Shown piece after piece: positions 1 through 36,261 of a DNA stretch of 36,261 nt (the first letter of the stretch is position 1; each line of letters starts with the position of its first letter). Location of the stretch: positions 1-36,261 of the forward strand of contig CALWGM010000089.1 in assembly GCA_944380065.1 (NCBI GenBank), read 5' to 3'. The notes under the pieces are model-generated. The model saw only the letters and a list, made by a program, of their open reading frames with translations. It had not been told where the DNA came from and made no database searches. The stretch is from an uncultured Lachnospiraceae bacterium (lineage in GTDB: Bacteria > Bacillota > Clostridia > Lachnospirales > Lachnospiraceae). A program made the position numbers and the translations under genes.

Positions 1-1449
1 AAAGGCTTCGCGGGAGAGGCCGTAGAGCTTCTGGATCTTCGCGTACATCTCCTTGAGCATCTCCAAAAACTCGGAGGAGAAATGCAGCCCGTCATTCACA
101 TAATGCCCGGTATATTTGGTGACGTTATCGGCCAATTCGCCGATACGCACGATGTCATTCAATACATAGTGGAGGGAAGAGATGGTCTTTTCTTCCTCCA
201 TGACGAGAGAGTTCGCAGACAGTTTGACGAGATAAGCAACTTCCTGACGGCTCATCTGCGCGATCTCGCCGTTGCGCTCGTTGATCGATTGGGAAACGGA
301 AGTATCCTTCGCAAGGAAGGCGTTGAATGCCCTGTCGAGCGTGTCCATCGAGAAGGCGAACACCTTGCCCGTCTCCTGATAGAGATAGGCAAGACCGACG
401 GAAGGATTGCGCAGAAGGCGCTCGTCGGGATGCGCGATGAGCTCTTCCTCGGGCGAAGCCTCCCCCTTCTTGCTGCGCAGCAGGTTGTTCGCAAGCCACA
501 CGAAGCCCTTCGCAAAGGGAAGGAAAAGGATGGTGCAGGTCACGTTGAACAGCGTGTGGAAGAAGGCGATCTGGAACTGATAGTTCTCGGGGAAGATGAC
601 GTTCAGGACGACATCCTGGAAGGAAGTGCCGAACCAGCCCCAGCACAGAAGGAAGATCGTAAAGATGACGGCGCCGAAGCAGTTGAAGAGAAGGTGGATG
701 ATGGCCGCTCTCCTTGCATTGGGCTGCGCGCCGATGGAAGAAAGGAGCGCCGTCACGCAGGTACCGATGTTGGAACCGATGACGACGTAGTAGACGCCGT
801 CGCCCGTGCCGCCGATGAGCACGCCGCTCGTCGCAAGGACGACGACGATACTCGTGACCGCCGAAGAGGACTGGATGATGCCCGTCGCCACTGCGCCGAT
901 GAGAAGGAGAAGGAAGGGATTTTTGACGACTTCGAGCGCCTGTTTGATGACGCTCATCATCTCGGGATGCAGGTCGGGATCCATCGCGCTCGACATGACG
1001 GAGAGGCCCACAAACACGAGGCCGATGCCCGTCAGCGTATCGCCGATGAGCTTGATGTTCTCGCGTTTGGAGAGCATCTTCATGAACACACCGACGACGG
1101 CAAAGAGGAGCAGGAAGACGGAGACGTCCAGACTCCCGAGCGAGGCGATCCACGCCGTGATGGTGGTACCGATGTTGGCGCCCATGATGACGCCGATGGC
1201 CTGGGCCAGCGTCATCATGCCGGAGTTTACAAAACCGATGACCATCACGTCTGTGGCGGACGAGCTCTGGATCAGCATCGTCATGCCCATACCCACCAGT
1301 ACGGCGATGAATTTATTTTTGGTGGCCTTTTCCAGAATCCCCTGCAGGTTCTCGCCGCAGGCATTTTTCAGCCCGGTGGACATGATCGTCATACCGAACA
1401 GAAACAGGCCGACTCCTCCTAATAAAGCAAAAATTTCTACGAGCGACAT
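1..1449 (-). CDS. Na/Pi cotransporter family protein (3' end outside window)
   Basis: This is an open frame from an ATG at 1449 running off the left edge: 483 codons with no stop. It starts MSLVEIFALLGGVGLFLFGM and carries the two inverted QSSS repeats typical of Na+/phosphate cotransporters, TMLIQSSSAT near residue 55 and GIIQSSSAVTS near residue 165. Each lies close to a GANIGTT or GSNIGTC motif. Several hydrophobic helices follow. The cytoplasmic tail after about residue 340 resembles a PhoU-like helical domain. The family imports phosphate with sodium across the cell membrane. The start is backed by GGGAGG seven bases upstream. Codon use changes inside the gene: after about residue 95 leucine is mostly CTC/CTT and valine mostly GTC, while the first part and the rest of the window favour CTG and GTG. 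The family call is firm; the exact substrate is inferred. Confidence 0.9.
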   Translation of the reverse strand, partial: MSLVEIFALLGGVGLFLFGMTIMSTGLKNACGENLQGILEKATKNKFIAVLVGMGMTMLIQSSSATDVMVIGFVNSGMMTLAQAIGVIMGANIGTTITAWIASLGSLDVSVFLLLFAVVGVFMKMLSKRENIKLIGDTLTGIGLVFVGLSVMSSAMDPDLHPEMMSVIKQALEVVKNPFLLLLIGAVATGIIQSSSAVTSIVVVLATSGVLIGGTGDGVYYVVIGSNIGTCVTALLSSIGAQPNARRAAIIHLLFNCFGAVIFTIFLLCWGWFGTSFQDVVLNVIFPENYQFQIAFFHTLFNVTCTILFLPFAKGFVWLANNLLRSKKGEASPEEELIAHPDERLLRNPSVGLAYLYQETGKVFAFSMDTLDRAFNAFLAKDTSVSQSINERNGEIAQMSRQEVAYLVKLSANSLVMEEEKTISSLHYVLNDIVRIGELADNVTKYTGHYVNDGLHFSSEFLEMLKEMYAKIQKLYGLSREAF

Positions 1450-1520
1450 ATTCTTTCCTCCCTGGTGTGCCCTGGCAAACCGTTTTCTATTTTAGCAGGA
1501 GAAACGAATTTTGTCTCTCT

Positions 1521-1550
1521 ATTGTAAGGAAAAAATAAAAATTATGTAAA
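1521..1550 (-). promoter_or_regulatory. Sigma-A-type promoter of the Na/Pi cotransporter gene
   Basis: On the minus strand TTTACA (1550-1545) and TACAAT (1526-1521) are separated by 18 bases. They lie about 70 bases upstream of the ATG at 1449. No terminator for the upstream FUSC gene is evident in this spacer, so some read-through is possible. Confidence 0.5.
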
Positions 1551-1570
1551 ATCCAGGAAAAAACAGTCGC

Positions 1571-3121
1571 TTAAAGCAGATATTTGGACAGACATTCCGC
1601 CATAAAATCAATGTGCTCCCGTTCAAACTCCCGGTATCCGGAAATTCTGTCCTTTTCCGGCATGGTTTCCTGCATATGTTCCAGACGTTTAAAGATCAGA
1701 TAGGATTTGATGATGCGCTGGTCGATCTGGAACCGGCGGGTCTCACTTCCGGCGGCTGTCCGGGCCAGCACATCGGTGATTTCCCCGCGGATGGAGATCA
1801 GCATTTCCATCAGATACGCGCACTGGTTTTTCAGGCGGATCGGGAAAATCAGGTAGTTGGCCAGCAGGGCGATCCCGCCGCCTGTCAGGGTATAGATCAG
1901 CCGCTCCGCCAGTACCGGGATCAGGCTGCCGTCCAGCGTCTGCAGCGCCAGGGCGGAACAGGTGATATAGGCCACCGTCGGGCCGTAGCCGTTTGCCCCG
2001 TAGATCAGGAAATTGGCCAGTATCATGAGCGCCACCCGGGCGGGAAAGCCGGGGAAAAAGGAGAACAGCACCAGGCAGATCACAATGCCGGCCAGGGTTC
2101 CGCCCACCCTCTGACGGACGCGGCTCATGGTATGGTCGGTAAAGGGGATCATCATAAAAAACACGGAAATGACGAGCCAGTAAATATTCGGCAGCTGGCT
2201 GACCCAGGCGAAAATCAGGCAGGGGGTCACGGTGATCACCTGCCGCAGGGCAAAGCGCAGCCGGAAGCTGCGCAGATCCGGCCGGCGCAGCCGGAAATGC
2301 ATGCGCCGGAAATCTCTTGTGGGCGCTGTTGTATGAAATTCACGGAAGAACGTATCATAAAGCTGTTCCGCTTTCCGGCCGCGCAGTTCCCGCTCAGGAT
2401 GACGGGTGTAGTAATTGATCACCTGGAAAACCAGGATAAAATGGCAGTACCAGTTGATCTTTCCCCTGGGGAGCAGGCTGGACCGGTTGTAGGCGTAGAT
2501 TTCCCTGCTGCATGCCAGACTGGCATCCCGAAGCTCCCGGTGCAGGCTGTCCATCTCTCCGGGATCCGGCCGGGAACCGTCCGACAGGCTGCACAGATCC
2601 AGCTGGCGGCGGCAGATGGAAAATCCCTCGCTGATCAGGTCGCGCACCGGATACCTGGCGGGGGTGAGTTTTGCCGGGATCAGGACAAACAGCACGATGA
2701 TCAGGAAGGTGACCGCCAGGGCGCCAAGCCGCCGGAGAAGATCCGGGGCGGTATCTGCCGGGGCGATCTGGAAAAAGATCAGCGCCATACCCAGAGGGAA
2801 ATAATTGACGGGATCATATTCGTCAATCAGGATATAGGCAATCCAGAAAAGCGCCAGACCGTTGATGACGACGCACAGAGTCAGGGTCTGCACGGCAAAA
2901 AAAGTCAGGACGGCTATGGCGGTAAAAACCACGTAATTTTTTATGATGCACCCGTAATTCCTGTGCATGCTGCGGAAACGGAGAAAGATCAGCGTGGCAA
3001 AAGGGGCGATCATGGAGTTCTCCGCGCCAAACACGAAATAGGTCAGAAAAAAGATCAGGGTCGATACGATGGTAGGCATAACGGCCTTTTTGACGGCCGG
3101 TTTTAAAGATTTCAGATTCAA
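1571..3121 (-). CDS. FUSC / aromatic acid exporter family membrane protein
   Basis: The product is about 516 residues with two membrane blocks, each of roughly five or six hydrophobic helices. The first spans about residues 10-155 and the second about 280-420; a charged cytoplasmic region lies between them. This split layout, with LPNIYWLVISVFFMMIPF and a GGTLAGIVICLVL helix in the second block, is typical of fusaric-acid-resistance/YccS-like efflux proteins (FUSC). Those move aromatic or other organic acids out of the cell; the substrate here is unknown. I chose the TTG at 3121 because AGGTGA ends five bases before it. A GTG at 3130 is an alternative. A longer frame reaching 3169 cannot be the start because it would begin inside the promoter. 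The gene is divergent from ispF and may be monocistronic. Confidence 0.75.
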   Translation of the reverse strand: MNLKSLKPAVKKAVMPTIVSTLIFFLTYFVFGAENSMIAPFATLIFLRFRSMHRNYGCIIKNYVVFTAIAVLTFFAVQTLTLCVVINGLALFWIAYILIDEYDPVNYFPLGMALIFFQIAPADTAPDLLRRLGALAVTFLIIVLFVLIPAKLTPARYPVRDLISEGFSICRRQLDLCSLSDGSRPDPGEMDSLHRELRDASLACSREIYAYNRSSLLPRGKINWYCHFILVFQVINYYTRHPERELRGRKAEQLYDTFFREFHTTAPTRDFRRMHFRLRRPDLRSFRLRFALRQVITVTPCLIFAWVSQLPNIYWLVISVFFMMIPFTDHTMSRVRQRVGGTLAGIVICLVLFSFFPGFPARVALMILANFLIYGANGYGPTVAYITCSALALQTLDGSLIPVLAERLIYTLTGGGIALLANYLIFPIRLKNQCAYLMEMLISIRGEITDVLARTAAGSETRRFQIDQRIIKSYLIFKRLEHMQETMPEKDRISGYREFEREHIDFMAECLSKYLL

Positions 3122-3140
3122 AACACTCACCTCATTTCCA

Positions 3141-3169
3141 TATAGAACACAAATCGCGGAAAAAGTCAA
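3141..3169 (-). promoter_or_regulatory. Promoter of the FUSC gene
   Basis: On the minus strand TTGACT (3169-3164) and TCTATA (3146-3141) are spaced by exactly 17 bases, 20 bases upstream of the chosen TTG start. This excludes upstream start codons for the FUSC gene. Confidence 0.7.
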
Positions 3170-3246
3170 TACATAAAAAAAATCAGTGACCTGACCGGAA
3201 AAGTGTGATACACTAACATCAAAGTGCGAATCCGGAGGTGTTTGAT

Positions 3247-3807
3247 ATGAGAGTCGGCATGGGCTATGATGTGCATAAGCTGACAGAAGGCAGGAAGCTG
3301 ATCCTGGGCGGGGTGGAGATCCCCCATACCCTGGGACTTTTGGGGCATTCGGATGCAGATGTCCTGCTCCACGCAGTGATGGACGCGCTGCTGGGCGCGG
3401 CAGCCCTCGGGGATATCGGAAAGCATTTCCCGGATACCGATGAGCGGTACCGCGGGATTTCCAGCCTGAAGCTGCTGGCGCATGTGGGCGGGCTGTTGGA
3501 GGAGTGTTCCTATGTGATAGAGAATATTGACGCCACCGTGATTGCCCAGCGCCCGAAGCTGCGGCCCTATATTGAGGAGATGGAGCGCAGGATTGCGGAT
3601 ACGCTTGGGATCGACAGGAGCCAGGTAAATGTAAAGGCTACGACCGAGGAGCATCTGGGTTTTACCGGCAGGGAAGAGGGGATCGCAGCCCAGGCGGTCT
3701 GCCTGCTGTCCACCATTTATGAAAGCAGCGTGGCAGTAGGGGACAGCCAGGCAGAATGCGGATTCTGTGCCGGATGCGGCGCGGGCGCCAGGGAGGAAGG
3801 ATCATGA
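3247..3807 (+). CDS. ispF: 2-C-methyl-D-erythritol 2,4-cyclodiphosphate synthase
   Basis: IspF converts CDP-methylerythritol 2-phosphate to methylerythritol cyclodiphosphate in the non-mevalonate isoprenoid pathway. The protein starts [12 protein letters not shown]. Asp8 and His10 (DVH) and His42 ([10 protein letters not shown]) are the zinc ligands, and the [18 protein letters not shown] block is the family signature. ATG 3247 was chosen because CGGAGGTG lies six bases upstream; an in-frame GTG at 3238 overlaps that site. The protein has 186 residues against about 157-162 in the family. The extra C-terminal tail of some 25 residues contains a [10 protein letters not shown] cysteine cluster and ends with a 4-base ATGA overlap with the next gene. 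In Bacillus ispF sits upstream of gltX-cysE-cysS; here cysS is still close, but gltX and cysE are absent. Confidence 0.95.
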
Positions 3808-4901
3808 TCAGATATCAGGACATTATCAGTAAATTCCAGATTGACGGGGAGATTACGGAGGTAAAGCCCCTGGGACACGGAACCGTCAACCATACCTTTG
3901 AGATTGTGTGCGGCGGAAAGAACTATGTGCTGCAGGAGATGAACCATTTTGTGTTCAAATACCCCACAGAGGTCATGAACAACCTGTTCCTGGTGACGGA
4001 GTATCTGCGGGATGTGATTGAGAAGGAAGGCCGGGATCCGGATCTGGAGACGCTGACCTTCATCCGCACGAAGGCAGGCAACCAGCTGCTGCAGTCTGAG
4101 ACCGGCAGTTATTTCCGGCTGTACCGGATGATCTGTTCCGGCGAGGAGATGAAGAAACCGAAAAACCGGGAGGAGGCCTATGAGCTGGGACGTATTCTGG
4201 GACAGTTCCAGAGACGGATGCGGGACTTCGACGTCCGTCAGCTCTCCTACACAGTTCCGAGGCTGCATGATATGAAGGCGGTGGTGAGACGCCTTTTGGA
4301 CGCCGTGCGGGCGGATATCTGCTTCAGGACTTCCGACTGCCAGGAGCAGATCCAGTTTGTGCTGGAGCGTTCCGAGCGGCTTTACCGGCTCAAGGAAGCG
4401 GTGGACGCCGGCCAGATCCCCCTGCGGGTGACTCACAATGACGCCCACTACAGCAACATCCTGGTGGATCCGGACAGCAAAAAGGCCATCTGTCTGATAG
4501 ACCTGGATACGGTGATGCCCGGCGTTTCCACCCTGGATTTCGGGGATTCTGTCCGCGCAGGCGCGGCCACCCTGGGAGAGGATGAGCGGACAGGCGATAT
4601 TGAGATTGACCTGAACATGTTCCGTTCCCATCTGCAGGGATACGCGGATGAGATGGCGCGGGTGCTGACGCCGAAGGAGAAGGAAGTGATCGGCTACAGC
4701 GTCTGGCTGATGGCGATGGAGAAGGGGATCCGCTATCTGGTGGATTACTTAAACGGCGACCAGAATATTTTTGATTTTTCCTATGAGCGCCAGAATCTGT
4801 ACCGGGCAGTCAATCAGTTCTTCCTGGTGCTGGACATTGAGGAGAAGATGGATCAGATGAACGAGATCGCGGCGGCCGTTTTCGCCAAACATGAAAAGTA
4901 G
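3804..4901 (+). CDS. Phosphotransferase-family sugar kinase, similar to N-acetylhexosamine 1-kinase
   Basis: The 365-residue protein has the aminoglycoside-phosphotransferase/protein-kinase-like fold. An N-lobe loop [11 protein letters not shown] (about residues 24-34) is followed by [11 protein letters not shown], then the catalytic loop [11 protein letters not shown] (about 212-222) and the metal-binding segment IDLDTVMPG (about 233-241) followed by DFGDSVR. The LQ-N-VF and IDLDTVMPG patterns are those of NahK-type kinases, which phosphorylate N-acetylhexosamines at C1 for salvage. The substrate here is inferred only. The start ATG 3804 overlaps the ispF stop by four bases and has GGGAGGAAGG just upstream, indicating translational coupling. 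An earlier in-frame ATG at 3756 lies inside ispF and is not favoured. Its place between ispF and cysS is unusual. Confidence 0.75.
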
Positions 4902-4918
4902 AGAGAACCGGAAAGGAG

Positions 4919-4934
4919 CGCGGGGCATCCCGCG
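4919..4934 (+). other. GC-rich hairpin touching the cysS ribosome binding site
   Basis: CGCGGG (4919-4924), loop GCAT and CCCGCG (4929-4934) form a perfect six-pair stem. It ends on the first G of GGGAG, the Shine-Dalgarno sequence of cysS. It may dampen cysS initiation; no U-tract follows, so it is not a terminator. Confidence 0.35.
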
Positions 4935-4943
4935 GGAGATAAA

Positions 4944-6347
4944 ATGAAGTTATATAATACGTTGACAAGGAAAAAAGAAGAGTTCGTTCCGCTTTGCGAG
5001 GGGCAGGTCAGCATGTATGTCTGCGGCCCTACGGTATATAATTATATCCATATCGGCAACGCACGCCCGATGATTGTTTTTGATACGGTGCGGCGTTATC
5101 TGGAATATAAAGGGTATCAGGTGAACTATGTTTCCAACTTTACCGACGTGGACGATAAGATTATCAAAAAGGCTGTGGAGGAGGGAATCCCCGCGGAGGA
5201 AGTGGCAAAACGCTACATTGCCGAGTGCAAAAAGGATATGGCGGACCTGAATGTGAAGCCTGCCACCGTCCATCCCCTGGCCACGCAGGAGATCCCGGGG
5301 ATGCTGGAGATGATCTCAGACCTGATCCGGAAAGGCTATGCCTATGCGGCGGAGGACGGCACCGTATATTACCGGACCAGAATGTTTGCCGATTACGGCA
5401 AGCTTTCCGGCAAGAATATTGACGACCTGCAGTCCGGCCACCGCGATATCCAGGTGACCGGGGAGCTGAAGGAGGATCCGCTGGATTTCGTGCTCTGGAA
5501 ACCGAAAAAGGAAGGGGAGCCTTACTGGGAGTCTCCCTGGTGCCAGGGGCGACCGGGCTGGCATATCGAGTGCTCCGTGATGGCGAAAAAATACCTTGGC
5601 GATGAGATCGATATCCACGCAGGCGGGGAGGATCTGATTTTCCCCCACCATGAGAACGAGATCGCCCAGAGCGAGGCGGCCAACGGCAGACCCTTTGCGA
5701 AATACTGGCTGCACAACGCCTTTCTGAATATTGATAATAAAAAGATGTCCAAGTCCCTGGGGAATTTCTTTACGGTGCGGGAGATCGGCGAGAAGTACGA
5801 CCTGCAGGTGCTGCGTTTCTTTATGCTTTCCGCCCATTACAGAAGCCCCTTAAACTTCGGCGCGGAGCTGATGGAGGCGGCCGGGAACGGCCTGGAGCGG
5901 ATCCTGACTGCGGCGGAGCATTTAAAGCGGCTCTCCGCCAGCGCTTCCGGGGAGATGACAGAGGAAGAGCAGCAGCTGTTTGCGCAGAGCGGGCAGTATG
6001 TGCAAAAGTTTGAGGAGTCCATGGATGATGATTTCAATACGGCAGACGCGGTTTCCGCAGTGTTTGAGCTGGTGAAGTTCTGCAATACCACCGCTTCCGG
6101 GGACAGCAGCAGGGCTTACGCGGACGCCCTTTACGGACGTCTCGGCACACTCTGCGATGTGCTGGGGATCATCATTGAGAAGGAAGAGGAAGTTCTGGAT
6201 GAGGAGATCGAAAAGCTGATCGCCGAGCGGCAGGAAGCCAGAAAAGCAAAGAATTTTGCCCGGGCAGATGAGATCCGGGATCAGCTGGCCGCCATGGGGA
6301 TCATGTTAAAGGATACCAGAGAAGGAGTTACATGGAAGAGAGCTTAG
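4944..6347 (+). CDS. cysS: Cysteine--tRNA ligase
   Basis: Cysteinyl-tRNA synthetase charges tRNA-Cys with cysteine in the cytoplasm. The 467-residue length is normal for the family. Visible class I features are CGPTVYNYIHIGNARP (about residues 28-42, HIGN signature with zinc ligand Cys28), WHIECSVM, the zinc/adenylate region HAGGEDLIFPHHENEIAQSE, and KKMSKSLGNFF near residue 268. The C-terminal helical DALR region ends with the usual RADEIRDQLAAMGI segment. The start ATG follows GGGAG by five bases. The gene overlaps mrnC by 16 bases, so the two are co-translated. No cysteine T-box is present; expression depends on the ispF operon. Confidence 0.97.
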   Translation: MKLYNTLTRKKEEFVPLCEGQVSMYVCGPTVYNYIHIGNARPMIVFDTVRRYLEYKGYQVNYVSNFTDVDDKIIKKAVEEGIPAEEVAKRYIAECKKDMADLNVKPATVHPLATQEIPGMLEMISDLIRKGYAYAAEDGTVYYRTRMFADYGKLSGKNIDDLQSGHRDIQVTGELKEDPLDFVLWKPKKEGEPYWESPWCQGRPGWHIECSVMAKKYLGDEIDIHAGGEDLIFPHHENEIAQSEAANGRPFAKYWLHNAFLNIDNKKMSKSLGNFFTVREIGEKYDLQVLRFFMLSAHYRSPLNFGAELMEAAGNGLERILTAAEHLKRLSASASGEMTEEEQQLFAQSGQYVQKFEESMDDDFNTADAVSAVFELVKFCNTTASGDSSRAYADALYGRLGTLCDVLGIIIEKEEEVLDEEIEKLIAERQEARKAKNFARADEIRDQLAAMGIMLKDTREGVTWKRA

Positions 6348-6820
6348 GCGTACAGACAGAGATCTTTGGACAGATCAAAAGATACTTTCAGATCCGCGAT
6401 GTGGATATCCGGACCTATTCCCCCCTGACACTGGCCTATATCGGCGACGGGATCTATGATCTTGTGATCCGTTCGATCATTGTCGGGCATGGGAATACCA
6501 GGGCCAGCCAGCTGCATCAGCATACCAGCCATCTGGTCAAGGCGCATACCCAGTCGGAAATGATGGAGTTCCTGCTCCCTGTTCTGACGGAAGAGGAAGA
6601 GGATTATTACCGCCGGGGGAGGAATGCAAAATCGCCGACGATGGCCAAAAACGCCACCATGGGAGATTACCGCCGGGCCACAGGATTCGAGGCTCTGCTG
6701 GGGTATCTGTACCTGACCGACCAGTTTGACCGGCTGCTGGAGCTGGTGAATACGGGACTGGCGGGGGTCGGCGCGGATGAGGCTGCGCGGACAGGAAATA
6801 TGCCGGAGGCAGAGGCATGA
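6332..6820 (+). CDS. mrnC: Mini-ribonuclease III
   Basis: Mini-III trims 23S rRNA ends. It is an RNase III catalytic domain without the double-stranded-RNA-binding domain. The 162-residue protein has SPLTLAYIGDGIYDLVIR (first acidic catalytic motif), KAHTQSEMMEFLLP, RRGRNAKSPTMAKNA and ATGFEALLGYLYL (second catalytic Glu). This pattern matches YazC/MrnC. The start overlaps the last 16 bases of cysS and has AAGGAG just upstream. The order cysS-mrnC-rlmB is the same as in Bacillus subtilis. Confidence 0.93.
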   Translation: MEESLGVQTEIFGQIKRYFQIRDVDIRTYSPLTLAYIGDGIYDLVIRSIIVGHGNTRASQLHQHTSHLVKAHTQSEMMEFLLPVLTEEEEDYYRRGRNAKSPTMAKNATMGDYRRATGFEALLGYLYLTDQFDRLLELVNTGLAGVGADEAARTGNMPEAEA

Positions 6821-6863
6821 GCCCTGATCTGCGGATCTGTTTTGGAAAAGGAATGAAAAGGAT

Positions 6864-7607
6864 ATGAATCAGGAAGAACTGACAATAGAGGGACGCAACG
6901 CGGTACTGGAAGCGCTGCGTTCCGGAAAAACCATAGACCGGCTGTATGTGCTGGACGGATGCCAGGACGGCCCGGTGCGCTCCATTGTGCGGGAGGCGAA
7001 AAAGACAGATACGCTGGTGACTTTTGTCTCGAAGGAGCGTCTGGATCAGATGTCGGAGACCAGGAAACATCAGGGAGTCATTGCATTGGCTGCGGCTTAC
7101 CGCTATGCGGCGGTGGAGGAGATCCTGGAGAGCGCCAGAAAGAAGGGAGAGGATCCCTTCCTGATCCTCCTGGACGGCATTGAGGATCCGCATAACCTGG
7201 GCGCCATCATCCGTACGGCCAACCTGGCCGGAGCGCACGGCGTGATCATCCCGAAGCGCAGGGCCGTGGGACTGACCGCCACGGTGGCGAAGGCTTCCGC
7301 GGGAGCCCTGAACTATACGCCGGTGGCGAAGGTGACAAACCTGGCGGCTGTGATGAAGGAGCTGAAAGAACAGGGACTGTGGTTTGTCTGTGCGGATATG
7401 GACGGGGAACTGATGTACCGCCAGAACCTGACCGGGCCCATCGGCCTGGTGATCGGAAACGAGGGCGAGGGAGTCAGCAGGCTGGTGCGGGAAAGCTGTG
7501 ATTTTGTCACATCCATTCCCATGCGCGGGGATATTGATTCCCTGAACGCATCGGTGGCCGCCGGGGTGCTGGCTTATGAGATCGTCCGGCAGAGGATGTC
7601 CAGATGA
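6864..7607 (+). CDS. rlmB: 23S rRNA (guanosine-2'-O-)-methyltransferase, RlmB type (SpoU/TrmH family)
   Basis: This is a SpoU-family knotted methyltransferase of 247 residues. The N-terminal substrate-binding domain starts with IEGRNAVLEALRSGKTIDRLYV. The catalytic domain shows the three SpoU motifs: LDGIEDPHNLGAIIRTANLAGAHGVI (motif 1, with the catalytic NxxxxxR), IGLVIGNEGEGVSRLV (motif 2) and IPMRGDIDSLNASVAAGVLAYEI (motif 3). By family and by position after mrnC it is RlmB, which methylates G2251 of 23S rRNA. A TrmH-like tRNA role cannot be wholly excluded. It overlaps the sigma factor gene by four bases (ATGA). Confidence 0.92.
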   Translation: MNQEELTIEGRNAVLEALRSGKTIDRLYVLDGCQDGPVRSIVREAKKTDTLVTFVSKERLDQMSETRKHQGVIALAAAYRYAAVEEILESARKKGEDPFLILLDGIEDPHNLGAIIRTANLAGAHGVIIPKRRAVGLTATVAKASAGALNYTPVAKVTNLAAVMKELKEQGLWFVCADMDGELMYRQNLTGPIGLVIGNEGEGVSRLVRESCDFVTSIPMRGDIDSLNASVAAGVLAYEIVRQRMSR

Positions 7608-8215
7608 AAGAACATACCGTGCCCTATACAGAACTGAATGATATACAGCTGATCCGCCTGCTCCGGCAGGGGGAGGATCCGGTGATGGATTACCTGCTGG
7701 AAAAATACAAATATCTGGTGAGAAAGCGGGCCAACGCCCTGTTCCTTCTGGGCGGCGACTCGGAAGACCTGATCCAGGAGGGAATGATCGGCCTGTTTAA
7801 AGCGATCCGCGATTACGACGAACAGGTGGGGAGTTTCTATTCGTTTGCGGAGCTGTGTATCAACCGTCAGCTGTATACGGCGATCCAGGCGGCCGCGCGC
7901 AAAAAGCATGGGCCGCTGAATTCTTATGTGCCGCTTTCCGCAGCGGAGGCGGAGGGGGATTCCCTGCCGTTCTGGCGGGCATTTGCCGCCAACGATATGA
8001 ACCCGGAGCAGATGGTGATCGACCGGGAGACCATGGCGGACGTGCTGGAACAGATCCGGGCAGGATTGAGCCGGATGGAACGGGAAGTTTTTGAGTACTG
8101 TTTAGAGGGGATGAATTACCGGCAGATCGCCGCCCGGATGGGGAAAACGGAAAAGTCCATTGATAATTCACTGCAGCGGATCCGGCAGAAGATCCAGAAG
8201 CTGCTGAGTCTGTGA
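7604..8215 (+). CDS. sigH: Sigma-70 family factor, SigH (sigma-30) type
   Basis: The 203-residue protein has sigma region 2 (YLVRKRANALFLLGGDSEDLIQEGMIGLFKAIRDYD, about residues 36-71) and region 4 (REVFEYCLEGMNYRQIAARMGKTEKSIDNSLQRIRQKI). Region 3 is missing, as in SigH. Position directly after rlmB, as in Bacillus apart from an intervening rae1 (yacP), supports SigH, which drives early sporulation genes. rae1 is absent here. The start overlaps the rlmB stop by four bases. Divergent paralogues of SigH exist in Clostridia, so the exact regulon is inferred. Confidence 0.85.
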   Translation: MKEHTVPYTELNDIQLIRLLRQGEDPVMDYLLEKYKYLVRKRANALFLLGGDSEDLIQEGMIGLFKAIRDYDEQVGSFYSFAELCINRQLYTAIQAAARKKHGPLNSYVPLSAAEAEGDSLPFWRAFAANDMNPEQMVIDRETMADVLEQIRAGLSRMEREVFEYCLEGMNYRQIAARMGKTEKSIDNSLQRIRQKIQKLLSL

Positions 8216-8237
8216 CAGTCAGACAGGAGGAATGTGT

Positions 8238-9206
8238 ATGACACAGAAGAAAATATTTTTACGGATCGGGACCGCCTATTTCCTGTTGACGGTTGTGTCG
8301 CTGGGCGTCAGCTATCTGCTGGCCTTTGTGCTGGCGGCAGCGGCTCCCCGGGTTTATTACCGTCCTTTGATGACCTGGGTGCTGTCCCTGCTTCCCATGT
8401 ATCTGGTGGGGATGCCGGTCTGTGCCAAAGTGATGAAACGGCTGCCGGGAAGAGAGCTGTTCCAGAAAAAGATGTCGCCGGGAAACTGGGTTTCAGCGTT
8501 CTGTATCTGCATCTGCGTGATGTATGCGGGCAATCTTCTGGGGAATTTTATCTCCACCATGATCGGGGAAGCCGCGTCCCGGAGTGTGGAGTTTAGCCTG
8601 CAGGAGATGATGACCACCGGGAATCTGGCGTATACCTTTGTTTTCAGTGTGCTTTTAGCGCCGGTTTTGGAGGAACTGTTTTTCCGCAAGATCCTGATCG
8701 ACCGGGCAATCGTGTTCGGGGATAAGACGGCGATCCTGCTGTCCGGGCTGTTGTTCGGCCTGTTCCACGGGAATTTCTATCAGGTATTTTACGCGTTTGG
8801 CGTTGGCTGTGTGCTGGCTTATGTCTATATCCGCACCGGAAAGATCTGGTACAGCATATCGCTCCATATGGCGGTGAACTTTTTTAACGGTTTTCTCTCG
8901 GCGTCGCTGCTGCGGAACCTGGATCTGGAAACCCTGCTGGACAGCCTGAACAATCCTCTGGCGGCGGAGCAGTATCTGATGGAAAATATGGGGGTCCTGA
9001 TGCTGTACGTGCTGTTCGCCATGGTGATGCTGGTACTGGTGATCATCGGCCTGGTGAAGCTGCTGACCTCCATCCGACGGCTGCATTTTAATCCCGGGGA
9101 ATACAGCGCCCCGTCCCAGACCATGGCCGGATATCTGTTCGGCAATGTGGGGATGTGGCTGTTTATCGGGATCTGCGCCGTGGAGTTTTTCATCAGTATT
9201 TTGTAG
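8238..9206 (+). CDS. CPBP family intramembrane glutamic endopeptidase
   Basis: The membrane protein of 322 residues has about eight hydrophobic helices. The CPBP (Abi/CAAX protease-like) motifs are LLAPVLEELFFRKILIDR (EExxxR, about residues 138-155), LFGLFHGNFYQVFYAFGVGCVLAYVYIRTG (catalytic His) and ISLHMAVNF (second His). The family cleaves near membranes or acts in peptide maturation and self-immunity. No bacteriocin gene is nearby, so a housekeeping protease is as likely. ATG 8238 is preferred to ATG 8232 because ACAGGAGG ends at 8230, leaving seven bases. It is the last gene of the ispF-sigH operon and is followed by a strong terminator. Confidence 0.85.
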   Translation: MTQKKIFLRIGTAYFLLTVVSLGVSYLLAFVLAAAAPRVYYRPLMTWVLSLLPMYLVGMPVCAKVMKRLPGRELFQKKMSPGNWVSAFCICICVMYAGNLLGNFISTMIGEAASRSVEFSLQEMMTTGNLAYTFVFSVLLAPVLEELFFRKILIDRAIVFGDKTAILLSGLLFGLFHGNFYQVFYAFGVGCVLAYVYIRTGKIWYSISLHMAVNFFNGFLSASLLRNLDLETLLDSLNNPLAAEQYLMENMGVLMLYVLFAMVMLVLVIIGLVKLLTSIRRLHFNPGEYSAPSQTMAGYLFGNVGMWLFIGICAVEFFISIL

Positions 9207-9244
9207 CAGGCGAAGCGCCCTGACAGTATCGTTTTTACAGAGAA

Positions 9245-9294
9245 GGAGAGGCTGCGCGCACGGAATGCATCCGTGCGGCAGCCTCTCCCTTTTC
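9245..9294 (+). terminator. Intrinsic terminator of the ispF-sigH-CPBP operon
   Basis: GGAGAGGCTGC (9245-9255) pairs with GCAGCCTCTCC (9278-9288), and the inner GCACGG (9258-9263) pairs with CCGTGC (9271-9276). CTTTT follows. It sits between convergent genes. Confidence 0.8.
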
Positions 9295-9304
9295 ATGCTG
9301 TCAT

Positions 9305-10702
9305 TTACATGTCAATCGTCTTTTTCAGGATATAGAATCCGTCGTCAAAGCAGGTCACATAGATATATCCTCTGTCGTCCACGCAGCAATCCTCTGTCAT
9401 GGCGTTTCTCGGACCCGGCAGACCGGGGAAGAAGGACTCCTCGCTGGTCTTGTTGGGGTTAGGCGGGATAAAGTATGCAAGCTCCTTGATGTAGTACTGG
9501 TCGGATACATCGAAGATCCGCAGACCGGCTGCGAAGTAGCAGCAGTACACCAGATCGCCTCTCTGCTCCAGCCAGGGCTTGTGGCTCATGGGCTCATGCA
9601 GGTTGTGGGGGCCGAAAGGTCCCTGGCACTCCAAGTTCATCACGTTGAAGTTCGGGTACGGGAAGTCCTCGGGAACCTCCGGATACGGGAACTCTGCGAT
9701 CAGGGTGGGTTTTGTGGGGTCGCTGATGTCAACCATGTGCAGGTTGTTCATAGCCTGCGCTTCCTTGATGGATCCCTTCGGGAAGAACTGGAACCGCTCG
9801 CCCTCGTTGGTCACAACCACCAGATCCCGTCCCGGCAGCGGAAGGGCTGTGTGGGTACGCGCTCCTGCCAGATGGCTGGAGAATGCAGGCATGAATTTCA
9901 GGTTGCCCAGGCATTTCGGCCGGGTCACATCCGTGGTGTCCAGCACATAGAGGCCGTCGCCGCAGTAGCCGCATACCATGATGCCGTCGTCCCGGCGGAA
10001 TGGCGGTCCGTGCATCCAGCCCTTGTCCATGAAGGAAGGAACGTGGGGAGCGGAATGGTCTACGGTTCTGCCCGGATATCCGTCTACAAACTGCTCCGGG
10101 GACCACCAGTTGCCCACCTCTTTCGGGTTGGCCGGATCTGAGATATCCACGATCCGCATGATCATGCCCTCAAAACGCTCTGCCTCACAGGAAAGGTAGC
10201 AGTAAGGGCCTCCATTGTACATGAAACGGTGTACGCCGATGGAATTCGGAACTCCGCAGTCCCAGTATCCCAGGAACTTCGGGTTCTCCGGATCCTCTTT
10301 CAGGGAGTAAATGTAAATACCTGTCAGGGATTTTACCGGTTTCCCGTCTCCCTGGTCTACCAGCGCGTCCGGGCCGGAGCCTGCGGTCATGGCGCAGATC
10401 AGCTTGTCCTCCGCCACCTGAACCTTGGAGATGGTGGTGGTGGGATATTCCTCCGGGTCGCATGCGAACAGCCGGTTTACAAACCTGGGATTTTCAGGAT
10501 CCGTTACCTCGGCGATCACAACGCTGGCGCCTTTGATGCCGCCGAAACCAGAACCGTAGATATAGTATTTTCCTTCTTCGGTCTTATAGAGCTGCATCTG
10601 GAACGCCGCGCTCTTGTTATCCCAGCCGCAGAAGGAAAGAACTTCTAAGTTCTTGATATAGCCGTTGTTTCCCGGACCCTTGGCATAAAATTTATCTGCC
10701 AT
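9305..10702 (-). CDS. LVIVD-repeat beta-propeller protein, cytoplasmic, function unknown
   Basis: The 465-residue protein has no signal peptide or membrane segment. At least six LVIVD-type blades are visible: VVIAEVTDPENPRFV, IYIYSLKEDPENPKFLGYW, MRIVDISDPANPKEVGNWW, LYVLDTTDVTRPKCLGNLKF, LHMVDISDPTKPTLIAEFP and LRIFDVSDQYYIKELAYF. A closing IYVTCFDDGFYILKK strand suggests seven blades. Inter-blade loops hold conserved-looking histidines (DHSAPHVP, WMHGPPFRRDDG, GARTHTALPLPGRD, FGPHNLHEP) that could line a metal or active site. Most LVIVD proteins are exported, so a cytosolic form hints at an enzyme or scaffold. Codons such as AAC, TTC, ATC and GAC suggest high expression. The start follows AGGAGG. 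It is alone on its strand with its own promoter. Confidence 0.75.
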   Translation of the reverse strand: MADKFYAKGPGNNGYIKNLEVLSFCGWDNKSAAFQMQLYKTEEGKYYIYGSGFGGIKGASVVIAEVTDPENPRFVNRLFACDPEEYPTTTISKVQVAEDKLICAMTAGSGPDALVDQGDGKPVKSLTGIYIYSLKEDPENPKFLGYWDCGVPNSIGVHRFMYNGGPYCYLSCEAERFEGMIMRIVDISDPANPKEVGNWWSPEQFVDGYPGRTVDHSAPHVPSFMDKGWMHGPPFRRDDGIMVCGYCGDGLYVLDTTDVTRPKCLGNLKFMPAFSSHLAGARTHTALPLPGRDLVVVTNEGERFQFFPKGSIKEAQAMNNLHMVDISDPTKPTLIAEFPYPEVPEDFPYPNFNVMNLECQGPFGPHNLHEPMSHKPWLEQRGDLVYCCYFAAGLRIFDVSDQYYIKELAYFIPPNPNKTSEESFFPGLPGPRNAMTEDCCVDDRGYIYVTCFDDGFYILKKTIDM

Positions 10703-10737
10703 AGTCAGTTTACCTCCTATCTGTTTGATATGGTTTT

Positions 10738-10766
10738 ATTGTAAGCCTTTTTCCGGAAAAGGTCAA
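10738..10766 (-). promoter_or_regulatory. Promoter of the LVIVD gene with a palindrome in its spacer
   Basis: On the minus strand TTGACC (10766-10761) and TACAAT (10743-10738) are 17 bases apart. The spacer contains the perfect 12-base palindrome TTTTCCGGAAAA (10749-10760), placed where a repressor could block polymerase. Confidence 0.75.
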
Positions 10767-10794
10767 TTCATTTTCGGGCAAAATCAGATATAAT
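10767..10794 (+). promoter_or_regulatory. Candidate argS leader promoter
   Basis: TATAAT (10789-10794) is a perfect -10 box. The best -35 match is TTCATT (10767-10772) with a 16-base spacer, which is weak. It lies back to back with the LVIVD promoter, so the two genes share this divergent control region. Confidence 0.45.
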
Positions 10795-10814
10795 ATATGA
10801 TATAACCTGGCCGG

Positions 10815-10841
10815 GGCCGCGCAGCAGGCGGCGGCCTTTTT
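10815..10841 (+). terminator. First terminator-like hairpin in the argS leader
   Basis: GGCCGC (10815-10820) pairs with GCGGCC (10831-10836) and is followed by TTTTT. It points towards argS, and no plus-strand gene lies upstream that would need it. Confidence 0.6.
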
Positions 10842-10867
10842 CTGTATGATGGGAAATTTTCCTGCAG

Positions 10868-10900
10868 GGCGCGGAGATCTCAGGGTTCCGCGCCTTTTTT
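10868..10900 (+). terminator. Second terminator in the argS leader
   Basis: GGCGCGGA (10868-10875) pairs perfectly with TCCGCGCC (10887-10894), followed by TTTTTT. This is a textbook intrinsic terminator 133 bases before argS. With the first hairpin it makes a tandem pair, suggesting attenuation of argS or a short independent RNA. The remaining stretch to 11032 holds only a doubtful 55-codon frame (10930-11097) preceded by AAAGGTGG. Confidence 0.75.
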
Positions 10901-11032
10901 CAATCTTGAAGAGGAAGAAAAAAGGTGGTATGATGGGAAAGCCTAACAAATACAGACAGGATAAGAATGAATCAATGAGATCTGCCGGAGGCGGCGCCGC
11001 CGTATCCGGGCAGGGCGTGAAGGGAGTACAGT

Positions 11033-12799
11033 ATGCAGAAATTATTGGATCTGATTTCCATAGAAGTGACGAAGGCGTTTGCCGGGGCCGGATATGAGGA
11101 GCAGTACGGGAAGGTGACATTGTCCAACCGCCCGGATCTCTGTGAGTTCCAGTGCAATGGGGCGATGGCGGCGGCCAAACAGTATAAAAAGGCTCCATTT
11201 CTGATCGCGGATCAGGTGGCGGCCGCGCTGCAGGGGAACGGGATGTTTTCCTCTGTGGATTCCGTGAAACCCGGTTTCCTGAACCTGAAGCTGTCGGAAG
11301 ATTACCTGGCAGACTATATGAACCGGATGCAGGCGGATGAGAGGCTGGGCGTGGAGCCGGCCGGACACGGCGAGACCATGATCGTGGATTATGGCGGGGC
11401 CAATGTGGCGAAGCCGCTCCATGTGGGACATCTGCGTTCCGCGGTCATCGGCGAAGCCATCAAGCGGATGGGACGTTTTATGGGCTACCACATGATCGGC
11501 GACGTTCATCTGGGGGACTGGGGTCTGCAGATGGGACTGATCATTGAGGAGCTCCGGGACCGGAAGCCGGAGCTGGTTTATTTTGATGAGAGCTACAGCG
11601 GGGAATATCCGGAGGAAGCCCCGTTTACGATCGGGGAGTTAGAGGAGATCTATCCGGCGGCCAGTGCGAAGTCCAAGGTGGACGGGGACTTTCGGGAGCG
11701 GGCGCACCAGGCGACCCTGAAGCTGCAGAACGGGTATGCTCCGTTCCGGGCGATCTGGAAGCATATCATGGACGTGTCCGTGGCGGATCTGAAGAAAAAC
11801 TACGGCAACCTGAATGTGGAATTTGACCTCTGGAAGGGGGAGAGCGATGCGGATCCCTATATCCCGGGGCTGATCGCGGATCTTCAGGAGAAGGGGCTGG
11901 CTTACGAGAGCCAGGGAGCCCTGGTGGTGGATATTGCCCGGGAAGATGATTCCAAAGAGCTGCCTCCCTGCATCATCCGGAAATCGGACGGCGCGGCGCT
12001 CTATGCCACCTCAGACCTGGGGACGATCCTGGAGCGGGAGAAGCTGTATGCGCCGATGGAATATATTTATGTGGCGGATAAGCGCCAGCAGCTGCATTTT
12101 ACCCAGGTATTCCGTGTGGCGAAAAAGGCCGGGTATGTGAAGCCGGAGACCAAAATGATCCATATCGGTTTCGGCACCATGAACGGCAAAGACGGGAAGC
12201 CCTTTAAAACCAGGGATGGCGGCGTCATGCGACTGGAGCATCTGATCGCCGATATCAACGAGGCAGTATTTGCCCGGATCATGGAGAACCGGGAGATCAG
12301 CGAGGGCGAAGCCCGTGAAATCGCCAAAATGGTGGGACTTTCCGCCCTGAAATACGGCGACCTCTCCAACCAGGCGTCCAAGGATTATATTTTTGATATC
12401 GACCGCTTCATTGCTTTTGAGGGCAATACCGGCCCGTATATCCTGTATACCATTGTGCGGATGAAATCCATCCTGAAAAAATATGCCGCTGCCGGAAAAT
12501 GCGCGGAGGGAAAATCCATCCTTCCTGCGAAAACCGCAGAAGAAAAAGACCTGATGCTGGTGCTGTCCAGATGGAACAGCGTGATGGAGAACGCTTTTGA
12601 GGAAATCGCGCCCCACAAAATCTGCGCCTACATCTATGAGCTTGCCAATGCATTCAATCGCTTCTACCATGGAACGAAGATCATGGCGGAAGAGGATGAT
12701 ACCGTCCAGGCCGGCTACATCCGTCTCCTTGAATTAGCCAAAGCAACTCTTGAAACCGGGATCCATATCCTCGGATTTGAAGCGCCGGAGAAGATGTAG
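11033..12799 (+). CDS. argS: Arginine--tRNA ligase
   Basis: Arginyl-tRNA synthetase charges tRNA-Arg. The 588-residue length is typical. The N-terminal additional domain (residues 1-110) is followed by the class I signature DYGGANVAKPLHVGHLRSAVIGE (HVGH). The tRNA/ATP region shows GFGTMNGKDGKPFKTRDGGVMRLEHL, where ArgRS lacks a canonical KMSKS. The DALR anticodon domain includes the ALKYGDLSNQASKDYIFD and ANAFNRFYHGTKIM segments. The start ATG follows AGGGAG. A tandem-terminator leader precedes it and a very long perfect hairpin lies 12 bases after the stop. No T-box was found. Confidence 0.97.
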   Translation: MQKLLDLISIEVTKAFAGAGYEEQYGKVTLSNRPDLCEFQCNGAMAAAKQYKKAPFLIADQVAAALQGNGMFSSVDSVKPGFLNLKLSEDYLADYMNRMQADERLGVEPAGHGETMIVDYGGANVAKPLHVGHLRSAVIGEAIKRMGRFMGYHMIGDVHLGDWGLQMGLIIEELRDRKPELVYFDESYSGEYPEEAPFTIGELEEIYPAASAKSKVDGDFRERAHQATLKLQNGYAPFRAIWKHIMDVSVADLKKNYGNLNVEFDLWKGESDADPYIPGLIADLQEKGLAYESQGALVVDIAREDDSKELPPCIIRKSDGAALYATSDLGTILEREKLYAPMEYIYVADKRQQLHFTQVFRVAKKAGYVKPETKMIHIGFGTMNGKDGKPFKTRDGGVMRLEHLIADINEAVFARIMENREISEGEAREIAKMVGLSALKYGDLSNQASKDYIFDIDRFIAFEGNTGPYILYTIVRMKSILKKYAAAGKCAEGKSILPAKTAEEKDLMLVLSRWNSVMENAFEEIAPHKICAYIYELANAFNRFYHGTKIMAEEDDTVQAGYIRLLELAKATLETGIHILGFEAPEKM

Positions 12800-12811
12800 C
12801 CCTCCAGCTCA

Positions 12812-12881
12812 CCGAACCAGAAAAATCCCCCGCCGGATCTATGCTTGCATAAGAATCCGGCGGGGGATTTTTCTGGTTCGG
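12812..12881 (+). terminator. 27-bp perfect inverted repeat, bidirectional terminator or small repeat element
   Basis: The left arm (12812-12838, beginning CCGAACCAG) and the right arm (12855-12881, ending CTGGTTCGG) are perfect reverse complements of 27 bases. The loop can extend the stem further with TATGC/GCATA. A run of five A in the left arm and five T in the right arm flank the core CCCCCGCCGG/CCGGCGGGGG, so it can terminate on either strand. The stem is far longer than other terminators here. Confidence 0.75.
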
Positions 12882-12916
12882 AGCACCTTTTCATCCTCCT
12901 CCATTTCCACATCTGG

Positions 12917-12945
12917 TTTACTTTTCCGGACAATTCGCCTATAAT
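12917..12945 (+). promoter_or_regulatory. Promoter of the AAA-ATPase/PD-(D/E)XK gene
   Basis: TTTACT (12917-12922) and TATAAT (12940-12945) are spaced by 17 bases, 40 bases before the TTG start at 12986. Confidence 0.65.
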
Positions 12946-12985
12946 TGTATCAGACACCGGTATCCGCAGAAGGGAGAAGGCAAAA

Positions 12986-14560
12986 TTGAGCAGATATCTG
13001 AATTTGGGAAATGCAGGCTTTCAGTCTATACGCAGGGGACTGTACGTGGACAAAACAGGCCTGATTGAATATGTAAACCGCACACTGGGAACCAAGGATA
13101 AACTGATCTGCGTAAGCAGGCCAAGGCGGTTTGGAAAATCATTTGCGACACAGATGCTGTGTGCGTATTACGACAGAAGCTGTAATTCCAGGGAACTGTT
13201 CCAGGATCTGTACATTGCATCCTCTGACGATTTTACAACGCACCTGAATCAGTATCCCGTGATTTACCTTGACATCACATGGTTTATTTCCACTGTGGAA
13301 CACATGGCGGAAACTGTAAAATACCTGCAAAAAGAAGTTATCAGAGAATTAGCAGAGGAATTCCCTGCCGCAACCAGAGAGTCCCGATCTCTTCCCCTTG
13401 CCCTGAGCGATATCAGCGACGCAACCGGAGATAAGTTTATTATCATCATTGATGAGTGGGATGCGCTTTTTCGGGAAGCAAAGGCTGATGTTGATCTTCA
13501 GAAAGAATATCTGCAGCTTCTCCGCGGACTCTTTAAAAGCAGCCAGACAGACAAAATGATCGAGGCGGCATATATGACGGGTATTCTCCCGATCAAAAAA
13601 TACGGGACACAATCTGCCTTAACGGATTTCCAGGAATATACCATGATACAGCCGCAGGGACTTGCGGAATATGTGGGATTTACCGAAGCAGAAGTAAAAG
13701 AGCTCTGTGAAAAATATCATCTGGATTTTGATGAGGCCCAAAATTGGTATGATGGATATTCCTTTCGTAAAATGACTTCCGTTTACAGCCCAAACTCCAT
13801 TATTCAGGCAATCAAAAACCATGAGTTCGGAGATTACTGGACAGAAACAGAAACTTACGAATCCTTAAAATACTATATAGATATGGATCTGGATGGGCTG
13901 AAAGACGCAATTGTGTCCATGTTGGGTGGGATACGCTGCAAAATTAATACGCGCACTTTCCAAAATGATATGCTGAATATAAACGGAAAAGATGATGTAT
14001 TGACCCTTTTGATCCACCTGGGATATCTTGCTTATGATTCAGAAAAGAAAGAAATCCATATTCCCAATCAGGAAGTTGCGGATGAATTCAGAAATTCCGT
14101 AGAGTTCAGCAGCTGGGAAGGCGTATCGTCTGCCTTGAAGGCATCAGATAAACTTCTGGACGCAACGATCCGGCAGGAAGCAGATATTGTAGCGGAAGAA
14201 TTAGACAAAACCCATATGGCCAGCACATCTATCTTATCGTATAACAATGAGGCCGCATTAAGCTGTGTGATAACGATCGCATATTACACAGCCCGGAAGG
14301 ATTATATACTGATCCGGGAATGCTCCACAGGAAAAGGTTTTGCTGATATAGCATTTATTCCCAGAAGGTATACCCGCAAGCCAGCCATGATCGTAGAACT
14401 GAAATGGGATCAGTCCGCTCAGGGGGCAATTCAGCAAATCAAAGATAAAAATTACGCCGGTGCATTGGAGGAATACATGGACTGTATGCTGCTGGTAGGG
14501 ATCAATTACAACAGACAGACGAAGAGACACGAATGTATGATTGAAAAATACCACACCTGA
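12986..14560 (+). CDS. AAA-ATPase-like / PD-(D/E)XK nuclease superfamily protein
   Basis: The protein of about 524 residues belongs to the abundant AAA-ATPase_like family with a C-terminal PD-(D/E)XK domain. The N-terminus LNLGNAGFQSIRRGLYVDKTGLIEYVN is the family's usual opening. The P-loop is CVSRPRRFGKSFATQML (about residues 38-54) and Walker B is FIIIIDEWDALF (about 150-161). The C-terminal nuclease-like core is GKGFADIAFIPRR, then IVELKWDQ (Asp...Glu-x-Lys), then QIKDKNYAGAL. The role is uncertain: the family is often multi-copy, and defence or surface-related functions have been proposed but not proven. I chose TTG 12986 because GGAGAAGG lies just upstream and the family begins there; the open frame upstream runs into a hairpin. 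It is more AT-rich than its neighbours, suggesting transfer. Confidence 0.8.
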   Translation: MSRYLNLGNAGFQSIRRGLYVDKTGLIEYVNRTLGTKDKLICVSRPRRFGKSFATQMLCAYYDRSCNSRELFQDLYIASSDDFTTHLNQYPVIYLDITWFISTVEHMAETVKYLQKEVIRELAEEFPAATRESRSLPLALSDISDATGDKFIIIIDEWDALFREAKADVDLQKEYLQLLRGLFKSSQTDKMIEAAYMTGILPIKKYGTQSALTDFQEYTMIQPQGLAEYVGFTEAEVKELCEKYHLDFDEAQNWYDGYSFRKMTSVYSPNSIIQAIKNHEFGDYWTETETYESLKYYIDMDLDGLKDAIVSMLGGIRCKINTRTFQNDMLNINGKDDVLTLLIHLGYLAYDSEKKEIHIPNQEVADEFRNSVEFSSWEGVSSALKASDKLLDATIRQEADIVAEELDKTHMASTSILSYNNEAALSCVITIAYYTARKDYILIRECSTGKGFADIAFIPRRYTRKPAMIVELKWDQSAQGAIQQIKDKNYAGALEEYMDCMLLVGINYNRQTKRHECMIEKYHT

Positions 14561-14593
14561 TTACCCCTCAAAAAACGAAGTGATTCCCGCTAA

Positions 14594-14622
14594 TGTCACA
14601 TTTCAGTGACACGGATATTTTT
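14594..14622 (+). terminator. Terminator of the AAA-ATPase/PD-(D/E)XK gene
   Basis: TGTCAC (14594-14599) and GTGACA (14606-14611) form a short stem followed by an AT-rich run with six T. Confidence 0.5.
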
Positions 14623-14643
14623 TATTCTTATGCATTTGGTTCT

Positions 14644-14691
14644 GAAAGCTGCCGCGGAAATGGTCAGGAAACCATTCCCGCGGCAGCTTTC
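14644..14691 (-). terminator. Long hairpin between convergent genes
   Basis: GAAAGCTGCCGCGG (14644-14657) pairs with CCGCGGCAGCTTTC (14678-14691), and the inner AATGGT pairs with ACCATT, with one A-C mismatch between the two stems and a six-base loop. It lies nine bases after the LUD gene stop and probably ends that transcript. The U-tract is weak. Confidence 0.55.
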
Positions 14692-14700
14692 CTGCTGTCG

Positions 14701-15339
14701 TTAATATCCCAGCTCTTCTCCGACTAAGATGATCTTGATCCGTCCGGGGATGGCGCTGCGTCTCGTGATGACGGTCTGACTGCAGATACAGTCCGGTCCG
14801 AAGCAGTCATGACAGACGCCGGTGGCGGCGCAGGGCGTTTTCCGGTCCAGACGGATGCAGTTGGGCGGAGAGGCCAGCGCTTTCACGCGGGTCTGCGCAT
14901 CCTCCAATGTGGCGGCGGCCTTATTCATGCCCACAACGAGGATTACGTTTTTTGGCCCGTAGATCAGGGCGGCTACCCGGTTGCCGGTGCCGTCTGTGTT
15001 TACCAACTGTCCGTCCATGGAGATGGCGTTGGTGCTCATAAAATAGCAGTCGCAGGACAGAGCCCTGTGATAGATCTCTGTCACCTCCTCCGGGGTCTGC
15101 GCCTGGCCTCTGTCTAAGAGGGTAATGTCTGTCCTGGCCTTCAGTGCGTCTGTAAATCCGCACTCGGCCAGCGTCATGCTTCCGCCGAAGGAAACGGACA
15201 TGCCGGGCTTCACATAGGACATGGCCTTTTCGGCCGCCTCTTCTTTTGTGGCGCAGTAGCAGCCCTCAAATCCCCTTTTTTCAAAGGTCTTTAAGATGGT
15301 GTTGGCAGCGTTTTCATAGTATTGTTGTTTCGGTGTCAT
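14701..15339 (-). CDS. LUD domain protein (LutB/LutC-like, DUF162)
   Basis: The 212-residue protein is a stand-alone LUD domain. It opens MTPKQQYYENAANTILKTFEKRGFEGCYCATKEEA. It contains the family's SVSFGGSMTLAECG loop (about residues 48-61), DCYFMSTNAISMDGQLVNTDGTGNRVAALIYGPKNVILVVGMNK (about 100-143) and a C-terminal cysteine-rich tail CAATGVCHDCFGPDCICSQ that may bind a metal or cluster. LUD proteins are linked to lactate oxidation (LutABC), but no lutA or lutB lies here, so its role is unknown. ATG 15339 was chosen from AAAGGAG seven bases upstream. Frame upstream of it lacks family similarity. Confidence 0.8.
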   Translation of the reverse strand: MTPKQQYYENAANTILKTFEKRGFEGCYCATKEEAAEKAMSYVKPGMSVSFGGSMTLAECGFTDALKARTDITLLDRGQAQTPEEVTEIYHRALSCDCYFMSTNAISMDGQLVNTDGTGNRVAALIYGPKNVILVVGMNKAAATLEDAQTRVKALASPPNCIRLDRKTPCAATGVCHDCFGPDCICSQTVITRRSAIPGRIKIILVGEELGY

Positions 15340-15440
15340 ATACAAGCTCCTTTCCATGTTATTGGCCGAATGGCCATACATATCCCTGTAAGGATTTCTG
15401 CTGACTTTATAGTAACACAATTTCGGACAGACAGAAACAC

Positions 15441-15471
15441 TTGATTTTTCTTCAAAAATATGTACTATAAT
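15441..15471 (+). promoter_or_regulatory. Candidate promoter of the ABC exporter gene
   Basis: TATAAT (15466-15471) is perfect, while TTGATT (15441-15446) is a -35 at a long 19-base spacing. Initiation would fall about 15477, at the base of the leader hairpin. Confidence 0.45.
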
Positions 15472-15472
15472 G

Positions 15473-15533
15473 GTTACTGTTCCGGCCGGCGTCAGACGTT
15501 TCCTGTCTGATGCGTCGGAATATGAGCAGTAAC
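15473..15533 (+). promoter_or_regulatory. Structured 5' leader element of the ABC exporter mRNA
   Basis: Three nested stems are visible: GTTACTG (15473-15479) with CAGTAAC (15527-15533), TTCCG (15480-15484) with CGGAA (15516-15520), and GCGTCAGAC (15489-15497) with GTCTGATGC (15505-15513, one G-U). The total is 21 pairs with a six-base bulge. There is no U-tract, so it is not a simple terminator. It lies directly after the -10 box and ends 34 bases before the start codon. Confidence 0.5.
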
Positions 15534-15567
15534 CCGTAATGTGGGATATCAATGGAAAGGACGGTGC

Positions 15568-17304
15568 ATGATGAAGAAAAATCTGAGAAAAATGCTCTCT
15601 TATTATAAACCCTATCTGGGGATTTTCATGGCGGACATGTTTTTTGCCCTGGGAGCGGCGGCGGTGTCCCTGATCGTGCCGCTGGTGGTGCGTTTTATTA
15701 CATCGGAGGTGATCTACCGTGAGAGCGGCCAGGCGTTCCAGACTATTATGCGGCTGGGGATCATCCTGCTAATTTTGATCGCCGGGCAGATGTACTGCAA
15801 TTACTTTATTGGAAATTACGGCCATGTGATGGGGGCGAAGATCGAGTACGATATGCGGGCGGAGATTTTCGGCCATTACCAGAAGCTGTCGTTTACCTTC
15901 TATGACGAGCAGAAGGTGGGGCAGCTGATGTCCCGGATCACCTCGGATCTGTTTGACATCACGGAGCTTCTGCATCACGGGCCGGAGAATATTGTCATTT
16001 CCATTATCAAGATCATCGGCGCTTTTGTGATCATGATGGGAATCAGCCCGCGGCTGACGCTGGCGGCTTTTGCGCTGGTGCCGTTTATGCTGGTTTACGC
16101 CTACATTTTTAACCGGAAAATGAAGAAGGCGTTTCGCATGAACCGGATCAGGATCGCCGATATCAACAGCCAGATCGAGGATAACCTGTCGGGAATCCGC
16201 GTGGTGAAATCCTTCGCCAACGAGGATGTGGAAAATGAAAAGTTCAAAAAAGGAAATAACGGCTTCCTGGAGGCAAAGAAAAACAGCTACCGCTATATGG
16301 GCGGCTATCAGGGAGGGCTGACCGCCTTTACCATGGCCATTACGGTGGTAGTGATCATGGCGGGAGGCGTGATGATCACCCGGGGCACCGGCTCTATTAC
16401 CGACCTGGTGACTTTCCTTTTATATATCAACGTGTTTACGGAGCCCATCAAGACGCTGATCGATTTTACGGAGCAGTTCCAGAACGGCTACTCCGGATTT
16501 GAGCGGTTTATGGAGATGATGTCGGTGGAACCGGATATCCAGGATCAGCCGGACGCCCTGCCGCTGAAGGATGTGAAGGGGGATATCGCTTTTGAGGACG
16601 TCAGCTTCCACTATGCGGACAGCGACCAGATGGTGTTAAACCATGTGGATCTTTCCGTGAAAGCGGGAGAATATATTGCCCTGGTGGGAAGCTCCGGCGC
16701 CGGGAAAAGTACCCTCTGCAGCCTGATCCCCCGCTTTTATGATGTGAGCGAAGGCCGGATTTTAGTGGACGGCCGGGATATCCGCAGACTGAAGCTGAAG
16801 GATCTGCGCAGCCAGATCGGCATTGTGCAGCAGGATGTATATCTGTTCGCAGGTACGATCCTGGAGAATATCAGCTACGGCAAGCCGGACGCTACCCGGG
16901 AGGAAGTGATCGAGGCGGCGAAGGAGGCCAACGCCCATGAGTTTATCATGAGCTTCCCGGACGGATACGATACCGATATCGGACAGCGGGGCGTGAAGCT
17001 TTCCGGCGGCCAGAAGCAGCGGCTTTCCATTGCCCGGGTGTTCCTGAAAAACCCGCCCATCCTGATTTTTGACGAGGCTACCTCCGCCCTGGATAACGAG
17101 AGTGAAAAGGTCGTGCAGGATTCCCTGGAAAAGCTGGCGAAAAACCGGACCACCTTCGTGATCGCCCACCGTCTTTCCACCATCCGCAACGCGGAACGGA
17201 TTTTAGTGCTGACCGATAACGGGATCGAGGAGAGCGGCACCCACAGGCAGCTGCTGGAGCGGGGCGGAATTTATAAAAAATTATATGAAATGCAGTGGGC
17301 CTGA
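15568..17304 (+). CDS. ABC transporter, exporter type (membrane domain fused to ATPase)
   Basis: The 578-residue half-transporter has six membrane helices (about residues 12-310) with the coupling region KLSFTFYDEQKVGQLMSRITSDLFDI typical of MsbA/LmrA-type exporters. The ATPase follows with Walker A GSSGAGKST (about 373), Q-loop VQQDVYLFAGTI, signature LSGGQKQR (about 478), Walker B ILIFDEATSAL and switch His in VIAHRLSTI. Such proteins work as dimers and export lipids, drugs or peptides. With a single gene a homodimer is likely, and the substrate is unknown. ATG 15568 (or the next ATG at 15571) follows GAAAGGA. The leader carries a structured RNA element, so expression may be regulated after initiation. 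Confidence 0.92.
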   Translation: MMKKNLRKMLSYYKPYLGIFMADMFFALGAAAVSLIVPLVVRFITSEVIYRESGQAFQTIMRLGIILLILIAGQMYCNYFIGNYGHVMGAKIEYDMRAEIFGHYQKLSFTFYDEQKVGQLMSRITSDLFDITELLHHGPENIVISIIKIIGAFVIMMGISPRLTLAAFALVPFMLVYAYIFNRKMKKAFRMNRIRIADINSQIEDNLSGIRVVKSFANEDVENEKFKKGNNGFLEAKKNSYRYMGGYQGGLTAFTMAITVVVIMAGGVMITRGTGSITDLVTFLLYINVFTEPIKTLIDFTEQFQNGYSGFERFMEMMSVEPDIQDQPDALPLKDVKGDIAFEDVSFHYADSDQMVLNHVDLSVKAGEYIALVGSSGAGKSTLCSLIPRFYDVSEGRILVDGRDIRRLKLKDLRSQIGIVQQDVYLFAGTILENISYGKPDATREEVIEAAKEANAHEFIMSFPDGYDTDIGQRGVKLSGGQKQRLSIARVFLKNPPILIFDEATSALDNESEKVVQDSLEKLAKNRTTFVIAHRLSTIRNAERILVLTDNGIEESGTHRQLLERGGIYKKLYEMQWA

Positions 17305-17342
17305 TCCGGCTGGGCAGAGAAAAAATGGGACTCCCGGCGGGC

Positions 17343-17371
17343 TTGACATTTTCCGCATTGCGCCGTAAACT
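17343..17371 (+). promoter_or_regulatory. Promoter of the CobW-like GTPase operon
   Basis: A perfect -35 TTGACA (17343-17348) is followed after 17 bases by TAAACT (17366-17371). GTAAAC occurs at the -10 box and again 17 bases downstream. These direct repeats could serve a metal-responsive repressor, but that is only suggestive. Confidence 0.7.
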
Positions 17372-17480
17372 GTTAGTCAGCGTAAACAGGATGCTGCGCT
17401 GCGTCAGAAAACAGGCGGGGCTGTGTCTGTAAAAAGCGCGGCAAAACAGGATACAGGTAAAACAGAAAGAAGGAAGAAGC

Positions 17481-18572
17481 ATGACAAAGATTGATATTGT
17501 TTCCGGATTTTTAGGAGCAGGCAAGACGACTCTGATCAAGAAAATGCTGGAGGAGGTTTTCAGCGGCGAAAAGGTCGTCCTGGTAGAGAATGAGTATGGG
17601 GAAGTGGGCATCGACGGCGGATTTTTGAAGGATTCCGGGATTGAGATCCGGGAGCTGAATTCCGGCTGCATCTGCTGTTCCCTGGTGGGAGATTTCAGCA
17701 GGAGCTTAAAAGAGGTGATCGAGACCTACCATCCGGACCGGATTCTGATCGAGCCCTCCGGCGTGGGCAAGCTTTCCGATGTAATGAGTTCTGTCAAAAA
17801 GATGGAAGGGGACTACGGGGATGTGAAGCTGAACGCCCTGGTGACGGTTGCCAACGCCATGAAGGTTTCCAAACAGATGAAAGCCTTCGGCGAGTTTTTC
17901 AATAACCAGATCGAGAATGCCACCACGATCGTGCTGAGCCGTACACAGAATGCAAAGCCGGAGAAGTTAGAGCTGTCTGTCCATCAGATCCAGCAGCTGA
18001 ACCCGAAGGCCGCGATCATTACCACACCCTGGGATGAGATCACGGGAGGGCAGATCCTGAAGGTGATCGAGGGGCAGAAGTCCCTGATGGATGAGATGAT
18101 GGCAGAGTTTGAGGCTGATCATGAGCATCATCACGACCATGACCACGATCATGAGCATCATCACGGCCATGACCACGATCATGATCATGAGCATCATCAC
18201 GGCCATGACCACGACCATGAGCATCATCATGACCATGATCATCACGATCACGACCATGCGTGCTGTCATGACCACCATCATGATCACCATGCAGATGAAG
18301 TGTTTACCAGCTGGGGACGGGAGACTCCCCACAAGTTCACCAGAGAGCAGATTGAGGAGATCCTGAAAGCATTCTGCGATACAGAGGAGTACGGTACGGT
18401 TCTCCGTTCCAAGGGGATGGTTCCGGCCCAGGATGGAACCTGGATTTATTTTGATATGGTTCCCGGCGAGTATGAGCTGCGCCAGGGCGAACCGGACTAT
18501 ACCGGACGTCTCTGCGTGATCGGCACCGATCTGGACGAGGATAAGCTGGAGACAGTATTTGGCTTAAAATAA
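17481..18572 (+). CDS. CobW/COG0523-family GTP-binding metallochaperone with His-rich segment
   Basis: This is a G3E GTPase of 363 residues. Walker A is GFLGAGKTT (residues 9-17). ENEYGEVGIDG and the metal-binding CICC motif (63-66) follow, then LIEPSGVGK (switch/Walker B). The guanine-specifying NKxD motif is degenerate (VLSRTQNAKP). Residues 214-270 hold more than 30 histidines alternating with Asp and Glu, a likely metal reservoir, before the CobW C-terminal domain (TPHKFTREQIEEILKAF onward). Family members insert or store zinc, cobalt or nickel; the His-rich tract suggests zinc or nickel. The start follows AGAAGGAAGAAGC. The gene forms an operon with the second P-loop protein 26 bases downstream. 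Confidence 0.88.
   Translation: MTKIDIVSGFLGAGKTTLIKKMLEEVFSGEKVVLVENEYGEVGIDGGFLKDSGIEIRELNSGCICCSLVGDFSRSLKEVIETYHPDRILIEPSGVGKLSDVMSSVKKMEGDYGDVKLNALVTVANAMKVSKQMKAFGEFFNNQIENATTIVLSRTQNAKPEKLELSVHQIQQLNPKAAIITTPWDEITGGQILKVIEGQKSLMDEMMAEFEADHEHHHDHDHDHEHHHGHDHDHDHEHHHGHDHDHEHHHDHDHHDHDHACCHDHHHDHHADEVFTSWGRETPHKFTREQIEEILKAFCDTEEYGTVLRSKGMVPAQDGTWIYFDMVPGEYELRQGEPDYTGRLCVIGTDLDEDKLETVFGLK
18115..18290 (+). repeat. Degenerate tandem repeats encoding the His/Asp tract
   Basis: Repeated units built from GATCATGAGCATCATCAC and GGCCATGACCACGATCAT encode the His-rich region of the GTPase. Such repeats expand and contract easily, so the length probably varies among strains. Confidence 0.8.
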
Positions 18573-18598
18573 GCCTGCAGGAAAGGATTGAAACAGGT

Positions 18599-19543
18599 AT
18601 GGACATACCAGTATATTTATTTACCGGTTTTATGGACAGCGGCAAGACGTCCATGATCACCCAGACGCTGCTGGAGAATGATTTCGGCGTGGGCGCCCGT
18701 TCCCTGGTGATTGCCTGCGAGGACGGCGACGTGGAGTATGACGAGGAGAAGCTGGCCCAGAAGCGGGTGACGGTTGTGGGCGTCGATTCGGAGGAGGAGT
18801 TTACGGCTGATTTTCTGAAGGACTGCGACGCTGCCATGCAGCCGGATATGGTGTTTATTGAGTATAACGGCACCTGGGAGGGGGCAAAGATCCTGGAGAT
18901 GGAGCTGCCGAAGGACTGGCAGATCGTACAGATCCTGACAACGGTGGACGCCTCCACCTATGAAATGTACCTGAGCAACATGCGCTCCATGATGATGGAG
19001 CAGGTGTTTGCCTCGGATGTGGTGATTTTCAACCGCTGTACAGACGAGACGCCCAAGGCGAAGTTCCGCCGCTCGGTAAAGGCGCTGAACCGCAAGGCGC
19101 AGATCGTCTATGAGCGGGAGGACGGCCAGATCGACCAGGGGGATGATGAAGAGCTTCCCTACGATATCAGTCAGGATTTCCTGGATATTCCGGACGAGGA
19201 TTACGGGATTTTCTATCTGGATGTGCAGGAGCACCCGAAACGCTACGAGGGGAAAACCATCCGTTTCCTGGCGCTGGTTTACCGGCCGGAGAAGTTCGGG
19301 AAAAAACCGGTGTTTGTTCCCGGACGGTTCGCCATGACCTGCTGTGTGGAGGATATCCAGTTTATCGGCATGAAGTGCAAATATGATAAAGCGAACCAGA
19401 TCCCCCACAAGTCCTGGGTCAATCTGACGGCAGAGATCCATGTGGAGTTCGCAAAGGAGTACCGGGGCAAAGGTCCGGTGCTGTATGCGAAAGAGGTGGA
19501 GCCCACCACGGCGCCCCAGGAGGAACTGGTGTATTTTACTTAA
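18599..19543 (+). CDS. Second CobW-like P-loop protein with DUF1980/TIGR03943-like C-terminus
   Basis: The 314-residue protein begins like a CobW GTPase (IPVYLFTGFMDSGKTSMI, Walker A at residues 10-18). It lacks the CxCC metal motif: the equivalent place reads IACEDGDVEYDEEKL. The NKxD site is replaced by IFNRCTDE. From about residue 200 it changes to DYGIFYLDVQEHPKRYEGKTIRFLALVYRPEKF, VPGRFAMTCCVEDIQFIGMKC and SWVNLTAEIHVEF. This resembles the C-terminal OB-like domain of YcgQ/TIGR03943 (DUF1980) proteins, found in zinc-regulated permease partners. It appears to be a natural fusion and a partner of the upstream GTPase. Metal delivery to a membrane partner is inferred; no permease is adjacent. 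Confidence 0.72.
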   Translation: MDIPVYLFTGFMDSGKTSMITQTLLENDFGVGARSLVIACEDGDVEYDEEKLAQKRVTVVGVDSEEEFTADFLKDCDAAMQPDMVFIEYNGTWEGAKILEMELPKDWQIVQILTTVDASTYEMYLSNMRSMMMEQVFASDVVIFNRCTDETPKAKFRRSVKALNRKAQIVYEREDGQIDQGDDEELPYDISQDFLDIPDEDYGIFYLDVQEHPKRYEGKTIRFLALVYRPEKFGKKPVFVPGRFAMTCCVEDIQFIGMKCKYDKANQIPHKSWVNLTAEIHVEFAKEYRGKGPVLYAKEVEPTTAPQEELVYFT

Positions 19544-19550
19544 AAAAAGC

Positions 19551-19579
19551 TTGACAAATGCGGCGGAAGGGACTATCAT
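19551..19579 (+). promoter_or_regulatory. Promoter of the T-box/tryptophan transporter operon
   Basis: TTGACA (19551-19556) and TATCAT (19574-19579) are exactly 17 bases apart. Transcription should start near 19586, just before the T-box stem I. Confidence 0.85.
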
Positions 19580-19585
19580 TTCATT

Positions 19586-19872
19586 ATTCCAAAGTGAATC
19601 ACAGATGAAACCGATGACAGAGAAGAGTAGGCTTTTTCTAAAATCACAGAGAGCCGCCGATGGTGGGAAGGCGGTATGGCAGGATCAGCTGAATGGCCTC
19701 TGGAGGGCAGTTCCGAAAGGTGATGAGTAGGGGCTGACGGGGAGCGGACCCGTTATCCGGCCGGCATGTATGATGGTGCATGTAGTGAGAGTGGACATTT
19801 TGTCAATTTGAGTGGTACCGCGATAATATTAGTTTATTACCGTCTCAGGATTTTTCCTGAGGCGGTTTTTTA
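19586..19872 (+). promoter_or_regulatory. T-box riboswitch, specifier UGG (tryptophan)
   Basis: The leader has the classical parts in order: the kink-turn GA region and AGAGAAGAGTA (S-turn strand) in stem I, the distal AGAGAGCCGCCGATGGTGGGAAGGCGG stem, and the specifier strand GAATGGC before CTCTGGAG. Pairing CAGAG with CTCTG places TGG (19694-19696) in the specifier loop, the tryptophan codon. The T-box sequence AGTGGTACCGCG (19811-19822) lies before an intrinsic terminator. Uncharged tRNA-Trp would stabilise the antiterminator and switch the operon on. The UGG reading was made by eye and agrees with the TrpXYZ-like genes downstream. Confidence 0.9.
19839..19872 (+). terminator. Regulated terminator of the T-box
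   Basis: ACCGTCTCAGGA (19839-19850) pairs with TCCTGAGGCGGT (19855-19866, one G-U) and is followed by TTTTTT. Confidence 0.9.
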
Positions 19873-19933
19873 CTGTGATGGAACTGTGAAAACCCGAAGA
19901 ATGTAAGGAGGAAATCCCCAAGGGGATACCTGT

Positions 19934-19969
19934 ATGGGCAGAAATCAGCCCGAAGAAGGAGGAAAATGA
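19934..19969 (+). CDS. Possible 11-residue leader peptide before the binding-protein gene
   Basis: A short frame encodes MGRNQPEEGGK and its TGA overlaps the ATG of the next gene (ATGA). The nearest AAGGAGG (19905-19911) is 22 bases upstream. The hairpin ATCCCC-AA-GGGGAT (19914-19927) between them would shorten the effective distance to eight bases. It contains no Trp codon. Translation is speculative. Confidence 0.25.
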   Translation: MGRNQPEEGGK

Positions 19970-21033
19970 TGATGAAAAGGAAAATGGCAGCCTGCCTTTT
20001 CGCAGGAGTTTTGGGAACATTGATGCTGGCCGGATGCGGCGGCGGGGCAGGAGATCAGGGATCCGCGTCGGCGGAAAATGCTTCCGGCGACGTCTATAAA
20101 GTAGGTATCGTCAATTATGTGGACGACGCGTCCCTGAACCAGATCGTGGAGAATATCCAGAAAGAGTTAGACGCGAAGGGAGAAGAGCTGGGCGTGATTT
20201 TTGACTATGAAAATTATTATGACAATGCCCAGGGCGATTCTTCCGTATTAAATCAGATCGCCGCCGACCAGGTGGCCAACAATGTGGACGTGGTAGTGGC
20301 GATTGCTTCGCCGGTGGCCATCGTGATGCAGACGGCCACAGAGGGAACGGACATCCCGGTGGTGTTCTCCGCGGTGACCGATCCGGTGGGAGCCGGTCTG
20401 GTGGATTCCATGGACGCGCCGGGCGGCAATATTACCGGAACCTCCGACGCGCTGGACACCGCATCCATCATGGAGCTGATGAAAGCGCAGAACCCGCAGC
20501 TGGCAAAGATCGGGCTGCTCTATGATACGGCGCAGGACTCTTCCGAGCTGGCCATCGAGGAGGCAAAGGCATGGTGTGAAGAGAACCAGGTGGAATATGT
20601 GGAGAAGACAGGCAGCACCACAGAGGATATTCAGCTGGCGGCAGATTCCCTGGCGGCAGAGAAGGTAGACGCTGTGTTCACCCCTACGGACAACAGCATT
20701 ATGACAGCGGAACTGACCATCTATGAAACCTTTGCGGACGCCGGAATCCCCCACTACTGCGGCGCGGACTCCTTTGCCTTAAACGGCGCGTTCTGCGGGT
20801 ATGGCGTGGATTACGCGAACCTGGGCGTGATGACCGGCGATATGGTGGTGGATATTTTGGTGAACGGCGCGGATCCGGCAGAGACCCCGGTACAGACCTT
20901 TGATAACGGGATCGCCACCATCAACACGGAAATCTGTGAGGAGTTAGGGCTGGATGTGGAGACAGTCAAGGCCACTTTTGAGCCGCTTTGCACACAGGTA
21001 AAAGAAATTCAGACTGCAGAAGAGTTTGAATAA
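19966..21033 (+). CDS. trpX: ABC transporter substrate-binding lipoprotein, TrpX type
   Basis: The 355-residue protein has a lipoprotein signal (MMMKRKMAACLFAGVLGTLMLAGC; lipobox LAGC with Cys24), so it is anchored outside the cell. The mature part has the two-lobed ABC_sub_bind fold of the TrpX/LivK-like family: VYKVGIVNYVDDASLNQIVENIQKEL at the start, then DVVVAIASPVAIVMQ, IPVVFSAVTDPVGAGLVDS, ITGTSDALD, and VDAVFTPTDNSIM. In other Firmicutes the trpXYZ operon is controlled by a tryptophan T-box, as here with specifier UGG. Tryptophan is therefore the probable ligand. The start follows AAGGAGGAAA. The permease begins 16 bases after the stop. Confidence 0.87.
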   Translation: MMMKRKMAACLFAGVLGTLMLAGCGGGAGDQGSASAENASGDVYKVGIVNYVDDASLNQIVENIQKELDAKGEELGVIFDYENYYDNAQGDSSVLNQIAADQVANNVDVVVAIASPVAIVMQTATEGTDIPVVFSAVTDPVGAGLVDSMDAPGGNITGTSDALDTASIMELMKAQNPQLAKIGLLYDTAQDSSELAIEEAKAWCEENQVEYVEKTGSTTEDIQLAADSLAAEKVDAVFTPTDNSIMTAELTIYETFADAGIPHYCGADSFALNGAFCGYGVDYANLGVMTGDMVVDILVNGADPAETPVQTFDNGIATINTEICEELGLDVETVKATFEPLCTQVKEIQTAEEFE

Positions 21034-21048
21034 CAGGAGGAATCAATT

Positions 21049-21993
21049 ATGGCAGCATTTTTTACCCCCGCCATACTTCAGAGCGCGCTGGAACAGGGAC
21101 TGATCTACGCACTGATCGCCCTGGCGCTGTTTCTGAGCTATTCAATGTTAAATGTCTGTGACCTTTCCACGGACGGATGCTACACCTTGGGCTGCGCCAC
21201 CGGGGCGGTGGTGGCCATTGCCGGCTATCCCATCCTGGCGATATTCGCGGCCATGGGCGTGGGTGTCTGCTCCGGGATGGTGAATGCTTTCCTGCAGACC
21301 AAAATGAAGGTGGAGAGCATGCTGGCCGGAATCATCGTGAACACAGGGCTATATACCATCAATATCACGATCATGGGAAAATCCGTGCTCAGCATGAACG
21401 ATACGGAGACGCTGTTCACGCGCCTGCAGGATCTGCTGGAGGGGACGCCCCTTGAAGGCGCCTATCAGCTGATCCTGGCGGCGGTGTTCGCGGCGGTGGT
21501 GCTGGTGCTGCTGTTGCTGTTTCTGAATACCAGGCTGGGGCTTTCCATCCGTGCCACCGGCGATAACCCGGACATGGTGAAATCCTCTTCCATCAACCCG
21601 GCCTTTACCACCACGGTAGGGCTGTGCATCGGCGGAGCCATGACGGCGCTGGCCGGATGCCTGATCGGTGAATACCAGAAGTCCTGTGATATCAATATGG
21701 GTACCGGTATGGTGACAGTGGCTCTGGCTTCCCTGATCATCGGCGAAACCATTTTCGGGAAATGTTCCATTAAAGTGCGGGCAGTGGGCGTGATCGCCGG
21801 ATCCTGCCTGTACCGTGTGATCGTGGCCGTCGCGCTCCGTTTCGACCTGCCGGCCACCGCCCTGAAGCTGGTTTCCGCCATCATCGTAGGCGTGGCCATT
21901 TCCATGCCGGCCATTAAGCAGATCATTGCCTTCCGCAGGACAAAAGCGGCGGCCATGGCAAAACGCAGGAAAATGCAGGGAGGTGGAAAATAA
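21049..21993 (+). CDS. trpY: ABC transporter permease, TrpY type
   Basis: The 314-residue membrane protein has about eight hydrophobic helices and belongs to the branched-chain amino acid permease superfamily (LivH-like). Visible blocks are LEQGLIYALIALALFLSYSMLNVCDLSTDGCYTLGCATGA, KVESMLAGIIVNTGLYTINI, TRLGLSIRATGDNPDMVKSSSI (the coupling EAA-like loop) and ALASLIIGETIFG. It would form the pore for the amino acid bound by the lipoprotein. The start has AGGAGG upstream; its stop overlaps the ATPase start by one base (TAATG). Confidence 0.87.
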   Translation: MAAFFTPAILQSALEQGLIYALIALALFLSYSMLNVCDLSTDGCYTLGCATGAVVAIAGYPILAIFAAMGVGVCSGMVNAFLQTKMKVESMLAGIIVNTGLYTINITIMGKSVLSMNDTETLFTRLQDLLEGTPLEGAYQLILAAVFAAVVLVLLLLFLNTRLGLSIRATGDNPDMVKSSSINPAFTTTVGLCIGGAMTALAGCLIGEYQKSCDINMGTGMVTVALASLIIGETIFGKCSIKVRAVGVIAGSCLYRVIVAVALRFDLPATALKLVSAIIVGVAISMPAIKQIIAFRRTKAAAMAKRRKMQGGGK

Positions 21994-22793
21994 TGCTTCA
22001 GCTGATCGACATATCAAAAACATTTAACAGGGGAACGGTGAATGAAAAGACGGCGCTGAGCCATCTGAACCTGGATGTAAAAGACGGTGATTTCATCACC
22101 ATCATCGGCTCCAACGGCGCCGGGAAATCCACCATGTTCAACGCCATCTGCGGCACCTTTTTCGTGGATGACGGCGCGGTGATCCTGGATGGGCAGGATA
22201 TTACCTACGAGCATGATTTTGCCCGCAGCAAATACATCGGTCATCTGTTCCAGGATCCCATGAAGGGCACGGCGCCCCATATGAGCATCGAGGAAAATCT
22301 GGCGCTGGCTTACCTGCGGGCTTCCGGCGGCCGGGGCAGGATCTTCAGCCGGGTGAGCAAAAAAGAAAAGGAGCTGTTCCGCGAGAAGCTGGCGCTCCTG
22401 GATATGGGGCTGGAAGACCGGATGAAAAACCCGGTGGGACTTCTGTCCGGCGGGCAGCGGCAGGCGCTGACCCTTCTGATGGCAACCCTGATAACGCCGA
22501 AGATCCTGCTTTTGGATGAGCACACGGCGGCGCTGGATCCGGCCACAGCGGAAAAGGTGCTGAACCTGACCAAAAAGATCGTGGCAGAGAACCATCTGAC
22601 CTGTCTGATGATCACCCACAACATGCAGTCGGCGCTGGAACTGGGGAACCGGACGATTATGATGAATTCGGGAAATATCATCCTCGATTTAGAGGGGGAG
22701 GAGCGGGACGGCCTGACGGTGGACGACCTGCTGGAGAAGTTCAAAGAGGGCGTGGGCGCCCAGTTAGACAACGACCGGATGTTGTTGTCATAG
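21993..22793 (+). CDS. trpZ: ABC transporter ATP-binding protein, TrpZ type
   Basis: The 266-residue ATPase has Walker A IIGSNGAGKSTMFNAI (about residues 36-51), Q-loop HLFQDPMKGTAPHMSIEENL, signature LLSGGQRQALTLLMA (about 150), Walker B ILLLDEHTAALDP and switch His in MITHNMQSAL. The LivF/LivG-like pattern fits the LivH-like permease upstream. It completes a three-gene importer under tryptophan T-box control. A bidirectional terminator follows. Confidence 0.9.
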   Translation: MLQLIDISKTFNRGTVNEKTALSHLNLDVKDGDFITIIGSNGAGKSTMFNAICGTFFVDDGAVILDGQDITYEHDFARSKYIGHLFQDPMKGTAPHMSIEENLALAYLRASGGRGRIFSRVSKKEKELFREKLALLDMGLEDRMKNPVGLLSGGQRQALTLLMATLITPKILLLDEHTAALDPATAEKVLNLTKKIVAENHLTCLMITHNMQSALELGNRTIMMNSGNIILDLEGEERDGLTVDDLLEKFKEGVGAQLDNDRMLLS

Positions 22794-22806
22794 AAAAGAG
22801 AAATAA

Positions 22807-22836
22807 AAAGCAGCCTCCCGGAAGGGAGGCCGCTTT
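22807..22836 (+). terminator. Bidirectional terminator between trpZ and the cupin gene
   Basis: AAAGC-A-GCCTCCC (22807-22819), loop GGAA, GGGAGGC-C-GCTTT (22824-22836). A-rich on the left and T-rich on the right, so it can serve both convergent transcripts. Confidence 0.8.
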
Positions 22837-22850
22837 CGTGTTATCGAATC

Positions 22851-23207
22851 TTATTTTGCCGGAGGCAGAAGAATAACCAGCATCTGAGCGGTTGTAGGTC
22901 CGATGTTCTTTACACATTTGCCGTAGTTGGAAGCAATATGTACGGAATCGCCTGCGTTCAGCACAGTCTCGGTGCCGTCCTCAGCCTTGAATAACATCGT
23001 TCCCTCAATGATATAGTAGATAGACTCAGCCGGGTTCTTGCCCATGTCTGTGCCGCCGCCGCTGGGAAGGAAATGGGATAAGCCGTTGATCAGCTGTCCG
23101 CCATCTACATCCTGGGGATCATGCAGTCTGCATAATTTGCACTCGGAATGTCCCGGAGCTGTGTAAGTATAGTACTCGTCTTTTTTGGTGATTTTATAAC
23201 CTGCCAT
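22851..23207 (-). CDS. Small single-domain cupin protein
   Basis: The 118-residue protein is one cupin barrel. ESIYYIIEGTMLFKAEDGTETVLNAGDSVHIASNYGKCVKNIGPTTAQMLVILLPP shows the two conserved cupin motifs, with G-D-x-V-H and the second-motif position weakly conserved. The N-terminus holds SECKLCRLHDPQDVDGG with possible metal-binding Cys and His. I chose ATG 23207, preceded by AAAGGGTGG; upstream codons overlap the promoter region. It is transcribed divergently from the phloroglucinol-type operon with a strong promoter of its own. It could be an isomerase, a ligand-binding regulator or an accessory protein of the pathway. Substrate and activity are unknown. Confidence 0.75.
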   Translation of the reverse strand: MAGYKITKKDEYYTYTAPGHSECKLCRLHDPQDVDGGQLINGLSHFLPSGGGTDMGKNPAESIYYIIEGTMLFKAEDGTETVLNAGDSVHIASNYGKCVKNIGPTTAQMLVILLPPAK

Positions 23208-23249
23208 AAAAATATCCACCCTTTCTTGTGTTGATTTTTTACAAACCCC

Positions 23250-23278
23250 AGTATACACCCGTTAAAAAAAGAAATCAA
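23250..23278 (-). promoter_or_regulatory. Promoter of the cupin gene
   Basis: On the minus strand TTGATT (23278-23273) and TATACT (23255-23250) are 17 bases apart, 43 bases before the ATG. Confidence 0.7.
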
Positions 23279-23338
23279 TCACTTTGCACGAAAATTACAA
23301 AAAAATTGAATATTCCATCTTGTTCCTTATAAAGAATA

Positions 23339-23378
23339 ACCATATGGTACTGTGATTACTTAAGGGTTACTAAATAAC
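23339..23378. promoter_or_regulatory. Palindromic candidate operator region
   Basis: Between the two divergent promoters lie the 10-base palindrome ACCATATGGT (23339-23348) and the dyad GTTA-CTAAA-TAAC (23366-23378). They are natural candidates for the GntR regulator encoded at 27923. The rest of the 326-base spacer is AT-rich and holds no gene. Confidence 0.3.
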
Positions 23379-23391
23379 ATTATTGTGTGTA

Positions 23392-23420
23392 TTGCATAAA
23401 AAAAACAGTTGATTTATAAT
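23392..23420 (+). promoter_or_regulatory. Promoter of the phloroglucinol-type operon
   Basis: TTGCAT (23392-23397) and a perfect TATAAT (23415-23420) are 17 bases apart. This gives a leader of about 107 bases that contains AACC-AAA-GGTT-like dyads but no terminator. Confidence 0.7.
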
Positions 23421-23533
23421 GGACATGATGAAAATAACCAAAGGGTTTTTGGGGTATTTCTCACAGGATTGATTTCATACGCTGTCTGGCGGTAGTGAAA
23501 TAAATTATATATCTTAAAGGAGGATTTTTAGAA

Positions 23534-24361
23534 ATGGTTAATTTGGACAAGAATTTTGTGCAGAACATGTACTCTGTTGAAGGCAAAGTTGCTCTGGTTA
23601 CCGGCGGTACCGGCGCTCTGGGAAGCTGCCTTGCAAAGGCATATGGTTATGCAGGAGCAAAGGTTATGCTGACAGGACGTAAGCTCAATGCCAAAGCGCA
23701 GGAGGTTCTTGACGAGTTTAAGGCAGAGGGCATCGAGTGCTCCTTCTGCGCAGCAGATCCTCAGGATGAGGAGCAGGTAAAGAACCTGGTTGCAGAGACA
23801 GTTAAGACATACGGCAGAATCGACATTCTTGCAATTTGCCATGGCTTTAATAAACCTCAGAATATTCTGGATCAGTCTGTAGCTGAGTGGCAGTACATTA
23901 TGGATGCTGACTGCAAATCTGTTTATGTTGTCTGCAAATATGTTGCTGAGCAGATGGTTGCACAGGTTGGCGACCAGGCTGGCAAGATCGCTTCCGGTAA
24001 GGGCGGCAAGATCGTAGTTGTTACCTCCCAGCGTTCCAAACGCGGTATGGCCGGATATACAGGTTACTGTACATCCAAGGGCGGCGCAGACCTTATGGTT
24101 GCTTCCATGGCTTGTGACCTTTCCGCTAAATATGGTATCAACATCAACTCCATTCTTCCGACTGTATTCCGCAGCGACCTGACTGAGTGGATGTTTGATC
24201 CCGATTCCGAAGTATATAAGAACTTTATGAAACGTGAGCCGATCGGACGTCTTGCTGAGCCCAACGATTTCGTTGGTATGGGAATCTTCCTTTCCTCTGA
24301 CGCTTCCAACTTCCTGACCGGCGGCAACTATGACTGCTCCGGCGGATACCTGAACTGCTAA
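23534..24361 (+). CDS. Short-chain dehydrogenase, probable phloroglucinol reductase
   Basis: The 275-residue SDR has the cofactor motif [20 protein letters not shown] (about residues 17-36), then ILAICHGFN in the NAG position. The catalytic part reads [29 protein letters not shown] with Tyr-x-x-x-Lys (YCTSK), and the C-terminal [13 protein letters not shown] is typical. SDR enzymes of this kind reduce phloroglucinol with NADPH to dihydrophloroglucinol in anaerobes. The assignment rests on its neighbours: the operon supplies all three other enzyme families of that pathway. Codons favour GTT, GCT, GGT and CGT, unlike the rest of the window, a sign of high expression. A strong AAAGGAGG precedes the start. 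A generic gluconate-type SDR is the alternative. Confidence 0.8.
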
Positions 24362-24401
24362 TCAAAATTCGATCAAGTAGTATTAATTTGGAGGAAATCA
24401 T

Positions 24402-25346
24402 ATGTTATCAAAGTTTGTTGTATGCGGTTCCGGCATGATGGGTGCCGCAATCGCACAGATTCTTGCAAGTATTGACGGGGCACAGGTTACGATCCTTCGT
24501 TCTTCCAACCGCGGCGCAGATCCGCGCGAGAAAGTACGCGGCAACATGAAGCAGCTGGTTGAGAAGGGCGTTGTTACACCGGAATATGTGGATGAGATCG
24601 TTTCTAAGATCAGCATCGCTTTTGAAGACAGCGAAGTTGCGGATGGCGAGCTTTTCATCGAGTGCGTACCGGAGGTTATGGAGCTGAAACAGGATCTTTT
24701 CGCCCGTCTGGAGAAGACAGTTTCCGAGAAGGCCATCTTCTGTACCAACACATCCGTTATGAGCCCTACAGAGATCTCCGCAAAATGCGAGCACAAAGAG
24801 AGAATCTGCGGTACTCACTTCTGGAATCCGGCATTCCTGATTCCGCTGGTAGAGGTTGTTAAGACAGAGTACACCTCTGACGAAGTGATCAACACAGTTA
24901 TGGAAGTAATGAAAGCAGCCGGCAAACAGCCCTGCCTGTGCAAGAAGGACGTTCCCGGTTTCATCGCCAACAGAATGCAGCATGCATTATGGCGTGAGGC
25001 GATCGCTATCGTTGATGAGGGCATCGCTGATGCTGAGACTGTTGACCTTGCCTGCAAGACAAGCTTCGGCCTGAGACTTCCGTACCTGCCTCCGCTTGTA
25101 AACTCTGATATGGTTGGCACACAGCTGACATGGAACATCCACAGCTATGTACTTGCACATCTGGCAGACAACCATGAGCCTTCACCGATCTTAAAGACCA
25201 TGCTTGACGAGGGCAAGCTGGGCTTCCGTGCTGAGGCTGACGCAGAAGGCAAACGGACAGGCTTCATGTCCTACACAGACGAGGAGATCGCGAAGATCAA
25301 TGCCGGCCTGAATGAGTATCTGATCAAGATGCTTTACGACAAATAA
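24402..25346 (+). CDS. 3-hydroxyacyl-CoA-dehydrogenase-family enzyme, probable 3-hydroxy-5-oxohexanoate dehydrogenase
   Basis: The 314-residue protein has an N-terminal Rossmann fold (KFVVCGSGMMGAAIAQILAS, about residues 4-23). It has the catalytic region IFCTNTSVMSPTEIS and CGTHFWNPAFLIPLVEVV (HFxNP, catalytic His), then VPGFIANRMQHALWREAIAIVDEG in the dimerisation domain. L-carnitine dehydrogenase and (S)-3-hydroxy-5-oxohexanoate dehydrogenase belong to this family. Next to a cyclase-family hydrolase and a BKACE enzyme, oxidation of 3-hydroxy-5-oxohexanoate to triacetate (3,5-dioxohexanoate) is the best fit. A carnitine role is less likely, because the cyclase and SDR have no place in that route. 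GGAGG precedes the start; the spacer from the reductase is 40 bases. Confidence 0.8.
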   Translation: MLSKFVVCGSGMMGAAIAQILASIDGAQVTILRSSNRGADPREKVRGNMKQLVEKGVVTPEYVDEIVSKISIAFEDSEVADGELFIECVPEVMELKQDLFARLEKTVSEKAIFCTNTSVMSPTEISAKCEHKERICGTHFWNPAFLIPLVEVVKTEYTSDEVINTVMEVMKAAGKQPCLCKKDVPGFIANRMQHALWREAIAIVDEGIADAETVDLACKTSFGLRLPYLPPLVNSDMVGTQLTWNIHSYVLAHLADNHEPSPILKTMLDEGKLGFRAEADAEGKRTGFMSYTDEEIAKINAGLNEYLIKMLYDK

Positions 25347-25354
25347 GATCCGCA

Positions 25355-25425
25355 GCTGCCGCTGGCAGCGGGAGATACCTATCACAGGTTGATAATACCG
25401 GGCGCTGCCCGCAGGGCCCGGTATT
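25355..25425 (+). other. Two hairpins in the spacer between the dehydrogenase and cyclohydrolase genes
   Basis: GCTGCC-gct-GGCAGC (25355-25369) is followed by AATACCGGGC (25394-25403) pairing with GCCCGGTATT (25416-25425), with an inner CTGC/GCAG. No U-tract follows, so these are more likely mRNA stabilising or processing structures than terminators. Confidence 0.6.
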
Positions 25426-25472
25426 TGAAATAATCACAAAATTTATTTATCTATTACAGGAGGGAACTGACA

Positions 25473-26483
25473 ATGGGAAAGAAAGTTTGGGTAGACCTTA
25501 CACATCCGTTCAGCGCTGAGATTCCGCGTTGGCCTTATTTTGACAAACCGGTAATCGACAGCAAACATTCTATGGCGAAAGGCGGCGTGTTAACACAGTA
25601 CATTGGATGTACAATGCATACCGGTACACACTGTGATGCACCGCGTCACGTTATGGAGCGTGAGTTTGACGGAAGAAGAGCCCGTTATACACATGAGATG
25701 GCAATCGACGCTTACACCGGAGATGCTGTATGCCTGGATCTGCACTTTATGAAACGCTGGGAGCTGATCACAGCTGAGCATCTTGACAAAGCCTGCCGCA
25801 ACATGGGTATCGATCCTGATTCCGACTACTTACAGGGTAAGGTTCTCTGCCTCTGCACAGGTATGCATCTGAAGTTTGATGACTCCAAAGAGTACTATCA
25901 TTACTCCACAGGTACAGGCCGTTCCGCTGGTATCTGGTTTGTAAAACATGGTGTAAAATGTGTAGCTATGGATATGCAGGCTCTGGATCATCCTCTTCAT
26001 ACTGCTATGGGTAACAACGGTATGACAAGAATGAACCTGCTTGGCGCATCCGGAAAACCGATCATCGAGGAGTTCATCGAGGAGTTCGGTGAGGAAGCAT
26101 ACGCTCCTTTCGAGAAAGAGTACTACGTAAAATATTACGGACAGGAAGCATACGACGAGTTCTACGGCCCGCTTGAGGCAATCGGCAACTGGGGAACCTG
26201 GGAGCCCTGCCACAAGACCATGCTTGGCCATGGTATCGTTGGTGTTGAGAACCTGGGCGGCGACCTTGAGAAGGTTTGCGGCAAAGAGTTCGAGTTCTTC
26301 TGCTTCCCGCTTCGCTGGTACATGGGCGACGGCTCCATGGCTCGCTGCGTAGCACGTATCGATGAGGATGACCTCAATGATGTTCCGGAGAGAACATATC
26401 TGTACTGCGGTACAGGATGCCAGGATAGAGAGCACTACGGCTTCGATGATTATGAGAAGTTCGCAGCTGATCCGGCTATCTAA
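25473..26483 (+). CDS. Cyclase-family metal hydrolase, probable dihydrophloroglucinol cyclohydrolase
   Basis: The 336-residue protein belongs to the cyclase/kynurenine-formamidase family. It opens WVDLTHPFSAEIPRWPYF. The metal-binding signature is CTMHTGTHCDAPRHVME (HxGTHxDxPxH, about residues 49-65), and SAGIWFVKHGVKCVAMDMQALDHPLHTAMG follows in the core. The C-terminal extension of about 100 residues makes it longer than formamidases (about 210). In the phloroglucinol pathway a cyclase-family enzyme opens the ring of dihydrophloroglucinol to 3-hydroxy-5-oxohexanoate, which fits its place among the reductase, dehydrogenase and lyase. CAGGAGGG precedes the start. Two hairpins lie in the 126-base spacer upstream and one after the stop. 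Confidence 0.8.
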   Translation: MGKKVWVDLTHPFSAEIPRWPYFDKPVIDSKHSMAKGGVLTQYIGCTMHTGTHCDAPRHVMEREFDGRRARYTHEMAIDAYTGDAVCLDLHFMKRWELITAEHLDKACRNMGIDPDSDYLQGKVLCLCTGMHLKFDDSKEYYHYSTGTGRSAGIWFVKHGVKCVAMDMQALDHPLHTAMGNNGMTRMNLLGASGKPIIEEFIEEFGEEAYAPFEKEYYVKYYGQEAYDEFYGPLEAIGNWGTWEPCHKTMLGHGIVGVENLGGDLEKVCGKEFEFFCFPLRWYMGDGSMARCVARIDEDDLNDVPERTYLYCGTGCQDREHYGFDDYEKFAADPAI

Positions 26484-26508
26484 TCCGATCTGACAAGTTA
26501 TCAGATGT

Positions 26509-26552
26509 GCAAAACAGATTGCACAGGTTCGCCTGTGTATATCTGTTTTTGC
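26509..26552 (+). terminator. Terminator-like hairpin inside the operon
   Basis: GCAAAACAGAT (26509-26519) pairs with ATCTGTTTTTGC (26541-26552, one bulged T), and CACAGG-TTCG-CCTGTG forms the inner stem with a stable UUCG-type loop. The stem runs into TTTTT, so partial termination before the lyase gene is plausible. It may equally protect the upstream mRNA end. Confidence 0.65.
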
Positions 26553-26597
26553 CGGTTTCATATTTCAAATGTTTTATAAAAAGTGAGGAAATGAACA

Positions 26598-27464
26598 ATG
26601 GCAAAGAAAACAATTATCACAGCAGCTGTTACAGGCGCATGGCCGAAAAAAGAGAATAACCCGAACGTACCGATGACTCCTTCAGAGATCGCTGATGATA
26701 TGTATGCATGCTGGAAGGCAGGCGCTGCAATCATCCACATCCATATGAGAGATGACGAAGGCAACGGAACAATGGATCACAATAAATTCCGTGAGACCAT
26801 GCAGATCTTCAACGAGAGATATCCGGACTGCGATGTTATCGTTAACATGACAACATCCGGCGATATCCACGCAGATGACGAGACCCGTGTACAGCACATC
26901 AAAGAGCTGAAACCGGAGATGGCTTCCTATGACTGCGGTTCCATGAACTGGCTGAACAGCGGTTTGTTCTTAAACAGCCCGAAATTCCTTGAGGACTGCG
27001 GCAAACTGTTCCAGGAGACCAATACAAAACCGGATATCGAGTGCTTCGATCCTGGTATGATCCTGAACTGCGCATACTACATCAAGAAAGGTATCTTAAA
27101 GACACCGGTTCACATTCAGTTCTGCATGGGCTGCGCAAATGGTATCCCCGGAACCATGAAGAACCTTGCGTTCATGAAAGATACTGCTGATGAGCTCATC
27201 GGTAAAGGCAACTATACATGGTCTTGCTTCGGCGTAGGTCACAGCGCAATGGAAATGCTGTACGGCGGCGTAGCAATGGGCGGACATGTACGTGTTGGTA
27301 TGGAAGATAACGTTATGTACTCCAAGGGCGTTCTTGCAGAGAGCAATGTACAGTTCGTAGAGAGAGCTGCCCGTGTGATCAGAGAGTTCGGCAACGAAGT
27401 TGCTACACCTGCTGAGGCACGTGAGATGCTCAACATGGGACCCTACAGAAGAATTGAGGCTTAA
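26598..27464 (+). CDS. BKACE-family lyase, probable triacetate acetoacetate-lyase
   Basis: The 288-residue protein is a beta-keto acid cleavage enzyme (BKACE, formerly DUF849). It opens KKTIITAAVTGAWPKKENNPNVPMTPSEIADDMYACWKAGAAIIHIHMRDDEG, with the zinc-binding HIHMRD (about residues 47-52). Later blocks are CDVIVNMTTSG, IECFDPGMILNCAYYIKKG and MGGHVRVGMEDNVMYSKGVLAESN (second zinc and CoA-binding region). BKACE enzymes react a beta-keto acid with acetyl-CoA to give acetoacetate and a new CoA ester. With triacetate they would yield acetoacetate and acetoacetyl-CoA, the last step of phloroglucinol breakdown. 3-Keto-5-aminohexanoate or dehydrocarnitine cleavage are the other family activities. 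GTGAGGAAATG precedes the start. Confidence 0.83.
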   Translation: MAKKTIITAAVTGAWPKKENNPNVPMTPSEIADDMYACWKAGAAIIHIHMRDDEGNGTMDHNKFRETMQIFNERYPDCDVIVNMTTSGDIHADDETRVQHIKELKPEMASYDCGSMNWLNSGLFLNSPKFLEDCGKLFQETNTKPDIECFDPGMILNCAYYIKKGILKTPVHIQFCMGCANGIPGTMKNLAFMKDTADELIGKGNYTWSCFGVGHSAMEMLYGGVAMGGHVRVGMEDNVMYSKGVLAESNVQFVERAARVIREFGNEVATPAEAREMLNMGPYRRIEA

Positions 27465-27478
27465 GTAAGGAGCGAATT

Positions 27479-27667
27479 ATGACCTGGGGATCACTCATGT
27501 TTTATTATCATTGTCCGAAATGCGGCATGAAGTTTGAGTATGCCATGGAACTGATGCCGGAGTTTGGGGAGAAGTTTGGTTTCTGCCCCGAGTGCGATGT
27601 TCCGGGAGTATATGAAAAGGAAGGTGCCCGTCAGTTAGACGACAGTGAGTATTTTGAAGTAGAGTAA
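27479..27667 (+). CDS. Small zinc-ribbon protein (FmdB/rubredoxin-like)
   Basis: The 62-residue protein has two CxxC knuckles, YYHCPKCGMKF (about residues 10-20) and GFCPECDVPG (about 34-43), then an acidic tail. It begins 14 bases after the lyase stop with AAGGAG upstream, so it belongs to the operon. An internal ATG (27497) giving MFYYHCPKCG is a possible second start. Function is unknown; it might bind zinc or iron for the metal-dependent cyclohydrolase or lyase, or act as a regulator. Confidence 0.7.
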   Translation: MTWGSLMFYYHCPKCGMKFEYAMELMPEFGEKFGFCPECDVPGVYEKEGARQLDDSEYFEVE

Positions 27668-27673
27668 GAGTTT

Positions 27674-27709
27674 CGCCATCCGCATCTGATGCGGATGGCG
27701 GATTTTTTT
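27674..27709 (+). terminator. Terminator of the phloroglucinol-type operon
   Basis: CGCCATCCGCAT (27674-27685), loop CTG, ATGCGGATGGCG (27689-27700), then GA and seven T. A perfect 12-pair stem. Confidence 0.92.
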
Positions 27710-27711
27710 CA

Positions 27712-27740
27712 TTGCAAAACAGGGGCGGATATGGCATAAT
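27712..27740 (+). promoter_or_regulatory. Promoter of the gntR-family gene
   Basis: TTGCAA (27712-27717) and CATAAT (27735-27740) with a 17-base spacer. Confidence 0.6.
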
Positions 27741-27749
27741 AGATGAGAT

Positions 27750-27788
27750 AAAATCTGCTTTTTGATAAGATGCAGAAAAACAGATTTT
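27750..27788. promoter_or_regulatory. Inverted repeat at the start of the gntR transcript
   Basis: AAAATCTG-C-TTTTT (27750-27763) and AAAAA-CAGATTTT (27776-27788) are reverse complements apart from one bulged C, with a 12-base loop. It lies just downstream of the predicted start point. It is either an operator for autoregulation or a 5' mRNA hairpin. The arm AAAACAGAT also occurs in the hairpin at 26509. Confidence 0.45.
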
Positions 27789-27922
27789 GTGGATACAGAA
27801 TTTTTTCAGCCGGCGGTTTTCAGAGCAGAGAGAGCTGAAAGATATGGAAAAGGAACAGGAAGGGTCCGCAGGATATATCCGGGGGGATTCCCGGAGGATC
27901 AGGCTGTGGAGAGAGTGTTGAG

Positions 27923-28606
27923 ATGGCAGTAATTAAGAGAGTTTCATTGGTAGACCAGGTTTATGAGAAGATCCGGGACCGGATCATTTCTTTAAAGATC
28001 CCGTTTGGGAGCAAACTGAATGTCAGCAAGCTCCAGGAGGAGTACGGCGTCAGTTCTACGCCGGTCCGGGAGGCGCTGAACCGTCTTTTGAATGACGGAT
28101 TGATTGAATTGGAAAATAATGTGGGAGCCAGGGTGATCGATATCACGGCGGAGGATGTGCGGCAGATCCAGGAGCTGTCCTTTGCCTATCAGATTGTGGC
28201 GGCCCGCAATGCGTTAAAAAACGGGGACAGGGCGCAGATGGCGGAGGAGATTGAACAGTATATTGAGGAATACCGCCATTCCACGAATGTGGTGGAGAGC
28301 TGCCGCTGTATCCGCAACATTCTGGATGTTTTTTACAAAAATGCCAATAATGAGCGTCTGCTGGCAAAGGTGACTTCCATAAATGCCATGGATGATATTC
28401 TCCATACCCTGTTTGCCATTCCACGTGAGAAGGGCGGCAGCGGCGGCCAGTACCATTCCGGCATCATTTATTTTGAGCAGATCCACCAGGCCGTGACGGA
28501 GAATGATTTTGCCGGTCTGTGTGACAGCTTAGAGGAGCACCAGCTCTGGTCCAGGGAATATATTGTAAAGAATTTAGAGACAGTAAAGAAGAAAAACGAA
28601 GCATAA
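27923..28606 (+). CDS. GntR-family transcriptional regulator, FCD (FadR-like) type
   Basis: The 227-residue protein has an N-terminal winged helix (VDQVYEKIRDRIISLKIPFGSKLNVSKLQEEYGVSSTPVREALNRLLNDGLIEL, about residues 10-63) and an all-helical C-terminal effector domain of FCD type (about 75-220). The metal-binding histidines of FCD domains are poorly conserved. It directly follows the phloroglucinol-type operon and has its own promoter, so it is the natural regulator of that operon, probably sensing an aromatic or keto-acid intermediate; this is inferred from position. It ends in a terminator shared with the convergent HxlR gene. Confidence 0.85.
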   Translation: MAVIKRVSLVDQVYEKIRDRIISLKIPFGSKLNVSKLQEEYGVSSTPVREALNRLLNDGLIELENNVGARVIDITAEDVRQIQELSFAYQIVAARNALKNGDRAQMAEEIEQYIEEYRHSTNVVESCRCIRNILDVFYKNANNERLLAKVTSINAMDDILHTLFAIPREKGGSGGQYHSGIIYFEQIHQAVTENDFAGLCDSLEEHQLWSREYIVKNLETVKKKNEA

Positions 28607-28657
28607 AAGAACCGATGTATCCGGGCCGTTCGGGGCCGCGGGATACATCGGTTCTTT
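28606..28657. terminator. Bidirectional terminator between gntR and hxlR genes
   Basis: AAAGAACCGATGTATCC (28606-28622) and GGATACATCGGTTCTTT (28641-28657) are perfect 17-base reverse complements. The left arm starts in the gntR stop codon and the hairpin ends four bases before the HxlR gene stop. Confidence 0.85.
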
Positions 28658-28661
28658 GCCG

Positions 28662-29075
28662 TCAGGATTTCTTTTTGCTGCTGACATACTGATCCATGAT
28701 ATCCATCAACTGGTCCTGGTACTTCATCTCGTCGTGTACCTTAAAAGCATCCGGGTCAATCGGCAGATGCAGCTCGTTGAGCCGGCGGATACTCCATACA
28801 TAAAGGATGTCCAGCGCGGGGATCAGATCCTCGCCCAGCGGCGTCAGGATATATTCTACCTTTAATGGAATCGTATTATACTGGATACGCTCTACCAGGC
28901 CGTCCTTGGTCAGCTCTTTTAACTGCTGGCTGAGAACCTTTTCACTGACGCCCAGTGTCTTTTTCGTCTCATTAAAACGGATCTTGCCGTAATGGTGGAT
29001 ATGATGCAGCAGCGTCATCTTCCATTTCCCGGAAATACAGTTTGTGACAAAATGATAAGGATTAACGGTTTCCAT
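28662..29075 (-). CDS. HxlR-family winged-helix transcriptional regulator
   Basis: The 137-residue protein has the HxlR domain: NCISGKWKMTLLHHIHHYGKIRFNETKKTLGVSEKVLSQQLKELTKDGLVERIQYNTIPLKVEYILTPLGEDLIPALDIL (about residues 12-90). The single Cys13 before GKWK sits where redox-sensing HxlR proteins such as YodB and HypR carry their reactive cysteine. GGGAGG precedes the ATG at 29075. It is divergent from the C_GCAxxG_C_C gene across a 279-base spacer with GTATCA repeats. A thiol or quinone stress response is plausible but unproven. Confidence 0.88.
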   Translation of the reverse strand: METVNPYHFVTNCISGKWKMTLLHHIHHYGKIRFNETKKTLGVSEKVLSQQLKELTKDGLVERIQYNTIPLKVEYILTPLGEDLIPALDILYVWSIRRLNELHLPIDPDAFKVHDEMKYQDQLMDIMDQYVSSKKKS

Positions 29076-29160
29076 TGTGATGCCTCCCTTCTGGTATATT
29101 GATACTGCGCGCGGCGGATATGATGCCGCCCAGTCGTTTGACCTTGCGAAAAGTTATCAG

Positions 29161-29209
29161 GTATCATTTTGGTAACTCATAACTTATGTCATATTGTATC
29201 AGTTTGGTA
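29161..29209. promoter_or_regulatory. Direct repeats, candidate HxlR operators
   Basis: GTATCATTTTGGTA (29161-29174) and GTATCAGTTTGGTA (29196-29209) match at 13 of 14 bases with a 35-base period. A further inverted-type copy, GGTATATTGATAC, occurs near 29094-29106 by the HxlR start. Repeats of this kind beside an HxlR gene suggest autoregulation. Confidence 0.45.
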
Positions 29210-29354
29210 GGAATATTGCAATTGCTATTCTGACAAAAAAATTCACAAAATTCCGAAAAGAAAAAACGGAGAAATAGTGCAAAAAATTGTAAAAACGTGT
29301 AAAATAACAGATTGACAGTGAAAATGAATGAGAGTACAGGAAGGAGCAGCAGAA

Positions 29355-29819
29355 ATGGCAGAAGAATATCAGAGAGAAGAAGCGGCGGACAGGGTATTGA
29401 CCATCGAGGAGAGAGTGCGGATGATCCCGATCCTGCACCGGAAAGGATATACCTGCGCCCAGACGGTTCTCTGCGTCTATGCGGACCTGCTCGGCATGGA
29501 CGAACGGGATCTGTTCCGGATCTCCGAAGGGTTTGGCGGCGGCATGGGCGGCATGATGCTGACCTGCGGCGCGGTAACCTCTATGGCCATGGCGGCGAGC
29601 CTGAAAAACAGCTGCGGCGATCCGGAGAACTGCAGTACAAAGGGATCCAGCATCCGCCTGGTGAAAAGGCTGGCCACACAGTTTCAGGAGAAAAACGGTT
29701 CGGTGATCTGCCGGGAGCTGAAAGGGATGGATACCGGGAAGGTTCTGCGGGACTGCCCCGGCTGTATCGAGGACGCCATCCGGATCATGGGAAGAGAACT
29801 GTTCGGCCTGGAATCCTGA
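29355..29819 (+). CDS. C_GCAxxG_C_C family (redox-type) protein
   Basis: The 154-residue protein carries the family features: YTCAQTVLCVYADLLG, GFGGGMGGMMLTCGAVTSMAMAAS (CGAVT block), and cysteines in SCGDPENC, VICRELKG and RDCPGCIEDA. Proteins of this family are thought to bind a cluster or take part in redox reactions, but no activity is established. ATG 29355 is chosen because AAGGAG lies eight bases upstream; the frame upstream (from 29328) has no good ribosome site. Its divergent partner is a cysteine-bearing HxlR regulator, hinting at a redox-sensing pair. Confidence 0.75.
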   Translation: MAEEYQREEAADRVLTIEERVRMIPILHRKGYTCAQTVLCVYADLLGMDERDLFRISEGFGGGMGGMMLTCGAVTSMAMAASLKNSCGDPENCSTKGSSIRLVKRLATQFQEKNGSVICRELKGMDTGKVLRDCPGCIEDAIRIMGRELFGLES

Positions 29820-29916
29820 CGGCAGCCTGCCGTCTGGGCCTTTGGCGCAGGACGTTTGCGGGAGCGTTTCGGCGGCGTGTGGACCGGCTTTTTTTGTTCT
29901 ATTGTCTGCAGCTGTT

Positions 29917-29943
29917 TCATAGTCTTATAAAAAAGAGTACAGT
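29917..29943 (+). promoter_or_regulatory. Possible sigma-E-type promoter of spoIVA
   Basis: TCATAGT (29917-29923) and AGTACAGT (29936-29943) resemble sigma-E -35 and -10 boxes at 12 bases spacing, slightly short. spoIVA belongs to the sigma-E regulon in Bacillus. No good sigma-A promoter was seen in this spacer. Confidence 0.35.
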
Positions 29944-29996
29944 TTGGACGTACTTTTTCAGAAACCGGGATTATGTTCAGGGAGGATTCAAGGGCT

Positions 29997-31469
29997 ATGA
30001 CAAATACAGACATTTATCAGAATATTGCGGCCAGGACCGGAGGGGATATTTACCTGGGCGTGGTCGGCCCCGTGCGGACCGGGAAGTCCACTTTCATCAA
30101 ACGGTTTATGGATCTGATGGTGCTGCCGCGGATGGAGGATTCCGAAGCGAAAAAAAGGACGGTAGATGAGCTGCCGCAGTCGGCGCAGGGAAAAACCATC
30201 ATGACGACGGAGCCGAAATTTATTCCAAAGGATGCGGTCCGGGTGCTGCTGGATGAGAACCTGCCGGTCAGGATCCGGCTGATCGACTGTGTGGGCTATC
30301 TGATCGACGGGGTCAGCGGGCATATGGAGGAGGGCAGAGAGCGGATGGTGAAAACGCCGTGGTTCGACGCGGAGATCCCCTTTGCCAAAGCGGCCATGAT
30401 CGGCACGGAGAAAGTGATCCGGGAGCATGCGACGATCGGCGTGGTTGTCACGACAGACGGCAGCTTCACAGAGATTCCCCGGGAAAATTATATCCCGGCG
30501 GAGGAGCGGACCGTGGAGGAACTGAAAAAGATCGGAAAACCCTTTGTGATCCTTCTGAACACGCCGAGGCCTTACGGGGCGGAGAGCGCCGCGCTGGTGC
30601 AGGAGCTGACGGAAAAATATCAGGCGCCGGTGATTCCCGTGAACTGTGAGCAGATGAAGTTAGAGGATATCCAGAAAATCCTCCGCCAGGTGCTGTATGA
30701 GTTCCCGCTGGCAAAGTTAGAGCTGTTTCTCCCCAAATGGGTGGAGATGCTGGAGGATGGACATCCGGTGAAAGCAGCCGCCATTTCAGAAGCGGCGAGG
30801 ATGCTGGAGGGGATGCAGCTGATGCGGGATGTGGTCGGACTGGCATGGGAACCGGAGCCGGAGGAGATTTCCGCCATACGGGTGGAGGAGATCAATCTGG
30901 CCCGGGGGACGGTGCGGATCCGGATGGATGTGGGGGAGGAGCTTTATTACCAGAACTTAAGCGACCTGACCGGGGTTCCCATCCGTGACGAGTATGAGAT
31001 GATCTCCCTGTTCCGTCAGATGGCGGCAGAAAAGCAGAAATATGAACAGGTGGGAGCGGCGGTTGACAGTGTACAGACGACCGGATACGGCGTGGTGGCG
31101 CCTGCGGCCCGGGATATTTCCATTGAGGAGCCGGTGCTGGTAAAACACGGCAATAAATATGGGGTAAAGGTGCGGGCCTCTTCCCCGTCTATCCATATGA
31201 TCCGCGCCAACATCGAGACGGAGATTGTGCCGATCATCGGCAGTGAAGAACAGGCGCAGGATCTGATCGATTATATTAAGGAAAATGAGGATGACGCGGA
31301 CGGCCTCTGGAAGACCAATATTTTCGGGAAATCCATCGGGGAACTGGTGGAGGACGGGATCCGGCGCAAGATCACCATGATGGATGAAGAGAGCCAGCAG
31401 AAGCTCCAGGATACCATGCAGAAGATCGTCAATGACAGCAACGGCGGTCTGGTGTGCATTATTATATAG
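29997..31469 (+). CDS. spoIVA: Stage IV sporulation protein A
   Basis: SpoIVA is the ATPase that polymerises on the forespore surface and forms the base of the spore coat. The 490-residue length equals that of B. subtilis. The N-terminus TDIYQNIAARTGGDIYLGVVGPVRTGKSTFIKRFMD contains the Walker A motif (about residues 24-32). LIDCVGYLIDGVSGH is the Walker B/sensor region and VVVTTDGSFTEIPRENYIPAEERTVEELK is highly characteristic. The C-terminus ends NDSNGGLVCIII, resembling the membrane-anchoring end of the family. ATG 29997 starts the conserved part; GGGAGG is twelve bases upstream and AAGGG is closer. It shows that the organism can sporulate. Confidence 0.96.
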   Translation: MTNTDIYQNIAARTGGDIYLGVVGPVRTGKSTFIKRFMDLMVLPRMEDSEAKKRTVDELPQSAQGKTIMTTEPKFIPKDAVRVLLDENLPVRIRLIDCVGYLIDGVSGHMEEGRERMVKTPWFDAEIPFAKAAMIGTEKVIREHATIGVVVTTDGSFTEIPRENYIPAEERTVEELKKIGKPFVILLNTPRPYGAESAALVQELTEKYQAPVIPVNCEQMKLEDIQKILRQVLYEFPLAKLELFLPKWVEMLEDGHPVKAAAISEAARMLEGMQLMRDVVGLAWEPEPEEISAIRVEEINLARGTVRIRMDVGEELYYQNLSDLTGVPIRDEYEMISLFRQMAAEKQKYEQVGAAVDSVQTTGYGVVAPAARDISIEEPVLVKHGNKYGVKVRASSPSIHMIRANIETEIVPIIGSEEQAQDLIDYIKENEDDADGLWKTNIFGKSIGELVEDGIRRKITMMDEESQQKLQDTMQKIVNDSNGGLVCIII

Positions 31470-31485
31470 GTAAAAGAAGGAGGCG

Positions 31486-31529
31486 GGCAGCCGCTGCGGG
31501 GAGAATTACCGCGGGGCTGCCATTTTTTT
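31486..31529 (+). terminator. Terminator of spoIVA
   Basis: GGCAGCC (31486-31492) pairs with GGCTGCC (31515-31521), with an inner GCGG/CCGC stem, followed by ATTTTTTT. Confidence 0.85.
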
Positions 31530-31531
31530 GT

Positions 31532-31560
31532 TTGTATCTGACAGCGGTTTGTGATATGAT
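31532..31560 (+). promoter_or_regulatory. Promoter of the purine-salvage operon
   Basis: TTGTAT (31532-31537) and TATGAT (31555-31560) with a 17-base spacer, 48 bases before the start codon. Confidence 0.65.
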
Positions 31561-31608
31561 AACAAATTAAGATCAGACAATGAATTTTGAGAGACAGGAG
31601 ATTTTTTC

Positions 31609-32451
31609 ATGAACAAGGTGTATGAAAAATTATTGCAGTGCTGTGAGAGCGTAAAGAAAAAAACAGATTTCCGGCCGGAGGTGGCCCTGATTTTAGGCTC
31701 CGGACTGGGAGACTACGCGGAGGGAGAGGATGTCCGCGTCGAGGCTGTGGTGGATTACCATGATATTGACGGGTTCCCGGTATCCACAGCGCCGGGGCAC
31801 AAAGGACGCTTTATTTTCGGATATGTGAGGGAAGTTCCGGTGGTGATCATGCAGGGACGGATCCACTATTATGAGGGATATCCGATCTCGGACGTGGTGC
31901 TTCCCATCCGCCTGATGGGGATGCTGGGCGCGAAGATCCTTTTCCTGACCAATGCATCCGGCGGGATCCAGGATGGGATGCAGGCCGGGGATTTTATGCT
32001 GATCACAGACCAGATTTCTGATTTTGTCCCTTCGCCGCTGGTGGGGGAGAATATGGATGAGCTGGGAGTCCGTTTCCCGGATATGAGCCATATTTACCGG
32101 GAGGAGCTGCAGGATGCAGTCCGGACAGCTGCGGGCAGGCTGGGGATTCCTTTAAAAGAGGGCGTATATATCCAGCTTACCGGGCCTAATTATGAATCGC
32201 CTGCGGAGATCCGCATGTGCCGGGCGCTTGGCGCGGACGCGGTGGGGATGAGCACCGCCTGCGAGGCAGTGGCTGCGAACCATATGGGAATGCAGGTCTG
32301 CGGGATTTCCTGTGTGTCCAATTTAGCTGCCGGGATCGCCAAACATCCGCTGACCCATAAGGAAGTGCAGGAGACGGCAGACCGTGTGGCGCCTGTATTT
32401 AAAGCCTTAGTGACGGAGAGTATTGCGGAAATGGCCGGGGCAGGCCGGTAA
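31609..32451 (+). CDS. punA: Purine-nucleoside phosphorylase (trimeric type)
   Basis: The enzyme splits purine nucleosides with phosphate into base and (deoxy)ribose 1-phosphate. The 280-residue protein has VALILGSGLGDYAE (phosphate loop, about residues 26-39), GRIHYYEGY (about 84-92), FLTNASGGIQDGMQAGDFMLITDQI (base-binding region) and LTGPNYESPAEIRMCRALGADAVGMSTACEAVAANHMG. This marks the PNP/MTAP family of low-molecular-mass trimeric enzymes. AGGAG lies ten bases upstream of ATG 31609. It begins an operon with an MTA/SAH deaminase, consistent with purine salvage and methionine-cycle by-product recycling. Confidence 0.94.
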   Translation: MNKVYEKLLQCCESVKKKTDFRPEVALILGSGLGDYAEGEDVRVEAVVDYHDIDGFPVSTAPGHKGRFIFGYVREVPVVIMQGRIHYYEGYPISDVVLPIRLMGMLGAKILFLTNASGGIQDGMQAGDFMLITDQISDFVPSPLVGENMDELGVRFPDMSHIYREELQDAVRTAAGRLGIPLKEGVYIQLTGPNYESPAEIRMCRALGADAVGMSTACEAVAANHMGMQVCGISCVSNLAAGIAKHPLTHKEVQETADRVAPVFKALVTESIAEMAGAGR

Positions 32452-32498
32452 GAGGAAAAAGAATCGACAGAAGAACATATTCGGAAGGAAACGGAATT

Positions 32499-33803
32499 AT
32501 GAATATCAGATTTTACAACGCCAGGATTCTGACCCTGAGAGAGGATGAAACGTTTGAAATTACAGAGGGGGAGCTTTGGGTAAAAAACGACCGGATTATC
32601 TATGTGGGGGATGGGGAGCATCCCACGGATATCCTGATCGCCCTGGGCGGGGAGCCCATCTGCTGGGAGCGGGAGATTGACTGCGGCAGGAACCTCCTGA
32701 TGCCCGGGTTCAAAAACGCCCACGCCCACACGTATATGACATTTCTGCGCTCCTTCGCGGATGATCTTCCGCTGCAGGATTGGCTGTATCAGTACTGCTT
32801 CCCCATGGAGGAGAAGCTGACGCCGGAGAATATCCGCCCCATGCAGGTGCTGGGGATCATGGAATATCTCACCTGCGGCATCACGGCCAGCTTTGACATG
32901 GGCTATTTCCCGCAGGTTTACGCGGAGGTGGCCTCCGGGTGCGGGTTCCGTACCGTGCAGGTGTCCGGCGTCAACAGCTTTGGCGGGGACATCCGGCAGG
33001 TGGAGGAAAATTACCTGAAGGTCAACGAGATCAGCGACCTGGCCAGCTTTATGGTGGGGTTCCATGCGGAGTATACGACGAAATTAGAACTGATGGAGCA
33101 GATCGCGAAGCTGGCGCAGAAGTATCATTCCCCCCTGTTTGTACATAATTCGGAGACTGCCCGGGAGGTGCGGGAGTGTAAAGAGCGCTATGGCAAGACG
33201 CCGACCCAGCTGACGGATGAGCTGGGAATGTATGAATACGGCGGCGGCGGATATCACTGCGTTTATTTTGAGGATCCGGATTTTGAGATTTTTAAAAAGC
33301 GCGGGCTGACGGCGGTTACCTGCCCTGCGTCCAACTTAAAGCTTGCCAGCGGGATCGCGCCGCTGAAGCGTTTTGTGGACGAGGGGATCAGCCTCGCCAT
33401 CGGTACAGACGGACCGGCCAGCAACAACAGCCTGGATATGTTTAAGGAAATGTTTTTGGCATCCGCCCTGGCCAAGGTGCGGGAGATGGACGCAGAGTGC
33501 ATCAGCGCGGACCGGATCCTCTATATGGCGACGGTGGGCGGGGCGAGGGCCATGCAGCTCTCGGACTGTGACTGCCTGGCGGCGGGAAAGAAGGCCGACC
33601 TGATTCTGATCGACTTAAAGCAGCCGAATATGCAGCCGGAAAACAATATTGTGAAAAATCTGGTCTACAGCGGCAGCAGGCAGAACGTCCTCATGACGAT
33701 GGTAAACGGGCGGATCCTTTACGAGAATCAGAAATTCTCCATCGGGGTCGAGCCGGAAGATATTTATGCGGAAGTTGGCGGGATCATCCGCCGGATGAAA
33801 TAA
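32499..33803 (+). CDS. mtaD: 5-methylthioadenosine/S-adenosylhomocysteine deaminase (amidohydrolase)
   Basis: The 434-residue amidohydrolase has the metal motif LLMPGFKNAHAHTYMTFLRSFADDLPLQDWLYQYCFPMEEKL (HxH, about residues 66-106), then FHAEYT, LFVHNSETAREV (third His), TCPASNLKLASGIAPLKRFVDEGISLAIGTDGPASNNSLDMFKEM (catalytic Asp) and a C-terminal beta-sandwich ending. This is the MtaD/ATZ-TRZ pattern; the enzyme would deaminate methylthioadenosine or S-adenosylhomocysteine to inosyl products. Guanine or chlorohydrolase activity is less likely. It follows the phosphorylase by 47 bases and is followed by rnhA within 12 bases. Confidence 0.85.
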   Translation: MNIRFYNARILTLREDETFEITEGELWVKNDRIIYVGDGEHPTDILIALGGEPICWEREIDCGRNLLMPGFKNAHAHTYMTFLRSFADDLPLQDWLYQYCFPMEEKLTPENIRPMQVLGIMEYLTCGITASFDMGYFPQVYAEVASGCGFRTVQVSGVNSFGGDIRQVEENYLKVNEISDLASFMVGFHAEYTTKLELMEQIAKLAQKYHSPLFVHNSETAREVRECKERYGKTPTQLTDELGMYEYGGGGYHCVYFEDPDFEIFKKRGLTAVTCPASNLKLASGIAPLKRFVDEGISLAIGTDGPASNNSLDMFKEMFLASALAKVREMDAECISADRILYMATVGGARAMQLSDCDCLAAGKKADLILIDLKQPNMQPENNIVKNLVYSGSRQNVLMTMVNGRILYENQKFSIGVEPEDIYAEVGGIIRRMK

Positions 33804-33815
33804 AAGGAGATACAC

Positions 33816-34295
33816 ATGGACGTAATCATATTTACGGACGGCGCTGCCCGCGGGAACCCGGACGGACCCGGCGGGTACGGCGCGGTCCTGCAGTATGTGG
33901 ATTCCGGTGGGAAGCTTCATGAAAAGGAGCTGAGCGCCGGATACAGAAAAACAACCAATAACCGTATGGAGCTGATGGCGGCGATCGTGGGGCTGGAGGC
34001 CCTGATCAGGCCCTGCCGGGTGGATCTTTATTCTGATTCCAAATACCTGACAGACGCCTTCAACCAGCACTGGATAGACGGCTGGCTGAAGCGCGGCTGG
34101 AAAAAGGCGGACAAGTCCCCGGTGAAAAATGTGGATCTGTGGGAACGTCTGCTGGCGGCCATGAAGCCCCACCAGGTACAGTACCACTGGGTGAAGGGAC
34201 ATGACGGACATCCGGAAAATGAGCGGTGCGACCGCCTGGCCACGTCGGCGGCGGACGGAGAAAATCTGCTGGAGGATGAAGGATTGGCAGAATGA
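33816..34295 (+). CDS. rnhA: Ribonuclease H (type I)
   Basis: RNase HI removes RNA from RNA-DNA hybrids. The 159-residue protein has [25 protein letters not shown] (first Asp), [18 protein letters not shown] (Glu), [41 protein letters not shown] (second Asp) and [20 protein letters not shown] (His and last Asp), so the DEDD active site is complete and the basic protrusion is present. AAGGAG precedes the start. It overlaps the ClC gene by four bases. Confidence 0.95.
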
Positions 34296-35593
34296 AGAGA
34301 CAAATGAGCAACTGGGCGCTGTTTTTGTGTTTTGCGGCGCTGACGGGAGCCAGTATCGCGGCGGTGGTCTGGCTTTATCTGAAGATCGCCAATATCGGCA
34401 TCACAGTCATCTGGGATATGGTTCCCAATTACATAGATTCCAGACATTATACGATCATCATGTGCCTGATCGGAGGGCTGTTTGTGGGGATTTTCCACAA
34501 GTTTTACGGTCCGTATCCGGAGAGCATGGCAGATTCGGTCAGGAGGGTGAAAACCACCGGCACTTATCCCTATAAAAATCTGCCGGTAACTGTGGCGGCA
34601 GCGTTTCTCTCCCTGTTTTTCGGAGGCGCCGTCGGGCCGGAATCCGGCCTGGTATGCCTGCTTTTAGGGCTCTGTTTCTGGGCCATGGACCAGTTTGGCA
34701 TGGCCAGGGAGAAGATGGAGGCAATGATTGGCAATAACCCGTACATTCCCCGGGGGGAAGTGTTCCGGGAAATGGCCAGAGGGCTGGCCAGCCCGCCGTC
34801 CCGCATTGTTTATGATAAGGGAAAGATTATCTGGAAACGGTCGGAATCGGTTTCTGCCGGGGTGACAGCCGGGATCGTGGGGCTGATCGTTTATATCCTG
34901 CTGAACCGGCTTCTGGGAGCCGGGCTGTCGGTTCCCCATTTGGAGGATACGGCCATGAACGCCCTGGACCGGGCAGGGGCGATCCTCCTGATCGCGGTGG
35001 GGATCGGGGCAGGCTATCTGTTTTTGATTTTCAAAAAGCTGGCAAATCTGTTTTTCGCGAAAATGCGCAGCATAGGGCTGCATGTGCTGAACGCAGTCCT
35101 GGGAGGGCTGGTGCTGGGAGTCATCGGGACGATATTTCCCATGACCATGTTCTCCGGCGGCAATGAGATCCAGGCGATCCAATATGAATATCTGGGATAT
35201 ACGCCGTATCTGCTGATCCTGATCGGCGTCATCAAACTGTTTTTGACCAATATCTGTATCGAATCCGGCTGGCGGGGAGGACATTTCTTCCCGGTTATTT
35301 TCAGCGGGCTGAGTATCGGCTACGGTTTTTCCGTTATTCTGGGAACCAGCCAGGTGTTCAGCGTGGTGGTGGTGACCGGCGCGCTTTTGGGCACCATGCT
35401 GCAGCAGCCGTTTGGCGCCCTGGTGCTGTCGCTGATCTTCTTCCCGGTGCGCCAGGCGGGCTGGATGGTGGTGGCGTCCTTCGTGGGAGGGTGTCTCCCT
35501 GTGCCGCAGCCGCTGCGGATCAATCCGGACAGCAAAGGCTTTATCTACAGTATGCTGCACCGGAAGGAGCAGAAAAAACTGCCGCTGAAGTAG
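34292..35593 (+). CDS. ClC-family chloride channel/antiporter-like protein
   Basis: The 433-residue membrane protein has about ten helices and ClC-type selectivity motifs: [18 protein letters not shown] (about residues 108-125) stands for the GxEGP region, and [23 protein letters not shown] (about 327-349) for the GxFxP region. The helix-rich C-terminus holds [23 protein letters not shown]. The proton-gating glutamate of the GREGP motif is displaced (GPESG), so transport mode, chloride or fluoride, cannot be told. It starts within the rnhA stop (ATGA), so the genes are coupled. No CBS domain is present. Confidence 0.82.
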
Positions 35594-35622
35594 TTGAAAC
35601 CGGGAAAGGGATGTGCTACTAT
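35594..35622 (+). promoter_or_regulatory. Promoter of alaS
   Basis: TTGAAA (35594-35599) and TACTAT (35617-35622) are 17 bases apart with a TGC extended -10. The -35 box lies directly after the ClC stop codon. Confidence 0.65.
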
Positions 35623-35716
35623 AAAGAGCGGATTTTGCGAAGCAGAATGCTTTGCGCATGTATTCGGACTGAACGGTTGCGAAGATTATAAATGGAAATA
35701 TATGGAGGAAACAAAA

Positions 35717-36261
35717 GTGAAAGCATATGGAGTAAATGAACTGCGCCGGATGTATCTGGACTTTTTTAAGAGCAAGGATCATCTGGTAATGAAGAGTTTT
35801 TCACTGATTCCGCACAATGACAACAGCCTTTTGCTGATCAATGCGGGTATGGCGCCTTTGAAGCCGTATTTTACAGGGGCGGAGATCCCGCCGAAGCGCA
35901 GGGTGACCACCTGCCAGAAATGTATCCGCACCGGCGATATTGAGAACGTGGGAAAGACAGCCCGTCACCTGACCTTTTTTGAGATGCTGGGGAACTTTTC
36001 CTTCGGCGACTATTTTAAGAAAGAAGCCATCGCCTGGTCCTGGGAATTCCTGACCCAGGTGCTGGGGCTGGATCCGGAGCGCCTGTATCCGTCCATTTAC
36101 GGGGAGGATGAGGAAGCGTTTGAGATCTGGACAAAGCAGGTGGGCGTTCCGGCGGAGAAGATCACCCGCTTTTACCGCGACCCGGAGACCGGAGAGTGCG
36201 ATAACTTCTGGGAGCACGGCGCAGGCCCCTGCGGCCCCTGTTCTGAGATCTACTATGACCG
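35717..36261 (+). CDS. alaS: Alanine--tRNA ligase (5' part; runs off the window)
   Basis: The first 181 codons of AlaRS are present. [54 protein letters not shown] is the highly conserved motif 1 region, and [42 protein letters not shown] is motif 2. [18 protein letters not shown] is also characteristic. The likely start is the GTG at 35717, eight bases after GGAGG. An in-frame ATG at 35702 overlaps that ribosome site and is less likely. Upstream, a leader hairpin (about 35636-35657) has no U-tract. Confidence 0.96.

Follow-up and report, generated by a model that had tools for sequence, protein, structure and literature searches.

The window, that is, the whole stretch of 36,261 nucleotides analyzed here (contig CALWGM010000089.1 of an uncultured Lachnospiraceae bacterium), encodes at positions 23534 to 27464 four enzymes of the phloroglucinol route, a reductase (PGR), a dehydrogenase (TfD), a cyclohydrolase (DPGC) and a lyase (TAL), followed by a small zinc-ribbon protein (ZnR). 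A divergent cupin and two putative regulators, of the GntR and HxlR families, flank them (Table 1). The gaps between PGR, TfD, DPGC, TAL and the ribbon gene are 40, 126, 114 and 14 bp, respectively. The terminator-like hairpin after the ribbon gene ranks in the top two of the window by strength, so that the GntR gene, which lies behind it, is probably a separate transcript. At the other end, the candidate promoter is preserved in the aligned upstream regions of the window's clade, and was missed by a consensus scan because its -35 box matches only 3 of 6 positions. All the motifs quoted in the original prediction were located in their respective open reading frames. The single operon that it drew for the four enzymes holds, and its inventory, right for the cupin, the ribbon and GntR, lacked the HxlR gene that lies just beyond the span it described.

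Table 1. Genes and candidate regulatory elements around the phloroglucinol operon (positions in the window)
Feature	Position	Strand	Remarks
Cupin_2 protein, 118 aa	22851-23207	-	No metal motif; divergent from operon; Pfam Cupin_2 38.7 bits
Candidate operator	23355-23378	+	ATTACT-N5-GTTACT (repeat step 11 bp) then AAATAAC; conserved upstream of PGR in window clade
Candidate operon promoter	23392-23420	+	TTGCAT, 17 nt, TATAAT; -35 weak; read by eye
PGR, phloroglucinol reductase	23534-24361	+	SDR family (Pfam SDR); TGGTGALG, YCTSK
TfD, (S)-3-hydroxy-5-oxohexanoate dehydrogenase	24402-25346	+	HFWNP; Pfam 3HCDH_N + 3HCDH
DPGC, dihydrophloroglucinol cyclohydrolase	25473-26483	+	HTGTHCDAPRH; Pfam Cyclase
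TAL, triacetate acetoacetate-lyase, type A	26598-27464	+	HIHMRD; Pfam BKACE 355 bits, E 4e-106
Zinc ribbon ZnR, 62 aa	27479-27667	+	CPKC...CPEC; 14 bp after TAL
Intrinsic terminator-like hairpin, operon end	27672-27702	+	14 pairs then TTTTTTT, after ribbon
GntR-family regulator	27923-28606	+	Pfam GntR 64.7 bits
HxlR-family regulator, candidate for operon control	28662-29075	-	Pfam HxlR 85.9 bits
Inverted-repeat element upstream of HxlR	29151-29185	.	16-nt arms, 81% complementary

A comparison with characterized enzymes bore out the four-enzyme assignment, since both families and diagnostic residues agree. The best PDB sequence matches of PGR were 5g4k and 5g4l (441 bits, the next one reaching 115). 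TfD keeps the catalytic S118, H139 and N190, by position and alignment. In DPGC, W20 and Y22 are present (invariant in 10 of 10 aligned proteins); according to the main text of PMC10470551 these stand where isatin hydrolase has Ile32 and Leu34. The same text gives as diagnostic of TAL a Trp (Trp16 in C. scatologenes) that replaces Glu14 of Kce, the cleavage enzyme of lysine fermentation; the TAL of the window has W15 at this site, and so do 32 of 33 type-A rows (the other being a gap) and 32 of 32 type-B rows. His47 and His49 are invariant across both types, and the window protein carries the two cysteines of type A (C179 and C210). In two TALs from Chloroflexota (L094 and L104) the Trp15 site is occupied by Ile, so co-location by itself is no proof of a TAL.

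The original prediction had named carnitine or lysine-fermentation relatives as what would count against it. The best NCBIfam match of TAL is indeed the lysine-fermentation Kce model (NF052387), and a beta-keto acid route of either kind, with Kce and 3HCDH proteins in their annotated jobs, could be read from it. However, the score (292.5 bits) falls under the curated cut-off of 382, the Kce Glu14 is replaced as described, and lysine fermentation has no place for DPGC. TfD reached 124 bits with the carnitine dehydrogenase models, below their cut-offs of 414 and 592. Such a route is thus hardly credible. TAL also scored below the cut-off of NF053538 (3,5-dioxohexanoate:acetyl-CoA acetone transferase; 244 against 430 bits) and was not filed under that family.

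The true substrate of the four enzymes might instead be a phloroglucinol derivative with substituents or some other 1,3-dicarbonyl, whether cyclic or linear. Several loci with DPGC have no recognized PGR (e.g., L087, L088, L093, L094 and L104), some of them being cut by contig ends, and among the near kin (L033-L042) PGR is only 64 to 76% identical while DPGC reaches 95 to 99%. Besides, the NADPH motif of PGR reads T-G-R-K in the window, with K where the main text of PMC10470551 gives TR(S/N). Nevertheless, K is found in 15 of the 74 aligned PGR rows (N in 44, S in 10, another residue or a gap in 5), PGR is by far nearest to 5g4k/5g4l, and the same enzyme set occurs in Eubacterium oxidoreducens. 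We consider a different substrate quite improbable. A recent transfer of DPGC was rejected as the cause of its high identity among the near kin: at four-fold sites DPGC is only somewhat more similar (50 to 68%, against 31 to 63% for TfD, PGR and TAL), so protein constraint explains most of it.

Breakdown of flavonoids releases their A-ring as phloroglucinol, and the opening of this ring channels polyphenol carbon to acetate and butyrate. The window very probably encodes the anaerobic phloroglucinol route of C. scatologenes, whose enzymes have been shown to carry out the individual steps (PMC10470551, main text). By homology and diagnostic residues, we infer the same steps, and with them phloroglucinol breakdown, for this organism. 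PGR would reduce phloroglucinol with NADPH to dihydrophloroglucinol, DPGC would open the ring hydrolytically, TfD would oxidize 3-hydroxy-5-oxohexanoate to triacetate and TAL would cleave triacetate with acetyl-CoA, the operon as a whole (PGR-TfD-DPGC-TAL-ZnR) thus yielding acetoacetate and acetoacetyl-CoA. The substrate may be provided by enzymes of the 2,4-diacetylphloroglucinol (DAPG)/phloretin-hydrolase family (PF18089), with four genes above the cut-off and one more below it in this genome and none in 14 control genomes. A thiolase and a pair of CoA-transferase proteins, encoded elsewhere in the genome, may drain the products. The only hint of a gut habitat comes from the record titles of some relatives. 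Two neighbors were rejected as accessories. The T-box ABC transporter (19605-22793) has its own Rfam T-box leader, and its binding protein has a homologue in 4 of 87 loci (duplicates left out), so that a role as the uptake system is not supported. The upstream CobW/DUF1980 gene, considered as a metal-supply partner, is not specific, as the second gene of the pair is present in 86 of 100 family genomes.

The pathway itself is already known; its neighbors (cupin, ribbon and HxlR) are new. We surveyed 299 genomes of the family, 15 with DPGC and 284 without. The cupin family was present in 15 of the 15 and in 1 of the 284. The likely start of the window's cupin is the ATG at 23207 (118 aa) rather than the GTG at 23258, and the AlphaFold model is a cupin barrel (pLDDT, 90.8). 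The canonical metal motif of cupins is G(X)5HXH(X)3-4E(X)6G. Its HxH is absent from all 54 aligned rows of this family, unlike in TM1459, KdgF and similar cupins. It seems an even call whether the cupin is a component of the pathway. If it is, it would most likely need no metal to act on an intermediate of the 1,3-dicarbonyl kind, and could be a keto-enol tautomerase for dihydrophloroglucinol or a binder of it. On the other hand, the cupin lies on a different contig from DPGC in G154, G219, G224, G229 and G230; that of G229 adjoins thiolase-, 3HCDH- and CoA-transferase-like genes, and G159 has a second copy near SDR and transporter-like genes (gene names by eye in both cases). Together with G091, which has the cupin but no DPGC, these settings indicate that the cupin may have a wider role. 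Among 24 other aligned cupins, 21 are only 27 to 37% identical to that of the window.

ZnR was found in 12 of the 15 DPGC genomes and none of the 284 others, and adjoins TAL in all 12. It scored below the cut-off of every Pfam or NCBIfam model among its matches. Named relatives were rejected since sequence and structure matches were too weak, and absence from match lists in itself proves nothing. Over the loci, ZnR is beside TAL in 30 of 32 of type A and in 0 of 35 others. On the TAL tree it accompanies 33 of 35 rows of one lineage and 0 of 36 others, with 3 changes in its presence compared to a mean of 23.6 in shuffles. ZnR may well be a partner of TAL, with chances that we judge about equal either way; with the type-A lineage, it could act as a small subunit, a stabilizer or a metal-site helper. 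Taken together, the alternatives fall a little short of an even chance: ZnR could be a small regulator that binds RNA or DNA, could work with TfD, or could simply have been passed down as a passenger of one TAL lineage. Against these alternatives, ZnR stays next to TAL even on contigs without DPGC (G219 and G224, with no TfD either in the stretches read), and 17 of its 62 positions are invariant over 17 aligned rows. Two type-A loci lack it (L027 and L106), and in G416 a divergent ZnR adjoins TfD while the TAL belongs to the other type; the ribbon is therefore not strictly bound to type A, nor is it indispensable.

As for regulation, a close homologue of HxlR was found in 26 of 87 loci, and, in the family survey (E <= 1e-40), in 9 of the 15 DPGC genomes (6 had no hit at this threshold) and 0 of 284 others. 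The inverted-repeat element upstream of its gene contains GTTACC-N5-GATACC on the minus strand. Repeats with this 11-bp step were detected in 15 of 27 HxlR upstream regions (mean in shuffles, 0.14) and in 8 of 74 PGR upstream regions, all within the window's clade, in a pattern that was picked after the promoters had been viewed and in loci that are related. The window's own PGR copy (ATTAC) fails the strict form of the repeat. None was found upstream of 76 TfD, 87 DPGC, 68 TAL, 15 GntR or 8 PNP genes. The direct repeat common to both promoters makes HxlR a likelier regulator than GntR, and control of the operon by HxlR is fairly probable; the protein would sense the phenol or a product and control both the operon and itself through these repeats. 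GntR is encoded closer to the operon and in the same orientation. However, it has homologues in only 14 of the 87 loci, its upstream regions lack the repeat seen at PGR promoters, and HxlR was confined to DPGC genomes (9 of 9; of the two regulators, HxlR was the one surveyed in this way). Control by GntR instead of HxlR appears unlikely.

A literature search, with most subscription papers outside it, gave no match for phloroglucinol with HxlR, no title linking a phloroglucinol pathway gene cluster to a cupin and nothing joining 3-keto-5-aminohexanoate cleavage with a zinc ribbon. Tentatively, and with more doubt than confidence, we propose that the four published enzymes do not make up the full set: a cupin working without metal would take part generally in the metabolism of dihydrophloroglucinol, and a second lineage of TAL, marked by its own conserved C179 and C210, would have a near-obligate zinc-ribbon partner of 62 aa, all under an HxlR phenol sensor. 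If the cupin and ZnR are true parts, work that reconstitutes the pathway from just the four enzymes may overlook a step or a subunit, and marker-gene surveys would gain specific markers. HxlR would provide a testable inducer switch.

The cluster of C. scatologenes (Zhou et al. 2023, PMC10470551, main text) matches the window in its four enzyme families, in their diagnostic residues and in the way the genes cluster. It includes a transporter and, per the Discussion, thiolase and CoA-transferase homologues, all of which are missing from the window's operon. In contrast, the ZnR behind TAL and the divergent cupin are not named for C. scatologenes in that text. A transporter and a transcriptional regulator of unstated family do appear there, and the terms cupin, zinc ribbon and GntR are absent (0 occurrences), in keeping with the prediction that these lie outside the published set. 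E. oxidoreducens, a reported phloroglucinol degrader (PMC10470551, main text), has another similar cluster. The DPGC of strain DSM 3217 is 88% identical to that of the window, and its locus (L043) likewise has the cupin, PGR, TfD, DPGC, TAL, ZnR and HxlR; a GntR homologue was not found in the stretch examined. The arrangement is different, with the cupin co-directional with PGR instead of divergent and the TAL-ZnR pair inverted behind DPGC. Finally, the Kce of lysine fermentation (2y7d; 204 bits) belongs, like TAL, to the BKACE family and has His47 and His49 in common with it, but differs in having Glu14 where TAL has Trp.

The genes next to the cupin are arranged as PGR-TfD-DPGC-TAL-ZnR, i.e., phloroglucinol reductase, (S)-3-hydroxy-5-oxohexanoate dehydrogenase, dihydrophloroglucinol cyclohydrolase, triacetate acetoacetate-lyase and, 14 bp further on, a 62-aa zinc ribbon, followed by a terminator-like hairpin and two regulators. 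The source genome is that of an uncultured bacterium, with an assembly of 2.69 Mb split over 160 contigs and a completeness of 95.7%; the closest named records are uncultured Lachnospiraceae or Clostridiales genomes.

Features of the window in and around the phloroglucinol operon
Feature	Position	Strand	Family or annotation
Two CobW-type GTPase genes	17481-19543		DUF1980 C-terminal domain on the second (Pfam)
T-box leader and ABC transporter	19605-22793		Rfam T-box (109.8 bits); substrate-binding protein, permease, ATPase
Cupin	22851-23207	-	Cupin_2
PGR	23534-24361	+	SDR
PGR insert (residues 145-154)	23966-23995	+	
TfD		+	3HCDH
DPGC		+	Cyclase
TAL		+	BKACE
ZnR	27479-27667	+	zinc ribbon
GntR	27923-28606	+	GntR
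HxlR	28662-29075	-	HxlR
Putative redox protein	29328-29819		C_GCAxxG_C_C (Pfam, 108.7 bits)

The original prediction had read these enzymes as the anaerobic phloroglucinol route, and all the motifs it quoted were found in the window. The best PDB match of PGR was 5g4k/5g4l (441 bits; next sequence, 115 bits), listed only as an SDR, which we take to be the characterised phloroglucinol reductase. TfD retains the catalytic Ser, His and Asn, and DPGC carries Trp20 and Tyr22, both invariant in 10/10 aligned relatives. TAL stays below the cut-off of the NCBIfam model for the lysine-fermentation enzyme Kce (292 against 382), and has Trp15 where Kce has Glu14. This Trp is found in 32/33 rows of type A, the window's TAL type (the other being a gap), and in 32/32 of type B; Ile takes its place in both rows from Chloroflexota (L094 and L104). 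Diagnostic residues were taken from the Clostridium scatologenes paper (PMC10470551). The window's DPGC shares 88% identity with its counterpart in Eubacterium oxidoreducens DSM 3217, which the paper names among reported degraders. The phloroglucinol reading is accepted with high confidence.

At E <= 1e-60, DPGC was present in 15/299 genomes of the family. The best 80 of 286 relatives from a contig scan, plus 15 further stretches and minus eight duplicates, gave 87 loci with at least 73 PGR, 69 TfD, 67 TAL, 53 cupin, 30 ZnR, 26 HxlR and 14 GntR genes, all lower bounds since many loci end at contig ends; many are also close kin. In five DPGC-TfD-TAL loci (L087, L088, L093, L094 and L104, from Martelella, Klebsiella, Spirochaetales and Chloroflexota) PGR was not recognised, and they may thus be fed by another reductase; L094 and L104 begin shortly before DPGC. 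The window PGR is only 64 to 76% identical to those of its near kin (L033-L042), though their DPGCs reach 95 to 99%, and L029, of the same genus, shows the reverse (PGR 77%, DPGC 69%), so that the operon looks mosaic. The ten-residue PGR insert, missing in 5g4k, is common to 13/74 rows.

The cupin family (E <= 1e-12) was found in 16 of the same 299 genomes, namely all 15 DPGC carriers and G091, in which DPGC was searched for and not found (Fisher p ~2e-24, ignoring relatedness). In most of the 53 cupin-bearing loci it lies directly upstream of PGR; it is divergent from PGR in the window clade and sits between DPGC and TfD in L094 and L104. Structure prediction gives a cupin barrel with high confidence (pLDDT 90.8); its nearest match is TM1459, and KdgF ranks among the more distant ones. 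No HxH occurs anywhere in the 54 aligned rows, in most of which the barrel part has one or two isolated His; His20, Glu61 and Tyr64 are invariant (25 rows). The linked settings would suit a cupin that acts on 1,3-dicarbonyl compounds without a metal. Speaking against a dedicated role, cupin and DPGC are on different contigs in five genomes and the settings differ: unrelated genes in G219, G224 and G230, neighbours resembling thiolase, 3HCDH and CoA-transferase genes in G229, and, for a second copy in G159, an SDR and transporter-like genes (all these neighbours named by eye from translations).

Either GntR or HxlR could control the operon. Aligned PGR upstream regions share a block close to GGTTACnnnnnnGTTACTnnATAAC, with TATAMT downstream of it in the window clade, and a direct repeat related to this block, its units starting 11 bp apart, precedes HxlR. 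The form GWWAC-N6-GWWAC, picked after the data were seen, matched 15/27 HxlR (shuffles: mean 0.14, largest 2), 8/74 PGR (all window clade; mean 0.36, largest 2) and 6/9 cupin upstream regions (the same intergenic stretch as PGR's), and none upstream of TfD (0/76), DPGC (0/87), TAL (0/68), GntR (0/15) or PNP (0/8). The window's PGR copy reads ATTAC and fits only a looser pattern. HxlR is upstream of and divergent from cupin-PGR in Catenibacillus, Scybalocola, Coprococcus catus and Anaerostipes. A close homologue (E <= 1e-40) was present in 9/15 DPGC genomes versus 0/284 others, always on the DPGC contig (9/9); six carriers had no such match. We favour HxlR over GntR as the putative regulator; of the two, HxlR is the one covered by the 299-genome comparison.

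Upstream of the cluster, the T-box transporter probably serves amino-acid uptake and not phloroglucinol; the second CobW gene is present in 86/100 family genomes. Four genes scoring over the cut-off of the DAPG/phloretin hydrolase family PF18089 (L138-L141) lie on separate contigs of the genome (C15, C3, C110 and C71), plus one match below that cut-off, versus 0/14 control genomes. They score 76 to 117 bits, far below the PhlG equivalog cut-off of 600, and their number suggests several acyl-phloroglucinol substrates. Other contigs hold a strong thiolase match and a two-gene CoA-transferase.

The original finding was right, and the pathway itself is already known. A search of a limited collection of papers found no description of the cupin, TAL-zinc ribbon or HxlR additions, nor does the main text of PMC10470551, where the pathway was discovered, describe them. 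The cupin, the type A TAL with its zinc ribbon and the putative HxlR control are additions that make this locus a variant of the known pathway.
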